From: an uncultured Burkholderiales bacterium | Lineage (GTDB): Bacteria; Pseudomonadota; Gammaproteobacteria; Burkholderiales; Burkholderiaceae_C | Assembly: GCA_945952065.1 (NCBI GenBank) | Contig: CAMFGY010000017.1 | Coordinates: 1 to 64,000, forward strand | Reading direction: 5' to 3' | DNA: 64,000 bases | Part shown: positions 1 to 64,000 of the stretch, in pieces | How positions within the stretch are numbered: position 1 is the first letter of the stretch | Layout of the letters: each line of letters begins with the position of its first letter | Translations under genes and position numbers: made by a program | Notes under the pieces: model-generated | Told to the model about the DNA's origin: nothing | Seen by the model: only the letters and a program-made list of their open reading frames with translations | Database searches by the model: none

Positions 1-2
1 CT

Positions 3-128
3 GCGAAGAAGGCCGCTGCTCCTGCGAAGAAGGCTGCTGCACCTGCGAAGAAGGCTGCTGCACCTGCGAAGAAGGCTGCCGCTCCTGCCAAGAAGGCCGC
101 TGCACCTGCCAAGAAGGATGCAAGCCCC
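3..128 (+). repeat. 21-bp tandem repeat encoding AKKAAAP
   Basis: Five consecutive 21-base units (GCGAAGAAGGCTGCTGCACCT and variants) are followed by a diverged sixth. Each encodes one AKKAAAP heptad. Third-position changes (GCC/GCT/GCA, GCG/GCC) show the copies are old enough to have diverged silently. The array continues beyond the left edge. The unit length is a multiple of three, so copy-number changes by slippage would keep the frame. Confidence 0.9.
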
Positions 129-296
129 GTCAAGCCGCCGGTCAAGACTGCTGCCAAGGCCGCTGCACCGAAGGCCGCGCCCAAGGCTGCTGCCCCCAAG
201 AAGGCTGCGGCCAAGCCTGCCGCCGCTGCACCGGCTGCCAAGACCGCACTGAGCCCGCAAGCCGCTTGGCCTTTCCCCACAGGCAACAAGCCCTGA
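3..296 (+). CDS. Histone H1-like, Lys/Ala/Pro-rich DNA-binding protein (3' part)
   Basis: The reading frame is open from the left edge and ends at TGA 294-296, so only the C-terminal part (97 residues) is present. It is almost entirely Ala, Lys and Pro. It begins with five AKKAAAP heptads, continues as irregular A/K/P sequence, and closes with a tail reading AAWPFPTGNKP. This composition is that of the histone H1-like (HctB/AlgP-type) proteins of Burkholderiales, which bind and compact DNA; the aromatic tail is also typical of that group as I recall it. The upstream domain and start lie outside the window. An intrinsic terminator follows at 358-382. Its exact target and expression phase cannot be read from the sequence. 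Confidence 0.8.
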   Translation, partial: AKKAAAPAKKAAAPAKKAAAPAKKAAAPAKKAAAPAKKDASPVKPPVKTAAKAAAPKAAPKAAAPKKAAAKPAAAAPAAKTALSPQAAWPFPTGNKP

Positions 297-357
297 GCTT
301 AGTCATCCATGAACCCATGGCCCGCTTTGCGCGAGGCCACAGGTTCTGTGTTGATTC

Positions 358-382
358 AACCCGGCCACGGCCGGGTTTTTTT
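358..382 (+). terminator. Intrinsic terminator of the histone-like gene
   Basis: CCCGGC (360-365) pairs with GCCGGG (370-375) around a CACG loop. The flanking AA pairs with the first Ts of a seven-T run. It lies 61 bases after the stop codon. Confidence 0.85.
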
Positions 383-523
383 ATGCCCAATTCGGGCAAG
401 CGTGGGCTGTGGAACTTGGGGCGGAGGTCCGATAGTTTGTCGCGATTCAGAGCGCCCGGCGTGGGCCACAAAGGCTCTGGCCACTCAATCCCAGGGCTTT
501 AGCTCAGTGCTCTATCCGCGTAC

Positions 524-1774
524 TCAGGGATAGAAAATCTCCACGCTGTAGCCACTGACCTTGGTGGGGCCGGTGGACAACAGGGTTTGCAAGTTGGCTT
601 CCGAGCCTGGTGCTATGGCCATACGCTCCGCGTGCAAGTCTGAGGGGCGCAGGCTGCGCTTGGCCAGCAATTGGCCGCTCGCATCGGTCAGACTTAACTC
701 GACCCAAGGCATGGCCACTTCGGCTCTGCTCTTGTTGCGCAGGCCGACTTGCAGTTTGTAGTGGTTGCCTGCGCCCGCTTGGTTCAAGGCGCTGGTTTCC
801 ACGCTGATGGCTTCGATGTTGTGCCAGGGCTTGAGTTCGCAGCCTTTCAGCTCGCACAAGGCTTTCAAGGCGGGACGCAAGTATGTTTGTTGGGCCGCAA
901 TGGCATCGCGGTAGTGCAGGCCCACCTGCAGCACGAAGACGCTTGCCAGCAAGAGTGCGGCCAGACTCAGGCCCGCGCGCATGGCCGCACTGTGCCAGCG
1001 CGATTGGGCGCCATGTGAGCTTCTCAAAAACTCCGGGACCGCGTTTGGCTCGCTTGCTGCGCTGTTGGTAGTGTTGGCAGCGTTGGCGGAAGCGTCCTGC
1101 TTCTTGGTCTTTTTCTGCGGCTGTTCTTTTGATTCCGCAGCCGCTGGCGGCTGCTGTTCGCTGGCTTGCTGGAGGCTGGGGCTCAGCAGCACATCGGGGC
1201 CGTCACCCATGTCCATGGCTGGGGGCTCGATGCGTGCGTTGAGCTTGTCTGCCGCAGGCGGCGTCGGGCGCGGCGATTCCTTGGGTTCATCGAGCCACTG
1301 AGGTTCTTGCCGTGCATCGAAATGTGAGTCCAGCCGCGAGTCCTGAGCGGACCCCAGTTGCGAATTGGGCGCTTCCTGCGGTCTTTGTGCGCGCGTACCG
1401 TGCCGTTCGCCCAAGTCGTGTTCTTGCTGATCGTGAAAGCGGCTTTGTGCAGCAGGGTTGGCCGCGTGGCTGTGCGCGCGTGGTTCATCCCAGGGGGCAT
1501 CCTCAGCAGCAGGCTCGAAGGTCTGCGCTTGTGCTCGGGATATGGCGGGCTCGACCGGGGCGTCCATGGGGGCGCCATGGTGGTCGTCGTTGGCGGTGAA
1601 GTTTTGCGGCGGCCAGGGCGGAGGTGCTTCGCGGTCGATGTCGAACAGCAGTTCGCGGGCGTCGAAGACCTCGGCGCAGCGGCCGCAGCGCACCCAGCCC
1701 TCGGAGACACGAAGCTGATCCTCCACCACCCGAAAGATGGTGCCGCAAGCGGTACAACGGGTGGCGAGACTCAT
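524..1774 (-). CDS. DUF3426 zinc-ribbon membrane protein
   Basis: A 416-residue protein. The N terminus has an MJ0042-type zinc ribbon with C7-x2-C10 and C30-x2-C33. A long low-complexity Gln/Glu/Pro/Ala region follows, then one membrane segment at about 265-290 and a C-terminal domain of about 125 residues matching the DUF3426 pattern. The topology suggests a cytosolic zinc ribbon tethered to a periplasmic domain. The family has no established function. It is the last gene of the minus-strand run, 72 bases after prmA, a neighbour order common in betaproteobacteria. The ATG at 1774 puts the cysteines at the usual distance from the N terminus. Confidence 0.85.
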   Translation of the reverse strand: MSLATRCTACGTIFRVVEDQLRVSEGWVRCGRCAEVFDARELLFDIDREAPPPWPPQNFTANDDHHGAPMDAPVEPAISRAQAQTFEPAAEDAPWDEPRAHSHAANPAAQSRFHDQQEHDLGERHGTRAQRPQEAPNSQLGSAQDSRLDSHFDARQEPQWLDEPKESPRPTPPAADKLNARIEPPAMDMGDGPDVLLSPSLQQASEQQPPAAAESKEQPQKKTKKQDASANAANTTNSAASEPNAVPEFLRSSHGAQSRWHSAAMRAGLSLAALLLASVFVLQVGLHYRDAIAAQQTYLRPALKALCELKGCELKPWHNIEAISVETSALNQAGAGNHYKLQVGLRNKSRAEVAMPWVELSLTDASGQLLAKRSLRPSDLHAERMAIAPGSEANLQTLLSTGPTKVSGYSVEIFYP

Positions 1775-1846
1775 GGCGCAATCATGCCATGAGTCGGGCC
1801 GCTATCCTGCTGAAGTGACCGTGGACTTGAGGCGTCACGTTTGAAA

Positions 1847-2776
1847 TCAGGCGCGTTGCGCCGTCATCAAGATCCAGCCTTCTTCTTCGTCGCTGACTTC
1901 AAGTTTGAGCCAAGGGGCGTAGGCCTCTTTCAACTCATCGGCTTGGCGTGCCAGGATGCCGGCCAAGACCAGATGCGCGCCCGGTGCCAAATGAGCCGCC
2001 AGCAAGGGCGCCAGCAGCTTCAAAGGCGTGGCCAAGATATTGGCCAAGACCAAGGGGTACTCGCCTTGGGCAGCGTCGGGCAGGGCTGCTTTGAGCGTGA
2101 CCTGATTGGCTTTGGCATTGTCTTGGCTGGCGGTGATGGCAGCGGGGTCGATGTCCACCGCATCAATGTTTTGCGCGCCATGCAGGGCTGCGCCAATCGC
2201 CAAGATGCCGGAGCCACACCCGTAGTCCAGCACACGGGTCCAGCTGGGGCTCAGCGCGGCATGCTGGGCAATCCAGCGCAAGCACATGCGGGTGGTCGGG
2301 TGGGTGCCGGTGCCAAAAGCCAGGCCCGGGTCCAGTCGCATCACGCGCTTGGCCTGCTCGGGGGCTTGATGCCAGGAGGGCACGATCCAGAACTCAGGCG
2401 TGATCTCGACGGGCGCGAATTGAGATTGCGTCAAGCGCACCCAGTCTTGCTCGGCCACCGCTTGAATGGCTTGCACATGCACGCCCTCGGCCCAGTCTTG
2501 GGCGAGGATGAGGGTTGCGCACTCGGTGGCTTCGTTCTCGTCGGGGAACAAGGCCTTGACCACCGAGCGCTGCCAGCCGCCCTTGGGGGCAGGCATACCG
2601 GGTTCGCCAAACAGTGCTTGCTCGGCATCGGTGTCGGCATCGGCGTCTTCCACCGACACCGCGAGCGCGTCCAATTCCATCAAGGCATCGCTGACGACGT
2701 CGACATCGTCCTCGCCGCAGATCAGCAGCAGCTCATGCAGCGTGGCCGGATTGGGGTCCTGCTGAGCGTCACTCAT
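1847..2776 (-). CDS. prmA: Ribosomal protein L11 methyltransferase
   Basis: A 309-residue class I SAM-dependent methyltransferase that trimethylates ribosomal protein L11. The SAM-binding motif I reads [16 protein letters not shown] near residue 180, preceded by the PrmA signature [16 protein letters not shown]. Motif II ([10 protein letters not shown]) and the catalytic-region sequence [11 protein letters not shown] follow. The length is near the usual 290-310. The start codon overlaps the stop of accC by four bases (ATGA), so the two are almost certainly cotranscribed and translationally coupled. Acidic residues are enriched between 20 and 60, consistent with the L11-recognition domain. Confidence 0.96.
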
Positions 2777-4122
2777 CGCTTGTGCTGGCTCATCCAGCCC
2801 TCGAGGTAATGGATGTTGGTGCCCCCTTCCACAAACTTGGCGTCGACCATCAACTCGCGGTGCAGCGGGATGTTGGTCAAGATGCCTTCCACCACGGTCT
2901 CCGACAGGGCAATGCGCATGCGCGCCAGGGCTTGCTCGCGGGTATCGCCGTGCACGATGAGCTTGCCGATCATCGAGTCATAGTGCGGCGGCACGGTGTA
3001 GTTGGTGTAGACATGGGAGTCCACCCGCACTCCGGGGCCACCGGGAGCGTGCCACATGGTGATGCGGCCCGGCGAAGGCGTGAACTTGAACGGATCTTCC
3101 GCGTTGATGCGGCATTCGATTGAATGGCCGCGCATCACGATATTGCGCTGGGTGAAAGGCAGCTTCTCGCCCGCGGCCACCCGGATCTGCATCTGCACGA
3201 TGTCGATGCCGGTCACCAGCTCGGTCACCGGATGTTCCACCTGCACGCGGGTGTTCATCTCGATGAAGTAGAACTCGCCGTTTTCGTACAAGAACTCGAA
3301 GGTGCCCGCACCGCGGTAATTCATCTTGCGGCAAGCGGCGGCGCAGCGATCACCAATCTTCTCGATGATGCGGCGGGGAATGCCTGGCGCAGGCGCTTCT
3401 TCCAGAATCTTCTGGTGACGGCGCTGCATGGAGCAGTCGCGCTCGCCCAACCAGACGGCGCTCTTGTGTTGGTCGGCCAGCACCTGGATCTCGATATGGC
3501 GAGGGTTCTCCAGGAACTTCTCCATATAGACCTCGGGGTTGCCGAAGGCGGCACCGGCTTCGGTGCGCGTCATCTGCACCGCGTTCACCAAAGCGGCCTC
3601 GGTGTGGACCACGCGCATGCCGCGTCCACCACCACCACCTGCCGCTTTGATGATGACCGGATAGCCGATCGAGCGGGCGATGCGGATGATCTCTTTGGGG
3701 TCCTCGGGCAAAGCGCCGTCCGAGCCGGGCACGCAGGGCACGCCCGCGCGGATCATGGCCTGCTTGGCCGACACCTTGTCGCCCATCATGCGGATGGACT
3801 CTGGGGTGGGGCCAATGAAGGTGAAGCCGCTGCGCTCCACGCGCTCGGCGAAGTCGGCGTTCTCGCTCAGGAAGCCATAGCCGGGGTGGATGGCTTCGGC
3901 ATCGGTCACCTCGGCGGTGGCGATGATGGCCGGCATGCTCAGGTAGCTTTGCGAAGATGGCGCCGGGCCAATGCAAACCGCCTCATCGGCCAGCTTGACG
4001 TACTTGGCATCGCGGTCGGCTTCGGAATACACCACCACCGACTTCACGCCCAACTCGCGGCAGGCGCGCTGAATACGCAGCGCGATCTCGCCTCGGTTGG
4101 CAATCAGAATTTTCTTGAACAT
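2773..4122 (-). CDS. accC: Acetyl-CoA carboxylase, biotin carboxylase subunit
   Basis: A 449-residue ATP-grasp enzyme that carboxylates the biotin on AccB, the first half-reaction of malonyl-CoA synthesis. It starts [17 protein letters not shown], the standard N terminus. The glycine-rich ATP loop ([14 protein letters not shown]) is near residue 165 and the catalytic segment [16 protein letters not shown] near 290. The length is that of the free bacterial subunit, not of a pyruvate or propionyl-CoA carboxylase fusion. It starts nine bases after the accB stop and overlaps prmA by four bases. Confidence 0.98.
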
Positions 4123-4131
4123 CGCGAATCC

Positions 4132-4599
4132 TTATTCGATCACGAACAAGGGCTGACCAAACTCGACCGGCTGGCCGTTTTCGCAGAGGATCTTGGTGAT
4201 CGTGCCGCTCTTGTCGGCTTCGATCTCATTCATGATCTTCATCGCTTCGATGATGCAGATCGGGTCGCCTTCCTTGATGGATTGGCCCACTTCAGCAAAA
4301 GGCTTGGCGTTCGGGCCGGAGGCGCGATAGAAGGTGCCCACCATGGGCGACTTGACGATGTGACCGGTCTCAGCCGGCGCCGCCACGGGTGCGGCGGCTG
4401 CGGCCGCCGGGGTAACGGGCGCTGCCACAGGCGCTGCGGCCACTGGCGCTGCGGCAGGCGCGGCCATCATCATGGGCACGGCCACCGAGCCGTCCGACTT
4501 GACGATGCGCACCTTGCCATCGGCTTCGGTGATTTCAAGTTCAGAGATGTTCGACTCGGACACCAGGTCGATCAGGGTCTTGAGCTTGCGCAGATCCAT
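4132..4599 (-). CDS. accB: Acetyl-CoA carboxylase, biotin carboxyl carrier protein
   Basis: A 155-residue carrier of the acetyl-CoA carboxylase complex. The C-terminal biotinyl domain contains the [11 protein letters not shown] motif with K121 as the biotinylated lysine. An Ala/Pro/Val-rich flexible linker (about 45-77) separates it from the N-terminal segment. A Shine-Dalgarno GGAG lies eight bases ahead of the start. The 82-base upstream gap after aroQ is the most AT-rich stretch of this block, so an internal accBC promoter is likely, but I did not identify a convincing -35/-10 pair. Confidence 0.97.
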
Positions 4600-4681
4600 A
4601 GGGTTTCTCCAGCGAGATTGATTATTGTGTTTTGTTGACTAAACAGCATCGTCCACCGACGCCCGGCGCGAGTCCGAAGAT

Positions 4682-5125
4682 TCAGGCTGGCTTGCGGAGT
4701 TTTTCAATTGCGTAACTCAGGGCCAATTGATAGCCCTGGGCACCCAGCCCGCAAATCACGCCATCGGCGAGTGCGGAAAAAAAGCTGTGATGCCGAAATG
4801 CTTCGCGCTTGTGGATGTTGGACAGATGAACTTCGACAAAAGGCAAGGCCACCGCAGCCAGCGCATCGCGCATGGCCACACTGGTGTGGGTATAGGCCGC
4901 CGGGTTGATGATGATGAACCGGCAACCGTCACTTCCTGCCGCTTGAATGCGGTCAACCAAAGCGCCTTCATGGTTGCTTTGGAAGGATTTTAGTTCAATC
5001 CCTGCATTAGCTGCCTTTTCGGCGAGATCAGCATCGATCTGCGCCAAAGTTTGCGAGCCATACACCCCAGGCTCGCGGGTGCCGAGCATATTGAGGTTGG
5101 GACCGTGGATAACGAGAATCTGCAT
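4682..5125 (-). CDS. aroQ: Type II 3-dehydroquinate dehydratase
   Basis: A 147-residue type II dehydroquinase, the third step of the shikimate pathway. It has the N-terminal signature [17 protein letters not shown] with the catalytic tyrosine, the substrate loop [20 protein letters not shown] and the ligand-binding [17 protein letters not shown]. The length is typical. Another shikimate gene, aroE, lies upstream on the same strand at 7212-8078. The aroQ-accB-accC order is common in proteobacteria. The 178-base gap upstream probably contains its promoter. Confidence 0.97.
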
Positions 5126-5303
5126 CAGCGACGCGGTGTGACCCTGCTTGGCGCCAGCGGCGCCGGTTAGAGTGAAGACACTAGAAGCGGAAAAGGGCGA
5201 ACTTTACGCGTTTTAAGCGGACTTCGACGCAAGACGCCAGAAATAAATCGCTTGACCCCGAAGAGCAGATGCGCTTGCCAAACTAGGGGGGTGGCAAGCG
5301 GGT

Positions 5304-5846
5304 TCAAGTCTGCTTGGCCGCCATTTGCTGCAAATCGCTCAGGCTGGTGGCGCCCAATTTGCGCCAAACAATCTCGCCCGAGGGGGCAAACGCTACGCTG
5401 AAGGGCAGGCCACCTTGGCTGTTGCCGAGTTTGCGGCTGAGCTCGGTGCCGGTCAATCCGGCCAAACCCATTGGCAAATCCACCGGCGTTTTCTTCAAAA
5501 ACTCGCGCACCGCGCTGGGTGCGTCCACCGCCAAAGCCAAGACCTGCCAGCCCTTGGATCCAAATTCGCGCTGAAATTGATCGATCTCCGGCAGCTCTTT
5601 GACGCAGGGCGGGCACCAAGTTGCCCAGAAGTTCAGCAGCAAGGGCTTGCCGCGCAGGCTGCTGACTTGCAATTCGCCGCCACTGAGCGTGTCGAAACGG
5701 CTCGTCCAAAAGGCTTGGGCTTGGGGTGAAAGCGGCTCGGGCTGCTGGCGCTTCAAAGCCGCGCCTACGCCCAGCCCGGCTGCGCCAAGGCCAGCAGCTG
5801 CCAGCAAAAGCTTGCGACGAGGCGTCATACGGGACTCGGGCTTCAT
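5304..5846 (-). CDS. TlpA-family thiol-disulfide oxidoreductase
   Basis: A 180-residue exported thioredoxin-fold protein. The N terminus (TPRRKLLLAAAGLGAAGLGVG) resembles a twin-arginine or membrane-anchor signal. The active site is W77-C78-P-P-C81 in the segment NFWATWCPPCVKE, the form found in periplasmic reductases of the TlpA/ResA group used in cytochrome maturation or disulfide reduction. The partner cannot be told from sequence. The start overlaps the stop of the upstream hypothetical gene by four bases (ATGA), indicating coupling. Confidence 0.9.
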   Translation of the reverse strand: MKPESRMTPRRKLLLAAAGLGAAGLGVGAALKRQQPEPLSPQAQAFWTSRFDTLSGGELQVSSLRGKPLLLNFWATWCPPCVKELPEIDQFQREFGSKGWQVLALAVDAPSAVREFLKKTPVDLPMGLAGLTGTELSRKLGNSQGGLPFSVAFAPSGEIVWRKLGATSLSDLQQMAAKQT

Positions 5847-6451
5847 GGCGTCTCCATCAGTTTGCGCAGGGCGGCCAGGTCGCCGCGTTCGCTGCGTCCT
5901 TGCGCATCGGTTTTTAAAGCGCCACGCAAATCGTCAAAGTCCAGAATGCTCAGGTGCAGGGTGACCGCCTCGCCCAAGGCCCGGCAGGGTGTGGAGAGCG
6001 AAAGTACATCCAAGTCTTGGCCGCGTGGGCCACGGGTGGCGCCGACCTCATAGTCCACCCCCTGGTTGATCAGGGCAATTTCCGCCGATTTGCTGTCATC
6101 GCAATACAGCTGCAAATGAATATTGGACAAGCGCGTCGCCGTGCCTCGCCACACGGCGCCGCACAGATGCGGTCGAAACTCGGCCAGTCGCTCCATCCAG
6201 AGTGCCGCCAGTTCGCGCAAGGCGCTCAGTTCGGCCGGCTGGGTGTCGGCGCAAAACAAGGCCAGGTAGTCGCGGACTTCCGCTTCCAGCTCGTCATTGC
6301 TGGGTAGGGGGGCGCGCCCATTGCGCGGCAGGCCCAGGGCTTTCAGCGCTCTTTGCTTTGCCGGGCCATATTCCAGACCTTCTTCCACCACCAGCCGGGC
6401 GGCGGTGGCGGCAATTTCTGCGGTGATGGTGTTCTCAGAGGGCATGGGCAA
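5843..6451 (-). CDS. Conserved hypothetical protein, 202 aa
   Basis: A soluble 202-residue protein with no signal peptide or membrane segment. The N-terminal third (residues 8-65) is helical and Ala/Glu-rich. The C-terminal half has alternating beta-like segments (AVWRGTATRLSNIHLQLYCDD, AEIALINQGVDYEV, EAVTLHLSILDFDDLRGAL) suggesting an alpha/beta fold, perhaps distantly nucleotidyltransferase-like; that resemblance is only an impression. It sits two bases after mtgA and overlaps the TlpA-family gene, so it belongs to the same operon. I do not recognise a function. Confidence 0.75.
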   Translation of the reverse strand: MPMPSENTITAEIAATAARLVVEEGLEYGPAKQRALKALGLPRNGRAPLPSNDELEAEVRDYLALFCADTQPAELSALRELAALWMERLAEFRPHLCGAVWRGTATRLSNIHLQLYCDDSKSAEIALINQGVDYEVGATRGPRGQDLDVLSLSTPCRALGEAVTLHLSILDFDDLRGALKTDAQGRSERGDLAALRKLMETP

Positions 6452-6453
6452 GG

Positions 6454-7215
6454 TCAGGGCAGCTCAACCGCAGGCATGCGGGCCTCGATGGTAGCGGCGC
6501 GCGAAAGCACATAGGGCGAAGATGGGCGTTGTTCGAATCGCTTGGGCGCAGGCAGCATCACCGCCAGCCGCGCCGCTTGGGGCGCGCTCAGTTGGCGGGC
6601 GTCCACACGGAAGTAGTGGCGTGCCGCCGCCTGGGCGCCAAACACCCCTTCACCCCATTCCACATGATTGAGATAGATCTCCAGGATGCGCGACTTGCTC
6701 AGCAGGGATTCCAGCATCAGGGTGATGAGCAGCTCTTGTCCTTTGCGCGCCAAATTGCGCTCGCCGCTGAGGAAGAGGTTTTTGGCCAGCTGCTGGGTGA
6801 TGGTGGAGCCGCCGATGATTTTTGGGGGCCGAGCCGCCGCGCGCGCTTTGGCGGCAGGGCTGGCCTGGGCGATGCGTTTCTCGGCCTTGGCTTCTTCGCG
6901 CTGGTTGCGGCTCCAGGCTTTTTCGATGGCGTCCCACTCCACGCCGCCGTGGTCGACAAAGCCCGCGTCTTCGCTGGCGATGACGGCGCGTTTCAAGTTT
7001 TTGGACAGAGCGGCGTCATCCACCCATTGCTGGCTCCAGGCGATGTGCTGCTTTTCGACCGCCAGGCGCCAGGCCTCGGAGCGTTGAAAGGTGGTGGACT
7101 GCGGTGCCAGCACATTCATCAAGGCAATCCGCCCGGCGAAATAGAGTTGCAAGGCCAAGACGCCCAGCAGCAAGAGCGCCATCAGGCGCAGCAAAAAGCG
7201 CCCGAGCGTCTTCAT
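6454..7215 (-). CDS. mtgA: Monofunctional peptidoglycan glycosyltransferase
   Basis: A 253-residue GT51 enzyme that polymerises lipid II into glycan strands at the inner membrane. One membrane segment (about residues 5-27) is followed by the GT51 motifs [21 protein letters not shown] with the catalytic Glu, [20 protein letters not shown], and the [24 protein letters not shown] segment. There is no transpeptidase domain. I chose ATG 7215 over a longer in-frame start because it overlaps the aroE stop as ATGA and directly precedes the membrane helix. A short Ala/Lys-rich insertion ([21 protein letters not shown]) interrupts the region between the first two motifs. Confidence 0.95.
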
Positions 7216-8078
7216 GGGGCAGGCGCTTTGGCGTCCACGGCTTGACGCAGCGTGCGCAAGACCGGCGCGGTGTCGGGGCGGCAGCCGCGCCAAATCTCGA
7301 AGGCCTCGGCGGCCTGCTCGATCAGCATGCCCAGGCCGTCGCGCACTTGAGCGCCATGGCTGCGCGCCCAGTCCAAGAACGGGGCGGCCGCCGGGCCATA
7401 CATCATGTCCACCACCAGGGCGCCAGGGGCCAGCACCTCGGCGCCAACCGGCACTGCGGCGCCGGCCAAGCTGGCGCTGGTGCCATTGATCAAAACCTCA
7501 AAACCGCTGCCGCAGTCTTGCAAGGGCGCAGCGCTGAGCTTCACGCCCATGGCGTGGGCCAGGGTTTGGTGCGAAGCGATCAGCGCTTCGGCCTTGTCCA
7601 CGCTGCGGTTGGCCACGGTGATTTGCGCCGGCTTGGCCCCGATCAGGCTGCCCAGGACGCCGGCCGAGGCGCCGCCGGCGCCCAGCAGCAAGACGCGCCG
7701 GCCGGCCAGCGGACGCTGGGCGTTGAGTTCGATATCGCGCAGCAGCCCGGCGCCATCGGTGTTGTCGCCGAACCAGCCCTCGGCATCAAAACGCAAGGTG
7801 TTGACCGCACCGGCCAAGCGGGCGCGCTCGCTCAGCCGCGCGGCCAGGGCATGGGCTTCAAACTTGAAGGGCACGGTGATATTGCAGCCGCGCCCGCCCG
7901 CAGCGGCAAAAGCCTGCACGGTGGCGGCAAAAGCGTCCAGCGGGCAAAGCAGCCGCTCGTACACCAGTGGCTGCCCGGTTTGAGCCGCAAAAGCGGCGTG
8001 GATCTCGGGCGAACGGCTGTGGGCCACCGGGTTGCCCGCGACAGCGTAGCGATCAACAACAGACATGGTTTCGCTCAT
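7212..8078 (-). CDS. aroE: Shikimate 5-dehydrogenase
   Basis: A 288-residue NADP-dependent enzyme reducing 3-dehydroshikimate to shikimate. The substrate site [13 protein letters not shown] is near residue 15, the catalytic lysine lies in [10 protein letters not shown], and NTDGAGLL supplies the catalytic Asp. The Rossmann loop [11 protein letters not shown] and the NRS motif (VANRSVDKA) follow. ATG 8078 overlaps the stop of the TonB-like gene by four bases; a second in-frame ATG four codons later is possible. The 3' end overlaps mtgA. Confidence 0.97.
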
Positions 8079-8935
8079 GGGGAGGCTTGGGTCGAGAGGC
8101 TGGTCTCCAGGCCGTCTTCGTGGGTGAATCTGAATCGGGAGGTGATGACCAAGACCTCAGCGCCCTGACGCATGGCCTTGGTGAAGGCGCCAAAAGGCCC
8201 GGCGGCGCGCACGATGGCTTCGGCGCGTCGGTCTAACACCGCGTTGCCGGAGGAGCTGACGATGTCGGTTTCGATCACCCGTCCATGCTGGTTCACATGA
8301 ATGTTCATGGTGAGCTCGCCATACAGCTTCTTGCCTTTGTGCTCCGGGAAGTCACGGGTGCCGCGCGCCTCGACCCGTCTTCTCAAGGCGTCGTAATACT
8401 GGGCATAGACCACTTCGCGGGTGGCGGGGCTGACGTAACGCTTGCGCGGCCGGGCGCTTTCTTCATTGACGCGTTTTTCAATCTCAGCCAGCAACTGCAC
8501 CAATTGGCGGCGTCGCTCCAGCTGTTCTTGAGAAGCGGTGGCGGCTTGCTTGCGTGCCGGGTCGGGCATGGGCATGGCCGCCAACTCGCGCCGTACCAGC
8601 GCCAGCAATTGCTGCTCCTGCTCGCGCAGCTGGGCAATTTGGGCGCGCTGCGTCTCGCTGGCGTCGCCCACTTCCATCAGCTTGGAAGGGGGCAGCGGTG
8701 AGGTGGTGCGGCCAGTTTCTTGGTCACCGCCCCCGGCCAAATTGGCCTGGGCCAAGGCCAGGGCCTTGCTGGGCGCCTCGTCCGAGCGGGTGTTGACCAG
8801 CACCACCTCCAACGGCGTGTCCTGAAACATGCGGTTGAAGCGCTCCGGGTCCACCACACGCAAACTCAGCAGGGCGCCGTGAACGCCCAGCGAGATCAGC
8901 AACGCGATGTGGAGGGGAGAGCGCTTGCCGGCCAT
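8075..8935 (-). CDS. TonB-family energy-transducer protein
   Basis: A 286-residue protein with a short cytosolic N terminus and one membrane helix (residues 8-28). A charged, Gln-rich coiled-coil-like region follows (about 95-160). The C-terminal domain (about 190-275) has TonB-fold features: [44 protein letters not shown]. The Pro-rich spacer of classical TonB is short here. ExbB and ExbD genes are not adjacent, so a link to TonB-dependent uptake is only by family. It lies between rnb and aroE with two-base and overlapping junctions. Confidence 0.85.
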
Positions 8936-8937
8936 CG

Positions 8938-10986
8938 TCAGGTCGGAGCCGCCTCGGGGCTATTGGGCGCGGCGCCGGCCTCGTCGTCCAGCGGCGCCAT
9001 GTCCAGCGCCAGGGTCAGCGGGCCTGCGCTTTCATCTTCGTCCTCGCTCCCATCTTCGTCTGCCGCGGCGGGTGTGGCTTCATCCAGGCGCTCGATCAGG
9101 CTGGCGTGCACATCCAGCGTCATCTCGTCGGTGCCGGTGATGCGCACCCGCACATGGGCGCCGCGCGCCAAGGGCTCGCAGCCCAGAGCCTTGAAGACCA
9201 GGGGCAGCTCATCCGCCCGCACCAAACCGTCCTTCATGACGGTGGCGGTCAGCTCGGTGATTTGGTTTTGAGCCAAGTAGCGCAACGTCCAGAAGCGCTC
9301 GATGCCGCTCTGGAAGCCGTTGTAGGCGGCATACGCGGCGTCAAAGCCCGAGATGATGGAAAAGAGATTGGCGTCCTTGGGTTTGAAAGGGGCCACCAGG
9401 GCGGCGCTGCGGCCATTGCGCACGCAGCAGATGATTTGCCACTGGTTCACCAGGTCCACATAGCGGCGCAGCGGCGAGGTGGACCAGGTGTATTGCGCCA
9501 CACCCAGGCCGGCATGCGGTTGAGCGCGGGTGCCCATGCGCACCTTGACGCCTGGCGCCATGCTGGCTTGGCTGCGGTAAATGCCGGGCAGGCCCATGTC
9601 ATTGAGCCAGCCGCCCCAGGTCGAGTTGGCCAAAATCATGGCCTCGGCCACGATCAGGTCCAGCGGTGCGCCGCGGCGGCGCGTGCTGATGCTGACGATT
9701 TCGCCGCCCTTGGGTTCGTGCTCGCCATTGGAGTCGAGGCGGAAGTTGTAATCCGGCCGGTTGAAGCTCTCGGGTTTGCCGCGCACCACTTCGCGCTGCG
9801 CTTTCAGCGTGTTGGCCAGGCGGAAGGCAAAGGCCAGTTCGGCAGCAAAGGCATATTCGGCCGGGGCCTCGCCGGTCAGCGTGGCGGCGGTGATCACCTC
9901 ATCGAGCTTGTCGTGGCGCAAGTTGGCGGTGATGGGCACGCGCTCCAGCTTGGTCTCGCTGCTCTTGATGGCCAGGGTGGCTTCGTCCAGCGTCACATAC
10001 AAAGACACCGCGGGGCAGGCGCGGCCTTCAATCAGCGTGTAGGCCTGCACCACGTCGTCCGGCAGCATGGTCAGCTTCCAGCCCGGCATATAGACGGTGG
10101 ACAGGCGCTCGCGCGCCACCTTGTCAATGGGCGAGTCCGGCGTAAAAGCCAGGCCCGGCGCGGCGATGTGGATGCCGAAGATGACTTCGCCTGTGCCCAA
10201 GCCTTGCACCGACAAGGCATCGTCGATTTCGGTGGTGGCCGAATCGTCAATCGAGAAGGCACTGACGTTTGCCAGCGGCAACTCGTCCTTGATCTCCGGC
10301 GCACTCAGGGCCGGGAAGCCCACGCCCTTGGGGAACTGCTCGAACAAGAAGCGCTTCCAGTGGAACTGGTAGGCGCTGGTGATGGCGCCGGCGCCTTGCA
10401 ACAGATCCAGCGGCGCCTTGTGCGAGCGCTGGGTGGCCAGCACCACGGCCTTGTATTCGGGGCCGTTTTTGTCCGGCTTGAACAAGATCTTGTAAATCTG
10501 GTCCGCAATCGGCTTGGGGCAGCGGCCCGCCACCAGCTCGGCGGCCCATTCTTCAATCTGCAAAGCCTGCAGGCGCTTGCGCTCCAGGCCCAGCAGCGCG
10601 GCCTTGACCACCTCTTCAGAAGCCTTTTTGAACAGGCCCTTGCCCGCGCGGCGGAAGTAATGCGGCGCTTCAAAGCAGCGGAACAGGGCGGCGACCTGGT
10701 GGGCCACGCTGGCCTTGGCATCGAAGTATTCGCGGGCCAAATCGGCAAAGCCGAACTCGGCCTCGGGCGCGAACTCCCAGGCCAGGTCGAGATCGATCTC
10801 TTGCGCCAAGCGCTGGCCCTCGGCGATCAATTCGGCCGGGCTGGGTTTATCAAACTTGAGCAGCACATTGGCTGCCTTGACCTTGACGCGCTTGCCCGAC
10901 TCCAGCTCGACCTGGATCGAGCTATCGGCTTCAGACATCACGCGGCCGGCGAGAAATTTTCCGGCTTCATCGAACAGTGCAAACAT
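8938..10986 (-). CDS. RNase II/R-family exoribonuclease (RNB domain)
   Basis: A 682-residue protein with a central RNB catalytic domain. The metal-binding segment FSIDDSATTEIDDALS (about 246-260) aligns with the acidic cluster of RNase II/R, but the second conserved Asp appears as Glu. Further RNB motifs include the LRRYVDL segment near residue 500 and a C-terminal S1-like stretch (about 600-650), followed by an acidic tail. It is shorter than RNase R (about 800) and lacks its basic C terminus, so it is a distinct RNB subfamily found in betaproteobacteria. It is the first gene of the minus-strand operon and is divergent from the oligopeptidase. Confidence 0.88.
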   Translation of the reverse strand: MFALFDEAGKFLAGRVMSEADSSIQVELESGKRVKVKAANVLLKFDKPSPAELIAEGQRLAQEIDLDLAWEFAPEAEFGFADLAREYFDAKASVAHQVAALFRCFEAPHYFRRAGKGLFKKASEEVVKAALLGLERKRLQALQIEEWAAELVAGRCPKPIADQIYKILFKPDKNGPEYKAVVLATQRSHKAPLDLLQGAGAITSAYQFHWKRFLFEQFPKGVGFPALSAPEIKDELPLANVSAFSIDDSATTEIDDALSVQGLGTGEVIFGIHIAAPGLAFTPDSPIDKVARERLSTVYMPGWKLTMLPDDVVQAYTLIEGRACPAVSLYVTLDEATLAIKSSETKLERVPITANLRHDKLDEVITAATLTGEAPAEYAFAAELAFAFRLANTLKAQREVVRGKPESFNRPDYNFRLDSNGEHEPKGGEIVSISTRRRGAPLDLIVAEAMILANSTWGGWLNDMGLPGIYRSQASMAPGVKVRMGTRAQPHAGLGVAQYTWSTSPLRRYVDLVNQWQIICCVRNGRSAALVAPFKPKDANLFSIISGFDAAYAAYNGFQSGIERFWTLRYLAQNQITELTATVMKDGLVRADELPLVFKALGCEPLARGAHVRVRITGTDEMTLDVHASLIERLDEATPAAADEDGSEDEDESAGPLTLALDMAPLDDEAGAAPNSPEAAPT

Positions 10987-11079
10987 ATGGGCGGCATTGT
11001 CGCTGATCGGGCGCAGCCTTCCGAGGCGGCCGAGCTGCTTACACTGGCGTTCTGACCTATCGCCGTCACCGCGGCCTCA

Positions 11080-13290
11080 ATGAAACACAAGCCAGAGATG
11101 AAATTCAACATCCTCACTCAGTCCGCTCTTGTTGCTTCCGTCTGCGCGTCTTTGTGCGCCCCGCTCGTCGCGCATGCGCAAAGTCCTTACCCCGCCACGC
11201 CCATCAAGCCGGTGACGGATGTGTATCACGGCACCTCGGTGGTGGACCCCTACCGTTGGATGGAGAACCAACAATCGCCCGAGATGCAGGCCTGGATGCG
11301 CACCCAGGCGGACTACGCTGCGGGTGTGCTGGCCGAGCTGCCGGGCCGTGCGGCGCTGCGCGCGCGTCTGGGTGCCTTGGCCGACTCGGGTGAAAGCACC
11401 AGTGGCTATGAGATGGTGGCGGGCCGGCTGTTTTATTTCAAACGCAAGCCCGGTCAGAACCAAGCCAGCCTGTGGCTGCGCGAAGGCCTGGACGGCGCCG
11501 AGCGCGAGTTGCTGGACCCGAACAATCTGCCCGGCGAACCCGGCAAACATGCGGTCGACTGGCACAGCGTCTCGCCGGACGGCAAGCTGATGGCGATTGG
11601 CCTGTCCAAAGGCGGCTCTGAAAACAGCGTGCTGCGCGTGCTCGACACCGCCACCGGCAAATTCCTGCCCGACAGCATCGACCGCAGCGGCTTGAACGAA
11701 GGCGGCATGGCTTGGTTGCCGGACGGCAGCGGCTTCATCTACAACCGCCATCCGGTGGAAGAGCGCTACAACAAGAGTGCCTTGTTCCTGCACAAGCTGG
11801 GCCAAGACCCGGCCAAGGATGTGGCGGTGTTTGGTTGGGAGGCCAATAAAAAGATCAAGTTCGAGGTGCCGGATCTCTTCCATGTGCATGTCAGTAAGGG
11901 CTCGCCCTGGGTGCTGGCCGAGGTCTTGCATGGCGATGCGGCGGAGCGCTCGTATTGGGTGGCCAGCCTCGATCAAGTGCAAAAGCTTGGTGGTCAAGCG
12001 GCTTGGCGCCAAATCATTTCGCCCAGCGACAAGATCACCCGTGCCGCGCTGGCGGGCAGCACGGTTTATGCCCTGAGCCAGAAAAAGGCCTCGCGCCGCG
12101 ATCTGCTGAGCCTGGACCTGAAGGCCGCCAAGCCGGCGTTCAAGACCGCCATGGCGGCGGGCGAGAGCGTGCTGCAAGAGCTGATGCCCGCTGAGGATGC
12201 GGTGTATGTGAAGTCGCTGGATGCCGGCGTCAGCAAGCTTTGGCGCGTGGCCCATGCGCATGGCAAATCGGCGCCGGTGAGCACGGTGAATCTGCCTTTT
12301 GAAGGCACGCTGCGCAATGTGACGCCGCTCAAGGGCGGCGAGTTGCTGGTCTTGTTGGAAGGCTGGACCCAGGCGCCGCAAAGCCTCTTGCTGCAAGCCG
12401 GGGGCAAGCTCGACGCCCCAGCCCGCCAGCTGGACATTCAAAAGCCCCTGGCCGTGGATGCCTCGGGCGTGGACGCCCGCCGCGTCATGGTCAAGAGCCA
12501 CGACGGCGTGATGGTGCCTTTGTCGATCCTGGCGCCCAAGGGTGTGGCTTTGGACGGCAAGCGTCCCACCGTCTTGAGCGCCTATGGCGCTTATGGCATC
12601 ACCCAGGAGCCGCGTTTTGCCGCCACCCGTCTGGCCTGGCTGGAGCGCGGCGGCGTGCAGGCGGTCTGCCATGTGCGCGGCGGCGGCGAGCTGGGCGAAG
12701 AATGGCACCGCGGCGGCTATATCGCCACCAAGCAAAACACGGTGTCGGACTTCATCGCCTGCGCAGAGTGGCTGATCGCCAACAAATACACCTCGCCCGC
12801 CACGCTGGCGGGCACCGGGGGCAGCGCGGGTGGCATCACCATCGGTGGCGCGATCACGCAGCGGCCCGATTTGTTCGCTGCAGCGCAAAGTGCGGTGGGC
12901 CTGTCGGACATGTTGCGCATGGAGCTGACGCTCAACGGTGCGCCCAATATTGCCGAGTTCGGTACTGTCACCAATCCAGCGCATTTCAAGACCATGTATG
13001 CGATCAGCCCTTACCACCGCGTCAAGGACGGGCAGAGCTATCCGGCCGTGATCGTCACCACCGGCGCCAATGACCCGCGCGTGGAAGCCTGGATTCCGTC
13101 CAAGTTGGCTGCGCGCATGCAGGCCGCCAATCCCGCCAGCTACAAGACTCGCCCGGTGATTCTGCGCGTGGACTTTGACGCCGGCCATGGCATGGGCTCC
13201 AGCGTGGCGCAGCGGCTGGACGAGACCGCCGATGTCTGGAGTTTCTTCCTGTGGCAATTCGGTGATGCAGCGTTTGCGCCCAAGCGCTGA
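11080..13290 (+). CDS. Exported prolyl oligopeptidase family serine peptidase (S9A)
   Basis: A 736-residue protein with a signal peptide ending in VAHA. It has an N-terminal beta-propeller region (about 30-450) starting with the family motif YHGTSVVDPYRWMEN. The C-terminal alpha/beta-hydrolase domain carries the nucleophile S582 in GTGGSAGG, an Asp in GANDPRVE and a His in DAGHGMG. Classical members have GGSNGG; Ala replaces Asn here. Export suggests degradation of peptides in the periplasm. Start 11080 or the in-frame ATG at 11098 are both possible; neither has a strong ribosome site. A long hairpin follows the gene. Confidence 0.92.
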   Translation: MKHKPEMKFNILTQSALVASVCASLCAPLVAHAQSPYPATPIKPVTDVYHGTSVVDPYRWMENQQSPEMQAWMRTQADYAAGVLAELPGRAALRARLGALADSGESTSGYEMVAGRLFYFKRKPGQNQASLWLREGLDGAERELLDPNNLPGEPGKHAVDWHSVSPDGKLMAIGLSKGGSENSVLRVLDTATGKFLPDSIDRSGLNEGGMAWLPDGSGFIYNRHPVEERYNKSALFLHKLGQDPAKDVAVFGWEANKKIKFEVPDLFHVHVSKGSPWVLAEVLHGDAAERSYWVASLDQVQKLGGQAAWRQIISPSDKITRAALAGSTVYALSQKKASRRDLLSLDLKAAKPAFKTAMAAGESVLQELMPAEDAVYVKSLDAGVSKLWRVAHAHGKSAPVSTVNLPFEGTLRNVTPLKGGELLVLLEGWTQAPQSLLLQAGGKLDAPARQLDIQKPLAVDASGVDARRVMVKSHDGVMVPLSILAPKGVALDGKRPTVLSAYGAYGITQEPRFAATRLAWLERGGVQAVCHVRGGGELGEEWHRGGYIATKQNTVSDFIACAEWLIANKYTSPATLAGTGGSAGGITIGGAITQRPDLFAAAQSAVGLSDMLRMELTLNGAPNIAEFGTVTNPAHFKTMYAISPYHRVKDGQSYPAVIVTTGANDPRVEAWIPSKLAARMQAANPASYKTRPVILRVDFDAGHGMGSSVAQRLDETADVWSFFLWQFGDAAFAPKR

Positions 13291-13308
13291 GGCTTGAGGC
13301 CTGATGCC

Positions 13309-13348
13309 AACACAGCGCCTGGTCGTGTCACAGGCCAAGCGCTGTGTT
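13309..13348 (+). other. Hairpin downstream of the oligopeptidase gene
   Basis: AACACAGCGC (13309-13318) is perfectly complementary to GCGCTGTGTT (13339-13348), and an inner CCTG/CAGG pair extends the stem. There is no T-run, so it is more likely an mRNA 3'-end protecting structure or a Rho-associated end than an intrinsic terminator. Confidence 0.6.
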
Positions 13349-13445
13349 CAGGTCGGCTTGCACGGTGGCAAGAGGTGTGATGGCACCGTCATGAGGGCTT
13401 GCTACCATTGCCGCCGATCACTCCACCGATGACAAAGGCCTGACG

Positions 13446-13934
13446 ATGAAGAAGTCCAGTTTTGCGATGAAGGTTCAAACGGCGGTCGCCAGCCTGGGCC
13501 TGAGTTTCTTGGCCCTAGCGGCTTCAACTGCGGGCGCTTCCAGCAATGCCGCTTCTTCGGCCGCCGAGGGCGCCAGCAGTGCGGCCAGCAGTGGCTCCAA
13601 ATCCTCGCAGCAGTCCAGCGCTTCGTCCGGCACCGAGAAGACCGCATCTGCGGGCGACTACCGCATCATCGACGTGGCCGCCGTGCCGAATCAAGCCGGC
13701 ATGGTGCGCTTGCAGTTGCAGCCCACCGGGACTGATTCAAGCGCCGAGCTCGCGTATTTGGTCTTGCCGCAAAAGACCTTGGAAAAGGCCGGCCTGAGCA
13801 GCGGCCAGATGATCACTGCCCGCGAGCATGCCTATGGGCTGGAGTTTGCCGACGCCAAGACCCAGCAAGCCTTCTTTCTGGTCTTGAACGACGAGTGGTA
13901 CCAGGAGCTGAACACGCAGCGTCTCGTGCTCTGA
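13446..13934 (+). CDS. Exported Ser/Ala-rich hypothetical protein
   Basis: A 162-residue protein with a signal peptide (MKKSSFAMKV then a hydrophobic stretch to about residue 30). A 45-residue stretch almost wholly of Ser, Ala and Gly follows, then a compact C-terminal domain (about 70-162) beginning DYRIIDVAAVPNQAGMVRLQL and ending with conserved-looking aromatic residues (FFLVLNDEWYQEL). The low-complexity spacer resembles a flexible linker to the cell envelope. Its stop codon touches the start of the DUF2145 gene, so the two are cotranscribed and probably work together. Function unknown. Confidence 0.8.
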   Translation: MKKSSFAMKVQTAVASLGLSFLALAASTAGASSNAASSAAEGASSAASSGSKSSQQSSASSGTEKTASAGDYRIIDVAAVPNQAGMVRLQLQPTGTDSSAELAYLVLPQKTLEKAGLSSGQMITAREHAYGLEFADAKTQQAFFLVLNDEWYQELNTQRLVL

Positions 13935-14888
13935 GTGAGCGCTTGGATGCGTGGGTGGCGCGCCGGGCTGGCGCTCTGGCTGGGCGCAGCGGCGGTTTGG
14001 GCTCCGACTTCGGCTTCGGCAGGGGGCTTGCGTTTTTGTGAGCAGCCGCCTGAGCTGGATGCGGGTCAGCAAGACAAGCTTCTGCGCTTTGCCGCGCTCG
14101 TCAAGCAGGAGCTCGACCGCAGCGGCCTCGGCGTGGCGGTGGTGGCGCGCGCCGGCACCGAGCTCGGGCGCTTTGGCATGCGCTATTCGCATGCGGGTTT
14201 TGCCCTGAAGGCGAGCGAGAACACGCCGTGGTCGGTGCGGCAGCTGTATTACGCCTGCGACCAAGCGCAGCCGCGCTTGTATGACCAGGGCCTGTCTGGC
14301 TTTTTGTTCGGCGCCAAAGGCAAGGATCTGTCTTTCCTCTCGGTGTTGTTGTTGCCGCAGCCGCAGTCGGCGCAGCTCGAGCAGGCCGCCTTGGACCGCC
14401 GCCGGGCGCTCGCTCTGCTGGCCCCGGACTACAGCGCCAACGCCTATGCCTTCAGCACCCGTTACCAAAACTGCAATCAATGGGTGGCGGAGATGTTGGC
14501 CAGTGTTTTGGGTGGGCTGAGCCCTTCTGACGAAGCTGCTGCTTCGAGCACCCAGGCCTTGAGGCAGCAGGCGCAGACCTGGTTACAAGCCCAGGCGTAT
14601 CAGCCCGCCAGTTTCGAGCTGGGCTTTCAGCCCCTGCTTTGGGCGGCTGCGGCAGCCATCCCTTGGGTGCATAACGACGATCACCCACGGCTCGATCAAG
14701 CTGCGGGGCGCTACCGCGTCAGCATGCCGGCCTCGATTGAAGCCTTTGTGCAAACGGCCTTGCCGGGCGCGCAGCGCATCGAGTTTTGCCACAACGCCGC
14801 GCATATGCTGGTGCGTCGCGGATGGGGGCCGGCGCTGGACCCTGACTGCAAGGCCCAGGCCCCCGATGAAGTGATTGCCTGGCATTGA
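13935..14888 (+). CDS. DUF2145 domain exported protein
   Basis: A 317-residue exported protein read from GTG 13935, directly after the TGA of the preceding gene; an ATG four codons later is an alternative. A signal peptide ends near SASAGG. The body matches DUF2145: an early FCEQP segment, RYSHAGFALK, and NCNQWVAEMLA near residue 180, in which Asn, Cys and Gln are prominent. The conserved Cys and His raise the idea of a cysteine-hydrolase-like fold, but that is inference. The pairing with the Ser/Ala-rich protein upstream suggests a shared envelope role. Confidence 0.82.
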   Translation: MSAWMRGWRAGLALWLGAAAVWAPTSASAGGLRFCEQPPELDAGQQDKLLRFAALVKQELDRSGLGVAVVARAGTELGRFGMRYSHAGFALKASENTPWSVRQLYYACDQAQPRLYDQGLSGFLFGAKGKDLSFLSVLLLPQPQSAQLEQAALDRRRALALLAPDYSANAYAFSTRYQNCNQWVAEMLASVLGGLSPSDEAAASSTQALRQQAQTWLQAQAYQPASFELGFQPLLWAAAAAIPWVHNDDHPRLDQAAGRYRVSMPASIEAFVQTALPGAQRIEFCHNAAHMLVRRGWGPALDPDCKAQAPDEVIAWH

Positions 14889-14909
14889 GGCATCGGGGTG
14901 CGGCGGCGC

Positions 14910-15533
14910 TCATGGCGCTGGCAAGCGCAAGAACTGGCACAGTTCGGCCAGATAGTCATCAAAGTTGCTCAAGCCGTGGTCGCTGCCTTCCAACAGCAGC
15001 ACTCGGCCGGCCTGATAGCGGGCCTGCATTTCGCGCCAGTCCAGCACTTCGTCCCCTTTGGCCACCACGGCCAGCAGCCGCTCGGCGGCGCTGCTCTTGG
15101 CGACTTTGAGCCGGCGCAGCTGCTCGATGAATTCGGCGCGGAAGAAAAAACGGTCTTGCGGGTCTTGCCAGCAGCTTTGCTCGCCGATGTGTTTTTCGAG
15201 ATCGCGGGCCGGGTCGACGGCCGGGTTCAGCAGCACGGCGCGGCTTTGCTGAAAACGCGGCCATTCGGCCAAGACGGTGGCGTAAAAACCGCCCAGCGAG
15301 CTGCCCATCAAGACGCTGCGCTCGGCGGGCCAGTCGTGGGTGAGCTGCTCAAGCAAGTGCATGGCCTCCTCGGGTGCAGGCGGCAGCTGCGGGCAGGCAA
15401 AGACCAAGTCGGGCCGATGTTCGCGCACCCAGTCGCGCATGCGCTGGGCCTTGACCGAGCGTGGTGAGGAGCGAAAGCCGTGCAAATACAGCAGATGGGT
15501 CGCGAGGCCGGGTGGGCTGGTGGTGGCGTTCAT
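14910..15533 (-). CDS. YqiA/YcfP-type alpha/beta-hydrolase esterase
   Basis: A 207-residue cytosolic hydrolase. It starts with LLYLHGFRSSPRSVKAQ (oxyanion-hole region), carries the nucleophile elbow GSSLGG near residue 80, an Asp in VAKGDEVLDW and the catalytic His in EGSDHGLSNF. This set and the small size match the UPF0227/YqiA esterases, which hydrolyse short-chain or CoA thioesters in vitro. It is transcribed toward the DUF2145 gene with 21 bases between stops, so it is a separate unit. Confidence 0.88.
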   Translation of the reverse strand: MNATTSPPGLATHLLYLHGFRSSPRSVKAQRMRDWVREHRPDLVFACPQLPPAPEEAMHLLEQLTHDWPAERSVLMGSSLGGFYATVLAEWPRFQQSRAVLLNPAVDPARDLEKHIGEQSCWQDPQDRFFFRAEFIEQLRRLKVAKSSAAERLLAVVAKGDEVLDWREMQARYQAGRVLLLEGSDHGLSNFDDYLAELCQFLRLPAP

Positions 15534-15595
15534 GACCGGCAGTCTAGCCCTGGGATAAACCCTGGTTGTGGAGAGGGCATGCGACGAATGACCGG

Positions 15596-15611
15596 GTTTG
15601 AGGTCTCAAAC
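15596..15611. promoter_or_regulatory. Inverted repeat between divergent genes
   Basis: GTTTGAG and CTCAAAC are separated by GT in the 255-base gap between the divergent esterase and metalloprotease genes. The position suits a regulator site, but there is no direct support. Confidence 0.3.
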
Positions 15612-15788
15612 GCTGGGCCGCGCATTGACGGCTTTGGCGCGCGCGGTCACAGTTGCCAACTTTATGATTGGCGTGTCCTGTCGGCAGCCGTGGTCATCCA
15701 CCCGCGCCGCCGACCGGACTTTTTTTTCGGGCGGCGCGCGACCCGCTTTGCGCAGTCCCGATCCGTTCAACAGCCCAGGATGGTCTGA

Positions 15789-18569
15789 ATGAGTTTTCCC
15801 TTTGTTTCCCCGGTCGGCCAAGGCCGGCTGAGCCTGTCGGCGGTGGCCGCTGCTGTGTCCTTGCTGAGCGCTTGCGCGACGACCACGCCCGAGGGCGCAG
15901 CCCCAGCCGCGCCTGCGGCTCCCGCTGCGACCGCAGCCGCAACAGCCAGCGCCAACCCGGCTGCCGCCAAGCCCGCAAGCGCCGCCACCCCGGCCAATGC
16001 AGCCTCAGCCGCCGCACCCAAGCCGCCCGCCGATCCAAGCGCGCCCAAGCCTTTTGCGGAAGTCAGCAAGGACGCCAAGGTGCAAGCCGGCTTGTTCCCG
16101 ATTTGGCGCAAGGACGAAAAGGTCTGGCTGGAAGTGCCCAAAGCCATGATCGGCAAGCCCTTCTTGTTTACCGTCAACGTGGCCAGCGCTATCGGTGAGC
16201 GAGGTCTGTACGCCAGCCAGATGGTGGCCGATCAAATGGTGGAATGGCGCCGTGTCGGCAACCAGATTCAGCTGGTGGCTTTGAATACGGCCTTCCGTGG
16301 CGAGGGCGGTGGCAAGCGGGCAGTGGAGCAGGCCTTCTCGCCCAGCTTGTTGGCAGCCGGCCCGGTGGCCAGCGCCGAGCATCCCGAGCGCAAATCAGTG
16401 CTGGTTGATGCCGGCATGTTCTTGAATGACATCCCGGGCTTGTCCACGCGTTTGGAGGCGGTGTATCGCCTGCCTTATGCGCCGGACCGTGCCAACTCCT
16501 CGTTTGAAGCCGCGCGCGCCGACGACAAGCTCAGCACCCTGACCGCCCGCGTGCATTTCGCCACCCCGCGCATCCCGGCGCCGCCGCTGGTGCCGCCGCC
16601 TGTGGCCGTGCCCACGCCGCCGCAAGTGCTGCCCGATGCGCGCAGCATGTTCTTCAGCTTTGTCTACAACTTCCAGGCCCTGCCGGATCTGCCCATGGCC
16701 AGCCGCCAGTTGGACCCGCGATTGGGCCATTTCATGGAGTCGTATTCGGACTTCAGCGATGACCAAAAAGCCAATGTACGGGTGCACCTGATCAAGCGCT
16801 GGCGTCTGGAAAAGCAAGACCCAGCCGCTGAGTTGAGCGAGCCGATCAAGCCCATCACCTATTGGATGGACAAGAACATCCCCGAGAAATACCGTGCCTC
16901 GGTGGCGGCCGGCATTCTGGAGTGGAACAAGGCCTTCGAGAAGATTGGCTTCAAGAACGCCATCGTCGCAAAGCAGCAGCCCGATGATGCCGATTGGGAC
17001 AATATGGATTCGGGTCACGCCTCGATCCGTTGGTTTGTGGGCGCGGATGTGGGCTTTGCCATCGGCCCCAGCCACAGCGACCCCCGCACCGGCGAAATCC
17101 TCGACGCCGACATCGGCATGAGCGATGTGTTCGCGCGCGGTTCGCGTCGCATGATCCTCAATGACCTGGGTGCATCGCTGAGCTCGCAGTCCGCAGCGCC
17201 GCAAGGCCAGCTCTCGCCGCTGAATCGCCACAGCCACGATGGCGCAGCCTATTGCAATTACGCCCATGAGGCGGCTGCGGAAATGGGCTTTGCTTTGGAT
17301 GTGCTGGAAGGCCGCGGCGACATCGCCCCCGACAGCCCCGAGGCCGAGGCCTTTGTGCAGGCCGTCATCAAGGACGTCATCACCCACGAAGTGGGGCACA
17401 CCCTGGGCTTGAAGCACAACTTCAAAGCCTCGACCTCGGTGACGCAAAAGCAGTTGGCCGACAAGAACTACACCGAGAAGTTCGGCATCTCCAATTCGGT
17501 GATGGACTACAACGCCTACAACTTGGCGCTGAAGGGCGAGCCGCAAGGCAGCTACACCAACACCGTGCTGGGCGCGTATGACTACTGGGCGATTGAGTAC
17601 GCCTACAAGCCGCTGGCGCCCGAGACCGAGGCGGCCGAGCTGGCCAAGATCGCTGCGCGCAGCACCGAACCCCAGCTGGCTTATGCGGACGATATGGATG
17701 CCGGCGTGGGCGGCCCTTACGATGGCTTTGATCCCGATGCCAACCGCTTCGACCTGGGTGACGATCCGCTGGCCTATTTCAAGCGCCGCTTGGCCTTGAG
17801 CCAGGAGGTGTGGGAACGTGCGCAGAACCGCAAGCCCGAGCCCGGCACCGATCCGCTGCGTCAGCGTCGCTCCATTGTGGAGAGCTTCCGCCAATTGGTG
17901 CGCTCGGCCGAACTGGCAGGCAAGTATGTGGGCGGCATGCACGCGGTGCGTGACATCCCCGGCACCACCAACCGCGCGGCCTTCAAGCCCGTCGAGCCTG
18001 CCCGTCAGCGCGAGGCCTTGAAGTTCATTTCCAGCGGCTTGTTGTCGGCCAATTCCTTCCGCTTCCGCCCCGAGTTCCTGGCCTCGCAAACCCTGGACTA
18101 CAACGAGTGGGACCGGGGCGCCCAGTTGTCGATTCCAGCGGCGGTGTCGGCGGTGCAAACCGCAGTGTTGGATCGCTTGATGTCGGGCAACACGGCGCGC
18201 CGTTTGATCGATATGCCGGCCTATGTCAGCGAGAAGGATCGCAAGGGCTTGGTGTCGCTGTCGGAGGTGTATGCCACGCTGAACAATGCGGTGTGGAGCG
18301 AGCTCAAGACCGGCGCGGAGATTGACGCTTTGCGTCGCAATCTGCAGCGCGAGCATCTGAAGCGTTTGCAAGCCGTGTTGACCCGTGGCAATGGCCCGGC
18401 CTTGCTGGCTGACGCCTACGCCATGGTGCGCTTCCATGCAGTGCAGCTGCAGAGCGACCTGCGCAGCGCTTCGGGCAAAGCCGGTTTGAGCGTGGAATCG
18501 CGCGCCCATTTGGCCGAGAGCCTGGACCTGCTGAGCGCCGTGCTGAAGGCGAATATGCAGCGCAGCTGA
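15789..18569 (+). CDS. Lipoprotein zinc metalloprotease (DUF5117/M12-like)
   Basis: A 926-residue protein. A lipoprotein signal (lipobox LLSAC) is followed by about 60 residues of Ala/Pro-rich linker. The N-terminal body (about 90-260) has the DUF5117 pattern (FLFTVNVASAIGERGLYASQ, MVEWRRVGNQIQLVALNTAF). The zinc site is H533-E-V-G-H537-x5-H543 in HEVGHTLGLKH, followed by a Met-turn-like SVMDYNAYN, as in metzincins. The C-terminal 350 residues are helical. It is likely an outer-membrane or periplasmic protease; substrates are unknown. AGGA eight bases before ATG 15789 supports the start, and a strong terminator follows. Confidence 0.9.
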   Translation: MSFPFVSPVGQGRLSLSAVAAAVSLLSACATTTPEGAAPAAPAAPAATAAATASANPAAAKPASAATPANAASAAAPKPPADPSAPKPFAEVSKDAKVQAGLFPIWRKDEKVWLEVPKAMIGKPFLFTVNVASAIGERGLYASQMVADQMVEWRRVGNQIQLVALNTAFRGEGGGKRAVEQAFSPSLLAAGPVASAEHPERKSVLVDAGMFLNDIPGLSTRLEAVYRLPYAPDRANSSFEAARADDKLSTLTARVHFATPRIPAPPLVPPPVAVPTPPQVLPDARSMFFSFVYNFQALPDLPMASRQLDPRLGHFMESYSDFSDDQKANVRVHLIKRWRLEKQDPAAELSEPIKPITYWMDKNIPEKYRASVAAGILEWNKAFEKIGFKNAIVAKQQPDDADWDNMDSGHASIRWFVGADVGFAIGPSHSDPRTGEILDADIGMSDVFARGSRRMILNDLGASLSSQSAAPQGQLSPLNRHSHDGAAYCNYAHEAAAEMGFALDVLEGRGDIAPDSPEAEAFVQAVIKDVITHEVGHTLGLKHNFKASTSVTQKQLADKNYTEKFGISNSVMDYNAYNLALKGEPQGSYTNTVLGAYDYWAIEYAYKPLAPETEAAELAKIAARSTEPQLAYADDMDAGVGGPYDGFDPDANRFDLGDDPLAYFKRRLALSQEVWERAQNRKPEPGTDPLRQRRSIVESFRQLVRSAELAGKYVGGMHAVRDIPGTTNRAAFKPVEPARQREALKFISSGLLSANSFRFRPEFLASQTLDYNEWDRGAQLSIPAAVSAVQTAVLDRLMSGNTARRLIDMPAYVSEKDRKGLVSLSEVYATLNNAVWSELKTGAEIDALRRNLQREHLKRLQAVLTRGNGPALLADAYAMVRFHAVQLQSDLRSASGKAGLSVESRAHLAESLDLLSAVLKANMQRS

Positions 18570-18606
18570 GGCCTCAATCAGGCCGGCATGTGAAACACCA
18601 TGCCAA

Positions 18607-18640
18607 GGGGCGGGTGCCGCAAGGTGCCCGCCCTTTTTTT
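18607..18640 (+). terminator. Intrinsic terminator of the metalloprotease gene
   Basis: GGGCGGG (18608-18614) pairs with CCCGCCC (18627-18633). Two GC and two GT pairs extend the stem to a GCAA tetraloop, followed by seven Ts. Confidence 0.92.
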
Positions 18641-18748
18641 CGTGCGGCATGGCGGTGCTTGTCTTGTTCCTGAATCACAATCGGCCGGTTTTGAAAACAA
18701 GTCGCGGCATCGTCTGGGCCAGGGCGAGCAGTACGGGGAGGGGTCTCG

Positions 18749-19753
18749 ATGAGCTATGTGTTGGGTGCAGCGGATAACGCCTTGATTTGCGGCTTTGTGC
18801 TGGCCCCGGGCCACAAAGGGCGCGCCATTGGGCTGAGCGAGGCGATGGCATGGCTGGCGCAAGACCCGCAAGCCACCGGCCAAGAGTTTTTGTGGCTGCA
18901 CTTCAACCTCACCGACACCAGCGCCGAGAAGTGGATGCAGCTCAATCTGAGCCTGCCGCCGGAGTTCTTCGAGGCGCTGCGTGAGGGCTCGCGCTCCACC
19001 CGCATTGAAGATGCCTCCGACAACTTGATCGCGGTGGTCAACGATGTGGCCTTCGAGTTCTCATTTGATCCCTCGCAAATTGCCACGCTGTGGGTGAATG
19101 TGAGTGAGCGGGTGCTGGTCAGCGCGCGTGCGCATCCCTTGCGTTCCATCGACCGCCTGCGTCAAGCGGTCAAAGACGGTGCCTGCTTCAGCTCCAGCGT
19201 CGAGCTCCTGAACCATTTGATGAATGACCAGGGCGATGTGTTGGTGCGCATCGTGCGCGAGGCGACGCTGCAGGTGGACCACATCGAAGACGGCCTGTTG
19301 GGCGGCCGTTTGCAGAAAAAACGCGGCGAGCTGGGGCAGTTGCGCCGGGTGCTGGTGCGCTTACAAAGACTGTTAGCACCGGAGCCGGGCGCTTTGTTCC
19401 GACTGCTGCGGCAGCCGCCGCCCTGGGTGGCCGCTCATGATTTGGATGAGCTGCGTCAGGCCACGGAGGAGTTCTCATTGGTGATTCGCGATCTCTCGGC
19501 GCTGCAAGAGCGCATCAAGCTCTTGCAAGAAGAGATGGCGGCGCAGGTGGGCGAGCAGACCAACCGCAGCGTTTTCACCTTGACCGTGGTGACGGTGCTG
19601 GCGCTGCCCATCAACATCATGGCCGGTATGTTTGGTATGAATGTGGGCGGCATTCCGCTGTCCGACCACCCGCACGGCTTTGCCATCTTGGCCGTGGTGG
19701 TGCTGTGCTTTACCGTGGTGGCAGCCTGGCTGGCGTTTCGCAAAAAGGACTGA
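18749..19753 (+). CDS. zntB: CorA-family divalent cation transporter, ZntB-like
   Basis: A 334-residue CorA-fold protein. The large cytosolic N-terminal domain ends in a long helix with a coiled-coil pattern. Two C-terminal membrane helices follow, with the pore signature GMN in MFGMNVGGIPL between them; the GMNVGGIP form is characteristic of ZntB zinc transporters rather than CorA magnesium channels. The C-terminal FRKKD tail is basic. A purine-rich GGGGAGGGG site precedes ATG 18749. It converges on mpl. Confidence 0.88.
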   Translation: MSYVLGAADNALICGFVLAPGHKGRAIGLSEAMAWLAQDPQATGQEFLWLHFNLTDTSAEKWMQLNLSLPPEFFEALREGSRSTRIEDASDNLIAVVNDVAFEFSFDPSQIATLWVNVSERVLVSARAHPLRSIDRLRQAVKDGACFSSSVELLNHLMNDQGDVLVRIVREATLQVDHIEDGLLGGRLQKKRGELGQLRRVLVRLQRLLAPEPGALFRLLRQPPPWVAAHDLDELRQATEEFSLVIRDLSALQERIKLLQEEMAAQVGEQTNRSVFTLTVVTVLALPINIMAGMFGMNVGGIPLSDHPHGFAILAVVVLCFTVVAAWLAFRKKD

Positions 19754-19795
19754 GCGCAGCGCTTCAAGCCCGCGCTGCACGACTCACGGCCAGTT

Positions 19796-21172
19796 TCAGC
19801 GTGCGGCCAGGGCCGCCAGCAGCTTGTCGTGGATGCCGCCAAAGCCGCCATTGCTCATGCACAGCAAATGGTCGCCCGGCTTGGCGTGCTTGAGCACTGC
19901 GGCCACCAGCGCGTCGACATCGGCGCCCACATGGGCTTGCGCGCCCAGCGGCGCCAGCGCCTCTTTGGCATCCCAGTCCAGGCCCAGCTGATTGCAAAAG
20001 CTCAGGTCGGCTTCTTCCAGCGCCCAGGGCAGCTGAGCCTTCATGGCGCCCAGCTTCATGGTGTTGGAGCGCGGCTCAAAAATCGCCAGGATGCGCTCGG
20101 CCGGTGCAATGCGTCGGCGCAGGCCGTTGACCGTGGTGCGGATGGCCGTGGGGTGGTGAGCAAAGTCGTCATAGACCTTGATGACCCCACCCGTAGCGGC
20201 CACCTCGCCGCGCAACTCCATGCGACGGCGCACGTTTTTGAACTCGGCCAAGGCCGCTGCGCTTTGCTCGGGCGTCACGCCCAGATGCTCGGCCGCGGCA
20301 ATCGCGGCCAGGGCGTTGAGCTGGTTGTGCTCGCCGTACAGCGACCATTCCACCCGCGCCACCTTCAGGCTGCCACGCAGCACATCAAAAGCCTGCGGTT
20401 CGCCGCGCGCGCGCAGGGTGCCGCTTTCTTCCTTGCGGGCGCCAAAGCGCTGCACATCACTCCAGCAGCCACGGCTGAGCACGCGCTGCAAGGCCTCTTC
20501 ACGCGCATTGACGACGATGCGCCCGCTGGCGGGCACGGTGCGCACCAGATGGTGGAACTGGGTTTCGATGGCGGCCAGGTCGGCAAAGATGTCGGCGTGG
20601 TCAAACTCCAGGTTGTTCAGCACCGCGGTGCGGGGCCGGTAGTGCACAAACTTGCTGCGCTTGTCGAAAAAGGCGGTGTCGTATTCGTCCGCTTCGATGA
20701 CAAAGGCCGGGCCCTCGCCGAGCCGGGCCGAGACGCCAAAGTTTTGCGGCACACCGCCGACCAAAAAGCCCGGCTTCAAGCCCGCGTGTTCCAGGATCCA
20801 GGCCAGCATCGACGTGGTGCTGGTTTTGCCGTGGGTGCCGGCCACGGCCAAGACATGGCGACCCTGCAACACATGCTCGGCCAGGAATTGCGGGCCGCTG
20901 GTGTAGGGCAGACCGGCATCCAAAATGGCTTCCATCAAGGGGAATTTTTCCCCACGGGTGACCACATTGCCGATCACAAACAGATCGGGCTTGAGGCTCA
21001 GCTGCTCGGCGCCAAAGCCGCTGATCAGCTCGATGCCCAGCGCTTGCAACTGATCGCTCATCGGCGGGTAGACATTGGCGTCGCAGCCGGTGACCTTGTG
21101 GCCCGCCTCGCGCGCCAATGCGGCCAAGCCGCCCATGAAAGTGCCGCAGATGCCGAGGATGTGAATGTGCAT
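19796..21172 (-). CDS. mpl: UDP-MurNAc:L-Ala-gamma-D-Glu-meso-DAP ligase
   Basis: A 458-residue Mur-ligase-family enzyme that attaches recycled murein tripeptide to UDP-MurNAc. It starts MHIHILGICGTFMGGLA, the Mpl version of the UDP-binding loop (MurC has a different context). The ATP loop is GTHGKTSTTSML near residue 110, and the Mur signature EADEYDTAFFDKRSKFVHY follows. The longer frame upstream adds 20 residues with no similarity, so ATG 21172 was chosen. It forms a minus-strand group with the HAD phosphatase and hemL. Confidence 0.95.
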   Translation of the reverse strand: MHIHILGICGTFMGGLAALAREAGHKVTGCDANVYPPMSDQLQALGIELISGFGAEQLSLKPDLFVIGNVVTRGEKFPLMEAILDAGLPYTSGPQFLAEHVLQGRHVLAVAGTHGKTSTTSMLAWILEHAGLKPGFLVGGVPQNFGVSARLGEGPAFVIEADEYDTAFFDKRSKFVHYRPRTAVLNNLEFDHADIFADLAAIETQFHHLVRTVPASGRIVVNAREEALQRVLSRGCWSDVQRFGARKEESGTLRARGEPQAFDVLRGSLKVARVEWSLYGEHNQLNALAAIAAAEHLGVTPEQSAAALAEFKNVRRRMELRGEVAATGGVIKVYDDFAHHPTAIRTTVNGLRRRIAPAERILAIFEPRSNTMKLGAMKAQLPWALEEADLSFCNQLGLDWDAKEALAPLGAQAHVGADVDALVAAVLKHAKPGDHLLCMSNGGFGGIHDKLLAALAAR

Positions 21173-21194
21173 GGCGTGAAATACGTGCAAAAGG

Positions 21195-21872
21195 TCAGGC
21201 GCCGAACCAGTGCGGGCAGCGCTCCAAAACATGGTTCAAGGAGGGCAAGTTGGTGCAGCGATCGGCCACTGCCGGGTCGGGCTGCTTCAGATCGGGCACC
21301 AAAACCACGCCCATGCCGGCACTCAAGCCGCCCTGGGCGCCGTAGCTGCTGTCTTCAAACACCAAGGCATGAGCAGGAGCCGTGCCAAGGCTTTGCGCAG
21401 CCAGCAGAAAAAGATCGGGGTGCGGTTTGCCGCGTTGCACCTGATCCCCACCGTGAACCCTGGGGCCGAAAAACTCCAGCAATCCAGCCAGCCCGAGGCG
21501 GCGCTGAACTTCGGCGTGGCGGGTGGAGGAGGCCAGGGCCATGGGCACGCCTTGGGCTTTCAATTGCGTCAGCAATGCCAGGGCGCCAGGCTTCAAGTCG
21601 AAGCCACGGCCCTGGAGTTGGGCATGGACCTCTTCATCCACCGCCTCATACATGGCCTCGGCGCGCGCAGGGGAGCCCAGCTTTTCAGCCATCAAAAGCA
21701 AGGTGTCGCGCCGATTGATGCCGACCGTCAGCAGATAGTCGGCCTCGCTGAGTGGCGTGCCCGCAGCCGCGCTTTGGCGCAGCCAGGCGTCACGGATGGG
21801 CCGCTCGGAGTCGAGCAGCAGGCCGTCCATATCGAAGATGGCCGCGGTAAAGCGGCGGCCGGTGTGTGGCAT
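21195..21872 (-). CDS. HAD-superfamily phosphatase (beta-phosphoglucomutase-like)
   Basis: A 225-residue HAD subfamily IA hydrolase. Motif I is FDMDGLLLDSE with both catalytic Asp residues, motif II is the Ser in LASSTRHAEV, motif III the Lys in GKPHPDLFLLA, and motif IV the acidic VFEDSSYGAQGG. The helical cap lies between motifs I and II. The substrate is likely a small phosphate ester (sugar phosphate, phosphoglycolate or nucleotide) but cannot be fixed by sequence. ATG 21872 was chosen because the extra N-terminal 43 residues of the longer frame lie over the hemL end and are not HAD-like. It starts 22 bases after hemL. Confidence 0.88.
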   Translation of the reverse strand: MPHTGRRFTAAIFDMDGLLLDSERPIRDAWLRQSAAAGTPLSEADYLLTVGINRRDTLLLMAEKLGSPARAEAMYEAVDEEVHAQLQGRGFDLKPGALALLTQLKAQGVPMALASSTRHAEVQRRLGLAGLLEFFGPRVHGGDQVQRGKPHPDLFLLAAQSLGTAPAHALVFEDSSYGAQGGLSAGMGVVLVPDLKQPDPAVADRCTNLPSLNHVLERCPHWFGA

Positions 21873-21894
21873 GAGCGTTTGCTGAGGCTGCGGC

Positions 21895-23181
21895 TCAGCG
21901 CAGGGCGTGGCGCGCGGCTTGCAAGGTGGCGTCGATGTCGGCCTCGCTGTGAGCGGCCGAGACAAAACCCGCTTCATAAAGGGCCGGGGCCAAATACACA
22001 CCGGCGTCCAGCATGGCGTGGAAGAAGCGGTTGAAACGCTCTTTATCGGTCTTCATCACGGTCTGGTATTCCTGCGGCAACTGATCCATCAGGAAGAAAC
22101 CAAACATGCCGCCTTGGCAGTCCACGCTGAAGGGCACGCCGTTTTCTTGGGCCACTGCCGCCAGGCCATCCACCAGGCGGCGCGTCTTCGCCGACAGCGC
22201 TTCGAAGAAGCCGGGCTTTTGAATCTCGCGCAAGGTGGCCAGGCCGCAGGCGGTGGCCACCGGGTTGCCGCTCAAGGTGCCGGCTTGGTAGACGCCGCCC
22301 AGCGGCGCCAGGTGCTTCATGATGTCGCGGCTGGCGCCGAAGGCGGCCAGGGGCATGCCACCGCCGATCACCTTGCCAAAGACGCTGATGTCGGGCTTGA
22401 AACCGGGGATCAGGCTGGCGTAATGGCCTTGGGCGCTGTGCAGACCGACGCGAAAGCCGGTCATCACCTCGTCCAGCACCAGCAGTGCGCCGTGCTCGGT
22501 GCAGAGCTCGCGCAGGCGCTTCATGTACGCCGTTTGCGTGCGCACGAAGTTCATATTGCCGGCAATCGGCTCGATGATCACGCAGGCCAGCTCCTTGCCG
22601 TGCAGGGCAAAGGCTTCTTCCAGCTGGGCCAGGTGGTTGAACTCCAGCACCAGGGTGTGCTGGGCCACCTCGGTCGGCACGCCGGCGCTGGTCGGGTGGC
22701 CGAAGGTGGCAAGACCTGACCCCGCCTTGACCAGCAGCGCATCGGTGTGGCCGTGGTAGCAGCCTTCGAACTTGATGAACTTGCTGCGGCCGGTGGCGCC
22801 GCGCGCCAGGCGGATGGCGCTCATCGTGGCCTCGGTGCCCGAAGACACCAGGCGCACCTGCTCCATGCTGGGCACCAGCTTCAAGATCTCTTCGGCCAGT
22901 TCGATCTCACGCTCGGTCGGCGCGCCGAAAGAAAAGCCCTCGCGCGCCGCCTGGGTGACGGCCTCCAGCACGGCGGGGTGGCCGTGGCCCAGAATCATCG
23001 GGCCCCAGGAGCCGATGTAGTCGATATAGCGTTTGCCGTCGGCGTCAATGATGTAGGCGCCTTCACCGCCTTGGATGAAGCGGGGCGTGCCACCGACGGC
23101 GCGGAAAGCGCGCACCGGGGAGTTCACGCCGCCAGGGATCACGCGCTGGGCGCGCTCGAACAAGACTTGGTTTTGAGACAT
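21895..23181 (-). CDS. hemL: Glutamate-1-semialdehyde 2,1-aminomutase
   Basis: A 428-residue PLP enzyme making 5-aminolevulinate in the C5 tetrapyrrole pathway. The N terminus [26 protein letters not shown] and the PLP-lysine region [17 protein letters not shown] are standard, and the [10 protein letters not shown] segment is present. The segment [12 protein letters not shown] is encoded with rare codons (TCA GGT CTT) that coincide with a REP-like word described separately. The hemL/thiD-like/rubredoxin/pilG neighbourhood is typical of betaproteobacteria. Confidence 0.97.
22709..22723 (-). repeat. REP-like word inside hemL
   Basis: GCAAGACCTGACCCC on the plus strand, the exact reverse complement of the copy at 57944-57958. 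It codes for GSGLA of hemL with codons unusual for this genome. Confidence 0.6.
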
Positions 23182-23199
23182 CGAGATGATCAGGTTGAA

Positions 23200-24186
23200 T
23201 TAATGCATGCGGCGCGGCGGGCGACCGGGCGCGGCGTCTTCGAGGCTGAGGCTGCTGGGCTCGGCGCTGCTGCCCGGCGCGACCTTGCCGCCTTCTTCGC
23301 CTTCTTCACCCTCTTCCGGAGGCAGGGCCCAGAAAAAGCGGTCGGGAATGGCATTGCCCATGCCGGGGCGGAAACCGGCGTCGAGCGCCTGGTCCAAAAA
23401 GGACAGCGCTTCGCCCACCGCCGAATGCACTTCGGCACCCACCGACAGCAAGGCGGCCAGCGAAGCCGACAAGGTGTCGCCCGCGCCCACAAAATTGACC
23501 TCAAAGCGCTCGAATTTCTCGCCGGTGATGGGGCCTTGGGGATTGGCCAGCACATTGTCGACAAACTGATTGGCCAGACCGATGCCGGTCACCAAAACAT
23601 GGGCGGCGCCATGCTGGCCGGCCGCCACCGCCAGCTCACGCGGTGAGGCGGGGCGGTCGGCGTCCCAGTCGGGCAGCAAAAAGTCGCTCAGGGTCTTGTG
23701 GTTGCCCACCAGCACATGGGTTTGCGGCAGCACCAGTTCGCGGTAGGCGTCCAAATAACTTTGCTGCTGCTCTTCGTCCAGCCAAGCCACATTGGGCAAA
23801 TAGGCCACCAGTGGCACATCGGGGTAGTCGCTCAGCACCTCGGCCACGGCGCTGACGCCTTCGGGGCTGCCGAGAAAGCCCACCTTCCAGGCCGTCACCG
23901 GCACGTCTTCCAAAATCAAACGCGCTTGCTCGGCAATGGTGTCGGCGTCCAAGGCATGGTGTTCAAAGGCTTCGGCGGTGTCGCGCATGACGATGGCCGT
24001 CACCACCGGCAGGCAATGCGCGCCCATGGCGGCAATGGTGGCCACGTCGCAGGCGATTCCGCCAGCGCCACTGGCTTCGCTGGCATTGAAGCTCATCACA
24101 CAGGCCGGCGCTTGGGCCTGCTCTTGATCATCAAGAGGCAGGGCCGCTTCGGCAGCGCTGGCTGGGGGGACAGGTGTTTTGCTCAT
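23200..24186 (-). CDS. ThiD-like hydroxymethylpyrimidine/phosphomethylpyrimidine kinase
   Basis: A 328-residue ribokinase-fold protein. The N-terminal substrate loop reads FNASEASGAGGIACDVATIAAMGAH, matching the ThiD pattern, and the anion-hole/catalytic motif is NFVGAGDTLSA. Classical ThiD has GTGC at that place; GAGD is the general PfkB/ribokinase version. A Glu-rich and basic tail of about 40 residues (after PDRFFWALPP) is unusual. It may phosphorylate HMP or a pyridoxal-like substrate; thiamine is the likeliest pathway by family. ATG 24186 is chosen because the upstream extension of the frame is not conserved-looking. It lies 18 bases before hemL. Confidence 0.8.
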   Translation of the reverse strand: MSKTPVPPASAAEAALPLDDQEQAQAPACVMSFNASEASGAGGIACDVATIAAMGAHCLPVVTAIVMRDTAEAFEHHALDADTIAEQARLILEDVPVTAWKVGFLGSPEGVSAVAEVLSDYPDVPLVAYLPNVAWLDEEQQQSYLDAYRELVLPQTHVLVGNHKTLSDFLLPDWDADRPASPRELAVAAGQHGAAHVLVTGIGLANQFVDNVLANPQGPITGEKFERFEVNFVGAGDTLSASLAALLSVGAEVHSAVGEALSFLDQALDAGFRPGMGNAIPDRFFWALPPEEGEEGEEGGKVAPGSSAEPSSLSLEDAAPGRPPRRMH

Positions 24187-24366
24187 AGTGTTGCGGCGCG
24201 ATCGGTCGGGTTCTGCAGTAAAGGTTAGCGTGCGATGACTGCAATGGGCTGGCCGCAGGCGGCAAGACCGCGCCAGATCCATGAGGCGGGGCAAGCGTGC
24301 AAAACGAACGAATTCGCTGTTGCATCCTTGCCGATTTTCCTGCCCCGGTGGAATTGCCGGCGTGGC

Positions 24367-24372
24367 TACAAT
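24367..24372 (+). promoter_or_regulatory. Candidate -10 box for the rubredoxin gene
   Basis: TACAAT lies 34 bases upstream of the chosen GTG start. No good -35 is seen at 16-18 bases, so this is a weak assignment. Confidence 0.4.
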
Positions 24373-24405
24373 CTTTGCATTGTAGTGAGCAAAAAGAACC
24401 CCATC

Positions 24406-24579
24406 GTGAGCAACCCAAGTACCTGGATGTGCCTGATTTGTGGCTGGATTTACGACGAGGCCGCGGGGGATCCGGAGCACGGGATTCCGCCCGGCACGCC
24501 CTGGGCCGCTGTTGATATGAACTGGACTTGCCCCGAATGCGGTGCGCGCAAGGACGACTTCGAGATGGTTGCAATTTGA
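24406..24579 (+). CDS. Rubredoxin
   Basis: A 57-residue iron-only electron carrier. Two CxxC pairs are visible: MCLICGWIYDEAAGDPEHGI and WTCPECGARKDDFEMV, the standard rubredoxin spacing. Three in-frame starts are possible: GTG 24385, GTG 24406 and ATG 24427. GTG 24406 gives the usual short lead (SNPSTW) before the first cysteine and is preferred; 24427 would start one residue before it. In betaproteobacteria a rubredoxin regularly precedes the Pil-Chp genes, though no functional link to twitching is established. Confidence 0.92.
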   Translation: MSNPSTWMCLICGWIYDEAAGDPEHGIPPGTPWAAVDMNWTCPECGARKDDFEMVAI

Positions 24580-24680
24580 TGCGATCTCGGGGCTTGTTCG
24601 TCTGATCAAATGCTTGGCTGACGGGCATACTGCGGCAGCCGAGGCGCTTGAGTGCCTCGTGGCTTTGAGGAGAAACAAGC

Positions 24681-25085
24681 TTGGACCTGCAAGTTCCTGA
24701 AGGCAGCCCTGCATATGCCGCCAAGGTGTTGGTCATTGATGACAGCAACACGATTCGGCGCAGCGCGGAGATTTTTCTGAAGCAAGGCGGCCACGAGGTG
24801 GTGCTCGCCGAAGACGGTTTCGATGCGCTGGCCAAGCTGAGCGAGTACCAGCCCGATCTGGTGTTTTGCGACATCTTGATGCCGCGCCTGGATGGCTATC
24901 AAACCTGCGCCATCATCAAGCGCAACCCCTTGTTCGCCGGCGTGCCGGTGGTGATGCTGTCCAGCAAGGACGGCTTGTTCGACAAGGCGCGGGGCCGCAT
25001 GGTCGGCTCGCAAGACTACCTCACCAAGCCCTTCACCAAGGATCAATTGCTGCAGACGGTGCAGATGCACCGGCGCGAGGCCTGA
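24681..25085 (+). CDS. pilG: Twitching motility response regulator PilG
   Basis: A 134-residue single-domain receiver. The acidic pair is in VLVIDDSNTIRRSAEIFL, the phospho-acceptor is D64 in FCDILMPRLDGYQ, the switch Ser is in VVMLSSKDG and the Lys in YLTKPFTKDQL. There is no output domain, as in Pseudomonas PilG, which relays signals from ChpA to the type IV pilus extension motor. Translation starts at TTG 24681: GAGGAG lies eight bases upstream and no ATG is available at the right place. It is the first gene of the chemosensory operon. Confidence 0.93.
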   Translation: MDLQVPEGSPAYAAKVLVIDDSNTIRRSAEIFLKQGGHEVVLAEDGFDALAKLSEYQPDLVFCDILMPRLDGYQTCAIIKRNPLFAGVPVVMLSSKDGLFDKARGRMVGSQDYLTKPFTKDQLLQTVQMHRREA

Positions 25086-25192
25086 TGCGCGCCGCCTGGG
25101 GCTTTGTGCCCATTGCTGTCTGTGGCCCTTTCTATCAACTTGCCGACCGTTTTGCCGCCGCCGCCGTCGCTGGCGCTGCCTGAGGAATCGCG

Positions 25193-25558
25193 ATGCCTAT
25201 TCACAAAATCCTGCTGGTTGATGATTCCAAGACCGAGTTGCATGTGCTGAGTGATCTCTTGATCAAGCGCGGCTACTCGGTGCGCACCGCCGAAAACGGC
25301 GAAGAAGCGATGAAGCGACTGGCCGAAGAAACGCCCGACCTGATTCTCATGGACGTGGTGATGCCCGGCCAGAACGGCTTTCAGCTGACCCGCACCATCA
25401 CCCGTGACGAGCGCTTTGCCGCCGTGCCGGTGATCATGTGCACCAGCAAAAACCAAGAAACCGACAAGGTCTGGGGCATGCGTCAAGGCGCGCGCGACTA
25501 TGTGGTCAAGCCCGTCAAGGCCGAGGAGTTGTTGGCCAAGATCAAGGCCTTGGGCTGA
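25193..25558 (+). CDS. pilH: Twitching motility response regulator PilH
   Basis: A 121-residue single-domain receiver beginning IHKILLVDDSKTELHVLSDLL. D54 in LILMDVVMPGQNGFQLTR is the phosphorylation site, with the switch region PVIMCTSKNQETD and the Lys in YVVKPVKAEEL. In Pseudomonas PilH competes with PilG or acts as phosphate sink and favours retraction. It is 107 bases after pilG and 28 bases before pilI, so cotranscription is likely. Confidence 0.92.
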   Translation: MPIHKILLVDDSKTELHVLSDLLIKRGYSVRTAENGEEAMKRLAEETPDLILMDVVMPGQNGFQLTRTITRDERFAAVPVIMCTSKNQETDKVWGMRQGARDYVVKPVKAEELLAKIKALG

Positions 25559-25586
25559 GCCCCAACCGTCCTTTCCCATCAGCGTC

Positions 25587-26129
25587 ATGAGCAAAAGCCA
25601 CGCCCTGCGAGAACTTCAACAACGGCTGGCGCAGCGCATGCAAGCGGCGCGCGAGCAGCAAACCCAGGTGGCCAATTGGTTGGCCGTCGAATGCGCGGGC
25701 TATGGGCTCTTGCTGTCTTTGAAAGAGGCGGCTGAAATCTTTACCCCGGTCGCCATCAAGCCGGTGCCGTACTCGCAGCCTTGGTTGCTGGGTGTGGCCA
25801 ATTTACGCGGCGGCCTTTTCACAGTCATCGATCTGGCGGTGTTTTTGGGTTTGCGTGACAGCAGCGCACGGGTCGATGCGGGGCAGGCTCGCTTGGTGTC
25901 TTTGAATCCCGAGCTCAATATCAACTGCGCGCTGTGGGTGGATCGCTTGGTCGGCCTGCGCGCGGACGAGCAATTGCAGATCGAAGCCCTGCCGCCGGAG
26001 GCCTTGTTGCCAGGGGCTCGGCCACGTTTTGCGGGGCCGCGGATGCGCGACAGCGAAGGTCGATCGTGGCAACAACTGCATTTGGATGCCCTTTCAAAGC
26101 ATGAACAGTTCTTGCAGGTTGTGGTTTGA
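25587..26129 (+). CDS. pilI: CheW-like adaptor PilI
   Basis: A 180-residue CheW-domain protein that links the receptor PilJ to the kinase ChpA. A helical N terminus (LRELQQRLAQRMQAAREQQTQ) precedes a CheW fold starting GYGLLLSLKEAAEIFTP. The family hallmark GVANLRGGLFTVIDLAVFLG is near residue 70. ATG 25587 was chosen; the longer open frame to the left overlaps pilH and is not related. It is followed by pilJ after 63 bases. Confidence 0.92.
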   Translation: MSKSHALRELQQRLAQRMQAAREQQTQVANWLAVECAGYGLLLSLKEAAEIFTPVAIKPVPYSQPWLLGVANLRGGLFTVIDLAVFLGLRDSSARVDAGQARLVSLNPELNINCALWVDRLVGLRADEQLQIEALPPEALLPGARPRFAGPRMRDSEGRSWQQLHLDALSKHEQFLQVVV

Positions 26130-26192
26130 TTCGGAGTTAGCAAGAACTAGGCTGGCCGCGTGCTGGCAAACACACGAGATCACGAGGGTGAG

Positions 26193-28487
26193 ATGAGCTT
26201 CCTGGACAAGATCAAGAACCTGGGCAAGACCGATTCCGAAGCAGCGCGCGAGGCCTCTCGCTCGCCAGGCGTCGCCAGCGATCTGGCGCCGCTTTCGACC
26301 CAAGCTCAGGCTTCAGGCAGCAGCCGCCCCAGTGAGGCGTCCATCATTTCTGAAGCCTTGCCCACCGAAGTGGTCAGCACCGAGTTTGGCGAGACCACCG
26401 CCACCTTTGCCACCACCACCTCCACGGTGTCTGAGCCCCGGCCTTTGCATGTGCCGAGCAAGAGCGGCCGTCGACAGGCGGTTTTGACTTTGTTGGTGGC
26501 CTTAGGGCTGGTGGGCACTGCGGCCACGGTGAGCTTGAGTCTCTTGGGTGGCTCGCGCAATGCGGCGCAGGTGCGCGCCACCGGTCAGGCCTTGATGCAG
26601 TCGCAGCGCTTGGCCAAATCGGTCTCTGCAGCGCTGGTGGGCAACGGCGCCGCCTTCGCCGAACTGCGCGAAAGCGTCAGCACCCTGGGGACGGTGGTCG
26701 GCAGTCTGCGCACCGGCTCGGGGGACTTGGCCATCGCGCCGACCGCGGTGCAGCCCAGTTTGGAAGCGGTGTGGCCGCTGGTGCAAAGAGCCGAGAAAAA
26801 CGGCCAGTTGGTGCAGTCGCAGGAAAAGGTCTTGACCGAGGTGGGGCAATCCTTGCGCGCCATCAATCGGCAGTCGTCTGATTTGCTGGAAAGCGCGGAT
26901 GCGGTGGCGGCCGAGGCCTTGCAGCAGGGCGCTTCAGCGGCTGAGATTTCAGCCGCCGGCCAGTTGGTGATGTTGACCCAGCGCATCGGCAAGAGCGCCA
27001 ATGAATTCCTGACGCAAGAGGGCGTGAGCCCCGAGGCGGTGTTCCTGCTCGGCAAGGATTTGAACTCCTTCAAGCTCATCACCGAAGCCTTGTTGAATGG
27101 CAGCTCCGAGCTCAAGCTCAGCGCCGCCAAAGACGCGCAGATGCGCACCCGGCTGAACACCTTGCTCAAGCAGTATGAGCAGACCCGCAGCCAGGCCAGT
27201 TCCATCTTGGGCAATTTGCAAGGCTTGGTTGCGGCGCGGGAAGCGCAGACCAGCATCTTGGCCGACAGCGAGGCGCTGCGCAAAGGTCTGGAGCAGGTGG
27301 CGATTGAGCTGGAAAAAGCGGGCGGCGTCAGTCTGTGGTTGATCGGCTTGATGCTGGCCTCTCTGACTTCCCTGGCGGTGGGCGCCTTGGGCTTCTTGCG
27401 TTTTTATGTGGCCGACCAAGCGCAACGTGCGCAGATGGCCGAGGCGCAAAAAGCCGAGGCCGAGGCGCAGGAGCGTGAAGCCAAGCGCGTCAATGATGCC
27501 AATCAGGCGGCGATTTTGCGTTTGATGAATGAGCTGCAATCGGTGGCCGAAGGTGACTTGACCCAACAAGCGACGGTGACCGAAGACATCACCGGCGCGA
27601 TTGCCGACTCGGTGAACTACACCGTGGAAGAGCTGCGCAATCTGGTCAGTCAGGTGCAAAACACCGCCGCGCGGGTGACGGAAACCACCGGCCAGGTGGA
27701 CCAGACCTCCACCGATCTTTTGGCTGCGTCCAAAGAGCAGTTGCATGAAATCCGCTCCACCGGTGAGGCGGTGCTGATGATGGCCAGCCGCATCAACGAG
27801 GTGTCGCATCAGGCCCAGGCCACCGCCACGGTGGCGCGCCAGTCGCGTGAAGCGGCCGAATCCGGCTTGCAGGCCATGCAAAACAATATCAGCGGCATGA
27901 ACGCCATCCGCGAGCATATTCAAGAGACCTCCAAGCGCATCAAGCGCCTGGGCGAGTCCTCCCAAGAGATTGGTGAGATCACCGAGCTGATTTCTGACAT
28001 TACCGAACAGACCAATGTGCTGGCGCTGAACGCGGCCATTCAAGCCGCTTCGGCCGGGGAGGCCGGGCGTGGCTTCTCGGTGGTGGCTGAGGAAGTGCAG
28101 CGCTTGGCGGAGCGCTCCGGCGATGCGACGCGGCGCATTGCGGCGCTGGTGAAGACGATTCAGACCGACACCCACGACGCGGTGGCCGCCATGGAGCGCT
28201 CGACCTTGGGCGTGGTGCAGGGCACGCGCTTGTCCGATGCGGCCGGCCGTGCGCTGGAGGAGATTGACGCGGTGTCGCGCCGTCTGGACGAATTGATTGC
28301 GCAGATTTCCGGTCAGGCGCTCAGCGAAGCGCGCTCCGCCAACGAGGTCGCTTCGAATATTCAGCACATTTTTGCGGTGACCGAGCAGACCAGTGAGGGC
28401 ACCCGCTCCACGGCGCAAATGGTGCATGAGTTGTCCCGTTCGGCCGATGCCTTGAAGGCGTCGGTGGCGCGGTTCAAGGTCAGCTAA
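26193..28487 (+). CDS. pilJ: Type IV pilus methyl-accepting chemotaxis protein PilJ
   Basis: A 764-residue transmembrane receptor. A 95-residue Ser/Thr-rich cytosolic lead precedes the first membrane helix ([22 protein letters not shown]). The large periplasmic region (about 120-375) contains two PilJ-type helical modules, and a second helix follows near 380-402. A HAMP-like segment and the long methyl-accepting coiled coil come next, with the hairpin tip [28 protein letters not shown] 26193 has GAGGGTG just upstream. In Pseudomonas PilJ senses pilus attachment. No pilK-like methyltransferase gene follows. Confidence 0.93.
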
Positions 28488-28502
28488 GGCGTGGGGACCG
28501 GC

Positions 28503-31500
28503 ATGGATTTCTCGCGCGATTCAGAGTTCCCAGCCGACCTCAGTCCGCTGGCTTGGGTGCAGGAAGAGTTGCGTCGCTCCTTGGAGTCGGTGCATAAATC
28601 CATGCGCCGAATGCTTCGGGACGGCGATACCCGCAGCACCGTGTCTGCCACTTTGGGAGGCGAGCCAACGGGCAGTCCGGCCATGCAGGCCGCTGCGGCA
28701 CAGCTGCATCAGGTCGCGGGCGTATTGTCTTTGGTGGGTTTGCCCGCAGGCGCCAAAGTGCTGGGCGCGGCCGAACAGGCGGTGGCCTATCTGGCGCAGA
28801 ACCCGCAAGAAATCGACCTGAAGCGGGTCGAGACCATTGAGCGGGCCGACTTTGCCTTGTTGTCGCTGATCGCGCGCATGCTGGCCGGCAACAAAGCCTC
28901 ACCTTTGAGCTTGTTCCCCAGTTACCGTGAACTGCAAACCTTGAATGGTGCGGAGCGCATCCATCCGGCTGATTTGTGGGAGCAGGCCTGGTCTTGGAAC
29001 AGCCTGCCAGCAGATGCCCATGCTCAGCCCACGCCGCATGCCGCAGTGCGCGGGCCGTTTGAAGCCACGCTGCTCAAAGCCATGCGTGAGCCCAGCGCCG
29101 CACATGCGCGCAGCCTGAGTGATTTGTGTGCCTCATTGGCGTCCGGTTTGAGCGACCAGCCCCATGGCCGCACCCTGTGGCAACTGGCCAGCGCCGTGTT
29201 TGAGGCCCAGGCTCTGGGGCTGTTGACGGTAGACAGTTTTGTCAAACGTTTGGGCTCGCGATTGCTCTCGCAGCTGCGAGCGGTGACGCAAGGTGATGCG
29301 GGCGTCAATGAGCGGCTGGCCCATGACCTGCTGTTCTTCTGCGCGCAAAGCCGTGCACCGGCCACGGGCCAACAGGCGCCGCGTTTGCAGGCGGCTTTGG
29401 CGGCCTATGGCTTGGCTGAAGCGGGTGCCGTCGAGCCTGGGAATTATGAAGACGAAACCCTGGGGCGCATCGACCCGGCTTGGGTCAGTCAAGCGCGCCG
29501 GCGTGTCAGTGCGGCCAAAGAGTCATGGAGCAGCGCAGCCGAGGGCGACAGCGCCCGAATTGGCGCTTTGAATGAGCAGTTCGTGGCCCTGGCAGAGTCC
29601 CTGCAAAAGCTGTTCCCGGCGGGCGAGGTGCTGGCCGAGTCCTTGCAGCGGGCGGTGGTGGCGACGCTGCGTTCTGGGCTTGCCCCGGCCCCGGCCCTGG
29701 CCATGGAGGTGGCCACCAGCTTGCTGTATGTGGATGCCGCTTTGGATGACGCGGCCTTTGACCAGCCCGAGCAAGCGGAGCGCGTGCGCCGCTTGGCGGG
29801 GCGAATCGAGTCGGTGCAGCATGGCGAAGCGCCCGAGCCGCTGGAAGCCTGGATGGAGGATTTGTACCGCCGAGTCTCGGACCGCCAAACCCTGGGCAGC
29901 GTGGTGCAGGAGTTGCGCAGCAATCTGTCCGAGCTTGAGCGGCAGGCCGATGAGTACTTCCGTGACCCCAGCCAGCGGGAGCGCCTGATTCCGGTGCCGG
30001 CCCAGCTTTCGGCCATGCGCGGGGTCTTGACCGTGCTCGGCCTGGACCAAGCGGCGCTGGCCTGCTTGCGCATGCGCGACGAGGTGGATGAGCTGGCCAA
30101 TACCGAGGTCGATGTGGCCCGTGGCGGCCCACGCGAGGTGTTTGACCGGCTCGCCAACAATTTGGGCGCGCTGGGCTTTTTGATCGATATGTTGAGCGTG
30201 CAACCGCAGCTCGCCAAACGCATGTTTGTGTTTGACGAAGCGAGTGGGCGTCTCAATCCGGTGATGGGCCGCCGCAGCGGCGCCACCCAACTCCCGCCGC
30301 TGGATCCCGCCGTGGTGGCTGCACACACCGCGCCGCCCGCCATGCCGGCGGGCTTGGCCGAACCACCGCAGCTTTTGCAAGCCATGGACGAGTTGGCGCT
30401 GCCGGTCCTGAACCAGGTCCCGCCTGAAGAGCCTGCCGAGCCGCCCGCATCGGTGCCTGCACCGGCCGTGACGCCCGCCTCGGATTCGCCTGCGCCTGCG
30501 CCCTCCTTGGTGCCGAAAATGGCTTCGGCAACCGATCCGGAAATGCAGGAAATCTTCCTGGAAGAGGCTTCGGAAGTGTTGGCCAATGCCAGCCGAGCCT
30601 TGGCGGGACTGCGCATGAACGCGCAAGACCTGGAACAGATGACGGTGCTGCGCCGTGCTTTCCACACGCTCAAAGGCAGTGCCCGCATGGTGGGCTTTGA
30701 TGACTTTGGCGAAGGGGCGTGGGCCTGTGAGCAACTCTTCAATGCCCGACTCGGCGAAGCCACCCCGCAAGCCGACGCGGCTTTGCAAGCCTTCAGCGCC
30801 GAGGCTTTGATCTATTTGGAAGAATGGTGCGAGCAGATCGCGGGCAGAAAGCCTGGCGTGCATGTGTCCGACCCGCTGCGGCGCAGTGCCGATGCGCTGC
30901 GTCTGGCCGGCACCACGCTGCCGATTGAGTGGCCGTCCACCACGGTGGAAGCGCACAGCTTGGCGCTGCAGCCCCAGGCGCCGGAGCTTGCCGAGCCTGT
31001 GCCGCCTGTCGCGCCTGTCGAGCTCTTGCATCTGGAGGCCATGGATCCTCCCGAGCCCCTGCCCGAGCTCGAGCTAGAACCCGCTGCGGCCGAGCCCCAA
31101 GCCGCAGCGGCGCAACCCGCCGAGACCTTGTCATCTGCGCCGTTTGAAGAAACGCTGGCATTTGAACTGGACCTGCCCTTGTTGCCGGCAGAGCCGGTGG
31201 CGCCGCCGGCGGCGGACTTTGAGCTGCCCGAGTTTGAGCTGCGCCTGGATTTGGGGGAGGTGGTCGAAGCTGCTGCTGCTCCCGAACTGGAGTCGCCGCT
31301 TGATGCATTGACGGAGGCCGAAACCGAGGCGGCCGACTTGCCCGCCGAGCCGGCGCCGACGGCATTGCCCTCGGCCACCATCATCGAGCTGCACCGGCCT
31401 TCGGCTCATCCAGAGCCGCTGCCGCAGGTGCCGGCCGAGGCCTTGCAAGCGCAAGAGTCCCAAGAAGCTCAGGAGGCTTTGTTGCCGGATGAGGCGCAGC

Positions 31501-34500
31501 CCGAACTGATCGACGAGCAGTTCAAGATGATTGGCAATTTGCCGGTCAAGCTGGAGCTGTTCAATATCTTCCTCAATGAGGCCGATGAGTTGTCGCGCCG
31601 TCTGGCCACTCAGCTGGCCGAATGGGCGCTGGAGCTGAATCGGCCCGTGCCCGCCAGTTGCGAGGCCCTGGCTCATGCGTTGGCGGGCAGTGCTGCAGCG
31701 GTTCGCTTTGAAGATTTGGCCAGCTTGAATCGGGCGCTGGAGCATGCCTTGGGCCGCGCTCAACGTGCCGGTCGCTACAGCGAAGCGGATGCCCAGCTCT
31801 TTGTGCAGGCCGCTGATGAGGTGCGGCATCTTTTGCATCAGTTCGCGGCTGGCTTTTTGAAGTCGCTCAACCCGGCCACCTTGGCGAGCTTGCAGGCTTA
31901 CACGCCCGATCTGGCGCCCAGCAGTCAATTTGGCGCCCTGGAAGATGAGCTGGGTGAGCGGGATGATTTGGATGAGCGTCATGCCTCGTTCGAAGACGAA
32001 GACGAAGCCGACTTGTTGACGCTGCCCGAGGTGCAGGAAGAGCCGCCCTTGAGCGCGGCTGCCTTGGCGGCTGGCGAGGCTTTTGAGCCTGGCTTGCCGG
32101 ATGATATCGACCCGGTTTTGTTGCCCATTTTTGCCGAAGAGGCGCGTGACCTCTTGCGCGATTTGCACGGTGCTTTGCGCGCCTGGTTGGGTGCGGCGTC
32201 CGATGCGCGCCATGGTGATGCTTGCATGCGTGCCTTGCACACCTTCAAGGGCGGGGCCCGGTTGGCCGGCGCCATGAGTTTGGGGGAGCAGGCGCATCAG
32301 CTGGAGTCCGCCATTGAGCGCGCCATGGCCAGGCCGCCGCAGGAGCCCGAACTCTTGGCCCTGCAGGCCGGTGCCGATGCCTTGGAAGCCAGCTTGGATC
32401 AATTGATCCACCCGCCAGCAAGCCCGGTGGCGCCAGCGGCTGAGCCTTTGCCGCAAGCGCAGCCGGAACCCTTGGCGGACGCCGCATGGCCGCAAGCCCG
32501 TGTAGAGACCCTGCCCGCGCTTGACGATGCTGACCTGCCAAGCTTGCCCGCCGAGCCCTCGGCGCCGGAGGCAGTCGATGCGGCGGATGAGGACGTCGAG
32601 AAACCGACTGAAGCGCCGACTGAAGAGTGGGCTGAAAAAGCCGCCGCCTCTGTTGTTGCCGACGAGCCGGTGTCCCCGCCGGCGGTGGAGGCCGCAGTCG
32701 CAGCGACCGCTGGGCCGCAGATCGATTGGGCTCGCTTTGCCGAGCCGCTGTTGGACCCCCATGCAGACAACGCACCGTCGGGCTTGCAGGCCTTGGTGCG
32801 TGTGCGCGCCAGCTTGCTGGAACGCATGGCTGCGCAAGCGGGGGAGGTCAGCATCCGGCGCTCGCGGCTGGAGTCTGAGCTGGCGCAGATGAAGAGCGCT
32901 TTGCTGGATCTGGACGATAACTTGGACCGCCTGCGTGCGCAGTTGCGCGAGTTGGAGCTGCAGGCCGAAGCGCAGATGGGGGCGCAGCAAGAGCAGGCGT
33001 TCAAAGCGCAGCAGGCCCGCGCCACTGACTTTGACCCGCTGGAATTTGACCGCTACACCCGCTTCCAAGAACTGACCCGCATGCTGGCCGAATCGGTCGG
33101 CGACGTGGCCACGGTGCAGCGCAGCTTGCAGCGCAATGTGCAGTCCGGGGAAGACGAGTTGGCGGCGCAGTCGCGCCTGACGCGTGAGCTTCAGGACGAT
33201 TTGCTGCGCACCCGCATGGTGGAGTTTGAAAGCCTGGCCGAGCGCCTGCACCGGGTGGTGCGACAAGCCGCTCGCGACGCTGGTCGGCAGGCCAAGCTGG
33301 AAATCATCGGCAGCCAAACCGAACTGGACCGCAGCGTGCTGGAGCGCATGTCCGGTGCGTTTGAGCACCTGCTGCGCAACAGCGTCAGCCATGGCATCGA
33401 AGCGCCCGAGCAGCGCCTGGCGGCCGGCAAGGAAGCGGTCGGCACGGTGCGGGTGGAGGTGCACCAAGAGGGCAACGAGGTTTTGTTGAACTTCAGCGAT
33501 GACGGCGCCGGCCTGAACTTGGCACGCATTCGCGAGCGGGGCCTGCAACTCGGACTGATCAAGCCCGAAGCCGAGGCCTTGGCGCCTATCAGCGATGCGG
33601 CCTTGATGCAGCTGATCTTCACTCCCGGCTTTTCAACGGCCTCGCAGGTCACCGAATTGTCCGGGCGCGGGGTGGGCATGGATGTGGTGCGGGCCGAGGT
33701 GAGCACCTTGGGCGGGTCCATCGAAACCCGCTCCAACGCCGGGCAGGGCACGCAGTTTGCCTTGCGCCTGCCCTTGACCACGGCACTGACCCAGGTGGTC
33801 TTGCTGCGCAGTGGTGAGCAGTCGGTGGCCGTGCCGGCCAGTCTGATGGATTCGGTGCAGCGTCTGCCTTTGGATCAGCTGGAAGCGGCTTACGCCACCG
33901 GCAGCCTGACCTTTGCCGATGAGGTTCTGCCTTTTTACTGGTTGGGCGGCTTGCTCGGGCAGGCGGGGCGCGGCCATGCCCATGGCAAGCATGCCTCTGT
34001 GGTTTTGGTGCGCAGCGCGCAGCAACGCTTGGCCTTGCATGTGGATGAGGTCTTGGGCAAACAAGAAGTGGTGGTCAAGAATCTGGGCCCGCAGCTGAGT
34101 CGGGTGCCGGGTCTGGCGGGAATCAGCTTGCTGGCTTCGGGCGATGTGGCCTTGATCTACAACCCGGTGGCCCTGGCCAGCTGGTATGGCGTGGCCGCAC
34201 AAGCGCAGTTGCGTGAATTGAGTCAGCTTGCGCAGGCGCAAGAGGCCGAGCAAGTGGCCCCGCCGCAGGAAGAGCAGGTGGCGCCACTGGTGCTGGTGGT
34301 GGATGACTCGCTGACGGTGCGCCGCGTCACCCAGCGCTTGCTGGAGCGTGAGGGCTATCGGGTGCAATTGGCCAAAGACGGCTTGGACGCCATGGAGCAG
34401 TTGGCCGGCGAAGAACTGCCGGCCCTGGTTTTGTCTGACATCGAGATGCCGCGCATGGACGGCTTTGATCTGGTGCGCAATATGCGCGCCGACGCCCGCT

Positions 34501-34676
34501 TGGCGGGCTTGCCGGTCATCATGATCACCTCGCGTATTGCGCAAAAACATCGAGATTACGCAGAACAACTAGGGGTCAACCATTACTTAGGCAAACCTTA
34601 CGACGAGGAACAGCTTTTGTCATTGATTGCTGGCTACACTGCCGCACCAAAAGCCGCTGAAGTCCTGCGGTCTTGA
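28503..34676 (+). CDS. chpA: Hybrid CheA-type histidine kinase ChpA/PilL
   Basis: A 2057-residue hub kinase of the twitching system. Three Hpt-type segments are visible: H721 in HTLKGSARMVG, H1058 in AHALAGSAAAVRF (degenerate, no Lys) and H1246 in LHTFKGGARLAGA. Pro/Glu/Ala-rich linkers separate them. The CheA core follows: dimerisation coiled coil, ATP-binding domain with N-box HLLRNSVSHG (N1626), DDGAGLN and GRGVGMDVV, then a CheW-like domain (about 1760-1890). A C-terminal receiver has acidic residues D1934-D1935 and phospho-acceptor D1979. The first 650 residues resemble the N-terminal Hpt-like array of Pseudomonas ChpA but lack clear phosphorylatable histidines. ATG 28503 has GGGG upstream; GTG 28491 is less likely. 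Confidence 0.94.
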   Translation: MDFSRDSEFPADLSPLAWVQEELRRSLESVHKSMRRMLRDGDTRSTVSATLGGEPTGSPAMQAAAAQLHQVAGVLSLVGLPAGAKVLGAAEQAVAYLAQNPQEIDLKRVETIERADFALLSLIARMLAGNKASPLSLFPSYRELQTLNGAERIHPADLWEQAWSWNSLPADAHAQPTPHAAVRGPFEATLLKAMREPSAAHARSLSDLCASLASGLSDQPHGRTLWQLASAVFEAQALGLLTVDSFVKRLGSRLLSQLRAVTQGDAGVNERLAHDLLFFCAQSRAPATGQQAPRLQAALAAYGLAEAGAVEPGNYEDETLGRIDPAWVSQARRRVSAAKESWSSAAEGDSARIGALNEQFVALAESLQKLFPAGEVLAESLQRAVVATLRSGLAPAPALAMEVATSLLYVDAALDDAAFDQPEQAERVRRLAGRIESVQHGEAPEPLEAWMEDLYRRVSDRQTLGSVVQELRSNLSELERQADEYFRDPSQRERLIPVPAQLSAMRGVLTVLGLDQAALACLRMRDEVDELANTEVDVARGGPREVFDRLANNLGALGFLIDMLSVQPQLAKRMFVFDEASGRLNPVMGRRSGATQLPPLDPAVVAAHTAPPAMPAGLAEPPQLLQAMDELALPVLNQVPPEEPAEPPASVPAPAVTPASDSPAPAPSLVPKMASATDPEMQEIFLEEASEVLANASRALAGLRMNAQDLEQMTVLRRAFHTLKGSARMVGFDDFGEGAWACEQLFNARLGEATPQADAALQAFSAEALIYLEEWCEQIAGRKPGVHVSDPLRRSADALRLAGTTLPIEWPSTTVEAHSLALQPQAPELAEPVPPVAPVELLHLEAMDPPEPLPELELEPAAAEPQAAAAQPAETLSSAPFEETLAFELDLPLLPAEPVAPPAADFELPEFELRLDLGEVVEAAAAPELESPLDALTEAETEAADLPAEPAPTALPSATIIELHRPSAHPEPLPQVPAEALQAQESQEAQEALLPDEAQPELIDEQFKMIGNLPVKLELFNIFLNEADELSRRLATQLAEWALELNRPVPASCEALAHALAGSAAAVRFEDLASLNRALEHALGRAQRAGRYSEADAQLFVQAADEVRHLLHQFAAGFLKSLNPATLASLQAYTPDLAPSSQFGALEDELGERDDLDERHASFEDEDEADLLTLPEVQEEPPLSAAALAAGEAFEPGLPDDIDPVLLPIFAEEARDLLRDLHGALRAWLGAASDARHGDACMRALHTFKGGARLAGAMSLGEQAHQLESAIERAMARPPQEPELLALQAGADALEASLDQLIHPPASPVAPAAEPLPQAQPEPLADAAWPQARVETLPALDDADLPSLPAEPSAPEAVDAADEDVEKPTEAPTEEWAEKAAASVVADEPVSPPAVEAAVAATAGPQIDWARFAEPLLDPHADNAPSGLQALVRVRASLLERMAAQAGEVSIRRSRLESELAQMKSALLDLDDNLDRLRAQLRELELQAEAQMGAQQEQAFKAQQARATDFDPLEFDRYTRFQELTRMLAESVGDVATVQRSLQRNVQSGEDELAAQSRLTRELQDDLLRTRMVEFESLAERLHRVVRQAARDAGRQAKLEIIGSQTELDRSVLERMSGAFEHLLRNSVSHGIEAPEQRLAAGKEAVGTVRVEVHQEGNEVLLNFSDDGAGLNLARIRERGLQLGLIKPEAEALAPISDAALMQLIFTPGFSTASQVTELSGRGVGMDVVRAEVSTLGGSIETRSNAGQGTQFALRLPLTTALTQVVLLRSGEQSVAVPASLMDSVQRLPLDQLEAAYATGSLTFADEVLPFYWLGGLLGQAGRGHAHGKHASVVLVRSAQQRLALHVDEVLGKQEVVVKNLGPQLSRVPGLAGISLLASGDVALIYNPVALASWYGVAAQAQLRELSQLAQAQEAEQVAPPQEEQVAPLVLVVDDSLTVRRVTQRLLEREGYRVQLAKDGLDAMEQLAGEELPALVLSDIEMPRMDGFDLVRNMRADARLAGLPVIMITSRIAQKHRDYAEQLGVNHYLGKPYDEEQLLSLIAGYTAAPKAAEVLRS

Positions 34677-34772
34677 ACGAGGTGAGGGGGGCGTTGGGGC
34701 TTCTGATCACCATCAGAAACCAGCCTAAACAGCGATCGCCACGCCAGCCAGCGGGCGATCCAACCTGATTCA

Positions 34773-35810
34773 ATGTCCGAAGTCGTTGATCATCTTGCCG
34801 AATTGACCGGCTTCCGTGACCGGGATGTCATGGATGTGACCCTGGTGTCGGCCCTGCGCGATCTGTTGGAACCGGTCTCGGTGGCCATTTACCGTTGCAT
34901 TGGCGATGCCGGTCAGGAACGATGGCTCACCCGGGCCCATTTGAGCGCGGATGATGCCGTTGCCACGGCCGACCCTTTGTGGGCTGATCCGGCCCGTTTG
35001 CCACTGGCGCATGACCATCCCCATCGACTAGACTGCATGTACAGCCGAACCGTGGTGCAGATGGAGTCAGAGGGGCTGTTCATCAGCCTGTTTCCCATCG
35101 CCACCGACCGCGAGGTGGTTGGGGTGATGGAGGTGAAGTCCAGCGAGCGCATGAAGAGTTCGGCGCAGCGCATGGTGACCAGCATCCTGAGGATTTATCA
35201 CAATTTTCAGGGCCTGCTCGACTACAGCGAACGCGACACGCTGACCGGCTTGCTGAACCGCAAGACCTTTGAAGAGAGCTTCCTGAAGGCCGTCAGCGAA
35301 TTGCCGGCACGCGCCATTCTGTCAGAGACCGATGACGGTCGCCGTCACGAGGGCAACAGCCCGCGCTATTTTTTGGGCGTGGTCGATATCGACCATTTCA
35401 AGTCGGTCAATGATCGCTTTGGGCATTTGATTGGCGACGAGGTCTTGCTTTTGCTCTCGCGTCTGATGCGCAGCAGTTTTCGCTTCCACGATTTGCTGTA
35501 CCGATTTGGCGGCGAAGAATTCGTGGTGCTGATGCGCTGCGAAGACGAGGTGGATGCGGTGCAGGCTTTTGAGCGCTTGCGCTACAACACCGAGCATTAC
35601 GCCTTCCCTCAGGTGGGCCGCATCACGGTCAGCATTGGTTTCACCCAGGTGCGCGTGGGCGACTCACCGGCGGCGGCTTTTGAGCGCGCCGACAAGGCCG
35701 TCTATCACGCCAAAGACTCGGGCCGCAATCAGGTCCACAGCCATTCGGACTTGGTCAAGTCCGGCCTGCTGAATGAGCAGGCGCAACTCAGCGCCATGGA
35801 ACTGTTCTGA
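34773..35810 (+). CDS. GGDEF diguanylate cyclase
   Basis: A 345-residue protein with an N-terminal GAF-like sensory region (about 1-150) and a C-terminal GGDEF domain making c-di-GMP. The active-site motif is GGEEF in LLYRFGGEEFVVLM, a competent variant, and the allosteric I-site RxxD (RFHD) stands five residues before it. DIDHFKSVNDRFGH supplies the metal-binding Asp. A Glu/Arg-containing insertion (about 180-195) is present within the GGDEF domain. It is 96 bases after chpA and followed by a strong terminator, so it probably closes the operon and couples c-di-GMP to pilus control. Confidence 0.92.
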   Translation: MSEVVDHLAELTGFRDRDVMDVTLVSALRDLLEPVSVAIYRCIGDAGQERWLTRAHLSADDAVATADPLWADPARLPLAHDHPHRLDCMYSRTVVQMESEGLFISLFPIATDREVVGVMEVKSSERMKSSAQRMVTSILRIYHNFQGLLDYSERDTLTGLLNRKTFEESFLKAVSELPARAILSETDDGRRHEGNSPRYFLGVVDIDHFKSVNDRFGHLIGDEVLLLLSRLMRSSFRFHDLLYRFGGEEFVVLMRCEDEVDAVQAFERLRYNTEHYAFPQVGRITVSIGFTQVRVGDSPAAAFERADKAVYHAKDSGRNQVHSHSDLVKSGLLNEQAQLSAMELF

Positions 35811-35839
35811 GGCCAGCGCTTCACACGCCGTGCATGGGG

Positions 35840-35868
35840 GGTCTTGGCGACAAGGCCTCTTTTTTTTT
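35840..35868 (+). terminator. Intrinsic terminator after the chemosensory operon
   Basis: GGTCTTG (35840-35846) pairs with CAAGGCC (35851-35857) around a GCGA tetraloop, then TCT and a long T-run to 35868. Confidence 0.9.
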
Positions 35869-35939
35869 GCGAAAGGCCACATCGAACAGGGCGTCAGCAG
35901 GGGGGTGAAACAGGTCACGCTTTGCGTGGGCCGGTTTTG

Positions 35940-35979
35940 ATAGGAACAATTAATCAAACGATTGATTAATTGTTCCTAT
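35940..35979. promoter_or_regulatory. 40-bp palindromic operator of the TetR/efflux operon
   Basis: ATAGGAACAATTAATCAA (35940-35957) and its exact complement (35962-35979) are separated by ACGA. It is very AT-rich against a GC-rich background and ends nine bases before the regulator start, so it overlaps the likely promoter and ribosome-loading region. This is the expected place for autoregulation by the TetR-family protein. Confidence 0.85.
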
Positions 35980-35988
35980 GATCCGGCC

Positions 35989-36666
35989 ATGCCCAAGATC
36001 CCACCCCAAGCCGAGCCCGAGGAGCCCAGTGGCCGGCGTGAGCGCCTGTTGCGAGAGGCGCGACGCATCTTTGCAGACAAGGGCTTTGACAAAGCCAGCA
36101 CCCGAGAAATTGCCCGCGCCGCCGAGGCCAATATTGCCCTGATCGCCTACTACTTTGGCGACAAGCGCGGCCTGTACCGAGAGGTTCTGGTGCAGCCGAT
36201 TGCGCAGGTGATGAGCAGCATGCCCGAGCCCGACGCGGGCATGCCATTGCAAGCCTGGTTGCAAAGCTTCTATGCGGCCTTTTTGCGACCCTTGTTTGAT
36301 GCCGATTCCGGCTTGGCCGAAAGCACCCGCATCTTCTGCCACGAGATGATTGCGCCCAGCCCCGACTGGGCCGAGATCTGCGCGGAGCACATTGCCCCGC
36401 AGCACTTTGCCCTGGTGGCCATGCTGGGTCAGCGCTGTGGCGTGCCCGCGGCCGCGGCCAGCGAAGACGCCGAACTGCATCAACTTGCCTTCGGCTTGAT
36501 CGCCTTGGCGCATGACTACTGGCTCTCGGCCAACGATATGGAAGGCCTGCTGCCCGGCGTGGTGCGCGGGCCTGGCGCTTATGAACGCACCTTGCAGCGC
36601 TTGGTCACTTTTGGCCAAGCCATGATTGAAGCTGAACAAGCCCTGCGCAAGGGCCGCAAACCATGA
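35989..36666 (+). CDS. TetR/AcrR-family repressor (CecR-like)
   Basis: A 225-residue regulator. The N-terminal helix-turn-helix reads RRIFADKGFDKASTREIARAAEANIALIAYYFGDKRGLYREV, with the IAYYF recognition-helix form typical of CecR/DUF1956 members. The C-terminal ligand domain contains FCHEMIAPSPDW, also typical of that group. ATG 35989 is chosen over the longer frame, which would start inside the operator palindrome. It overlaps the next gene by four bases (ATGA), so it represses its own efflux operon by inference. The inducer is unknown. Confidence 0.92.
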   Translation: MPKIPPQAEPEEPSGRRERLLREARRIFADKGFDKASTREIARAAEANIALIAYYFGDKRGLYREVLVQPIAQVMSSMPEPDAGMPLQAWLQSFYAAFLRPLFDADSGLAESTRIFCHEMIAPSPDWAEICAEHIAPQHFALVAMLGQRCGVPAAAASEDAELHQLAFGLIALAHDYWLSANDMEGLLPGVVRGPGAYERTLQRLVTFGQAMIEAEQALRKGRKP

Positions 36667-38147
36667 TGCTCAAGACCGAGGTCCAAAGTCGCCCGCAGCG
36701 GGCCGGGCAAGGCCCAATGCGCTGGGCAGCGCTGGTGGTCGCAAGCTTGGCCCTGAGCGGCGCGGGCTGTGCAATCCAGCCGCCGCCATCGCAGCGCCTG
36801 CAGCAGGCCGCGCAGAGTGCACCAAGCTGGCAGGCGCCCTTGCCCCATGGCGGCCAAGCCCAAGGTTTGCAGCAATGGTGGACGCAGTTCGACGACCCCT
36901 TGCTCGGCCAGTTGATCGCGCAGGCCCAAGCCAGCAGCCCCAGCTTGCAGCAAGCGGTGGCGCGCATCCAGCAGGCGCGCGCTGTGGCCACGCAGTCGGG
37001 CAGTGCCGTCTGGCCGGGCCTGAATCTGAATGCCGCCGCACAGCGTCAGCAACTGGCGCTGCCCAAGGATTCGCCCATCCAGAATGTGGGCAATGCCAGC
37101 CTTGACGCCGCATGGGAGATTGATTTGTTCGCCCGGGTGCGGCAGCAGCGCGATGCCGCAGAGGCGCGCGCCCAGGCCAGTCAACTTGAGTGGCATGCGG
37201 CGCGGGTCAGTTTGGCGGCCGAGGTGGCGCAGAGCTTCATCCAGCTGCGCGCCTGCGAGCGGCTCTTGCAGATCGGCCAAGAAGATGCGCAAGCCATGCG
37301 CAAGCTGGGCCGTTGGTCCGCCGACAAGCTGAGTGTGGGCTTGGAAGCCCCTGGGCCGGATGCCTTGTTGCAAGCGGCGGCGGCGGAGGCTGAGAGCCGC
37401 GTGCTGGCTCAACAAGCCGAATGTGATGTGCTGATCAAAGGGCTGGTGGCGCTGAGCGCATGGCCCGAGCCCGAATTGCGCGCCCGCCTGCGCACTCGCC
37501 AAGCGCAGCTGCCACAGCCCCCGGGTCTGCAACTGCAGTCGTTGCCGGCCCAAACCTTGGCGCAGCGCCCCGATTTGGCGGCGCTGCAAAGCCAGGTGAT
37601 GGCGGCATGGGCAGAGCGCGGTGCCGCTGAAGCCTCGCGTTATCCGCAGTTGCAGCTCACGGGTTCGATTTCATTGTCGGCCTTGCAAGTGGGGGCAGGC
37701 AGTCGGGTGGAGGGCTCGGCTTGGAGTTTCGGGCCGTCGCTGTCGCTGCCACTGTTTGATGCGGGCGCACGTCGTGCCCAGGCCGAGGCCGCCCAGGCTC
37801 GCTTTGAAGAGGCCTTGGCTGGCTATCGTGGCGCTGTTTTGCAGGCGGTGCGCGAAGTGGAAGAGGGCTTGGTGCGTTTGGACTCGGCCGCCCAGCGCGA
37901 GCAGTTTGCCGACTCCAGCGCGGCGGGCTACCGCAAAGCGGCGCTGGCCACGGCGGCCAGCTGGCGCGCCGGCCTGAGCAGCGCGGCCGATTTAGAGCAA
38001 GCCCAGCGCCTGCTGTTGAACGCGCAGTCGGCCCTGGTTCAGGTGCAGGCGGCGCGCCTGGCCGCCTGGGTGGCTTTGTACAAGGCCAGCGGCGGCGGCT
38101 GGCAGGCGGGCGGCGAGTTCGCCGCCGCTTCGGCGCCCCAGCCTTGA
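36663..38147 (+). CDS. RND efflux outer-membrane factor (NodT family)
   Basis: A 494-residue TolC-like lipoprotein. The signal ends with the lipobox LSGAGC. Two OEP repeats follow, with the family segments WWTQFDDPLLGQLIAQAQ near residue 75, AAWEIDLFARVRQQRDAAEAR near 150 and PQLQLTGSISL near 330. It forms the outer-membrane channel of the tripartite pump with the adaptor and permease downstream. It is translationally coupled to the TetR gene. A 12-bp tandem repeat begins at its stop codon. Confidence 0.93.
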   Translation: MMLKTEVQSRPQRAGQGPMRWAALVVASLALSGAGCAIQPPPSQRLQQAAQSAPSWQAPLPHGGQAQGLQQWWTQFDDPLLGQLIAQAQASSPSLQQAVARIQQARAVATQSGSAVWPGLNLNAAAQRQQLALPKDSPIQNVGNASLDAAWEIDLFARVRQQRDAAEARAQASQLEWHAARVSLAAEVAQSFIQLRACERLLQIGQEDAQAMRKLGRWSADKLSVGLEAPGPDALLQAAAAEAESRVLAQQAECDVLIKGLVALSAWPEPELRARLRTRQAQLPQPPGLQLQSLPAQTLAQRPDLAALQSQVMAAWAERGAAEASRYPQLQLTGSISLSALQVGAGSRVEGSAWSFGPSLSLPLFDAGARRAQAEAAQARFEEALAGYRGAVLQAVREVEEGLVRLDSAAQREQFADSSAAGYRKAALATAASWRAGLSSAADLEQAQRLLLNAQSALVQVQAARLAAWVALYKASGGGWQAGGEFAAASAPQP

Positions 38148-38203
38148 GTTCGGCGTTGAGTTCGGCGTTGAGGGTGGCGTTGAGGGCGACATTGTGGGTG
38201 AAC
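38144..38203 (+). repeat. Five imperfect 12-bp tandem repeats
   Basis: Units are TTGAGTTCGGCG twice, then TTGAGGGTGGCG, TTGAGGGCGACA and TTGTGGGTGAAC. The first contains the stop codon of the outer-membrane factor gene. The array fills half of the 127-base gap before the adaptor gene. Confidence 0.85.
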
Positions 38204-38274
38204 AGCGATGCACGCTGATGTTGCAGACCTCGGTCTTGTCATGTTTTTTTGAATCATTGAAAGAAGTACCCGTC

Positions 38275-39423
38275 ATGGCACAGCAAGTGAGAACCTCCCG
38301 AGGCGGCTTGAAGACTGCCCGGGCCTTTGGCACCCTGGCACTGGTGGCCTGGCTCAGCGGCGGCGCGCAGGCCGCAGAGCCGCCTGCGCCGGTTGCAGCC
38401 AGCGCGGCGGCTGCCAAGCCCAAGCCCGCACTCACGGTTCAGCTCGTGGGACTGCAAAGCAGCAACTGGCAGCAAACCCTCAGTGCCAACGGCACGGTGG
38501 CGGCTTGGCAAGAGACAGTGATCGGCGCCGAGACCGGGGGTTTGCGGCTGGCCGAGGTCTTGGTGAATGTGGGTGATGCGGTCAAGCGCGGGCAGCTTTT
38601 GGCGCGCTTGTCCAACGAGATGGTGCAAGCCGAGCTGGCGCAAAGCCGCGCAGCCGCGGCCGAGGCGGCTGCCAATTTGGCCGCCGCCCAGGCCGATGCG
38701 GAGCGCGCGCGCCAGCTCAAGGCCAGCGGCAGCGATGCCTTGAGTGCGCAGCAATTGCAGCAGTACCAAACCCAGGCTCTGGCGGCGCAGGCTCGCATGG
38801 AAGCGGCCCATGCGCGGGTGAAGACCGATGAATTGCGTCTGGCCCAGACCCGCATCACGGCGCCGGACGACGGTGTGATCTCGGCCCGGCTGGCCACCTT
38901 GGGGGCAATGGCCCAGCCGGGTGCGGAGTTGTTTCGCTTGATCCGGCAAAACCGCCTGGAGTGGCGCGCCGAGGTGCCGGCCACCGAGCTTTTGAATCTG
39001 CGCCCCGGCATGGCCGTGCAGGTGCAGGGCCTGGACGGCAAGCCGGTCAGCGGCCGTTTGCGCATGCTGGCGCCCAGCGTGGATGTACAAACGCGCATGG
39101 GCGAGGCCTATGTGGACCTGCCCGCTGCGGCGCCATTGCGGGCCGGCAGCTTTGCACGCGGCAGTTTTCAACTGGGGGCCTCCCAAGCCTGGAGCTTGCC
39201 GCAAAGTGCGGTGCAGTTGCGCGATGGTTTTGCCTATGTGTTCAGGGTCGGTGCCGATGCGCGTGCGCAGCAACTCAAGGTCAGCCTGGGGCGCCGCCAG
39301 GGCGACCGGGTGGAGGTGAGCGCCGGGCTGGACCCGCAAGCGCGGGTGGTGGCCAGCGGCGTCGGTTTTTTGAGCGATGGCGATTTGCTGCGGGTGGTCG
39401 AGCCGACCGCTGCAGCCAAGTGA
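38275..39423 (+). CDS. RND efflux periplasmic adaptor (membrane fusion protein)
   Basis: A 382-residue HlyD/AcrA-type adaptor. A signal peptide ends at GAQAAE. The lipoyl half-motifs ETGGLRLAEVLVNVGDAVKRGQLLARL and TRITAPDDGVISARLATLGAM flank a helical hairpin (about 120-185). The beta-barrel and membrane-proximal domains follow (EWRAEVPATELLNLRPGM). ATG 38275 gives a canonical signal peptide; the frame is open upstream but the extra residues are not signal-like. It is 22 bases before the permease gene. Confidence 0.93.
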   Translation: MAQQVRTSRGGLKTARAFGTLALVAWLSGGAQAAEPPAPVAASAAAAKPKPALTVQLVGLQSSNWQQTLSANGTVAAWQETVIGAETGGLRLAEVLVNVGDAVKRGQLLARLSNEMVQAELAQSRAAAAEAAANLAAAQADAERARQLKASGSDALSAQQLQQYQTQALAAQARMEAAHARVKTDELRLAQTRITAPDDGVISARLATLGAMAQPGAELFRLIRQNRLEWRAEVPATELLNLRPGMAVQVQGLDGKPVSGRLRMLAPSVDVQTRMGEAYVDLPAAAPLRAGSFARGSFQLGASQAWSLPQSAVQLRDGFAYVFRVGADARAQQLKVSLGRRQGDRVEVSAGLDPQARVVASGVGFLSDGDLLRVVEPTAAAK

Positions 39424-39445
39424 AGCAATAGCTGGGCCCCTCATC

Positions 39446-42400
39446 ATGTTGAACGTCTCAGCGGCTTCGATCCGCAACCCCATCCCGGCCATCTTGTTGT
39501 TCATCATGCTGACGCTGGGCGGCTTGTTGGGCTTTCGCTGGATGAAGATCCAGAACTTCCCGGACATTGACCTGCCCACGGTGATCGTCAGCGCCAGCCT
39601 GCCCGGGGCCTCGCCCGCGCAGCTGGAGTCGCAAGTGGCGCGCAAATTGGAGAACCAATTCGCCACGCTGCAAGGGGTCAAACACATCTACACCACGGTG
39701 CAAGACGGCGCGGCCACGGTGACGGTGGAGTTCCGCCTGGAAAAGCCCACGCAGCAAGCCGTGGACGATGTGCGCGATGCGGTCTCGCGGGTGCGCTCCG
39801 AGCTACCGGCTGATTTGCGTGACCCGGTCATCTCCAAGATGGAGCTCTCCGGCATGCCCATCTTGACCTACACCGTGGCCTCCAAGCGCAAGGACGGCGG
39901 GCTCGATGATGAGGGCTTGTCTTGGTTTGTCGATCACTATGTGGCCAAGCGCATGTTGGCGGTGCGGGGCGTGGGCGCGGTGGGGCGCGTGGGGGGCGTC
40001 AGCCGCGAGGTCAAAGTGACTTTGGACCCCGCCAAGCTGCTGGCGCTGAATGCCACGGCGGCCGATGTGTCGCGGCAGTTGCGTCACATCCAGCAAGAGG
40101 CCTCCGGCGGGCGTGCCGATATTGGCGGCGCGGAGCAATCGGTGCGCACCTTGGCGACGGTGCAGACTGCGCAGGAACTGGCCGCCATGGACATTTCGCT
40201 CAGCGATGGTCGGCATGTTCGGCTGGATCAGCTGGCGCAGGTCAGCGATGGCGTGGCCGAGCAGCGATCGGCCGCGCGCTTGAACGGCAAGCCCGTGGTG
40301 GGCTTCGAGATCACCCGCAGCCGCGGCGCAGGGGAGGTCGAAGTGGCGGCCGGCGTGCGTCTGGCCTTGGAGGAATTGCGCGCCGCGCACCCCGAGATTG
40401 AGTTTGCCGAGGCCTACAACTTTGTGGACCCGGTGCAAGAGAACTACGAGGGCTCGATGACCTTGTTGTACGAGGGCGCCTTTCTCGCGGTGGTGGTGGT
40501 CTGGTTGTTTTTGCGCGATTGGCGCGCCACTTTGGTGGCGGCCACGGCCTTGCCTTTGTCGGTGATTCCAGCCTTTGGTCTGATGTACCTGCTGGGCTTC
40601 AGCATCAATATCGTGACCCTGCTGTCCTTGTCGCTGGTGGTGGGCATCTTGGTGGACGATGCCATTGTTGAAATCGAAAACATCATGCGCCATCTGGCCA
40701 TGGGCAAGACACCGTATCAGGCGGCGATGGAAGCGGCAGACGAGATCGGCATGGCGGTGATTGCCACCACCTTTACCTTGATCGCGGTGTTCTTGCCCAC
40801 CGCCTTCATGGGCGGCATCCCGGGCAAGTTCTTTGTGCAGTTTGGTTGGACGGCGGCCATTGCGGTGTTCGCCTCTTTGGTGGTGGCGCGCATGTTGACC
40901 CCCATGATGGCGGCCTACTTGCTCAAAGCCCCAAGCAAAGACCACACCGAACCCCGTTGGCTGGCCGTCTACACCGGCTGGGCGCGCTGGTGTTTGAAGC
41001 ATCGCTTGGCCACGCTGGGCCTGACCGCGCTGTTCACTTTGGGGTCGCTGGGCTTGGTGCGCTATTTGCCGACGGGCTTCATCCCGCCAGACGATCTCAG
41101 CCAAACCCAGGTGACCTTGACCCTGCCTCCCGGCAGCGGCTTTGCCCAGACCTCGGTGGTGACCGACGCTGCCGAGGCCATCGTCCGCGCCAACCCCCAT
41201 GTGCAGTTGATCTACACCGCGATTGGCGGCGGCAATGCAGGCGGTGACCCCTTCGCGGTCAGCGGCGTGGCGGAGGTGCGCAAGTCCACCTTGACCCTGA
41301 ATCTGACCCCGCGGCAGGCCCGCAAGGGACTGAGCAAGCAGCAGATCGAGGCGCAGCTGCGCGAGGCCTTGGATGTGTTGCCAGGCGTGCGGGTGAAAGT
41401 GGGCTTTGGCGGCAGCAGCGAGAAGTATGTTCTGGTGCTGGCCGGCGAAGACGGACGGGTGTTGGCCGAGCATGCCCAACAAGTGGAGCGCGAGCTGCGC
41501 AGCATTGCGGGCATCGGCGCGGTGACCTCAACAGCCAGCCTGGTCAGGCCGGAGCTGATTGTGCGCCCCGACTTTGCACGGGCGGCCGATTTGGGGGTGA
41601 ATGCCACGGCCATTGCCGACACCTTGCGCGTGGCCACGGCGGGGGACTATGAACAGGGTCTGGCCAAGCTGAATCTGGCGCAGCGCCAAGTGCCCATCAT
41701 GGTCAAGCTGAATGCCGATGCGCGCACGGATCTGGCCCTGTTGTCCAGCCTGCCGGTGCCGGGTGCCAAGGGGACGGTGCCTTTGTCCAGCGTTGCGAGC
41801 CTGGAGATCGCCAGCGGCCCTGCGCAAATTGATCGTTATGACCGCCTGCGCAATATCAATATTGAAGTGGAGCTCAATGGCCAGCCCTTGGGCGAGGTGG
41901 AGAAGCAAGCCTTGTCTAAACCGTCGTTGAAGAACTTGCCGCCGGGGGTGATTCAAACCACGGTCGGGGATGCCGAGGCCATGGGCGAGTTGTTTGCCAG
42001 CTTTGGCCTGGCCATGTTGACCGGGGTGATGTGCATCTACATCGTGCTGGTGCTTTTGTTCAAAGACTTCATTCAACCGGTGACCATTCTGGCGGCCTTG
42101 GTGCTGTCCATTCCGGGGGCTTTCTTGGCGCTCTTCATCACCCACACCGCCTTGTCCATGCCCTCGATGATCGGCCTGATCATGCTGATGGGCATTGCCA
42201 CCAAGAACTCGATTTTGTTGGTGGACTATGTGGTGATTGCGCGCCGCGACCATGGCCTGCCGCGCCTGGAAGCGATTTTGGATGCCTGCTACAAGCGCGC
42301 CCGCCCCATCGTCATGACCACCATCGCCATGGGCGCGGGCATGTTCCCGATTGCCATTGGCATGGGCGTGGACCCGAGCTTCCGGGCTCCTATGGCGATT

Positions 42401-42556
42401 GTGGTGATTGGTGGTTTGATCACCTCGACCTTCCTCAGCCTCTTGGTGATTCCCATTGTGTTCAGCTATGTGGACGATGGCATTCAGGCCATGGGCCGTT
42501 TGCTGGGGCACAGGGCAAAGGCCGCGCCGCCCGCCTTGGGTGAGGCGGCAAAATAG
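39446..42556 (+). CDS. RND efflux permease (AcrB/HAE1 family)
   Basis: A 1036-residue inner-membrane proton antiporter. Twelve membrane segments are expected; the first is PAILLFIMLTLGGLLGF. Proton-relay residues are conserved: the Asp pair in GILVDDAIVEIENI and the Lys in GIATKNSILLVDYV. The duplicated periplasmic loops contain FPDIDLPTVIVSASLPGASP near the N terminus. It pumps lipophilic compounds with the adaptor and outer-membrane factor; the substrate is unknown. ATG 39446 places the first helix at the usual position. Confidence 0.95.
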   Translation: MLNVSAASIRNPIPAILLFIMLTLGGLLGFRWMKIQNFPDIDLPTVIVSASLPGASPAQLESQVARKLENQFATLQGVKHIYTTVQDGAATVTVEFRLEKPTQQAVDDVRDAVSRVRSELPADLRDPVISKMELSGMPILTYTVASKRKDGGLDDEGLSWFVDHYVAKRMLAVRGVGAVGRVGGVSREVKVTLDPAKLLALNATAADVSRQLRHIQQEASGGRADIGGAEQSVRTLATVQTAQELAAMDISLSDGRHVRLDQLAQVSDGVAEQRSAARLNGKPVVGFEITRSRGAGEVEVAAGVRLALEELRAAHPEIEFAEAYNFVDPVQENYEGSMTLLYEGAFLAVVVVWLFLRDWRATLVAATALPLSVIPAFGLMYLLGFSINIVTLLSLSLVVGILVDDAIVEIENIMRHLAMGKTPYQAAMEAADEIGMAVIATTFTLIAVFLPTAFMGGIPGKFFVQFGWTAAIAVFASLVVARMLTPMMAAYLLKAPSKDHTEPRWLAVYTGWARWCLKHRLATLGLTALFTLGSLGLVRYLPTGFIPPDDLSQTQVTLTLPPGSGFAQTSVVTDAAEAIVRANPHVQLIYTAIGGGNAGGDPFAVSGVAEVRKSTLTLNLTPRQARKGLSKQQIEAQLREALDVLPGVRVKVGFGGSSEKYVLVLAGEDGRVLAEHAQQVERELRSIAGIGAVTSTASLVRPELIVRPDFARAADLGVNATAIADTLRVATAGDYEQGLAKLNLAQRQVPIMVKLNADARTDLALLSSLPVPGAKGTVPLSSVASLEIASGPAQIDRYDRLRNINIEVELNGQPLGEVEKQALSKPSLKNLPPGVIQTTVGDAEAMGELFASFGLAMLTGVMCIYIVLVLLFKDFIQPVTILAALVLSIPGAFLALFITHTALSMPSMIGLIMLMGIATKNSILLVDYVVIARRDHGLPRLEAILDACYKRARPIVMTTIAMGAGMFPIAIGMGVDPSFRAPMAIVVIGGLITSTFLSLLVIPIVFSYVDDGIQAMGRLLGHRAKAAPPALGEAAK

Positions 42557-42591
42557 TTCGGGCCCTTGAAAACTGCGAGGCAGCCGCTCAT

Positions 42592-43764
42592 ATGCAAGCC
42601 ATGAATCCGCTCCCAAGCGCTGCGTCGGACGCGCAAGCCAACTCCCTTCCGAAGCGCAGCTTGTGGCGCCATGTGCAGCGCATGGGCTTGGCCCTGGGCC
42701 TGGGCTTGGCTCTGGCGGCTTGCCGCAGTCCGAGTCTGGCGCCCAACCCGGGCGAGGGCCTGCCCAGCGAGGCCCAGGCCGCCGCTTCGCAGGTCTCGGC
42801 TGCAGCCTTGCGCACCGAGGACTTTGATTGGCAAGACCCGACTCGCGCGCGTGCGGTGCCGGTGCGCTTGTATTGGCCTGCCAAGGCGGAGCTCTCCGAT
42901 CAGGCCCAGGCCTGCGTGCCCTTGATCGTGTTCTCGCATGGCATTGGCGGCTCGCGGCGCAGCTACAGCTATCTGGGCTCGTATTGGGCCTCGCAGGGCT
43001 ATGCGAGTTTGCATGTGCAGCACGTGGGCAGCGACCGCGCGCTTTGGTTTGGCAACCCCTTTGGCCTGGTGGGGCGCCTGCAGGACGCTGCCAAGGAAAG
43101 CGAGGCGCTGAACCGGGTGGCCGATGTGCAGTTCGCCTTGGACCAGTTCCTGCAAAGCCCTTATGGCAGCAAGATCGACCCCGCCCGCATCAGCGCAGCC
43201 GGCCACAGCTACGGTGCCAACACGGTGATGCTGCTGTCGGGCGCCGAGGTGCAGCGTCAGGGGCAGGTCTTGCCACATTTGCGGGACCCGCGCATCAAGG
43301 CGGCCATTTTGATTTCCGCACCGCCTTTTTATGGCGAGACCGAGAACACCGCCGCCATCCTCAAACCCATCCGCATTCCCACCCTGCACATCACCGCCTC
43401 GGAGGATGTGATCAATATCCCTGGCTACCACTCCGGTGCCAAAGACCGCATTGCGGTGTTTGACGCCACAGGCAGCGCACACAAAAGCCTGGTGGTGTTT
43501 GAAGGCGGCTCGCACAGCATCTTCACCGACCGCGCCGTGGTGGGGGGTGTGAGTTTGAATCCCATGGTGAAAGCCGCCACGAAAGAGTTGTCGCTGGCCT
43601 TCTTGACCCAGGTGTACCAGGGCCGCGATGAGGATTTGCGTCAATGGGGCAGCCGTTACGGCAGCTTGCTCCAACAATGGCGCTTGAGTGCCGAGGGCAG
43701 CGACAAGTCAGCCAAAGACCTGGCTTTGCTCCTTTCAGTGGGGGCGGGCGAGATCAGCCCTTGA
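42592..43764 (+). CDS. Lipoprotein alpha/beta-hydrolase
   Basis: A 390-residue protein with a long basic N terminus followed by a lipoprotein signal (lipobox LALAAC). The hydrolase body has the oxyanion region VFSHGIGGSRRSYSYLG, the nucleophile elbow GHSYGANT, an Asp candidate in ITASEDVINIPG and the His in EGGSHSIF. The layout resembles the platelet-activating-factor acetylhydrolase/dienelactone-hydrolase-like lipoproteins. The substrate is unknown. It starts 36 bases after the permease and could be read through from the efflux operon. Its end overlaps the convergent gene by 11 bases. Confidence 0.85.
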   Translation: MQAMNPLPSAASDAQANSLPKRSLWRHVQRMGLALGLGLALAACRSPSLAPNPGEGLPSEAQAAASQVSAAALRTEDFDWQDPTRARAVPVRLYWPAKAELSDQAQACVPLIVFSHGIGGSRRSYSYLGSYWASQGYASLHVQHVGSDRALWFGNPFGLVGRLQDAAKESEALNRVADVQFALDQFLQSPYGSKIDPARISAAGHSYGANTVMLLSGAEVQRQGQVLPHLRDPRIKAAILISAPPFYGETENTAAILKPIRIPTLHITASEDVINIPGYHSGAKDRIAVFDATGSAHKSLVVFEGGSHSIFTDRAVVGGVSLNPMVKAATKELSLAFLTQVYQGRDEDLRQWGSRYGSLLQQWRLSAEGSDKSAKDLALLLSVGAGEISP

Positions 43765-44386
43765 TGGAGCTCCGTTCGCTCGCCTCACAGCGCTCCACCG
43801 GTTTGGGAATGTCGCCGTCCAGGTCGGAGATCCAGCAGGCATCGAGCACCGAACAGTAGCAGGCCTCGACCGTGATCTTGCTGCGCCCTTGGCGATCAAA
43901 TTGACGCCACAGCTTCAGCGCCGCCGCTTCGCTGGCGGGTGGCTGATCCCATGAAAACAGGGTGACGCTGTTGCCCGGCGAAATCAGGCGTGGGGCAATC
44001 GTCGAGGTGGTGATGTAGAGCGACAAGGGTTCGTTGCCGCTGACCTCGCCTCGCACTTCGTCACGCAAGCTCTTGATCAGCCGCCCCTCGGACTTCATTT
44101 CAAACCAGACGACGCGGGCGGGCCCATTGCCATCGTTGGTGACCTTGAAGCTCAAGCTGGGCTTGCCGCCGTCGTAATTGCTGCTCATCAATTGCAGCAA
44201 GGGCGTTGAACTGGCCAGCACCAAGCGGGAGTTCTCCTTCACCAGGGCCTGCATGGCGGCACTGGTTTTCATCGAGCTGTACACCGCGCTGAGCGTGCTG
44301 AGCACCATGCTGGCGGCCACGGCAATATGAAACCAGCGCGGCGCGGGGTCGTTTTGAGGCTTGAGCAGCTTGGTCGGTTCGATCAC
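43754..44386 (-). CDS. Single-span membrane protein of unknown function
   Basis: A 210-residue protein with one membrane helix (about 18-38). The C-terminal domain has alternating strands (PSLSFKVTNDGNGPARVVWFEMK, ITTSTIAPRLISPGNSVTLFSW) suggesting a beta-sandwich, followed by a cysteine-rich stretch (EACYCSVLDACWISDLDG). The domain probably lies in the periplasm, where the cysteines could form disulfides. I do not recognise a family. It is 48 bases after phrB on the same strand. Confidence 0.72.
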   Translation of the reverse strand: MIEPTKLLKPQNDPAPRWFHIAVAASMVLSTLSAVYSSMKTSAAMQALVKENSRLVLASSTPLLQLMSSNYDGGKPSLSFKVTNDGNGPARVVWFEMKSEGRLIKSLRDEVRGEVSGNEPLSLYITTSTIAPRLISPGNSVTLFSWDQPPASEAAALKLWRQFDRQGRSKITVEACYCSVLDACWISDLDGDIPKPVERCEASERSSIKG

Positions 44387-44434
44387 GGCGGAATCTCGCG
44401 AAATCAGCGGCGGCCAAGGCCGTCGGGCGGCTGA

Positions 44435-45922
44435 CTATAGCGCTGCCTGGTCCGGGGCCTCAGCAGCGGGCAGGCCGCGGCCCTTGACCACCGCATAGCG
44501 GGCCAAGGTGGCCAAGCGTGCTTCCTCGTGGCGCACGATGGGCTGAGGGTAGTTGTCACCCAGCCTCAGCTCGCAGGCTTGCAGCGCCAAGGGCTTGGCC
44601 GTCCAGGGGGCATGCAGCAGCTTGGACGGTAGCCGCGCCAGCTGTGGCAAATAGCGCTTGATGAAGCGCCCTTCGGCGTCGAACTTTTCGCTCTGCGTGA
44701 CTGGGTTGAAGATGCGGAAATAGGGCTGGGCATCGCAGCCACTGGAGGCGGCCCATTGCCAACCGCCATTGTTGGCGGCGAGGTCAAAGTCCAGCAACTT
44801 CTCGGCGAAGTAGGCTTCGCCGCGCCGCCAGTCGATCCCCAGATCCTTGATCAGAAAACAGGCCGTCACCATGCGCAGGCGGTTGTGCATATAGCCGCTT
44901 TGGTTCAGTTGCAGCATGGCGGCGTCCACCAGCGGATAGCCGGTGCGGCCCTCGCACCAGGCCTGGAAGTGCGCCTCTGCCTGTGGGCCTTGCTCCCAGC
45001 GAATGGCGTCGTACTCTGGCCGGAAGGCGCGGCTCATGGCCTGCGGATGGTGATGCATGATCTGGTGGTAGAAGTCGCGCCAGATCAGCTCCGACAACCA
45101 AACCTCGGCGCCCCGGTCCCCCGCTTGCATGCGCTGCCAGGCCTCGCGGGCCAGTTGCCGGATTGAAATGGTGCCAAAGCGCAGATGCACGCTCAAATAG
45201 CTGGGCCCCTTGACGGCAGGGAAGTCGCGGGCGCTGGCGTATTGGTCGATGCGATCCAGAAAGTCCTCCAGCAAGGCCTGCGCCCCGGCGCTGCCCAGAC
45301 CCAGATGCGGGCTCAGCCCGGCCGGCTCAAAGCCGATTTCGGCCAAGCTGGGCAGCCCCTTGGCCAAGGGGCTGGGGGCCAGGGCGCTGATGTAGCGCTC
45401 CACCGGATAGGCCTGCAAATAAAAAGGTTCGAGCTTGCGCAGCCAGGCGTTTTTGTAGGGGGTGAAGACGCCATAGGGCTTGCCGACGGCGCTCAGCACT
45501 TCGCTGCGCTCGAACACCACATGGTCTTTGAAGCTATGGAAGGCGCAGGCAAAACTCTGCAGGCGCTCGGTCACCTGGGCGTCGCGGGCCAAAGCGGCGG
45601 GCTCGTCGTCATGGTTGCAAAACACCGCTTGCACGCCCAACTCGGCCGCCAATTGCGGAATCAGCTCAAGCGCGCGGCCGTGGCGCACGATCAAACCGGC
45701 GCCGGGCTGATGGCTGCGCAAGGCCGTATCCAGCGCTTGCAATGAGCCCCAGATGAATTCAACGCGTCGATCTTGCCGGGGCAGGGGGGCCAAGATGTCG
45801 CTGTCGAACACAAAGACGCAAAACACCTGCTCCGACTGCTTCAGCGCTTGGTACAGCGCCGCCTGGTCGTGCAAACGCAGATCGCGACGGAACCACAGCA
45901 GGGTGGACTTGTATTTCTTCAT
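44435..45922 (-). CDS. phrB: Deoxyribodipyrimidine photo-lyase
   Basis: A 495-residue class I CPD photolyase that repairs UV-induced pyrimidine dimers with blue light. The N-terminal antenna domain starts LLWFRRDLRLHDQAAL. The C-terminal FAD domain has ELIWRDFYHQIMHHHP, the MHNRLRMVTACFLIKDLGIDWRRGE segment and NNGGWQWAASSGCDAQPYFRIFNP. The length is usual. ATG 45922 is chosen because the conserved sequence begins at once; the 16-residue upstream extension is not conserved. It is divergent from yqgE. Confidence 0.95.
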   Translation of the reverse strand: MKKYKSTLLWFRRDLRLHDQAALYQALKQSEQVFCVFVFDSDILAPLPRQDRRVEFIWGSLQALDTALRSHQPGAGLIVRHGRALELIPQLAAELGVQAVFCNHDDEPAALARDAQVTERLQSFACAFHSFKDHVVFERSEVLSAVGKPYGVFTPYKNAWLRKLEPFYLQAYPVERYISALAPSPLAKGLPSLAEIGFEPAGLSPHLGLGSAGAQALLEDFLDRIDQYASARDFPAVKGPSYLSVHLRFGTISIRQLAREAWQRMQAGDRGAEVWLSELIWRDFYHQIMHHHPQAMSRAFRPEYDAIRWEQGPQAEAHFQAWCEGRTGYPLVDAAMLQLNQSGYMHNRLRMVTACFLIKDLGIDWRRGEAYFAEKLLDFDLAANNGGWQWAASSGCDAQPYFRIFNPVTQSEKFDAEGRFIKRYLPQLARLPSKLLHAPWTAKPLALQACELRLGDNYPQPIVRHEEARLATLARYAVVKGRGLPAAEAPDQAAL

Positions 45923-45991
45923 CGCTGCAGTGTCGCAGCGCTGGCTTGGCTTTGTGACTTGAAGGGTCATGGAAGGCGGCTCGGCCTCGCC

Positions 45992-45997
45992 TAAAAT
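45992..45997 (+). promoter_or_regulatory. Candidate -10 box placing yqgE on a leaderless transcript
   Basis: TAAAAT ends seven bases before the yqgE ATG, so transcription would start at or next to the start codon. No clear -35 is seen. Confidence 0.35.
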
Positions 45998-46003
45998 GGC
46001 GCC

Positions 46004-46582
46004 ATGTCACAAGATCGGATCGTCCTCACCAATCAGTTTCTGATCGCCATGCCCGGCATGGCCGACGAGGCTTTCGCCGGTAGCGTGGTCTATATGTGCG
46101 AGCACAATGAAAAAGGCGCGCTGGGTTTGGTCATCAACAAGCCGATTTCGATGACCTTGGGGCATTTGTTCGAGAAAGTGGAGCTCAGCCCGCCCAAGGG
46201 CGAGGTGTCCAGTGGCCCGGTGTATTACGGCGGCCCGGTGCAGTCCGAGCGCGGCTTTGTGCTGCATGAACCTTTGGATGCCACCGGCGGCCATTACAAC
46301 GCCACCTTGGTGGTGCCCGGCGGCTTGGAGATGACCACCAGCCGCGACGTGCTGGAAGCCCTCTCCAACGGTGCCGGCCCCAAGCGGGTGCTGGTCACCC
46401 TGGGTTACAGCGGCTGGGCCGCAGGCCAGCTGGAAGAAGAAATCGGCCGCAATGGCTGGCTGACCGTAGACGCCGCCCCCGAGATCATTTTTGACACCCC
46501 GGTGGAGCAGCGCTATGAGCGCGCGCTGGGCCTGCTGGGTGTCGACCCCCGCATGCTGAGCCAAGAGGCTGGCCACGCATGA
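46004..46582 (+). CDS. yqgE: YqgE/AlgH family protein (UPF0301)
   Basis: A 192-residue cytosolic protein. Family motifs are visible: NQFLIAMPGMADEAFAGSVVYMCEHNEKGALGLVINKP near the start, VYYGGPVQSERGFVLH near residue 70 and LVTLGYSGWAAGQLEEEI near 130. AlgH was linked to alginate regulation in Pseudomonas, but the biochemical role is unsettled. It is followed by ruvX, pyrR and pyrB, the same order as in Pseudomonas. Confidence 0.93.
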   Translation: MSQDRIVLTNQFLIAMPGMADEAFAGSVVYMCEHNEKGALGLVINKPISMTLGHLFEKVELSPPKGEVSSGPVYYGGPVQSERGFVLHEPLDATGGHYNATLVVPGGLEMTTSRDVLEALSNGAGPKRVLVTLGYSGWAAGQLEEEIGRNGWLTVDAAPEIIFDTPVEQRYERALGLLGVDPRMLSQEAGHA

Positions 46583-46612
46583 AGAGCTTGCGCCCCCCAG
46601 TCGTTCCCCTCC

Positions 46613-46660
46613 TGCCCCCAAGGGGCGTATCCTGCCTTGGGGCGGCCCGGCGGCAGGATG
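46613..46660 (+). repeat. GC-rich intergenic repeat, copy 1 (upstream of ruvX)
   Basis: TGCCCCCAAGGGGCG, then a short spacer and CCTTGGGGCGGCCCGGC ending in GCAGGATG. It shares this layout with copy 2 at 47625-47672. The final AGGA serves as ribosome site of ruvX. Confidence 0.75.
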
Positions 46661-46664
46661 GACG

Positions 46665-47075
46665 ATGCTAAATCCACCAAGCTCGCCTACGCTGGCTCAG
46701 TCGCTTCTTGCCTTTGATTTCGGCACCAAACGTGTCGGCGTGGCCAATGGCAGCCGTTTCACCGGCCGCGCCGAGCCGCTCAAGAGCATTGCCCTGGATG
46801 GCGAGGCGCGTTTTCAGGCGATCGCCAAACTGATCCAAGAATGGCAACCCGATGCCTTGGTGATCGGCGTGCCCTTTCATCCCGACGGCGCCGAGCATGA
46901 CATCACCTTGCGCGCGCGCCGTTTTGGCCGCCAGCTGAAAAGCCGCTTTCGCCTGCCGGTGTTTGAGGTCGACGAGCGCTACACCAGCGTCGAGGCTGAA
47001 AGTTATGGCGCCCGCGATGTCGACTCGACCGCTGCTGCATTGATTCTTGAACAGTTCTTCCGAGAAAGCACCTGA
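46665..47075 (+). CDS. ruvX: Putative pre-16S rRNA nuclease / Holliday junction resolvase-like YqgF
   Basis: A 136-residue RNase H-fold nuclease. The first catalytic Asp is in LAFDFGTKRVGVANG; VIGVPFHPDG and VDERYTSVEAES complete the active site with the conserved Asp/Glu, and RDVDSTAAALILEQF is the terminal helix. The family matures the 5' end of 16S rRNA, and a Holliday-junction role has been proposed. ATG 46665 follows the repeat-borne AGGA. The stop overlaps the pyrR start by one base (TGATG). Confidence 0.92.
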   Translation: MLNPPSSPTLAQSLLAFDFGTKRVGVANGSRFTGRAEPLKSIALDGEARFQAIAKLIQEWQPDALVIGVPFHPDGAEHDITLRARRFGRQLKSRFRLPVFEVDERYTSVEAESYGARDVDSTAAALILEQFFREST

Positions 47076-47575
47076 TGAGCAACCTCCTTCTCGACGCCGA
47101 GGCGATCTACGCCGACTTGCTGCAAGGCGTGCGCAAGCTGATGCGCCCGGACAGCGCCCTGGTGGGCATTTGGTCGGGCGGCGCTTGGTTGGCCGAGCGT
47201 TTGCAAAGCGATTTGGGCCTCCCCGGCGCGGCCGGGGTGATCTCCAGCTCCTTGCATCGCGATGACTTTGGCTCGCGCGGCATGTCGGCCAGCGCCGACC
47301 ACACCAAGCTGCCCTTTGACGTCAACGGCCAGCACATCGTGCTGATCGACGATGTGCTCTACACCGGCCGCACCACGCGCGCCGTCATCAACGAGCTGTT
47401 TGACTTTGGCCGCCCGGCCAGCGTCAGCCTGGCGGTGCTGGTGGACCGCGGCGGCCGTGAGTTGCCCATCGAGCCGGCCTTCTCGGCCGCTCGCATCCAC
47501 TTGGCCGCCGCGCAGCGCCTGCGTTTGGCCAAGGATGACAGCGGTCGATTCAGTTTTGACTTGAAAGGGGATTGA
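47075..47575 (+). CDS. pyrR: Bifunctional pyr operon regulator / uracil phosphoribosyltransferase
   Basis: A 166-residue phosphoribosyltransferase. The PRPP-binding loop is IVLIDDVLYTGRTTRAVINEL near residue 90 and the N-terminal IWSGGAWLAERL provides the pyrophosphate contact. In Gram-positives PyrR controls attenuation; in proteobacteria such as Pseudomonas it lies in the pyrR-pyrB-pyrC' unit and influences pyrB. The present order matches that unit. Confidence 0.93.
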   Translation: MSNLLLDAEAIYADLLQGVRKLMRPDSALVGIWSGGAWLAERLQSDLGLPGAAGVISSSLHRDDFGSRGMSASADHTKLPFDVNGQHIVLIDDVLYTGRTTRAVINELFDFGRPASVSLAVLVDRGGRELPIEPAFSAARIHLAAAQRLRLAKDDSGRFSFDLKGD

Positions 47576-47624
47576 TTGATGTGGCCCCTGTGTGCACTGC
47601 ACTCACTTCCTTCGTTTCGTCCAC

Positions 47625-47672
47625 TGCCCCCCGAGGGGGCGCCAGCCTCCTTTGGGGCGGCCCGGCAGGAGT
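47625..47672 (+). repeat. GC-rich intergenic repeat, copy 2 (upstream of pyrB)
   Basis: TGCCCCCCGAGGGGGCG, a short spacer, then CCTTTGGGGCGGCCCGGC and AGGAG. The self-complementary CCCCCCGAGGGGG makes a hairpin. The AGGAG lies seven bases before the pyrB ATG. Confidence 0.75.
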
Positions 47673-47678
47673 CTTGAC

Positions 47679-48641
47679 ATGCTCTCCAAGCGCAATCCGC
47701 AACTGAACAAGCATGGTGAGCTGGTTCACCTGCTTTCCATCGAAGGCCTGCCCCAGGCCAATATCCATCAGATCCTCGACACCGCAGGCAGCTTTCTCTC
47801 GGTCAATGACCGCGAGGTCAAAAAGGTGCCGCTGCTGCGTGGCAAATCGGTGTTCAACCTCTTCTTTGAGAATAGCACCCGCACCCGCACCACGTTTGAG
47901 ATCGCGGCCAAGCGCCTCTCGGCGGACGTGCTGAACCTGGACATCGCCCGCTCCAGCACCGCCAAGGGCGAAACCCTGCTCGACACCGTGGCCAATCTCT
48001 CGGCCATGCATGCCGATATGTTTGTGGTGCGCCATAGCGAGTCCGGCGCGCCCTATCTGATCGCCCAACACTGCGCGCCACATGTGCATGTGGTGAACGC
48101 CGGTGACGGCCGCCATGCCCACCCCACGCAGGGCTTGCTGGACATGTACACGATCCGGCACTTCAAGAAAGACTTCCGCAATCTGACGGTGGCCATCGTC
48201 GGCGACATCGTGCACTCGCGGGTGGCCCGCTCCGACATCCACGCGCTCAACATCCTGGGCGTGCCCGAGATTCGCGCGGTCGGCCCCAAGACCTTGGTGC
48301 CCGGTGACCTCAAAGACATGGGCGTGCGCGTCTGCCACGACATGGCCGAGGGCGTGCGCGGCGCCGATGTGGTCATCATGCTGCGCCTGCAAAACGAACG
48401 CATGAGCGGCGGCATGTTGCCCAGCGCCGGTGAGTTCTTCAAGAATTTTGGCCTGACGCCGGAGAAGCTGGCCCTGGCCAAGCCCGACGCCATCGTCATG
48501 CACCCGGGCCCCATCAACCGCGGCGTGGAAATCGCCTCCACCGTGGCCGATGGCGCGCAAAGCGTGATCCTGCCGCAGGTCACCTTTGGGATCGCGGTGC
48601 GCATGGCCGTTATGTCCATTCTTGCGGGAAATGAAGCATGA
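47679..48641 (+). CDS. pyrB: Aspartate carbamoyltransferase catalytic subunit
   Basis: A 320-residue enzyme for the first committed step of pyrimidine synthesis. Carbamoyl-phosphate contacts are in [19 protein letters not shown] and [12 protein letters not shown]; the aspartate site includes [12 protein letters not shown] and [15 protein letters not shown] 47679 sits directly behind the AGGAG of the repeat; the longer frame runs through that repeat and is not coding. It overlaps pyrC' by four bases. With a catalytically dead PyrC' it should form the large class A complex known in Pseudomonas. Confidence 0.96.
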
Positions 48642-49966
48642 AGATTCTGATCAAGCATGGGCGTCTGATCGACCCCGCTTCCGGCTTGGATCGCGTGGGC
48701 GACCTGGCCATTGCCAATGGCCGCATCGTGGGCCTGGGTGAGGCTGGCGAATTCGCCGCCGACCGCGTCATCGATGCCACGGGCCTGATCGTGGCTCCGG
48801 GCCTGGTGGACCTGGCTGCGCGCTTGCGCGAGCCCGGCCATGAACATGAAGGCATGCTGGAAAGCGAGTTGGCGGCGGCTGCCGCTGGCGGCGTGACCAG
48901 CCTGGTCTGCCCGCCCGACACCGAGCCGGTGCTGGACGAGCCCGGCCTGGTGGAGATGCTGAAGTTCCGCGCCCGCAAGCTGAGCCGCTGCCGCTTGTTC
49001 CCGCTGGGCGCATTGACGCAAGGTTTGAAGGGTCAGGCCTTGACCGAAATGGCCGAGCTGACCGAGGCCGGCTGCATTGGCTTCTCGCAAGCCGAAGTGC
49101 CGGTGCGCGACACGCAAGTGCTGGCGCGTGCGCTGCTGTATGCGGCCACCTATGACTACACCGTGTGGCTGCGCCCGCAAGACGCTTACCTGGGCGGCGG
49201 CGTGGCCGCCAGCGGTGCGGTGGCCACGCGGCTGGGCTTGGCCGGCGTGCCGGTGACCGCCGAGACGGTGGCGCTGCACACGATTTTTGAGCTGATGCGC
49301 TCCACCGGCGCGCGGGTTCATCTGTGCCGCATTTCCAGCGCCGCGGGTGTGGAACTGGTGCGCGCCGCCAAGCGTGACGGCCTCAAAGTGACGGCCGATG
49401 TCTCCATCAACTCGCTGCACCTCACCGATGTGGATATCGGTTACTTCAACTCCGCCATGCGCTTGGACCCGCCGCTGCGCCAGGGCCGCGACCGCGACGC
49501 GCTGCGCGCCGGTCTGGCCGACGGCACGCTGGACGCGCTGGTGTCCGACCATATGCCGGTGGCCCCAGACGAGAAGAACGTGCCCTTTGCCGAGGCCACG
49601 CCGGGCGCCACAGGCCTGGAGCTGCTGTTGAGCCTAGCCCTGCGTTGGGCCGAAGACTCGGGCCTGCCGCTGTCGCGCGCCTTGGCAGTGGTCACCGCCG
49701 AGCCAGTGCGGGTCTTGGGCTCGGCCCTGGGCTCTTTGTCGGCCAGTGCTGGGCGCTTGGTGCAGGGCGGTGTGGCCGATGTCTGCGTGTTCGATCCGAA
49801 CGCCAGCTGGTCGGTCACCCCAGCAGCCTTGAGCAGCCAGGGCAAACACACACCCTTTGCGTATGAGATCAGCGGCTTTGAACTGCCGGCCTCGGTGCGC
49901 TACACCTTGGTCGCTGGCCACGTGGCTTTTGAAGCCAACACCCCGCAAGAGATGGCCCGCGCCTGA
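48638..49966 (+). CDS. pyrC': Dihydroorotase-like PyrC', probably non-catalytic
   Basis: A 442-residue amidohydrolase-fold protein of the type I dihydroorotase family. The metal-binding HxH that normally precedes LREPG is lost: the segment here reads [13 protein letters not shown], with Ala and Arg at the His positions. The downstream SDHMP Asp is retained. Such PyrC' proteins are known in Pseudomonas as structural partners needed for PyrB assembly, with real dihydroorotase encoded elsewhere. The four-base overlap with pyrB supports an equimolar complex. It abuts the acyltransferase gene. Confidence 0.93.
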
Positions 49967-50700
49967 TGTTCAGAACCCTCATTGCCAGTGCACGCCTGCT
50001 TCGCTTCAGCCTGCATGTTTTTTACGGTCTGTTGCTGATCAAGCTGCGGTTTGGCAGCGCCAGTCTGGCGCAGCGCCATGCCTATATTCAGCGCTGGTCG
50101 CGCAAGATGCTGAGCATTTTCGGCATCGAATTGCAGGTGTCAGGTCTTGCCGCAAGACCTGGCCCCAAGCTTTTGGTGGCCAACCATGTGTCTTGGCTGG
50201 ACATCGCCGCGGTGCACTCGGTGGTGCCCGAAGCCCGCTTTGTCTCCAAGGCCGATGTCAAACACTGGCCCTTGGTGGGGGGCTTGGTGAATGGCGCCGG
50301 CACCTTGTTCATCGAGCGCTCCAGCAAACGTGACGCGCTGCGGGTCGTGCACCAGATGGCCGATGCCCTGAAGACCGGCGACACGGTGGCCGTTTTCCCC
50401 GAGGGCACCACGGGCGCCGGGCCCGAGTTGCTGCCTTTTCACGGCAATCTGCTGCAGGCGGCCATCTCGACCGAGGTGCCGATTCAGCCGCTGGTGATCC
50501 GATTCTCTGAACCGGGCGAACGCTTCAGCTCATCGGCACGTTTCATTGGCGACACCACCTTGCTGCAAAGCCTGTGGCGGGTCTTGACGGCCAAGGGCCT
50601 GAGTGTGTCGGTGCAGGTCTTGCCTGCTATGGGAACCGCTCATGCCGACCGGCGTTTGCTGGCCGAGCACGTGCGCGAGCAGATCGCCGAGGCTTTGTAA
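49966..50700 (+). CDS. 1-acyl-sn-glycerol-3-phosphate acyltransferase (PlsC family)
   Basis: A 244-residue membrane-associated acyltransferase. The catalytic NHVSWLD (HxxxxD) is near residue 75, the substrate motif FPEGTTGAG near 145 and VPIQPLVIRFSE near 170. A hydrophobic N-terminal stretch (about 5-25) can insert in the membrane. It makes phosphatidic acid or a related lipid. The codons for VSGLAARPGPK just before the HxxxxD motif form a perfect palindrome with rare codons (TCA, CTT, AGA). The start overlaps pyrC' by one base. Confidence 0.9.
   Translation: MFRTLIASARLLRFSLHVFYGLLLIKLRFGSASLAQRHAYIQRWSRKMLSIFGIELQVSGLAARPGPKLLVANHVSWLDIAAVHSVVPEARFVSKADVKHWPLVGGLVNGAGTLFIERSSKRDALRVVHQMADALKTGDTVAVFPEGTTGAGPELLPFHGNLLQAAISTEVPIQPLVIRFSEPGERFSSSARFIGDTTLLQSLWRVLTAKGLSVSVQVLPAMGTAHADRRLLAEHVREQIAEAL
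50141..50161. repeat. REP-like palindrome inside the plsC-family gene
   Basis: CAGGTCTTGC and GCAAGACCTG are separated by one C. The word (G)TCAGGTCTTGC recurs at 22709-22723 (reverse complement, in hemL) and 57944-57958 (intergenic). Confidence 0.7.
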
Positions 50701-50735
50701 GCCCAGGGCCCTTGCCGCGTCGCAGGGCCAGTAGC

Positions 50736-51467
50736 TCAGACTTGCTGCTTCGACAGGTTTTCAGTGAGCTCGGACTGGGCCTGGCGCAGCTGTTGCCGTG
50801 CACGCTCCACATCATCGCTGAGCCGGCTGGCCAGCAAGTCAATCAAGTGGAAGCCAAAAGCCGGGTCTTGGTAGTAGAGCTGGCGGACCGTGCTGTCATG
50901 GATGCGCAGCACGGTGCAGGCGCTGAGGCAGCGCGCCGTGCTGGTGCGCAAACGGCTGGGCGAGAACAAAGCGATCTCGCCGAAGATGCGACCTGGCTCT
51001 AGCCTTTTGCCCAACTCCACCAATTCCATCTCGCCCTCGACCAGCAAGAACAGGTGCTCTGCGCGTGCGCCTTTGCTGAACAAGGTTTGGCCGGCTTTGA
51101 GCTTTTTGGCCTTCATATAGGGCTTGAGCCAGAGCCCGGCATGGTCGGCGGCGGCTTCGGCGCGGTGCACACGGCGAGTCAGTTTGCTGACCTCAATGGC
51201 CCGGTACAGGTTGATGGGCAGCAATGCGGCGGACACCCAAAACGTGATGGGCGATGGGCGCAGCGCACCAAAAATCATCAAGCCGATATTGCTGCCCGCC
51301 GCCAACCAGCGCAGCGGTGTCATGGTTCTCACCAGCGCGCCGGCCATCACCAAAGCAATGGCCAGGGCGGCGGCAAGATGCGCCACAGTTTGCTGGGGCG
51401 AAGCGAGCACGCTCGAGAGCCAGTCACTGATATAGGCAAGAGCGTGCGACAACCAGGAGTTCAACAT
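50736..51467 (-). CDS. Membrane protein with C-terminal cyclic-nucleotide-binding domain
   Basis: A 243-residue protein. Three hydrophobic segments (about 30-48, 53-69 and 73-90) are followed by a cyclic-nucleotide-binding fold (about 125-235) containing LFSKGARAEHLFLLVEGEMELVELGK and GRIFGEIALFSPSRLRTSTARCLS. The phosphate-cassette-like GEIALF is present. Three spans plus a CNB domain is the topology of Popeye-domain proteins. The C terminus is a charged coiled coil. ATG 51467 is chosen; the upstream open frame crosses the intergenic region. It is convergent with the plsC-family gene. Confidence 0.82.
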   Translation of the reverse strand: MLNSWLSHALAYISDWLSSVLASPQQTVAHLAAALAIALVMAGALVRTMTPLRWLAAGSNIGLMIFGALRPSPITFWVSAALLPINLYRAIEVSKLTRRVHRAEAAADHAGLWLKPYMKAKKLKAGQTLFSKGARAEHLFLLVEGEMELVELGKRLEPGRIFGEIALFSPSRLRTSTARCLSACTVLRIHDSTVRQLYYQDPAFGFHLIDLLASRLSDDVERARQQLRQAQSELTENLSKQQV

Positions 51468-51575
51468 GGCGTGGTCGCTGGTGGGGGCCGGGTGGCCGGA
51501 TTGTCCCTTGCTCGCGGCGCAGAAGATGCGGCCTTTGTGCCCATTTCGGCTTTTTCGCGTCGCGTACGGCTGGTT

Positions 51576-51581
51576 TACAAT
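51576..51581 (+). promoter_or_regulatory. Candidate -10 box of the structured leader
   Basis: TACAAT, with transcription expected near 51588. The -35 region (TTTTTC at about 51552) is weak. Confidence 0.45.
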
Positions 51582-51587
51582 GGCGGC

Positions 51588-51725
51588 CGACGCGGGTCGC
51601 ACCGAGTCACCGCCGATTTACCAACTACTTGCGGGCGGACACCAAATACGGCTAAAGCGTTGCGGCTCCAATTGCCCAGGGCCGGCGAACGCCGGTGACA
51701 GGGCACTTGGAGTTTTTTATTCATC
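51588..51725 (+). ncRNA. Candidate structured leader RNA (riboswitch or attenuator)
   Basis: About 135 bases lie between the -10 box and the next ATG. GGCGG (51582-51586, at or just before the likely start), CCGCC (51610-51614) and GGCGG (51634-51638) offer mutually exclusive pairings. CGAC-GCGG-GTCG forms a small hairpin in between. The 3' half folds into a terminator with a nested GCCGGC/GCCGGT hairpin. Its 3' arm carries the Shine-Dalgarno GGAG of the downstream gene, so the same fold could also block translation. The conserved-looking segment AAATACGGCTAAAGCG in the middle would suit a binding core. It could also be a stand-alone small RNA. I do not recognise a known class with certainty. 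Confidence 0.55.
51666..51718 (+). terminator. Intrinsic terminator in the leader
   Basis: CTCCAA (51666-51671) pairs with TTGGAG (51707-51712), and TGCCC (51673-51677) with GGGCA (51701-51705). The inner GCCGGC-GAAC-GCCGGT hairpin lies at 51681-51696. Six Ts follow directly (51713-51718). It ends eight bases before the next start codon. Confidence 0.8.
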
Positions 51726-52223
51726 ATGCAAGCACTTGCTTCTTTCGATCGTTGGCTGACTCGGCGCGCCTTTGAGGCCTCAGTCTGCCACGCCCAACCG
51801 TCCCAGTCTGGGGCTCGTAACACCCGTGCTGATTCGTGCAAAACGGGGGGCTTGCCCTTGCCGCAAACGGCTGAGGCCGCGCGCAACTGTTTGGTCAGTC
51901 CTTGGGGTGAAAAGGTCGTGCCGCTTTCGCCTCGCGCCTCGGCCGCCGCAATTGTGCGCGCCGCCTTCGGTGTGGGCCGCGGCGATTGGCTGGGCCTGTT
52001 GGCCGACGACAGCCGAAGCTCAGGCACGCGCCAAGCTTGGCGATTGGCTTGCTGGCGCGAGGGCGCGCAAGGCCTGCAGCCGCAATGGCTGAGCCCGGCC
52101 GTGCAGGCGCGGCCTGGCCAAGCCCCAGCCGTCTTGAAGGACGCCGTGCTCAAGGAGGCCGTGCACGCGCTCTGGCAGCAGGGCTGGCGACTCCAAGAGG
52201 CCTGGGCGCAAGACTTGCATTGA
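51726..52223 (+). CDS. Hypothetical protein, 165 aa
   Basis: A 165-residue soluble protein, rich in Ala, Trp, Arg and Gln, without signal peptide. The N-terminal 40 residues look irregular. Residues 60-165 read as an ordered domain (VPLSPRASAAAIVRAAFGVGRGDWLGLLADD, then EAVHALWQQGWRLQEAW). I do not recognise a family. Support comes from its place just after the structured leader, a GGAG 13 bases upstream and an open frame to 52223. A competing minus-strand frame over the same region looks less protein-like. It is convergent with the GNAT fusion gene. Confidence 0.6.
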   Translation: MQALASFDRWLTRRAFEASVCHAQPSQSGARNTRADSCKTGGLPLPQTAEAARNCLVSPWGEKVVPLSPRASAAAIVRAAFGVGRGDWLGLLADDSRSSGTRQAWRLACWREGAQGLQPQWLSPAVQARPGQAPAVLKDAVLKEAVHALWQQGWRLQEAWAQDLH

Positions 52224-52271
52224 AAGCTTGGCCCGCAAGCACCATTTGGGAATGGGCCCCTGGGCAGGCGT

Positions 52272-54263
52272 TCAGAGCAAACGGGTGATCTTGACCGAGG
52301 ACCCCATGTTTTCGATTTGCACATTGTCTGCCGCGCCCCGCGCGAGCTTGATCATGTGCTCGTTGTTGGACAAGACCTCGGCCACAAAGCCTCGCACGCC
52401 GCGTGCTTTGGCGTGCTCGCTCATGCGCTGCTGCAACAAACCACCCAAACCTTGACCCTGCCATTGAGGGTGCACCATGAAGGCGGTTTCGGCCAGATTG
52501 GTGCTGGGGTCCACCATATACATCGCGTGCGCCACGATTTGCGGGTTCTCTCGGCTGCCGACGCAGGCCACCAAGCCAACCTCGGTCTCTGAGTTCAAAT
52601 TGCACAGCCGCTGTACATCGCGACTGGAGAGCCCGCGCAGGCGGCGGAAAAAACGGGTGTAGACATCGCGCTCTGGCAGTTGATGGAATAGGTCGCGAAT
52701 GGCGTCGCCATCGCTGGGCATGGCCGGACGTAGCAGCACCGGACGATGGTCTTTGAGCTGCAGGTGGCGCTCTTCCTCGACTGCGTAGGCCTGCAGATTG
52801 CGCAAGGTCTGGTCAGCCGGCACATAGCCCATGGTTTGCGCCTGCTCCAGCAGGGTCTGGCGGGCATCCGGGTGGGCAATTTGAATCATGGCGACGGCAC
52901 GCTCGCGAATTGACTTGCCAAACAAATAGGCGATGCCGTATTCGGTGATCACGTAATGCACATCGCTGCGCGGAATGGCCACGCCCTCGCCGGCCAGCAG
53001 GGCCGGGCGAATGCGCGAGCTGTGGCCGTCTTCTTCGGTGGAGGCCAGGCAGATGATGGCCTTGCCGCCCTGCGAGCGCGAGGCGCCTTGCAAAAACTCT
53101 GCTTGAGCGGCAACGCCGCTGTAGAGATCACCCTGGAATTGGTCAACACAGACCTGCCCGGTCAAATCGACGGCAAAGGCCTGGGTCACCGAGACCAGCT
53201 TGTGCTGCGAGCCCAGCGTCCAGGCGTCGCAAACCGCCTCAATGGGTTGGAAAGAAAACAAAGGATTGCGGTCGAGCAAGTCATAGAGTCGGCGCGAGCC
53301 CATGGCGAAGCTGGTGACAATCTTGCCGCGCTGATTGGTCTTGCGTTTGCCGTTCAGAATGCCGCGCTCGAGCAGCGGGATGATGGCGTCGGTGATGACA
53401 TCGGAGTGAATGCCCAGGTCTTGCCGATCACTCAGGTACTTCAAGGCCTCGTTGCTGAAGCGACCCAGGCCAATTTGCAAAGTGGAGCCGTCGTCAATGA
53501 TGCTGCTGATGTAGCGCGCGATTTTTTCGACCACTTCGGTCTGCTGCGCCGGATGCAGGTATTCAATCACCGGCGTGTCCACCGGCACGAGGTGGTCAAT
53601 CTCTCCGACGTGCAAGGTGGAGTCGCCCAGGGTGCGCGGCATATGCGGGTTCACCTCGGCAATCACCACCCGTGCTTTGGCCACGGCGGCTGGCGTGATG
53701 TCGACCGAGACGCCCAGGGACACATAACCAAATTCATCCGGCATGGAGACTTGGATCAAGGCAACGTCGATGGGAATACGCCCGATGGCGATCTGCTGCG
53801 GCACCCGTGCTATCGAGATCGGCACATAGTCGGCCAAGCCTTGTTTGACCGCCGCGCGCATGTCTTGGCCAATAAAAAAGCAGCGGTGCCGATAGCGGCT
53901 CAGCGCTTGACCCTGGGGGTCCAAGGGTATGGCGCGATCGGTCAGGAAGTGCAGCAATTCCACATCTTGCGGCGCGGGCGACAGGGCTTCTAAAGCGGCG
54001 ACCAGGCTGCGCGGCGTGGCACAGGCGGTGCCCACAAAGACATGGTCACCCGCTTTGATCTGGCTCACCGCGACTTGGGCCGAGCAGATCTTTTCGGCAC
54101 AGGCGGCCAAGCGTGGATCGACGGCCGGGCTGCTGTCTTCGCCACCGCTGGTGTTGCTGCTCGCAGGCGCAGCGCTGAAGCGTTGTTGCCAAGCTTGCGC
54201 CAAGCGGCTGAGCAAGCCAGCGGCGCTTGATTTGTCATTGCTGGGGCTGTTGTCCATGGCCAT
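52272..54263 (-). CDS. Acetyl-CoA hydrolase/CoA-transferase family protein fused to a GNAT domain
   Basis: A 663-residue fusion. Residues about 50-475 follow the acetyl-CoA hydrolase/4-hydroxybutyrate CoA-transferase family (VVIAEVNPHMPRTLGD, DDGSTLQIGLGRFSNEAL, VDLTGQVCVDQFQGDLYSGVAAQ, YVITEYGIAYLFGKS). The catalytic Glu expected in a GIHSE motif reads Asp (LGIHSDVITD). Residues about 495-663 are a GNAT acetyltransferase with the acyl-CoA loop HPQWQGQGLGGLLQQ. Such fusions suggest acyl-CoA-dependent protein acylation, by inference. ATG 54263 has GAGGA eight bases upstream and lies 29 bases inside the patatin gene, so the two are coupled. Confidence 0.9.
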   Translation of the reverse strand: MAMDNSPSNDKSSAAGLLSRLAQAWQQRFSAAPASSNTSGGEDSSPAVDPRLAACAEKICSAQVAVSQIKAGDHVFVGTACATPRSLVAALEALSPAPQDVELLHFLTDRAIPLDPQGQALSRYRHRCFFIGQDMRAAVKQGLADYVPISIARVPQQIAIGRIPIDVALIQVSMPDEFGYVSLGVSVDITPAAVAKARVVIAEVNPHMPRTLGDSTLHVGEIDHLVPVDTPVIEYLHPAQQTEVVEKIARYISSIIDDGSTLQIGLGRFSNEALKYLSDRQDLGIHSDVITDAIIPLLERGILNGKRKTNQRGKIVTSFAMGSRRLYDLLDRNPLFSFQPIEAVCDAWTLGSQHKLVSVTQAFAVDLTGQVCVDQFQGDLYSGVAAQAEFLQGASRSQGGKAIICLASTEEDGHSSRIRPALLAGEGVAIPRSDVHYVITEYGIAYLFGKSIRERAVAMIQIAHPDARQTLLEQAQTMGYVPADQTLRNLQAYAVEEERHLQLKDHRPVLLRPAMPSDGDAIRDLFHQLPERDVYTRFFRRLRGLSSRDVQRLCNLNSETEVGLVACVGSRENPQIVAHAMYMVDPSTNLAETAFMVHPQWQGQGLGGLLQQRMSEHAKARGVRGFVAEVLSNNEHMIKLARGAADNVQIENMGSSVKITRLL

Positions 54264-56151
54264 GGGTGGGTTCCTCGAGGTCGGCGGCTTCACGCGGCGG
54301 GCCGATGTGAAAAGACTGGTTTGCCAGCACGTCGCAGGCGTGTTCATAGCCGAGTTGCACCAGTTCGTCAAAGCGCTGCCATTGCAACATGCCGATGCGC
54401 TGCAGCGGGGGGTTGAAATACAGGTCAATCAGCTGCCGGACTTGGCGCTGCCGCGAGGTGCTGTACAGCACGGTCACGTTCATCAGCAAGGCAGAGAGAT
54501 CGGGCAGGCGGTAGCGCCGTTTGGCGCGCGGCCGCAGGCGGTCGCGCAACAGGGTCAGGCTGCCGGGCACTTCCTCGTTGTCGTAGCGCCTCGGCTTGTT
54601 GCTGCCCAAATCCACGCCAATCACCCGGCCTATGCCCCAGCGCCCACGCATCACATCGGCGGGCAGATTGTTGAAAGTGCCGCCGTCGCAAAGCAAGTCG
54701 CCGTTCAGGATGACCGGAGGCAGGGCCCCTGGAATCGCCACGCTGGCCAGCAAAGACTTGGCCAGCGAACCTCGCGCCAGCAACTGCTCGCGGGCCTGCG
54801 AGTAGTTGCTGGCGATGCAGAAGAAGTTCTTCCACAAGTCTTCAATTTGCGCGGGGTGGCCCGTCAAGGCCTGGATGGACTGCTCCACCACGCGGCGCAG
54901 GCGTCGGCCGCGGATCAAGGAAATCATGGGCAGCCAGTTGAAGTCGCCGGTGGGGTTGATGGCAAAGGCGGATTTGGCGGTGGCGGTGGTCAGGTCCAAG
55001 GGCCGGTCCATGCCCACCAGGGCTGCCATCACGGCCCCGATGCTGGTGCCTCCCACCAGATCGATGTCGATGCCTTGTTCTCGCAGGGCTCGGTAAATGC
55101 CCAGGTGGGCCAAGCCGCGCGCTCCGCCTCCGGCCAGCACCAGGCCGACGCCGTTGCGGCTGACCAAGCGCGCCAGGCGGTCCATGTCGCCGGGCAACTG
55201 GGGGCGGATGTGAACATGGGCGGCAACAGGTCGGCGTTCCAGCCAAGCCAGCGTGCCCTTGGGCGACTGCCTTTGTTCGGGGTGCAGCAAGACCAGCACC
55301 TCGGTGGCATCGGTGCGAGGAGGGCGGCTGATCAGGCATTGCGTTTCAATCGCGTGCAGCTGAACCGGCTGGTCGGCGTCGGCCAGCAGCAGCAATTCGT
55401 CGCAGTGCCGGCAGCAGCGCTCGGTCCAAGGGCTGGGGTCGGGGTCGGCGATGAGCAGCACAAAGTCATGCTCAGACTCGATCTGGTCCAAATGCATGGC
55501 GATGCGGCGGGTGGCCGCTGTATCGCTGCTGGGCCGCTCGCAAACCATGGGGTCGCTCAAGTCCTGGCCCAGGCTCTGGGCGGAGACCACCGAGACGCGG
55601 CCAAAGGGGTGGAGATGGTGGGCCAGCTGATGGGCAAAGTGCGCTGCATCCACGCCCCCGCTGACCGGCAGCACGCCGATGGTGACGGGCTTGTCAGGGA
55701 TGGAGCGCGAGCCTTCGGTCTTGAGCCTCAGAATAATCTGCCGCGTCAGCGCAATCGAGACCTGCTCACTGACGGCCAGCAACTGTTTGAAGCGATCTTT
55801 GCCGAGCCGGACCAAGACGGAGTCGCGAATCGCCACCAGGGTGGCCGAGCGCGGCTCGTCGGTGAACAAACTCATCTCGCCCACGATCTGGCCTCGGCCA
55901 ATTTCGCGCACCACCCGCGTCTCTCCAAACTCGTTGGTGATGTAGGTGCGCAGTCGGCCGCTGAGCAACAAGTACAGCGCATCGCCCGCTTCACCTTGCG
56001 TCATCAAGGCCTGCCCGGCCGGGACCTCGACCCACTCCAGGTGGGGTAACAGCAGTTCAATGGCCTGCGGATCGATCTCGCCCAGCAGGGCCGGGAGGTG
56101 TCTGCGCAGCAGCGTGTCAAGGTGTTTGGGGTGTTCGCTGGTGTTCAGCAT
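54235..56151 (-). CDS. CNB-regulated patatin-like phospholipase (NTE family)
   Basis: A 638-residue protein with three parts. The N-terminal cyclic-nucleotide-binding domain (about 20-140) has GEAGDALYLLLSGRL and GQIVGEMSLFTDEPRSATLVA. A central degenerate P-loop-like domain (about 150-325, PVTIGVLPVSGGVDAAHFAH and HDFVLLIADPDPS) resembles that of neuropathy-target-esterase proteins. The patatin domain has GGGARG near 337, the nucleophile Ser in GGTSIG near 371 and the catalytic Asp in LLCDGGTFNN near 487. It should deacylate phospholipids under nucleotide control. ATG 56151 is preferred over an upstream TTG. Its 3' end overlaps the GNAT fusion gene. Confidence 0.92.
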   Translation of the reverse strand: MLNTSEHPKHLDTLLRRHLPALLGEIDPQAIELLLPHLEWVEVPAGQALMTQGEAGDALYLLLSGRLRTYITNEFGETRVVREIGRGQIVGEMSLFTDEPRSATLVAIRDSVLVRLGKDRFKQLLAVSEQVSIALTRQIILRLKTEGSRSIPDKPVTIGVLPVSGGVDAAHFAHQLAHHLHPFGRVSVVSAQSLGQDLSDPMVCERPSSDTAATRRIAMHLDQIESEHDFVLLIADPDPSPWTERCCRHCDELLLLADADQPVQLHAIETQCLISRPPRTDATEVLVLLHPEQRQSPKGTLAWLERRPVAAHVHIRPQLPGDMDRLARLVSRNGVGLVLAGGGARGLAHLGIYRALREQGIDIDLVGGTSIGAVMAALVGMDRPLDLTTATAKSAFAINPTGDFNWLPMISLIRGRRLRRVVEQSIQALTGHPAQIEDLWKNFFCIASNYSQAREQLLARGSLAKSLLASVAIPGALPPVILNGDLLCDGGTFNNLPADVMRGRWGIGRVIGVDLGSNKPRRYDNEEVPGSLTLLRDRLRPRAKRRYRLPDLSALLMNVTVLYSTSRQRQVRQLIDLYFNPPLQRIGMLQWQRFDELVQLGYEHACDVLANQSFHIGPPREAADLEEPTHGHGQQPQQ

Positions 56152-56272
56152 TCGGGTCTGGCACGGGTTTGGATGCAACGCATGAACCTAACAGCAAAGC
56201 GTGTGCTCAGGGTCGGCTGCGGGTGCAGGGTTTCCCTAGGCGGCGCCATGATGGCTGAGCGCTCGGGGGAAA

Positions 56273-56497
56273 TCAGGGCCGCCGAGCGCTTGAGTTGCTG
56301 TGGGCTTGGTTGCAGGCCTCGTAAAGCCAGGTCACGGCAATGTCGGTGTCCATGAAGCTCGGGTTTGCTGCGTCCTCGGGGTCTTCATCGCCGTGCAAAG
56401 AGGATTGCAGTGCGCTGGCGCCCGAGCCGAATCGCGCACTGCTGCGTTCCTTCAAGAAAACGGCAAACCTTTGTTTCAGGTGCCATATGAGACTCAT
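56273..56497 (-). CDS. Small hypothetical protein, 74 aa
   Basis: A 74-residue open frame starting MSLIWHLKQRFAVFLKERSS, with basic N-terminal and acidic middle sections and the motif TDIAVTWLYEACNQAHS. AGGAG lies about ten bases before ATG 56497. It fills the gap between two paralogous CNB genes on the same strand. Coding status is likely but not certain; no family recognised. Confidence 0.45.
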   Translation of the reverse strand: MSLIWHLKQRFAVFLKERSSARFGSGASALQSSLHGDEDPEDAANPSFMDTDIAVTWLYEACNQAHSNSSARRP

Positions 56498-56615
56498 GAT
56501 CTGCTCACTCCTGGGCTGATGGGTTCAGATGCCCAGCATCTGGGGCCCTGGAGTCAGTGTCTGGCGGCGCTGGCTTGCCGTCTTGAAAATCTTATGAAAG
56601 ATGCGTTCGCAGCTT

Positions 56616-57887
56616 TCATAGGCGCTGCGGCGAGGCGTTGAGCCGGTAGCCAAAGCCTGCCACCGTGCTGATGATTTTGGGGCCCAAGATTTTGCGCAAG
56701 GCGGCCACCTGAGCGGCGACGTTGTTTTCTTCCACCACCAAGCCGGGCCAGACCCATTCCAAAAGCTCGCCCTTGGTGACCAGCCGCCCCGGGCGCTCCA
56801 GCAAGACCAAGAGCAAGTCAAAGGCGCGAGCGCCCAGGGCTTGGGGCTGCCCGTCTTTCAGCAGGCGCCGGTCTTGCTCCTGCACTTCAAAGCGATCAAA
56901 GCGCCAGCAGGCGCTCGGGCTCATTGGCCCGCGCTTGTTGAGCGGGCCCTTGACGCGCTCGGCCAAGCGGGCCAGGTCTTGGCTCAGGCTGGACTTGAGC
57001 TCCAGATGGGGGCGCGCCGGTCGCAGGGCCAGCCAATGCTTGGCCAGCTTGGCGGGGAAGGGCTCGTCCGGGTGCAACAACACCAGGGTTTCGTTGGCAC
57101 CCTTGGCCGCTGTGCGCTGGCCCAGCAAGTGGGTCTCATTGGGGTGCAGCACCGGTGCTTGAGCCGCATCGGCGATCAGCAGCAACTCATCGCAATGGCT
57201 GACGCAGAAGGCGCTCCAGGCACTGGGGCTGGGCTCGGCGATCAGCAACACATAGTCATGGGTGGCTTCGAGCTCGTCCAAGTCTTGCGTCGAAATCGGG
57301 TCATGGACCAAGGCCACTTGCTGGGGCTGTGCAGGCTGGCGCAGTTGCGCCGCCAAGCCATTCGCAAGGGCCTGCAAGTCCAGCCCCTCGCTGATGGGCA
57401 GCAGGGTGATGGTGGCGGTGCGCCCGTGTACCTGTGACGAAGACTCGGTCCGCAAGCGTTGGATGATTTGGCGAGTCAAAACTTGAGACACATGGCTGTT
57501 GAGTGCGAGCAAGCGCTCGAACTCGGCCTTGCCCAAGCGCGCGAGCACGCAATCGCGCGCGGTGACCAAGGTGGCCGAGCGCGGTTCGTCCATGTACAGA
57601 CTGATCTCGCCCACCACTTGGCCGCGGCAAATCTCCCGCACCATGCGCTGTTCGCCGCTTTCGGCGTCATGGATGAAGGTGCGCAATCGGCCGCGCAATA
57701 GCAAATACAGGGCGTCCCCTGGATCACCCTGGCGCATCAGGGTTTGGCCCGCGGCCAACTCCAGCCATTGCAGCTTGTCCATCAGCAGCGCCAGGCTTGC
57801 CGCATCCAGCTCGCCCAGCAGTGCGGGCAGCTGGCGCATCAGCAACTCTTCAAAAAGGCGTTTGGCCGGAGCTCGGACCGTTGACAT
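56616..57887 (-). CDS. Cyclic-nucleotide-binding regulator with NTE-type P-loop-like domain and OmpR-type DNA-binding domain
   Basis: A 423-residue protein. Residues about 15-145 form a cyclic-nucleotide-binding domain (GDPGDALYLLLRGRLRTFI, GQVVGEISLYMDEPRSATLVTARD) very similar to that of the patatin protein downstream. Residues about 155-320 match the central domain of that protein (ATITLLPISEGLDLQALANGL, HDYVLLIAEPSPSAWSAFC, HCDELLLIADAAQAP). Residues 327-423 are a winged helix of the OmpR/CadC type (RAFDLLLVLLERPGRLVTKGELLEWVWPGLVVEENNV ... VAGFGYRLN). It therefore looks like a paralogue in which the lipase was replaced by a DNA-binding domain. It is divergent from the phosphorylase gene, a possible target. 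Confidence 0.9.
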   Translation of the reverse strand: MSTVRAPAKRLFEELLMRQLPALLGELDAASLALLMDKLQWLELAAGQTLMRQGDPGDALYLLLRGRLRTFIHDAESGEQRMVREICRGQVVGEISLYMDEPRSATLVTARDCVLARLGKAEFERLLALNSHVSQVLTRQIIQRLRTESSSQVHGRTATITLLPISEGLDLQALANGLAAQLRQPAQPQQVALVHDPISTQDLDELEATHDYVLLIAEPSPSAWSAFCVSHCDELLLIADAAQAPVLHPNETHLLGQRTAAKGANETLVLLHPDEPFPAKLAKHWLALRPARPHLELKSSLSQDLARLAERVKGPLNKRGPMSPSACWRFDRFEVQEQDRRLLKDGQPQALGARAFDLLLVLLERPGRLVTKGELLEWVWPGLVVEENNVAAQVAALRKILGPKIISTVAGFGYRLNASPQRL

Positions 57888-57943
57888 AAGCGATAGCAGC
57901 GGAGGGATGCGAAAAGCAAAGGCGTCTTGAGGGGCAAGGCGCT

Positions 57944-57966
57944 GGGGTCAGGTCTTGCGGGCAAGA
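57944..57966 (+). repeat. REP-like word between divergent genes
   Basis: GGGGTCAGGTCTTGC, followed by GG and GCAAGA, giving a TCTTGC/GCAAGA hairpin. It lies between the CNB/wHTH regulator and the phosphorylase gene. Confidence 0.65.
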
Positions 57967-58038
57967 ACATAGCATGGAAGCCGATGCGCTGGGCCGAGGC
58001 CTGCGGGGGCTGGCTTGGGCGTCCGGTACAGTCGGCGC

Positions 58039-59613
58039 ATGAGTGCTTCATTGCAAAGACCCTTGCAGGTGCGCCGTGTCGGCATCGACACCTGGCGGGA
58101 GAACGTGGCCTATATGCACCGAGACTGCCCGGTGGTGCGGGCGGCGGGCTTCCAGGCTTTGTCCAAAGTAGAGGTGCGCGCCAACGGCCAGATGATTCTG
58201 GCGGTGTTGAATGTGGTGGACGATGAACGCATCGTCAGCGCCTGTGAGCTGGGCCTGAGCGAAGACGCTTTCAGCCGTTTGGGCGTGGTCGAGGGCCATG
58301 CAGCCCGCATCGCCCATGCCGAACCGCCTGCTTCCATTGCCGCGCTGCGTCGCAAGATCAATGGCGAGCGCTTGGGCAAAGAGGACTTGGCCGCCATCAT
58401 TCGTGATGTGGCCGAGGCGCGCTACTCCAAGATTGAGTTGGCGGCCTTTGTGGTGGCCACCAACCAATATGAGCTGGACCGCGAAGAGGTCTTGCACCTG
58501 ACCGAAGCCATGATTGCGGTCGGGCGCCGGCTCGATTGGCACAAGCAAGTGGGCGCCGGGCCGGTGGTGGACAAGCATTGCATCGGCGGTATTCCGGGCA
58601 ATCGCACCTCCATGCTGGTGGTGCCCATCGTCAGCGCCCACGGCATGTGGTGCCCCAAGACCAGTTCGCGTGCCATCACCTCACCCGCGGGGACGGCCGA
58701 TACCATGGAGATGCTGGCCGAGGTGGAGCTGAGCGTGGATCGCATGGTGCAAATCGTCAAAGACACCCATGCCTGCCTGGCTTGGGGGGGCACCGCGGAT
58801 TTGTCGCCAGCCGATGACATCTTGATCTCGGTGGAGCGGCCTTTGTCCATCGACTCGCCGGGCCAGATGGTGGCGTCCATCTTGTCCAAGAAAATTGCGG
58901 CGGGTTCGAGTCATCTGGTGCTGGACATTCCGGTGGGGCCCAGCGCCAAGGTGCGTTCCATGGTCGAGGCGCAGCGGCTCAAAAGGTTGTTTGAGTACGT
59001 GGCGGGCCATTTGCGGCTGCAGTTGGATGTGGTGCTCAGTGACGGGCGCCAGCCCATCGGCGCGGGCATTGGGCCGGTGTTGGAAGCGCGCGATGTGATG
59101 CAGGTCTTGCAAGGCGACCCCGCCGCGCCGCAGGACTTGCGCCAAAAAGCGCTGCGGCTGGCCGGGCGCATGATCGAGTTCGACCCCGATGTGCGGGGCG
59201 GCGAGGGCTACACCATCGCCCGCGACATCCTCGATTCCGGTCGCGCCCTGGCGCAACTCAATGCCATCATCGACGCTCAAGGCCGACGCAGCACCATGCC
59301 GGCTTTGGGCGCTTTGAGCGTGGAGGTGTGTGCGCCCTCGGAAGGGGTGGTGGTCGCCATCGACAATTTGCGCATTGCTCGCATTGCCCGCCTGGCCGGT
59401 GCGCCGCAGGTGTCAGGGGCGGGCATGGATTTGCTCAAAAAGCTGGGCGAGACGGTGCAAGCCGGCGAAGCGCTGTACCGCATTTACGCTCAATTCCCGG
59501 CCGACCTTCAGTTTGCTCAAAGCCATGCCGAAAAAGAGTCGGGCTACCGCATCGGTCGTGCTGAGCAGTTGCCGCATGAGTTCGCCAGGGCTGGCAGCTT
59601 GTTTTCGCTTTAG
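58039..59613 (+). CDS. Thymidine phosphorylase family protein (AMP-phosphorylase-like)
   Basis: A 524-residue member of the long, archaeal-type thymidine/AMP phosphorylase group. A 90-residue N-terminal domain precedes the phosphorylase core, with [48 protein letters not shown] and [17 protein letters not shown] carrying the phosphate and base contacts. Standard bacterial DeoA is about 440 residues and lacks the N-terminal extension. The archaeal relatives split AMP into adenine and ribose 1,5-bisphosphate. It lies nine bases before a PRPP-synthetase-like gene, suggesting nucleotide salvage. ATG 58039 gives the shortest form with full family similarity. Confidence 0.9.
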
Positions 59614-59622
59614 AACCATTTC

Positions 59623-60516
59623 ATGAACACACCCACTTGTTTGTTGGCCTTTGACGATGAGCGCGCCCTGGCCGAGCAGTTGTCCGGTGCGCTGGACCAG
59701 CCTTTGCAGCTCATCCGGCGTCACCGCTTCCCCGATGGAGAGATGCGACTGGTGCTGCCCAAGCCTTTGCCGCCGACCGTGTTGTTGCTGCGCGGTCTGC
59801 AGCAGCCCAATGACAAGCTGGTGGAGCTCTTGATCGCCGCGCCGACCGCGCGCGAGCTGGGGGCCAAGCGCCTGGTCTTGATCACGCCTTATCTGGCCTA
59901 TATGCGTCAAGACATGGAGTTCAACCCGGGTGAGGCCGTCAGCCAGCGCCATATCGCGCGGCTCTTGGCACAGCACTTTGATCATGTCATCACCATCGAC
60001 CCCCATTTGCACCGCATCGCCAGCCTGGATGAGGTGATGCCTGCCGGCTGCGGCATGGCCTTGTCCGCCGCGCGCTTGCTCGGCGAATGGGTGGCGGCGC
60101 AGGTGCCGGGCGCCCTTTTGATCGGGCCGGATGAAGAGTCGGCCCAATGGGTCAGCGAGGCGGCCAAGGCCGGTGGGCTGCGGCATGCCATCGGCCGCAA
60201 AGTGCGCTTGGGCGACAGCCATGTGAGTTTGGCCTTGCCGGATGTGGACGTGCGCGGTCTGCCGGTGGTCTTGCTGGACGATATGGCCTCCACCGGGCGC
60301 ACGCTGATGGGCTCGGCCACGGAGCTGCTGGCGCGCGGCGCGGCCAGCGTGGATGTGGCGGTCACCCATGCCTTGTTCAATGGCGATGCGCTGGATGCTT
60401 TGCACGCCGCAGGCGTGCGCCATGTCTGGAGCAGCAATGCGGTGGCGCACGCCAGCAATGCGGTCTCGGTGGCGCCGCTGCTGGCGCAGGCCTGTCGGGC
60501 GCTGCTGGCTCGATAA
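59623..60516 (+). CDS. Ribose-phosphate pyrophosphokinase-like protein
   Basis: A 297-residue PRPP-synthetase-fold protein, slightly shorter than housekeeping Prs (about 315). It has HRFPDGEMRLVLP (ATP/dimer region), YMRQDMEFNPGEAVSQRHIARLL (ribose-5-phosphate/ATP segment in an archaeal-like form), IGPDEES, a K-V-R in place of the usual KRR catalytic loop, and the PRPP loop VVLLDDMASTGRTLMGSA. The coupling to a phosphorylase suggests it acts on the product of that enzyme or recycles base with PRPP; this is inference. The housekeeping prs is expected elsewhere. Confidence 0.87.
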   Translation: MNTPTCLLAFDDERALAEQLSGALDQPLQLIRRHRFPDGEMRLVLPKPLPPTVLLLRGLQQPNDKLVELLIAAPTARELGAKRLVLITPYLAYMRQDMEFNPGEAVSQRHIARLLAQHFDHVITIDPHLHRIASLDEVMPAGCGMALSAARLLGEWVAAQVPGALLIGPDEESAQWVSEAAKAGGLRHAIGRKVRLGDSHVSLALPDVDVRGLPVVLLDDMASTGRTLMGSATELLARGAASVDVAVTHALFNGDALDALHAAGVRHVWSSNAVAHASNAVSVAPLLAQACRALLAR

Positions 60517-60532
60517 GAGCGCTTGAGGCGCT

Positions 60533-61315
60533 TCAGAGCCAGGGCTTGAGCCAGCCCAGGCCGGCGCGGGTGCCGGCGCGTGGCCGGTATTCGCAGCCCA
60601 CATAGCCGGTGTAGCCGAGTTCATCCAAAAGCGTCAACAAAGCCTCCACGCGCAGTTCGCCTTCATGGGGTTCATGGCGATCCGGGGCGCCCGCAATCTG
60701 CACATGGCCCAGCAGGCCGCGTGCCATCACCTCGCGCAGCTTGCGCGAGACATCGCCCTCGCTCACCTGGCAGTGATAGACGTCGAACTGCACCGCCAAA
60801 TTGGGCGCACCCACCGCCGCCACCACGGCCAGCGCCTGGGCCTGGCGCTGCAGGTAGTAGCCCGGCATGTCGATCGGGTTGATCGCTTCGATGCAGAGCT
60901 GCACTCCCTGATCTTGGGCGTTTTGGGCCGCCCAGCGCAGGTTCTCCACATAGCAAGCGTGCAAGCGCTGCGGCTGCACATCGGCGGGAGCGATGCCCGC
61001 CATCACATGCAGGCGAGGGCAGTTCAAGGCCGCCGCGTAATGCAAGGCCTGGGCCATGCCCTCGCGAAACTCGGCTTGGCGATCGGGCAGACAGGCCAGA
61101 CCACGCTCCCCAGCATCCCAGTTGCCGGGCGGGGCATTGAAGAGCACCTGGCGCAAGCCCGCGGCATCAAGCGCCTGCTTCAGTTCGGCGGCCTCGTAGG
61201 CATAGGGAAACAGGAACTCCACGGCCCGAAAGCCATCGGCCGCTGCCGCCGCAAAGCGCTGTAGAAAAGGCAGCTCGGTGTAGAGCAGGCTGAGGTTGGC
61301 GGCGAACTGAGGCAT
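60533..61315 (-). CDS. hyi: Hydroxypyruvate isomerase family TIM-barrel protein
   Basis: A 260-residue xylose-isomerase-like barrel. The N terminus [38 protein letters not shown], metal/catalytic Glu in [29 protein letters not shown] and the C-terminal [16 protein letters not shown] match the Hyi family, which interconverts hydroxypyruvate and tartronate semialdehyde. Glyoxylate carboligase and GarR genes, its usual partners, are not adjacent. It converges on the PRPP-synthetase-like gene with 16 bases between stops and is divergent from the sensor kinase. Confidence 0.88.
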
Positions 61316-61417
61316 GGGGGCAGGGCATGGGCCTTGAAACCGGACTGGCTGGGATTTTCATTCATTGTTCATCTGCCCTGGGCCAGTGCCGAGGGCTTCA
61401 ACCCTTACAGTGGGCGC

Positions 61418-63046
61418 ATGTTCAGAGCGCGCTTGTTGTTGGCCATTTCCTTGCTGGGTTTGCTGGCCTTGATGTCGGGGGCTGTGGCTCTGTGGGCGCA
61501 GCACAGCGCGCATTTGCAAGTGCAGCGCGGCCGCTTGACCAGCGACATCTTGACCGGCTTTGTGGAGCTCTCCGCCAATAAGCAGAAGCTGCGCAGTTGG
61601 ACTGCGCAGCGGCTGTTGTCCGCCGATGCTAGCCCGGAAGCGCGTGACCGCTTGTTGAGCGAGATGCGTCAAGGTCTGGCGGATCTGCATGTGTTGGCGG
61701 TGCAGTTGGATGCTTTGGAGGCCGGGGACTCAGAACCCGGGCGACGTGAGGCGCGGCAGCATTCTTTGAATGTGATGGATCGCCACCTGGATGAGCTGGG
61801 TCGCGCCTTGAGCGGCGTGCAGGCGCTGGCTGACGATGCCGATGGAAGGCAGGCCTGGGCCAGGTTGTCATCGCTGTTCGAGCAGTCGCAGGGGCAAGAC
61901 TTGCGCCGCCTTTTGAACGCAGAGATCGCAGCCGAGCGGGCCGCCACGCAAGGCTCTCGTGCCGCCGCAGATCTGGCTTTGGCCACCATGCGTCGCATGG
62001 TCCTGGCCATCAGCCTGGCGGCCCTGTTGGCCACGGTGTGTCTGGCCTTGTATTTCATGCGCCGACTCAAGCAGCCGATTGATGACCTGACCCGCGGTGC
62101 GCTGGCTTGGCAAAGTGGCGACCTGAGTCATCGCATGCCGGAGTTGCAGCTGGACGAGTTCGGCGCCGTCGCGCGCAGCTTCAATGCCATGGCCGCCGAG
62201 TTGCAGCTGCGTCGGGCCCAAGAGCAGGCCGATCGCAGTCGGCTGGAAGAAATGGTGGCGGTGCGTACCGCCGAGCTGCGTGAGGCCAATGACACTTTGC
62301 TGGCCCTGGACCAGCGACGGCGGCGCTTTTTTGCCGATGTGAGCCATGAGCTGCGCACCCCGGCCACCGCCATCCGCGGCGAGGCCGAGGTGGCATTGCG
62401 TGGTCGCGAAAAATCGGTGCAGGAGTATCAGCAGGCGTTGGCGCGCATCGTGTCCACCGTGGCCCAGTTTTCGCACGTGGTGGAAGACCTGACCTTGTTG
62501 GCGCGCAGCGACTTCGAGCAACTGGTGTGGCAACAGCAAACACTCGAATGGCCCGCCTTGCTCGAGGGCATTTGCGAGCAGGTGCAGGTGCAGGCCCAGT
62601 CCTTGAACATGCGGCTGCTTTGGCAGCTCAAGCCGGCCGAGGCCGGGCAGTCCCGGATTCGTGGCGACGCCAAGCGCTTGCGGCAAATGCTCATCATCGT
62701 GCTGGAAAATGCGCTGCGTTACTCGCACCCGGGTGGGCGCGTGGAGCTGCTGGCTCAGGCCGAGGCGAGGCACTTGGTGATTCAGGTGCGCGACCAGGGC
62801 ATCGGCATCAGTGCCGAAGATTTGCCGCATGTGTTTGAGCGCCATTACCGCAGCGCCGCAGCCCGGCGCCACCGGCCCGAAGGCATTGGTCTGGGCTTGC
62901 CCATCGCACAGATGATCGCGCAAGCCCATGCGGCGCAAATCCATGTGGAAAGCGTGGCCGGGCAGGGCAGCTGCGTCACCCTGACGCTGCCGCTTGATGA
63001 GCCTGCGGCCGAAGGGGCGCCGCAAGATGGAGAAGAAACTTGTTGA
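61418..63046 (+). CDS. Two-component sensor histidine kinase
   Basis: A 542-residue membrane kinase. Helix one (about 5-25) and helix two (about 190-212) bracket a helical, four-helix-bundle-like periplasmic sensor. A HAMP domain follows (RRLKQPIDDLTRGALAWQSGD), then the H-box with H310 in FFADVSHELRTPATAIRGE, the N-box MLIIVLENALRYSHPGG, the G1 box DQGIGIS, and the G2 box GIGLGLPIAQ. ATG 61418 places the first helix at the N terminus. Its stop overlaps the response-regulator start. The signal is unknown. Confidence 0.94.
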   Translation: MFRARLLLAISLLGLLALMSGAVALWAQHSAHLQVQRGRLTSDILTGFVELSANKQKLRSWTAQRLLSADASPEARDRLLSEMRQGLADLHVLAVQLDALEAGDSEPGRREARQHSLNVMDRHLDELGRALSGVQALADDADGRQAWARLSSLFEQSQGQDLRRLLNAEIAAERAATQGSRAAADLALATMRRMVLAISLAALLATVCLALYFMRRLKQPIDDLTRGALAWQSGDLSHRMPELQLDEFGAVARSFNAMAAELQLRRAQEQADRSRLEEMVAVRTAELREANDTLLALDQRRRRFFADVSHELRTPATAIRGEAEVALRGREKSVQEYQQALARIVSTVAQFSHVVEDLTLLARSDFEQLVWQQQTLEWPALLEGICEQVQVQAQSLNMRLLWQLKPAEAGQSRIRGDAKRLRQMLIIVLENALRYSHPGGRVELLAQAEARHLVIQVRDQGIGISAEDLPHVFERHYRSAAARRHRPEGIGLGLPIAQMIAQAHAAQIHVESVAGQGSCVTLTLPLDEPAAEGAPQDGEETC

Positions 63047-63729
63047 ACCAATTGCTGCTGGTGGAAGACGACGTCCGTGTCGCCGACTTTTTGGAGCGTG
63101 GCCTGCGTGCCGAGGGCTATGCGGTCAGCCTAGCGCGCACTGGCCCGGAAGGCTTGGCCGCCGCGCGCCAGGGCGAGTGGGCCTTGATCGTGCTGGATGT
63201 GATGCTGCCCGGCTGCAGCGGCATGGATGTGTTGCAGACGTTGCGCAGCGAGGGGCATCAAACACCGGTCTTGATGCTCACAGCCATGGGCAGCCTGGAG
63301 GACAAGGTGGCTGGCTTGCGCTTGGGCGCCGACGACTACCTGACCAAGCCTTTTGCCTTTGATGAATTGGTGGCCCGGCTGGAGGCGCTGCGTCGTCGGG
63401 GGCGCAGCCTGCAGTCGCTCAACACGGTCTTGAGCTTGGCGGATTTGAAGCTGGATCGCGAGCGCATGAGGGTCACCCGGGCTGATCAGCCGATTGTGTT
63501 GACGGCCAAGGAGCTGGCTTTTTTGGAACTGCTGATGAGCGCACCGGGCCGGGTCTTCAGCCGAGAGCGCATCTTGTCCAATGTGTGGGGCGCGAGTGAA
63601 GACCCGCTCACCAATGTGGTGGACGTCTATGTGCGCCGCCTGCGGCAAAAAATCGATGAAGGGCGAGGTCTGGCGCTGCTGAAAACCGTGCGAGGCGTGG
63701 GCTACAAGATCGACGCCGAGCCCGATTGA
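63040..63729 (+). CDS. OmpR-family response regulator
   Basis: A 229-residue regulator. The receiver has the acidic LLLVEDDVRVADFLERGL, phospho-acceptor D53 in IVLDVMLPGCSGMDV, the switch Thr in VLMLTAMGSLEDK and Lys in YLTKPFAFDELVAR. The winged helix (about 130-226) has ELAFLELLMSAPGRVFSRERILSNVWG and TVRGVGYKID. The start is TTG 63040 with GGAG eight bases upstream; no in-frame ATG is near, and the overlap with the kinase gene supports coupling. TTCAT boxes spaced 11 bases lie downstream of it, ahead of the next gene. Confidence 0.93.
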   Translation: MLNQLLLVEDDVRVADFLERGLRAEGYAVSLARTGPEGLAAARQGEWALIVLDVMLPGCSGMDVLQTLRSEGHQTPVLMLTAMGSLEDKVAGLRLGADDYLTKPFAFDELVARLEALRRRGRSLQSLNTVLSLADLKLDRERMRVTRADQPIVLTAKELAFLELLMSAPGRVFSRERILSNVWGASEDPLTNVVDVYVRRLRQKIDEGRGLALLKTVRGVGYKIDAEPD

Positions 63730-63733
63730 ATGC

Positions 63734-63755
63734 GCTTGGCCCGACCGGGCCAAGC
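63734..63755 (+). other. Perfect hairpin after the response-regulator gene
   Basis: GCTTGGCCC and GGGCCAAGC around GACC. There is no T-run; it may separate the regulator mRNA from the downstream gene. Confidence 0.55.
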
Positions 63756-63767
63756 ACTGCGGCCGCT

Positions 63768-63828
63768 GTTCATCGAGCGTTCATGGCCTGCTCAGGGGCG
63801 CTTCATGCGAGATGCCGCTGATATTCAT
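63768..63828 (+). promoter_or_regulatory. Helically phased TTCAT boxes (candidate OmpR-family operator)
   Basis: TTCAT occurs at 63769, 63780, 63802 and 63824, that is at steps of 11, 22 and 22. A degenerate CTCAG stands at 63791. Such 11-base direct repeats are the usual binding pattern of OmpR/PhoB-type regulators. The array ends about 50 bases before the start of an exported protein gene. Confidence 0.55.
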
Positions 63829-63879
63829 GCCCGGGGCAGACACTGGAGCGCTCTTTTTTAACGCTTCAATGAGACCCCG

Positions 63880-64000
63880 ATGAACAACATGCCGCGTTTT
63901 GCCCGAGCCAGTCTTTGCGCTGCCACCTTCTCTTTGCTGTCGGGCCTGGCCCTGGCGCAAAGCCCAAACACCGCCAACCCGAGCAAGCCCGGCGCCTTGC
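63880..64000 (+). CDS. Exported protein, 5' part only
   Basis: The first 40 codons are present, from ATG 63880 to the right edge. They encode a typical signal peptide (basic start, hydrophobic core, LALA-Q cleavage), followed by a Pro/Asn/Ser-rich mature start. The product cannot be identified from this part. Its place behind the two-component genes and the phased TTCAT boxes suggests it is a target of that system. Confidence 0.75.
   Translation, partial: MNNMPRFARASLCAATFSLLSGLALAQSPNTANPSKPGAL

Follow-up and report, generated by a model that had tools for sequence, protein, structure and literature searches.

A cyclic-nucleotide-binding and NTE P-loop-like module joined to a PhoB/OmpR-type winged helix beside its patatin lipase paralogue

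Proteins that link a cyclic-nucleotide-binding (CNB) domain to a DNA-binding domain are a known kind, with CRP as the type case. CNB domains are also found fused to a TIR or another toxic effector in Pycsar-type defence systems. In bacterial lipases of the neuropathy target esterase (NTE) type, the CNB domain is followed by a Neuropathy Target Esterase P-loop-like domain (NTE_Ploop, PF24179) and a patatin domain. As partners of CNB domains, Table 1 of Kannan et al. 2007 gives regulators of the IclR, GntR, ArsR, Crp, MarR and AsnC types, and unspecified DNA-binding domains are mentioned for a catch-all group, "Other_bacterial"; CNB plus P-loop plus PhoB/OmpR winged helix is not among the combinations named in that family table (PMC2246266). 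As to what the NTE module senses, a 2019 paper states in the relevant passage that evidence for direct cyclic-nucleotide binding by NTE is missing (PMC6995513), and a passage of a 2022 review reports that cAMP-raising agents increase the level and activity of NTE in HeLa cells (PMC9025805).

Here we analyse a 64,000-nucleotide stretch (the window), part of genome G000 of an uncultured Burkholderiales bacterium, in which an NTE-type CNB and P-loop region ends in a PhoB/OmpR-type winged helix (wHTH). Within the samples covered, this combination is the new element. We recognised no description of a CNB, NTE P-loop and winged-helix architecture in the open-licence literature; in one paper the two Pfam families appear together only as entries of a table. 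With a natural fusion of this module to a DNA-binding domain, encoded beside a lipase, the signal sensed by the NTE-type module becomes accessible to a reporter-ready test.

Two adjacent paralogues with exchanged output domains

Both genes lie on the reverse strand. P0001 (54235..56151, 638 aa) has the full architecture of an NTE-type lipase, with a CNB domain (residues 41-126, cNMP_binding, 85.5 bits), an NTE P-loop-like domain (157-318, 87.2 bits) and a patatin phospholipase domain (337-500, 96.4 bits). P0002 (56616..57887, 423 aa) likewise contains a CNB domain (43-128, 74.9 bits) and an NTE P-loop-like domain (203-297, 53.0 bits), but carries a PhoB/OmpR-type winged helix (346-416, Trans_reg_C, 59.8 bits) in place of the C-terminal patatin. 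All six Pfam scores exceed their gathering cut-offs. A preliminary description of this DNA had proposed that the two proteins share their first ~325 residues, with a CNB and an NTE-type P-loop domain in both and exchanged outputs behind them. This holds: BLASTP aligns them over 322 residues with 153 identities (48%, E 5e-78), which rules out a chance similarity, and the alignment is significant through the central domain, the point on which that description had staked its reading. Since four further genomes of the genus contain the same fused open reading frame, an assembly artefact is also unlikely.

Inspection of the P-loop-like segments of both proteins revealed no GK[ST] Walker A motif, and we therefore consider these segments degenerate. 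Compared with solved structures, the P-loop part gave two weak matches (E ~0.01, 46 residues), both to one unrelated protein, which we took as chance. The winged helix of P0002 aligns with the DNA-binding domains of PhoB and of other response regulators of solved structure.

Like CRP/FNR and other CNB-HTH regulators, P0002 joins a CNB domain to a DNA-binding domain in a single chain, and to this extent it may be expected to work like them. It differs from CRP/FNR by the additional P-loop-like domain and by the type of its winged helix: no Crp-type HTH is listed for P0002 among Pfam matches with E up to 1, and its score against the CRP model is 49 bits (cut-off 266). By its domains P0002 is thus not a member of the CRP family. 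With PhoB/OmpR response regulators it shares the Trans_reg_C domain; in contrast to these regulators and to those Burkholderiales proteins that begin with a winged helix, P0002 has this domain at the C-terminus and has no receiver or ATPase domain. Mycobacterial Pat also fuses a CNB domain to an output, in this case a GNAT acetyltransferase. Against the Pat model (family cut-off 460 bits), the CNB domain of P0002 scores 56 bits and the GNAT part of a neighbouring gene 54 bits, both far too low for membership; here CNB and GNAT reside on separate proteins. We also considered and rejected a Pycsar-type defence system: the four PADLOC matches of P0002 fall within residues 30-181, on the CNB side, and Pfam reports no TIR domain in this protein. 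P0001 has PADLOC matches on its CNB part and weak ones, of 22 and 17 bits, on its patatin part.

Distribution and origin of the winged-helix form

Full-length relatives of P0002 occur in five of the 18 genomes of the genus (G000, G001, G003, G008 and G010), and the reading frame is intact in all five. The winged-helix form is thus found in some Roseateles/Paucibacter-group bacteria; Paucibacter oligotrophus is at present assigned by NCBI to Roseateles (Sphaerotilaceae). Among 299 genomes of the family (E <= 1e-40), full-length matches were restricted to two members of this genus, G000 and G010. Searches of 399 genomes of the order (with the P-loop and winged-helix parts as query, E <= 1e-20), 369 of the class (E <= 1e-25) and 398 of the phylum (E <= 1e-18) returned a match through both parts in G000 only. 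Outside the genus, no match spanning CNB/P-loop and winged helix was present among the best four to six candidates scored per genome in these samples; since the samples overlap, the thresholds are strict and only these candidates were scored, the searches may have overlooked cases that are less frequent or have diverged further. With no other case among the candidates scored under these strict thresholds, we reject, as far as sampled, the idea that P0002 belongs to a common, known regulator family. An initial contig scan with P0002 alone as query found no relative, and three plasmid records each match part of the query only.

The contents of related loci indicate the direction of the exchange. 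In the family search, 28 of the 42 matched places outside the genus were inspected, and a patatin domain follows the CNB and P-loop region in 27 of them; the remaining one, L049, runs off its contig. The same holds for 12/12 loci of the class search and, among the places with loci fetched, for 20/20 of the phylum search, with two loci (G130 and G107) counted in two of these three sets. No winged-helix match appeared at any CNB and P-loop locus inspected in the family, class or phylum (20) sets. Two further loci comprise one with patatin (L092) and one without (L093), the match of the latter being to a CNB domain only. Conversely, none of 20 winged-helix loci (19 distinct places, ~1.5 kb flank) contains a CNB and P-loop match. 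Because patatin follows this consistently (27/28, 12/12 and 20/20), we regard the winged-helix form as the product of a derived output swap. Such an exchange shows the CNB and P-loop module to be movable between outputs.

A tree of 48 CNB and P-loop regions, all of at least 240 residues and with the partial duplicates L009 and L010 removed, places the five winged-helix proteins in one clade (100/100) among patatin proteins. Next to this clade stand lipases of the genus itself and two from other genera, joined on a branch that is not starred (83/76), and the stem of the clade is long (0.61). A duplication inside the genus is weakly rejected: a tree constrained to group the winged-helix proteins with five lipases of the genus is worse by 21 log units (p-AU 0.028), for a group that was named after the tree had been seen. 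In view of this cost, the duplication may be older than the genus and have been followed by losses, a date made uncertain by the long winged-helix branch. As for the new output, the winged helix of P0002 is 49-61% identical to N-terminal winged-helix domains in five further proteins from the genus; the two of these that were scanned contain a receiver domain (L060) and ATPase/TPR domains (L064). A methionine at the fusion joint was considered as a fossil start codon and dropped, since it is present in the window's protein only.

All five winged-helix proteins lack a stretch of ~23 residues in the P-loop region that is kept in the five lipases aligned. G000 encodes three CNB and P-loop proteins in total. 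The third, a more distant lipase paralogue at C8, also seems by eye to be without this stretch, and for this reason the gap alone is not special.

The retained module could be taken to mean that P0002 works chiefly by joining P0001 in mixed oligomers, formed through the shared CNB and P-loop parts, in which case the lipase would be anchored to DNA or would titrate the regulator. The 48% identity of the module and the adjacency of the two genes in four of the five winged-helix genomes agree with this reading, which we nevertheless hold to be quite improbable: G008 has an intact winged-helix gene with no lipase gene beside it, and the P-loop parts have diverged, as the ~23-residue gap illustrates. 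Slightly more speculative still is an extended version in which enzyme and transcription factor share the sensing module and mix as oligomers, the small protein encoded between them (P0003) serves as an adaptor, and transcription reports both the nucleotide and the membrane engagement of the lipase. If true, this three-part system would amount to a naturally occurring reporter form of the NTE regulatory region.

Selection, the phosphate cassette and a proposed mode of action

The gene for the winged-helix protein is maintained under purifying selection in the five genomes, as judged from dN/dS values of 0.11-0.39 over 10/10 genome pairs. By domain, the same ten pairs give 0.10-0.23 for CNB, 0.14-0.60 for the P-loop part and 0.03-0.25 for the winged helix; these ratios are rough because dS is high (0.5-2.0). 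P-loop values between G000 and the other four genomes amount to 0.35-0.60, and all values above 0.25 involve G000, which points to fast evolution of this part. These data bear on the idea that P0002 is a weakly constrained duplicate with no real function. Its patchy presence (5/18 genus genomes) and long stem branch would fit such a fate; the frame, however, is open in 5/5 genomes, dN/dS stays below 1 for all three domains in every pair, and an upstream block and a small open reading frame have been kept along with the gene. We consider a loss of function very improbable.

The CNB domain contains a canonical phosphate cassette (GE...EPRSAT). Residues G93 E94 and R103 S104 A105 T106 are invariant in 10/10 aligned proteins (five with winged helix, five lipases), and the cassette aligns with the cAMP sites of PKA with Glu and Arg in register. 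The motif resembles the "Other_bacterial" CNB consensus GEMALLDGEPRSATVVA of Kannan et al. 2007 (PMC2246266). As a motif, PRSAT makes no choice among cAMP, cGMP and no ligand. Three matches to class III cyclases above cut-off in the window's genome imply that the ligand can probably be made.

Based on these observations, we think it probable that P0002 is a one-component, cyclic-nucleotide-responsive transcription factor that arose from a duplicated NTE-type lipase gene by replacement of patatin with a PhoB/OmpR-type winged helix. A 3',5'-cyclic nucleotide (cAMP or cGMP) produced by the cell's class III cyclases would bind to the CNB domain; by way of the degenerate P-loop-like domain, the resulting change would reach the C-terminal winged helix, which would bind DNA at or near the protein's own divergent promoter (57888-58038). 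P0002 would thereby control its own gene and probably the adjacent lipase and CoA-transferase genes, the divergent phosphorylase genes, or both.

In a different reading P0002 is also a DNA-binding regulator, and its CNB and P-loop region chiefly mediates dimerisation or receives a different ligand, with cyclic nucleotide playing no part. CNB regulator families with other inputs do exist, according to the relevant part of PMC2246266, and direct nucleotide binding by NTE was called unproven in the 2019 passage cited above (PMC6995513). The cassette of P0002 is nonetheless canonical and invariant in all ten proteins, unlike the non-canonical families in the table of PMC2246266, and class III cyclases are present in the genome. 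This makes a role for the module independent of cyclic nucleotides unlikely, and we favour the nucleotide-responsive regulator.

Gene neighbourhood and upstream region

Next downstream of the lipase gene follows a gene for an acetyl-CoA hydrolase/transferase and GNAT protein (52272..54329, reverse strand, with 54329 as the 5' end used in the search), which indeed lies on the same strand as both paralogues, as the preliminary description had it. Further along the same strand, P0004 (50736..51602, 288 aa) combines an N-terminal half that is hydrophobic by eye with another CNB domain (166-243), giving three CNB proteins within ~7 kb. On the forward strand, diverging from the winged-helix gene, lie a thymidine phosphorylase-like gene of the archaeal/AMP-phosphorylase-related subfamily (58039..59613; 695 bits against NF003338, over its cut-off, and 483 bits against TIGR03327 AMP_phos, under the 535 required) and, downstream of it, a ribose-phosphate diphosphokinase-like (PRPP-synthase) gene (59623..60516; NF005537, 366 bits, above cut-off).

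Between the two paralogues we noticed a small open reading frame, P0003 (56273..56497, reverse strand, 74 aa), which is absent from the program-made list of reading frames. Its counterparts of 71-74 aa align with a common DTDIxVxWLxE motif and occur in 5/18 genus genomes (E <1e-3), the same five that contain the winged-helix gene, with all remaining matches at E >=0.18. With dN/dS values of 0.29-0.70 (9/10 pairs computable), P0003 is likely, not certain, to be coding. Searches of Pfam, NCBIfam, PADLOC and plasmids returned nothing for it.

The winged-helix gene and the divergent phosphorylase gene share one upstream region. There, at a distance of 78 bp from the winged-helix gene, an 11-bp block, CATGCTATGTT (57966..57976, reverse strand), is kept in 5/5 genomes, four times exactly and once with one mismatch, while most of the divergent intergenic region around it aligns poorly among these genomes. 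A conserved word of this type arose in 0/300 mononucleotide-shuffled sets, a control that ignores relatedness. The block was not found in G016 (<=3 mismatches) or G009 (<=4 mismatches), and the best similar word in G006 and G012 has four mismatches. The block has an extended -10-like form. A consensus scan of 56100-58100 found no sigma-70 promoter. The conservation makes the block a candidate promoter or operator, and it may be just core promoter. As the 64-kb window holds no second copy with <=1 mismatch, nothing points to such a site in front of the lipase or CoA-transferase genes.

The preliminary description had further suggested one circuit linking a nucleotide signal, lipid turnover and transcription, and here the picture is mixed. 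Four genomes (G000, G001, G003 and G010) share one order: the divergent phosphorylase and PRPP-synthase genes, then the winged-helix, lipase and CoA-transferase/GNAT genes. A CoA-transferase gene of this type also stands beside 6/28 family lipase loci (~1.5 kb flank), including that of R. violae, where it was seen with more flank; this part of the suggestion gains support. Against a fixed circuit, in G008 no lipase gene separates the winged-helix gene from the CoA-transferase/GNAT gene that follows it, which suggests that the winged-helix gene can persist without the lipase; G008 is a MAG of coverage 4.6, in which the CoA-transferase/GNAT reading frame is interrupted close to its end. Conversely, lipase genes occur with no winged-helix gene: in G016 (79% complete) the lipase gene directly adjoins the phosphorylase gene, and in G011 the lipase, CoA-transferase/GNAT and membrane-CNB genes lie far from it. 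The phosphorylase of G009 is 92% identical to that of the window and has none of the lipase, winged-helix or CoA-transferase/GNAT genes beside it; elsewhere this genome holds only distant matches to the three. From these differing arrangements we conclude that the gene group was patchily gained or lost. The proposed link of P0002 to lipid turnover comes from gene order.

In G011 the P0004-type membrane-CNB gene follows the CoA-transferase/GNAT gene directly, on its downstream side; in G008 it is part of the neighbourhood. A counterpart of window positions 49966-50700, acyltransferase-like by eye, adjoins the phosphorylase gene in G006, G012 and G011.

Genes around the winged-helix and lipase genes

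The genes for the winged-helix protein and the lipase share their neighbourhood with a gene on the reverse strand (50736–51602) that encodes a protein of 288 residues with a cyclic-nucleotide-binding (CNB) domain (57 bits) and an N-terminal half that appears hydrophobic by eye. This layout may recall Popeye-type membrane CNB proteins. In G011, another genome of the genus, the counterpart of this gene lies directly 3' of the CoA-transferase/GNAT gene. In the window, an ORF of 165 residues (51726–52223, forward strand) sits between these two genes on the strand opposite to both. This ORF found no match in Pfam or NCBIfam, and has relatives in three genomes of the genus (G008, G009 and G010, the last at a slice edge). 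The small ORF between the winged-helix and lipase genes (56273–56497, reverse strand) returned no family match and was found, within the genus, only in the five genomes with the winged-helix gene.

The G008 locus and the divergent gene pair

The G008 locus (L058) contains no lipase gene, yet the winged-helix frame is open; the CoA-transferase/GNAT frame (L058:9978–11958) is broken near the C-terminus. A divergent pair in the window (58039–60516, forward strand) encodes a phosphorylase of an AMP-phosphorylase-related subfamily and a PRPP-synthase-like protein, possibly a nucleotide-recycling pair adjoining the predicted nucleotide-sensing genes.

Proteins with an N-terminal winged helix

A protein from the same genus (L060:2186–3475) carries its winged helix at the N-terminus, and similar ORFs occur at three further loci (L061–L063). 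A domain scan, run on the L060 protein alone among these four, also identified a receiver domain. The C-terminal part of such proteins, for which Pfam gave no match, resembles a degenerate cyclase by eye.
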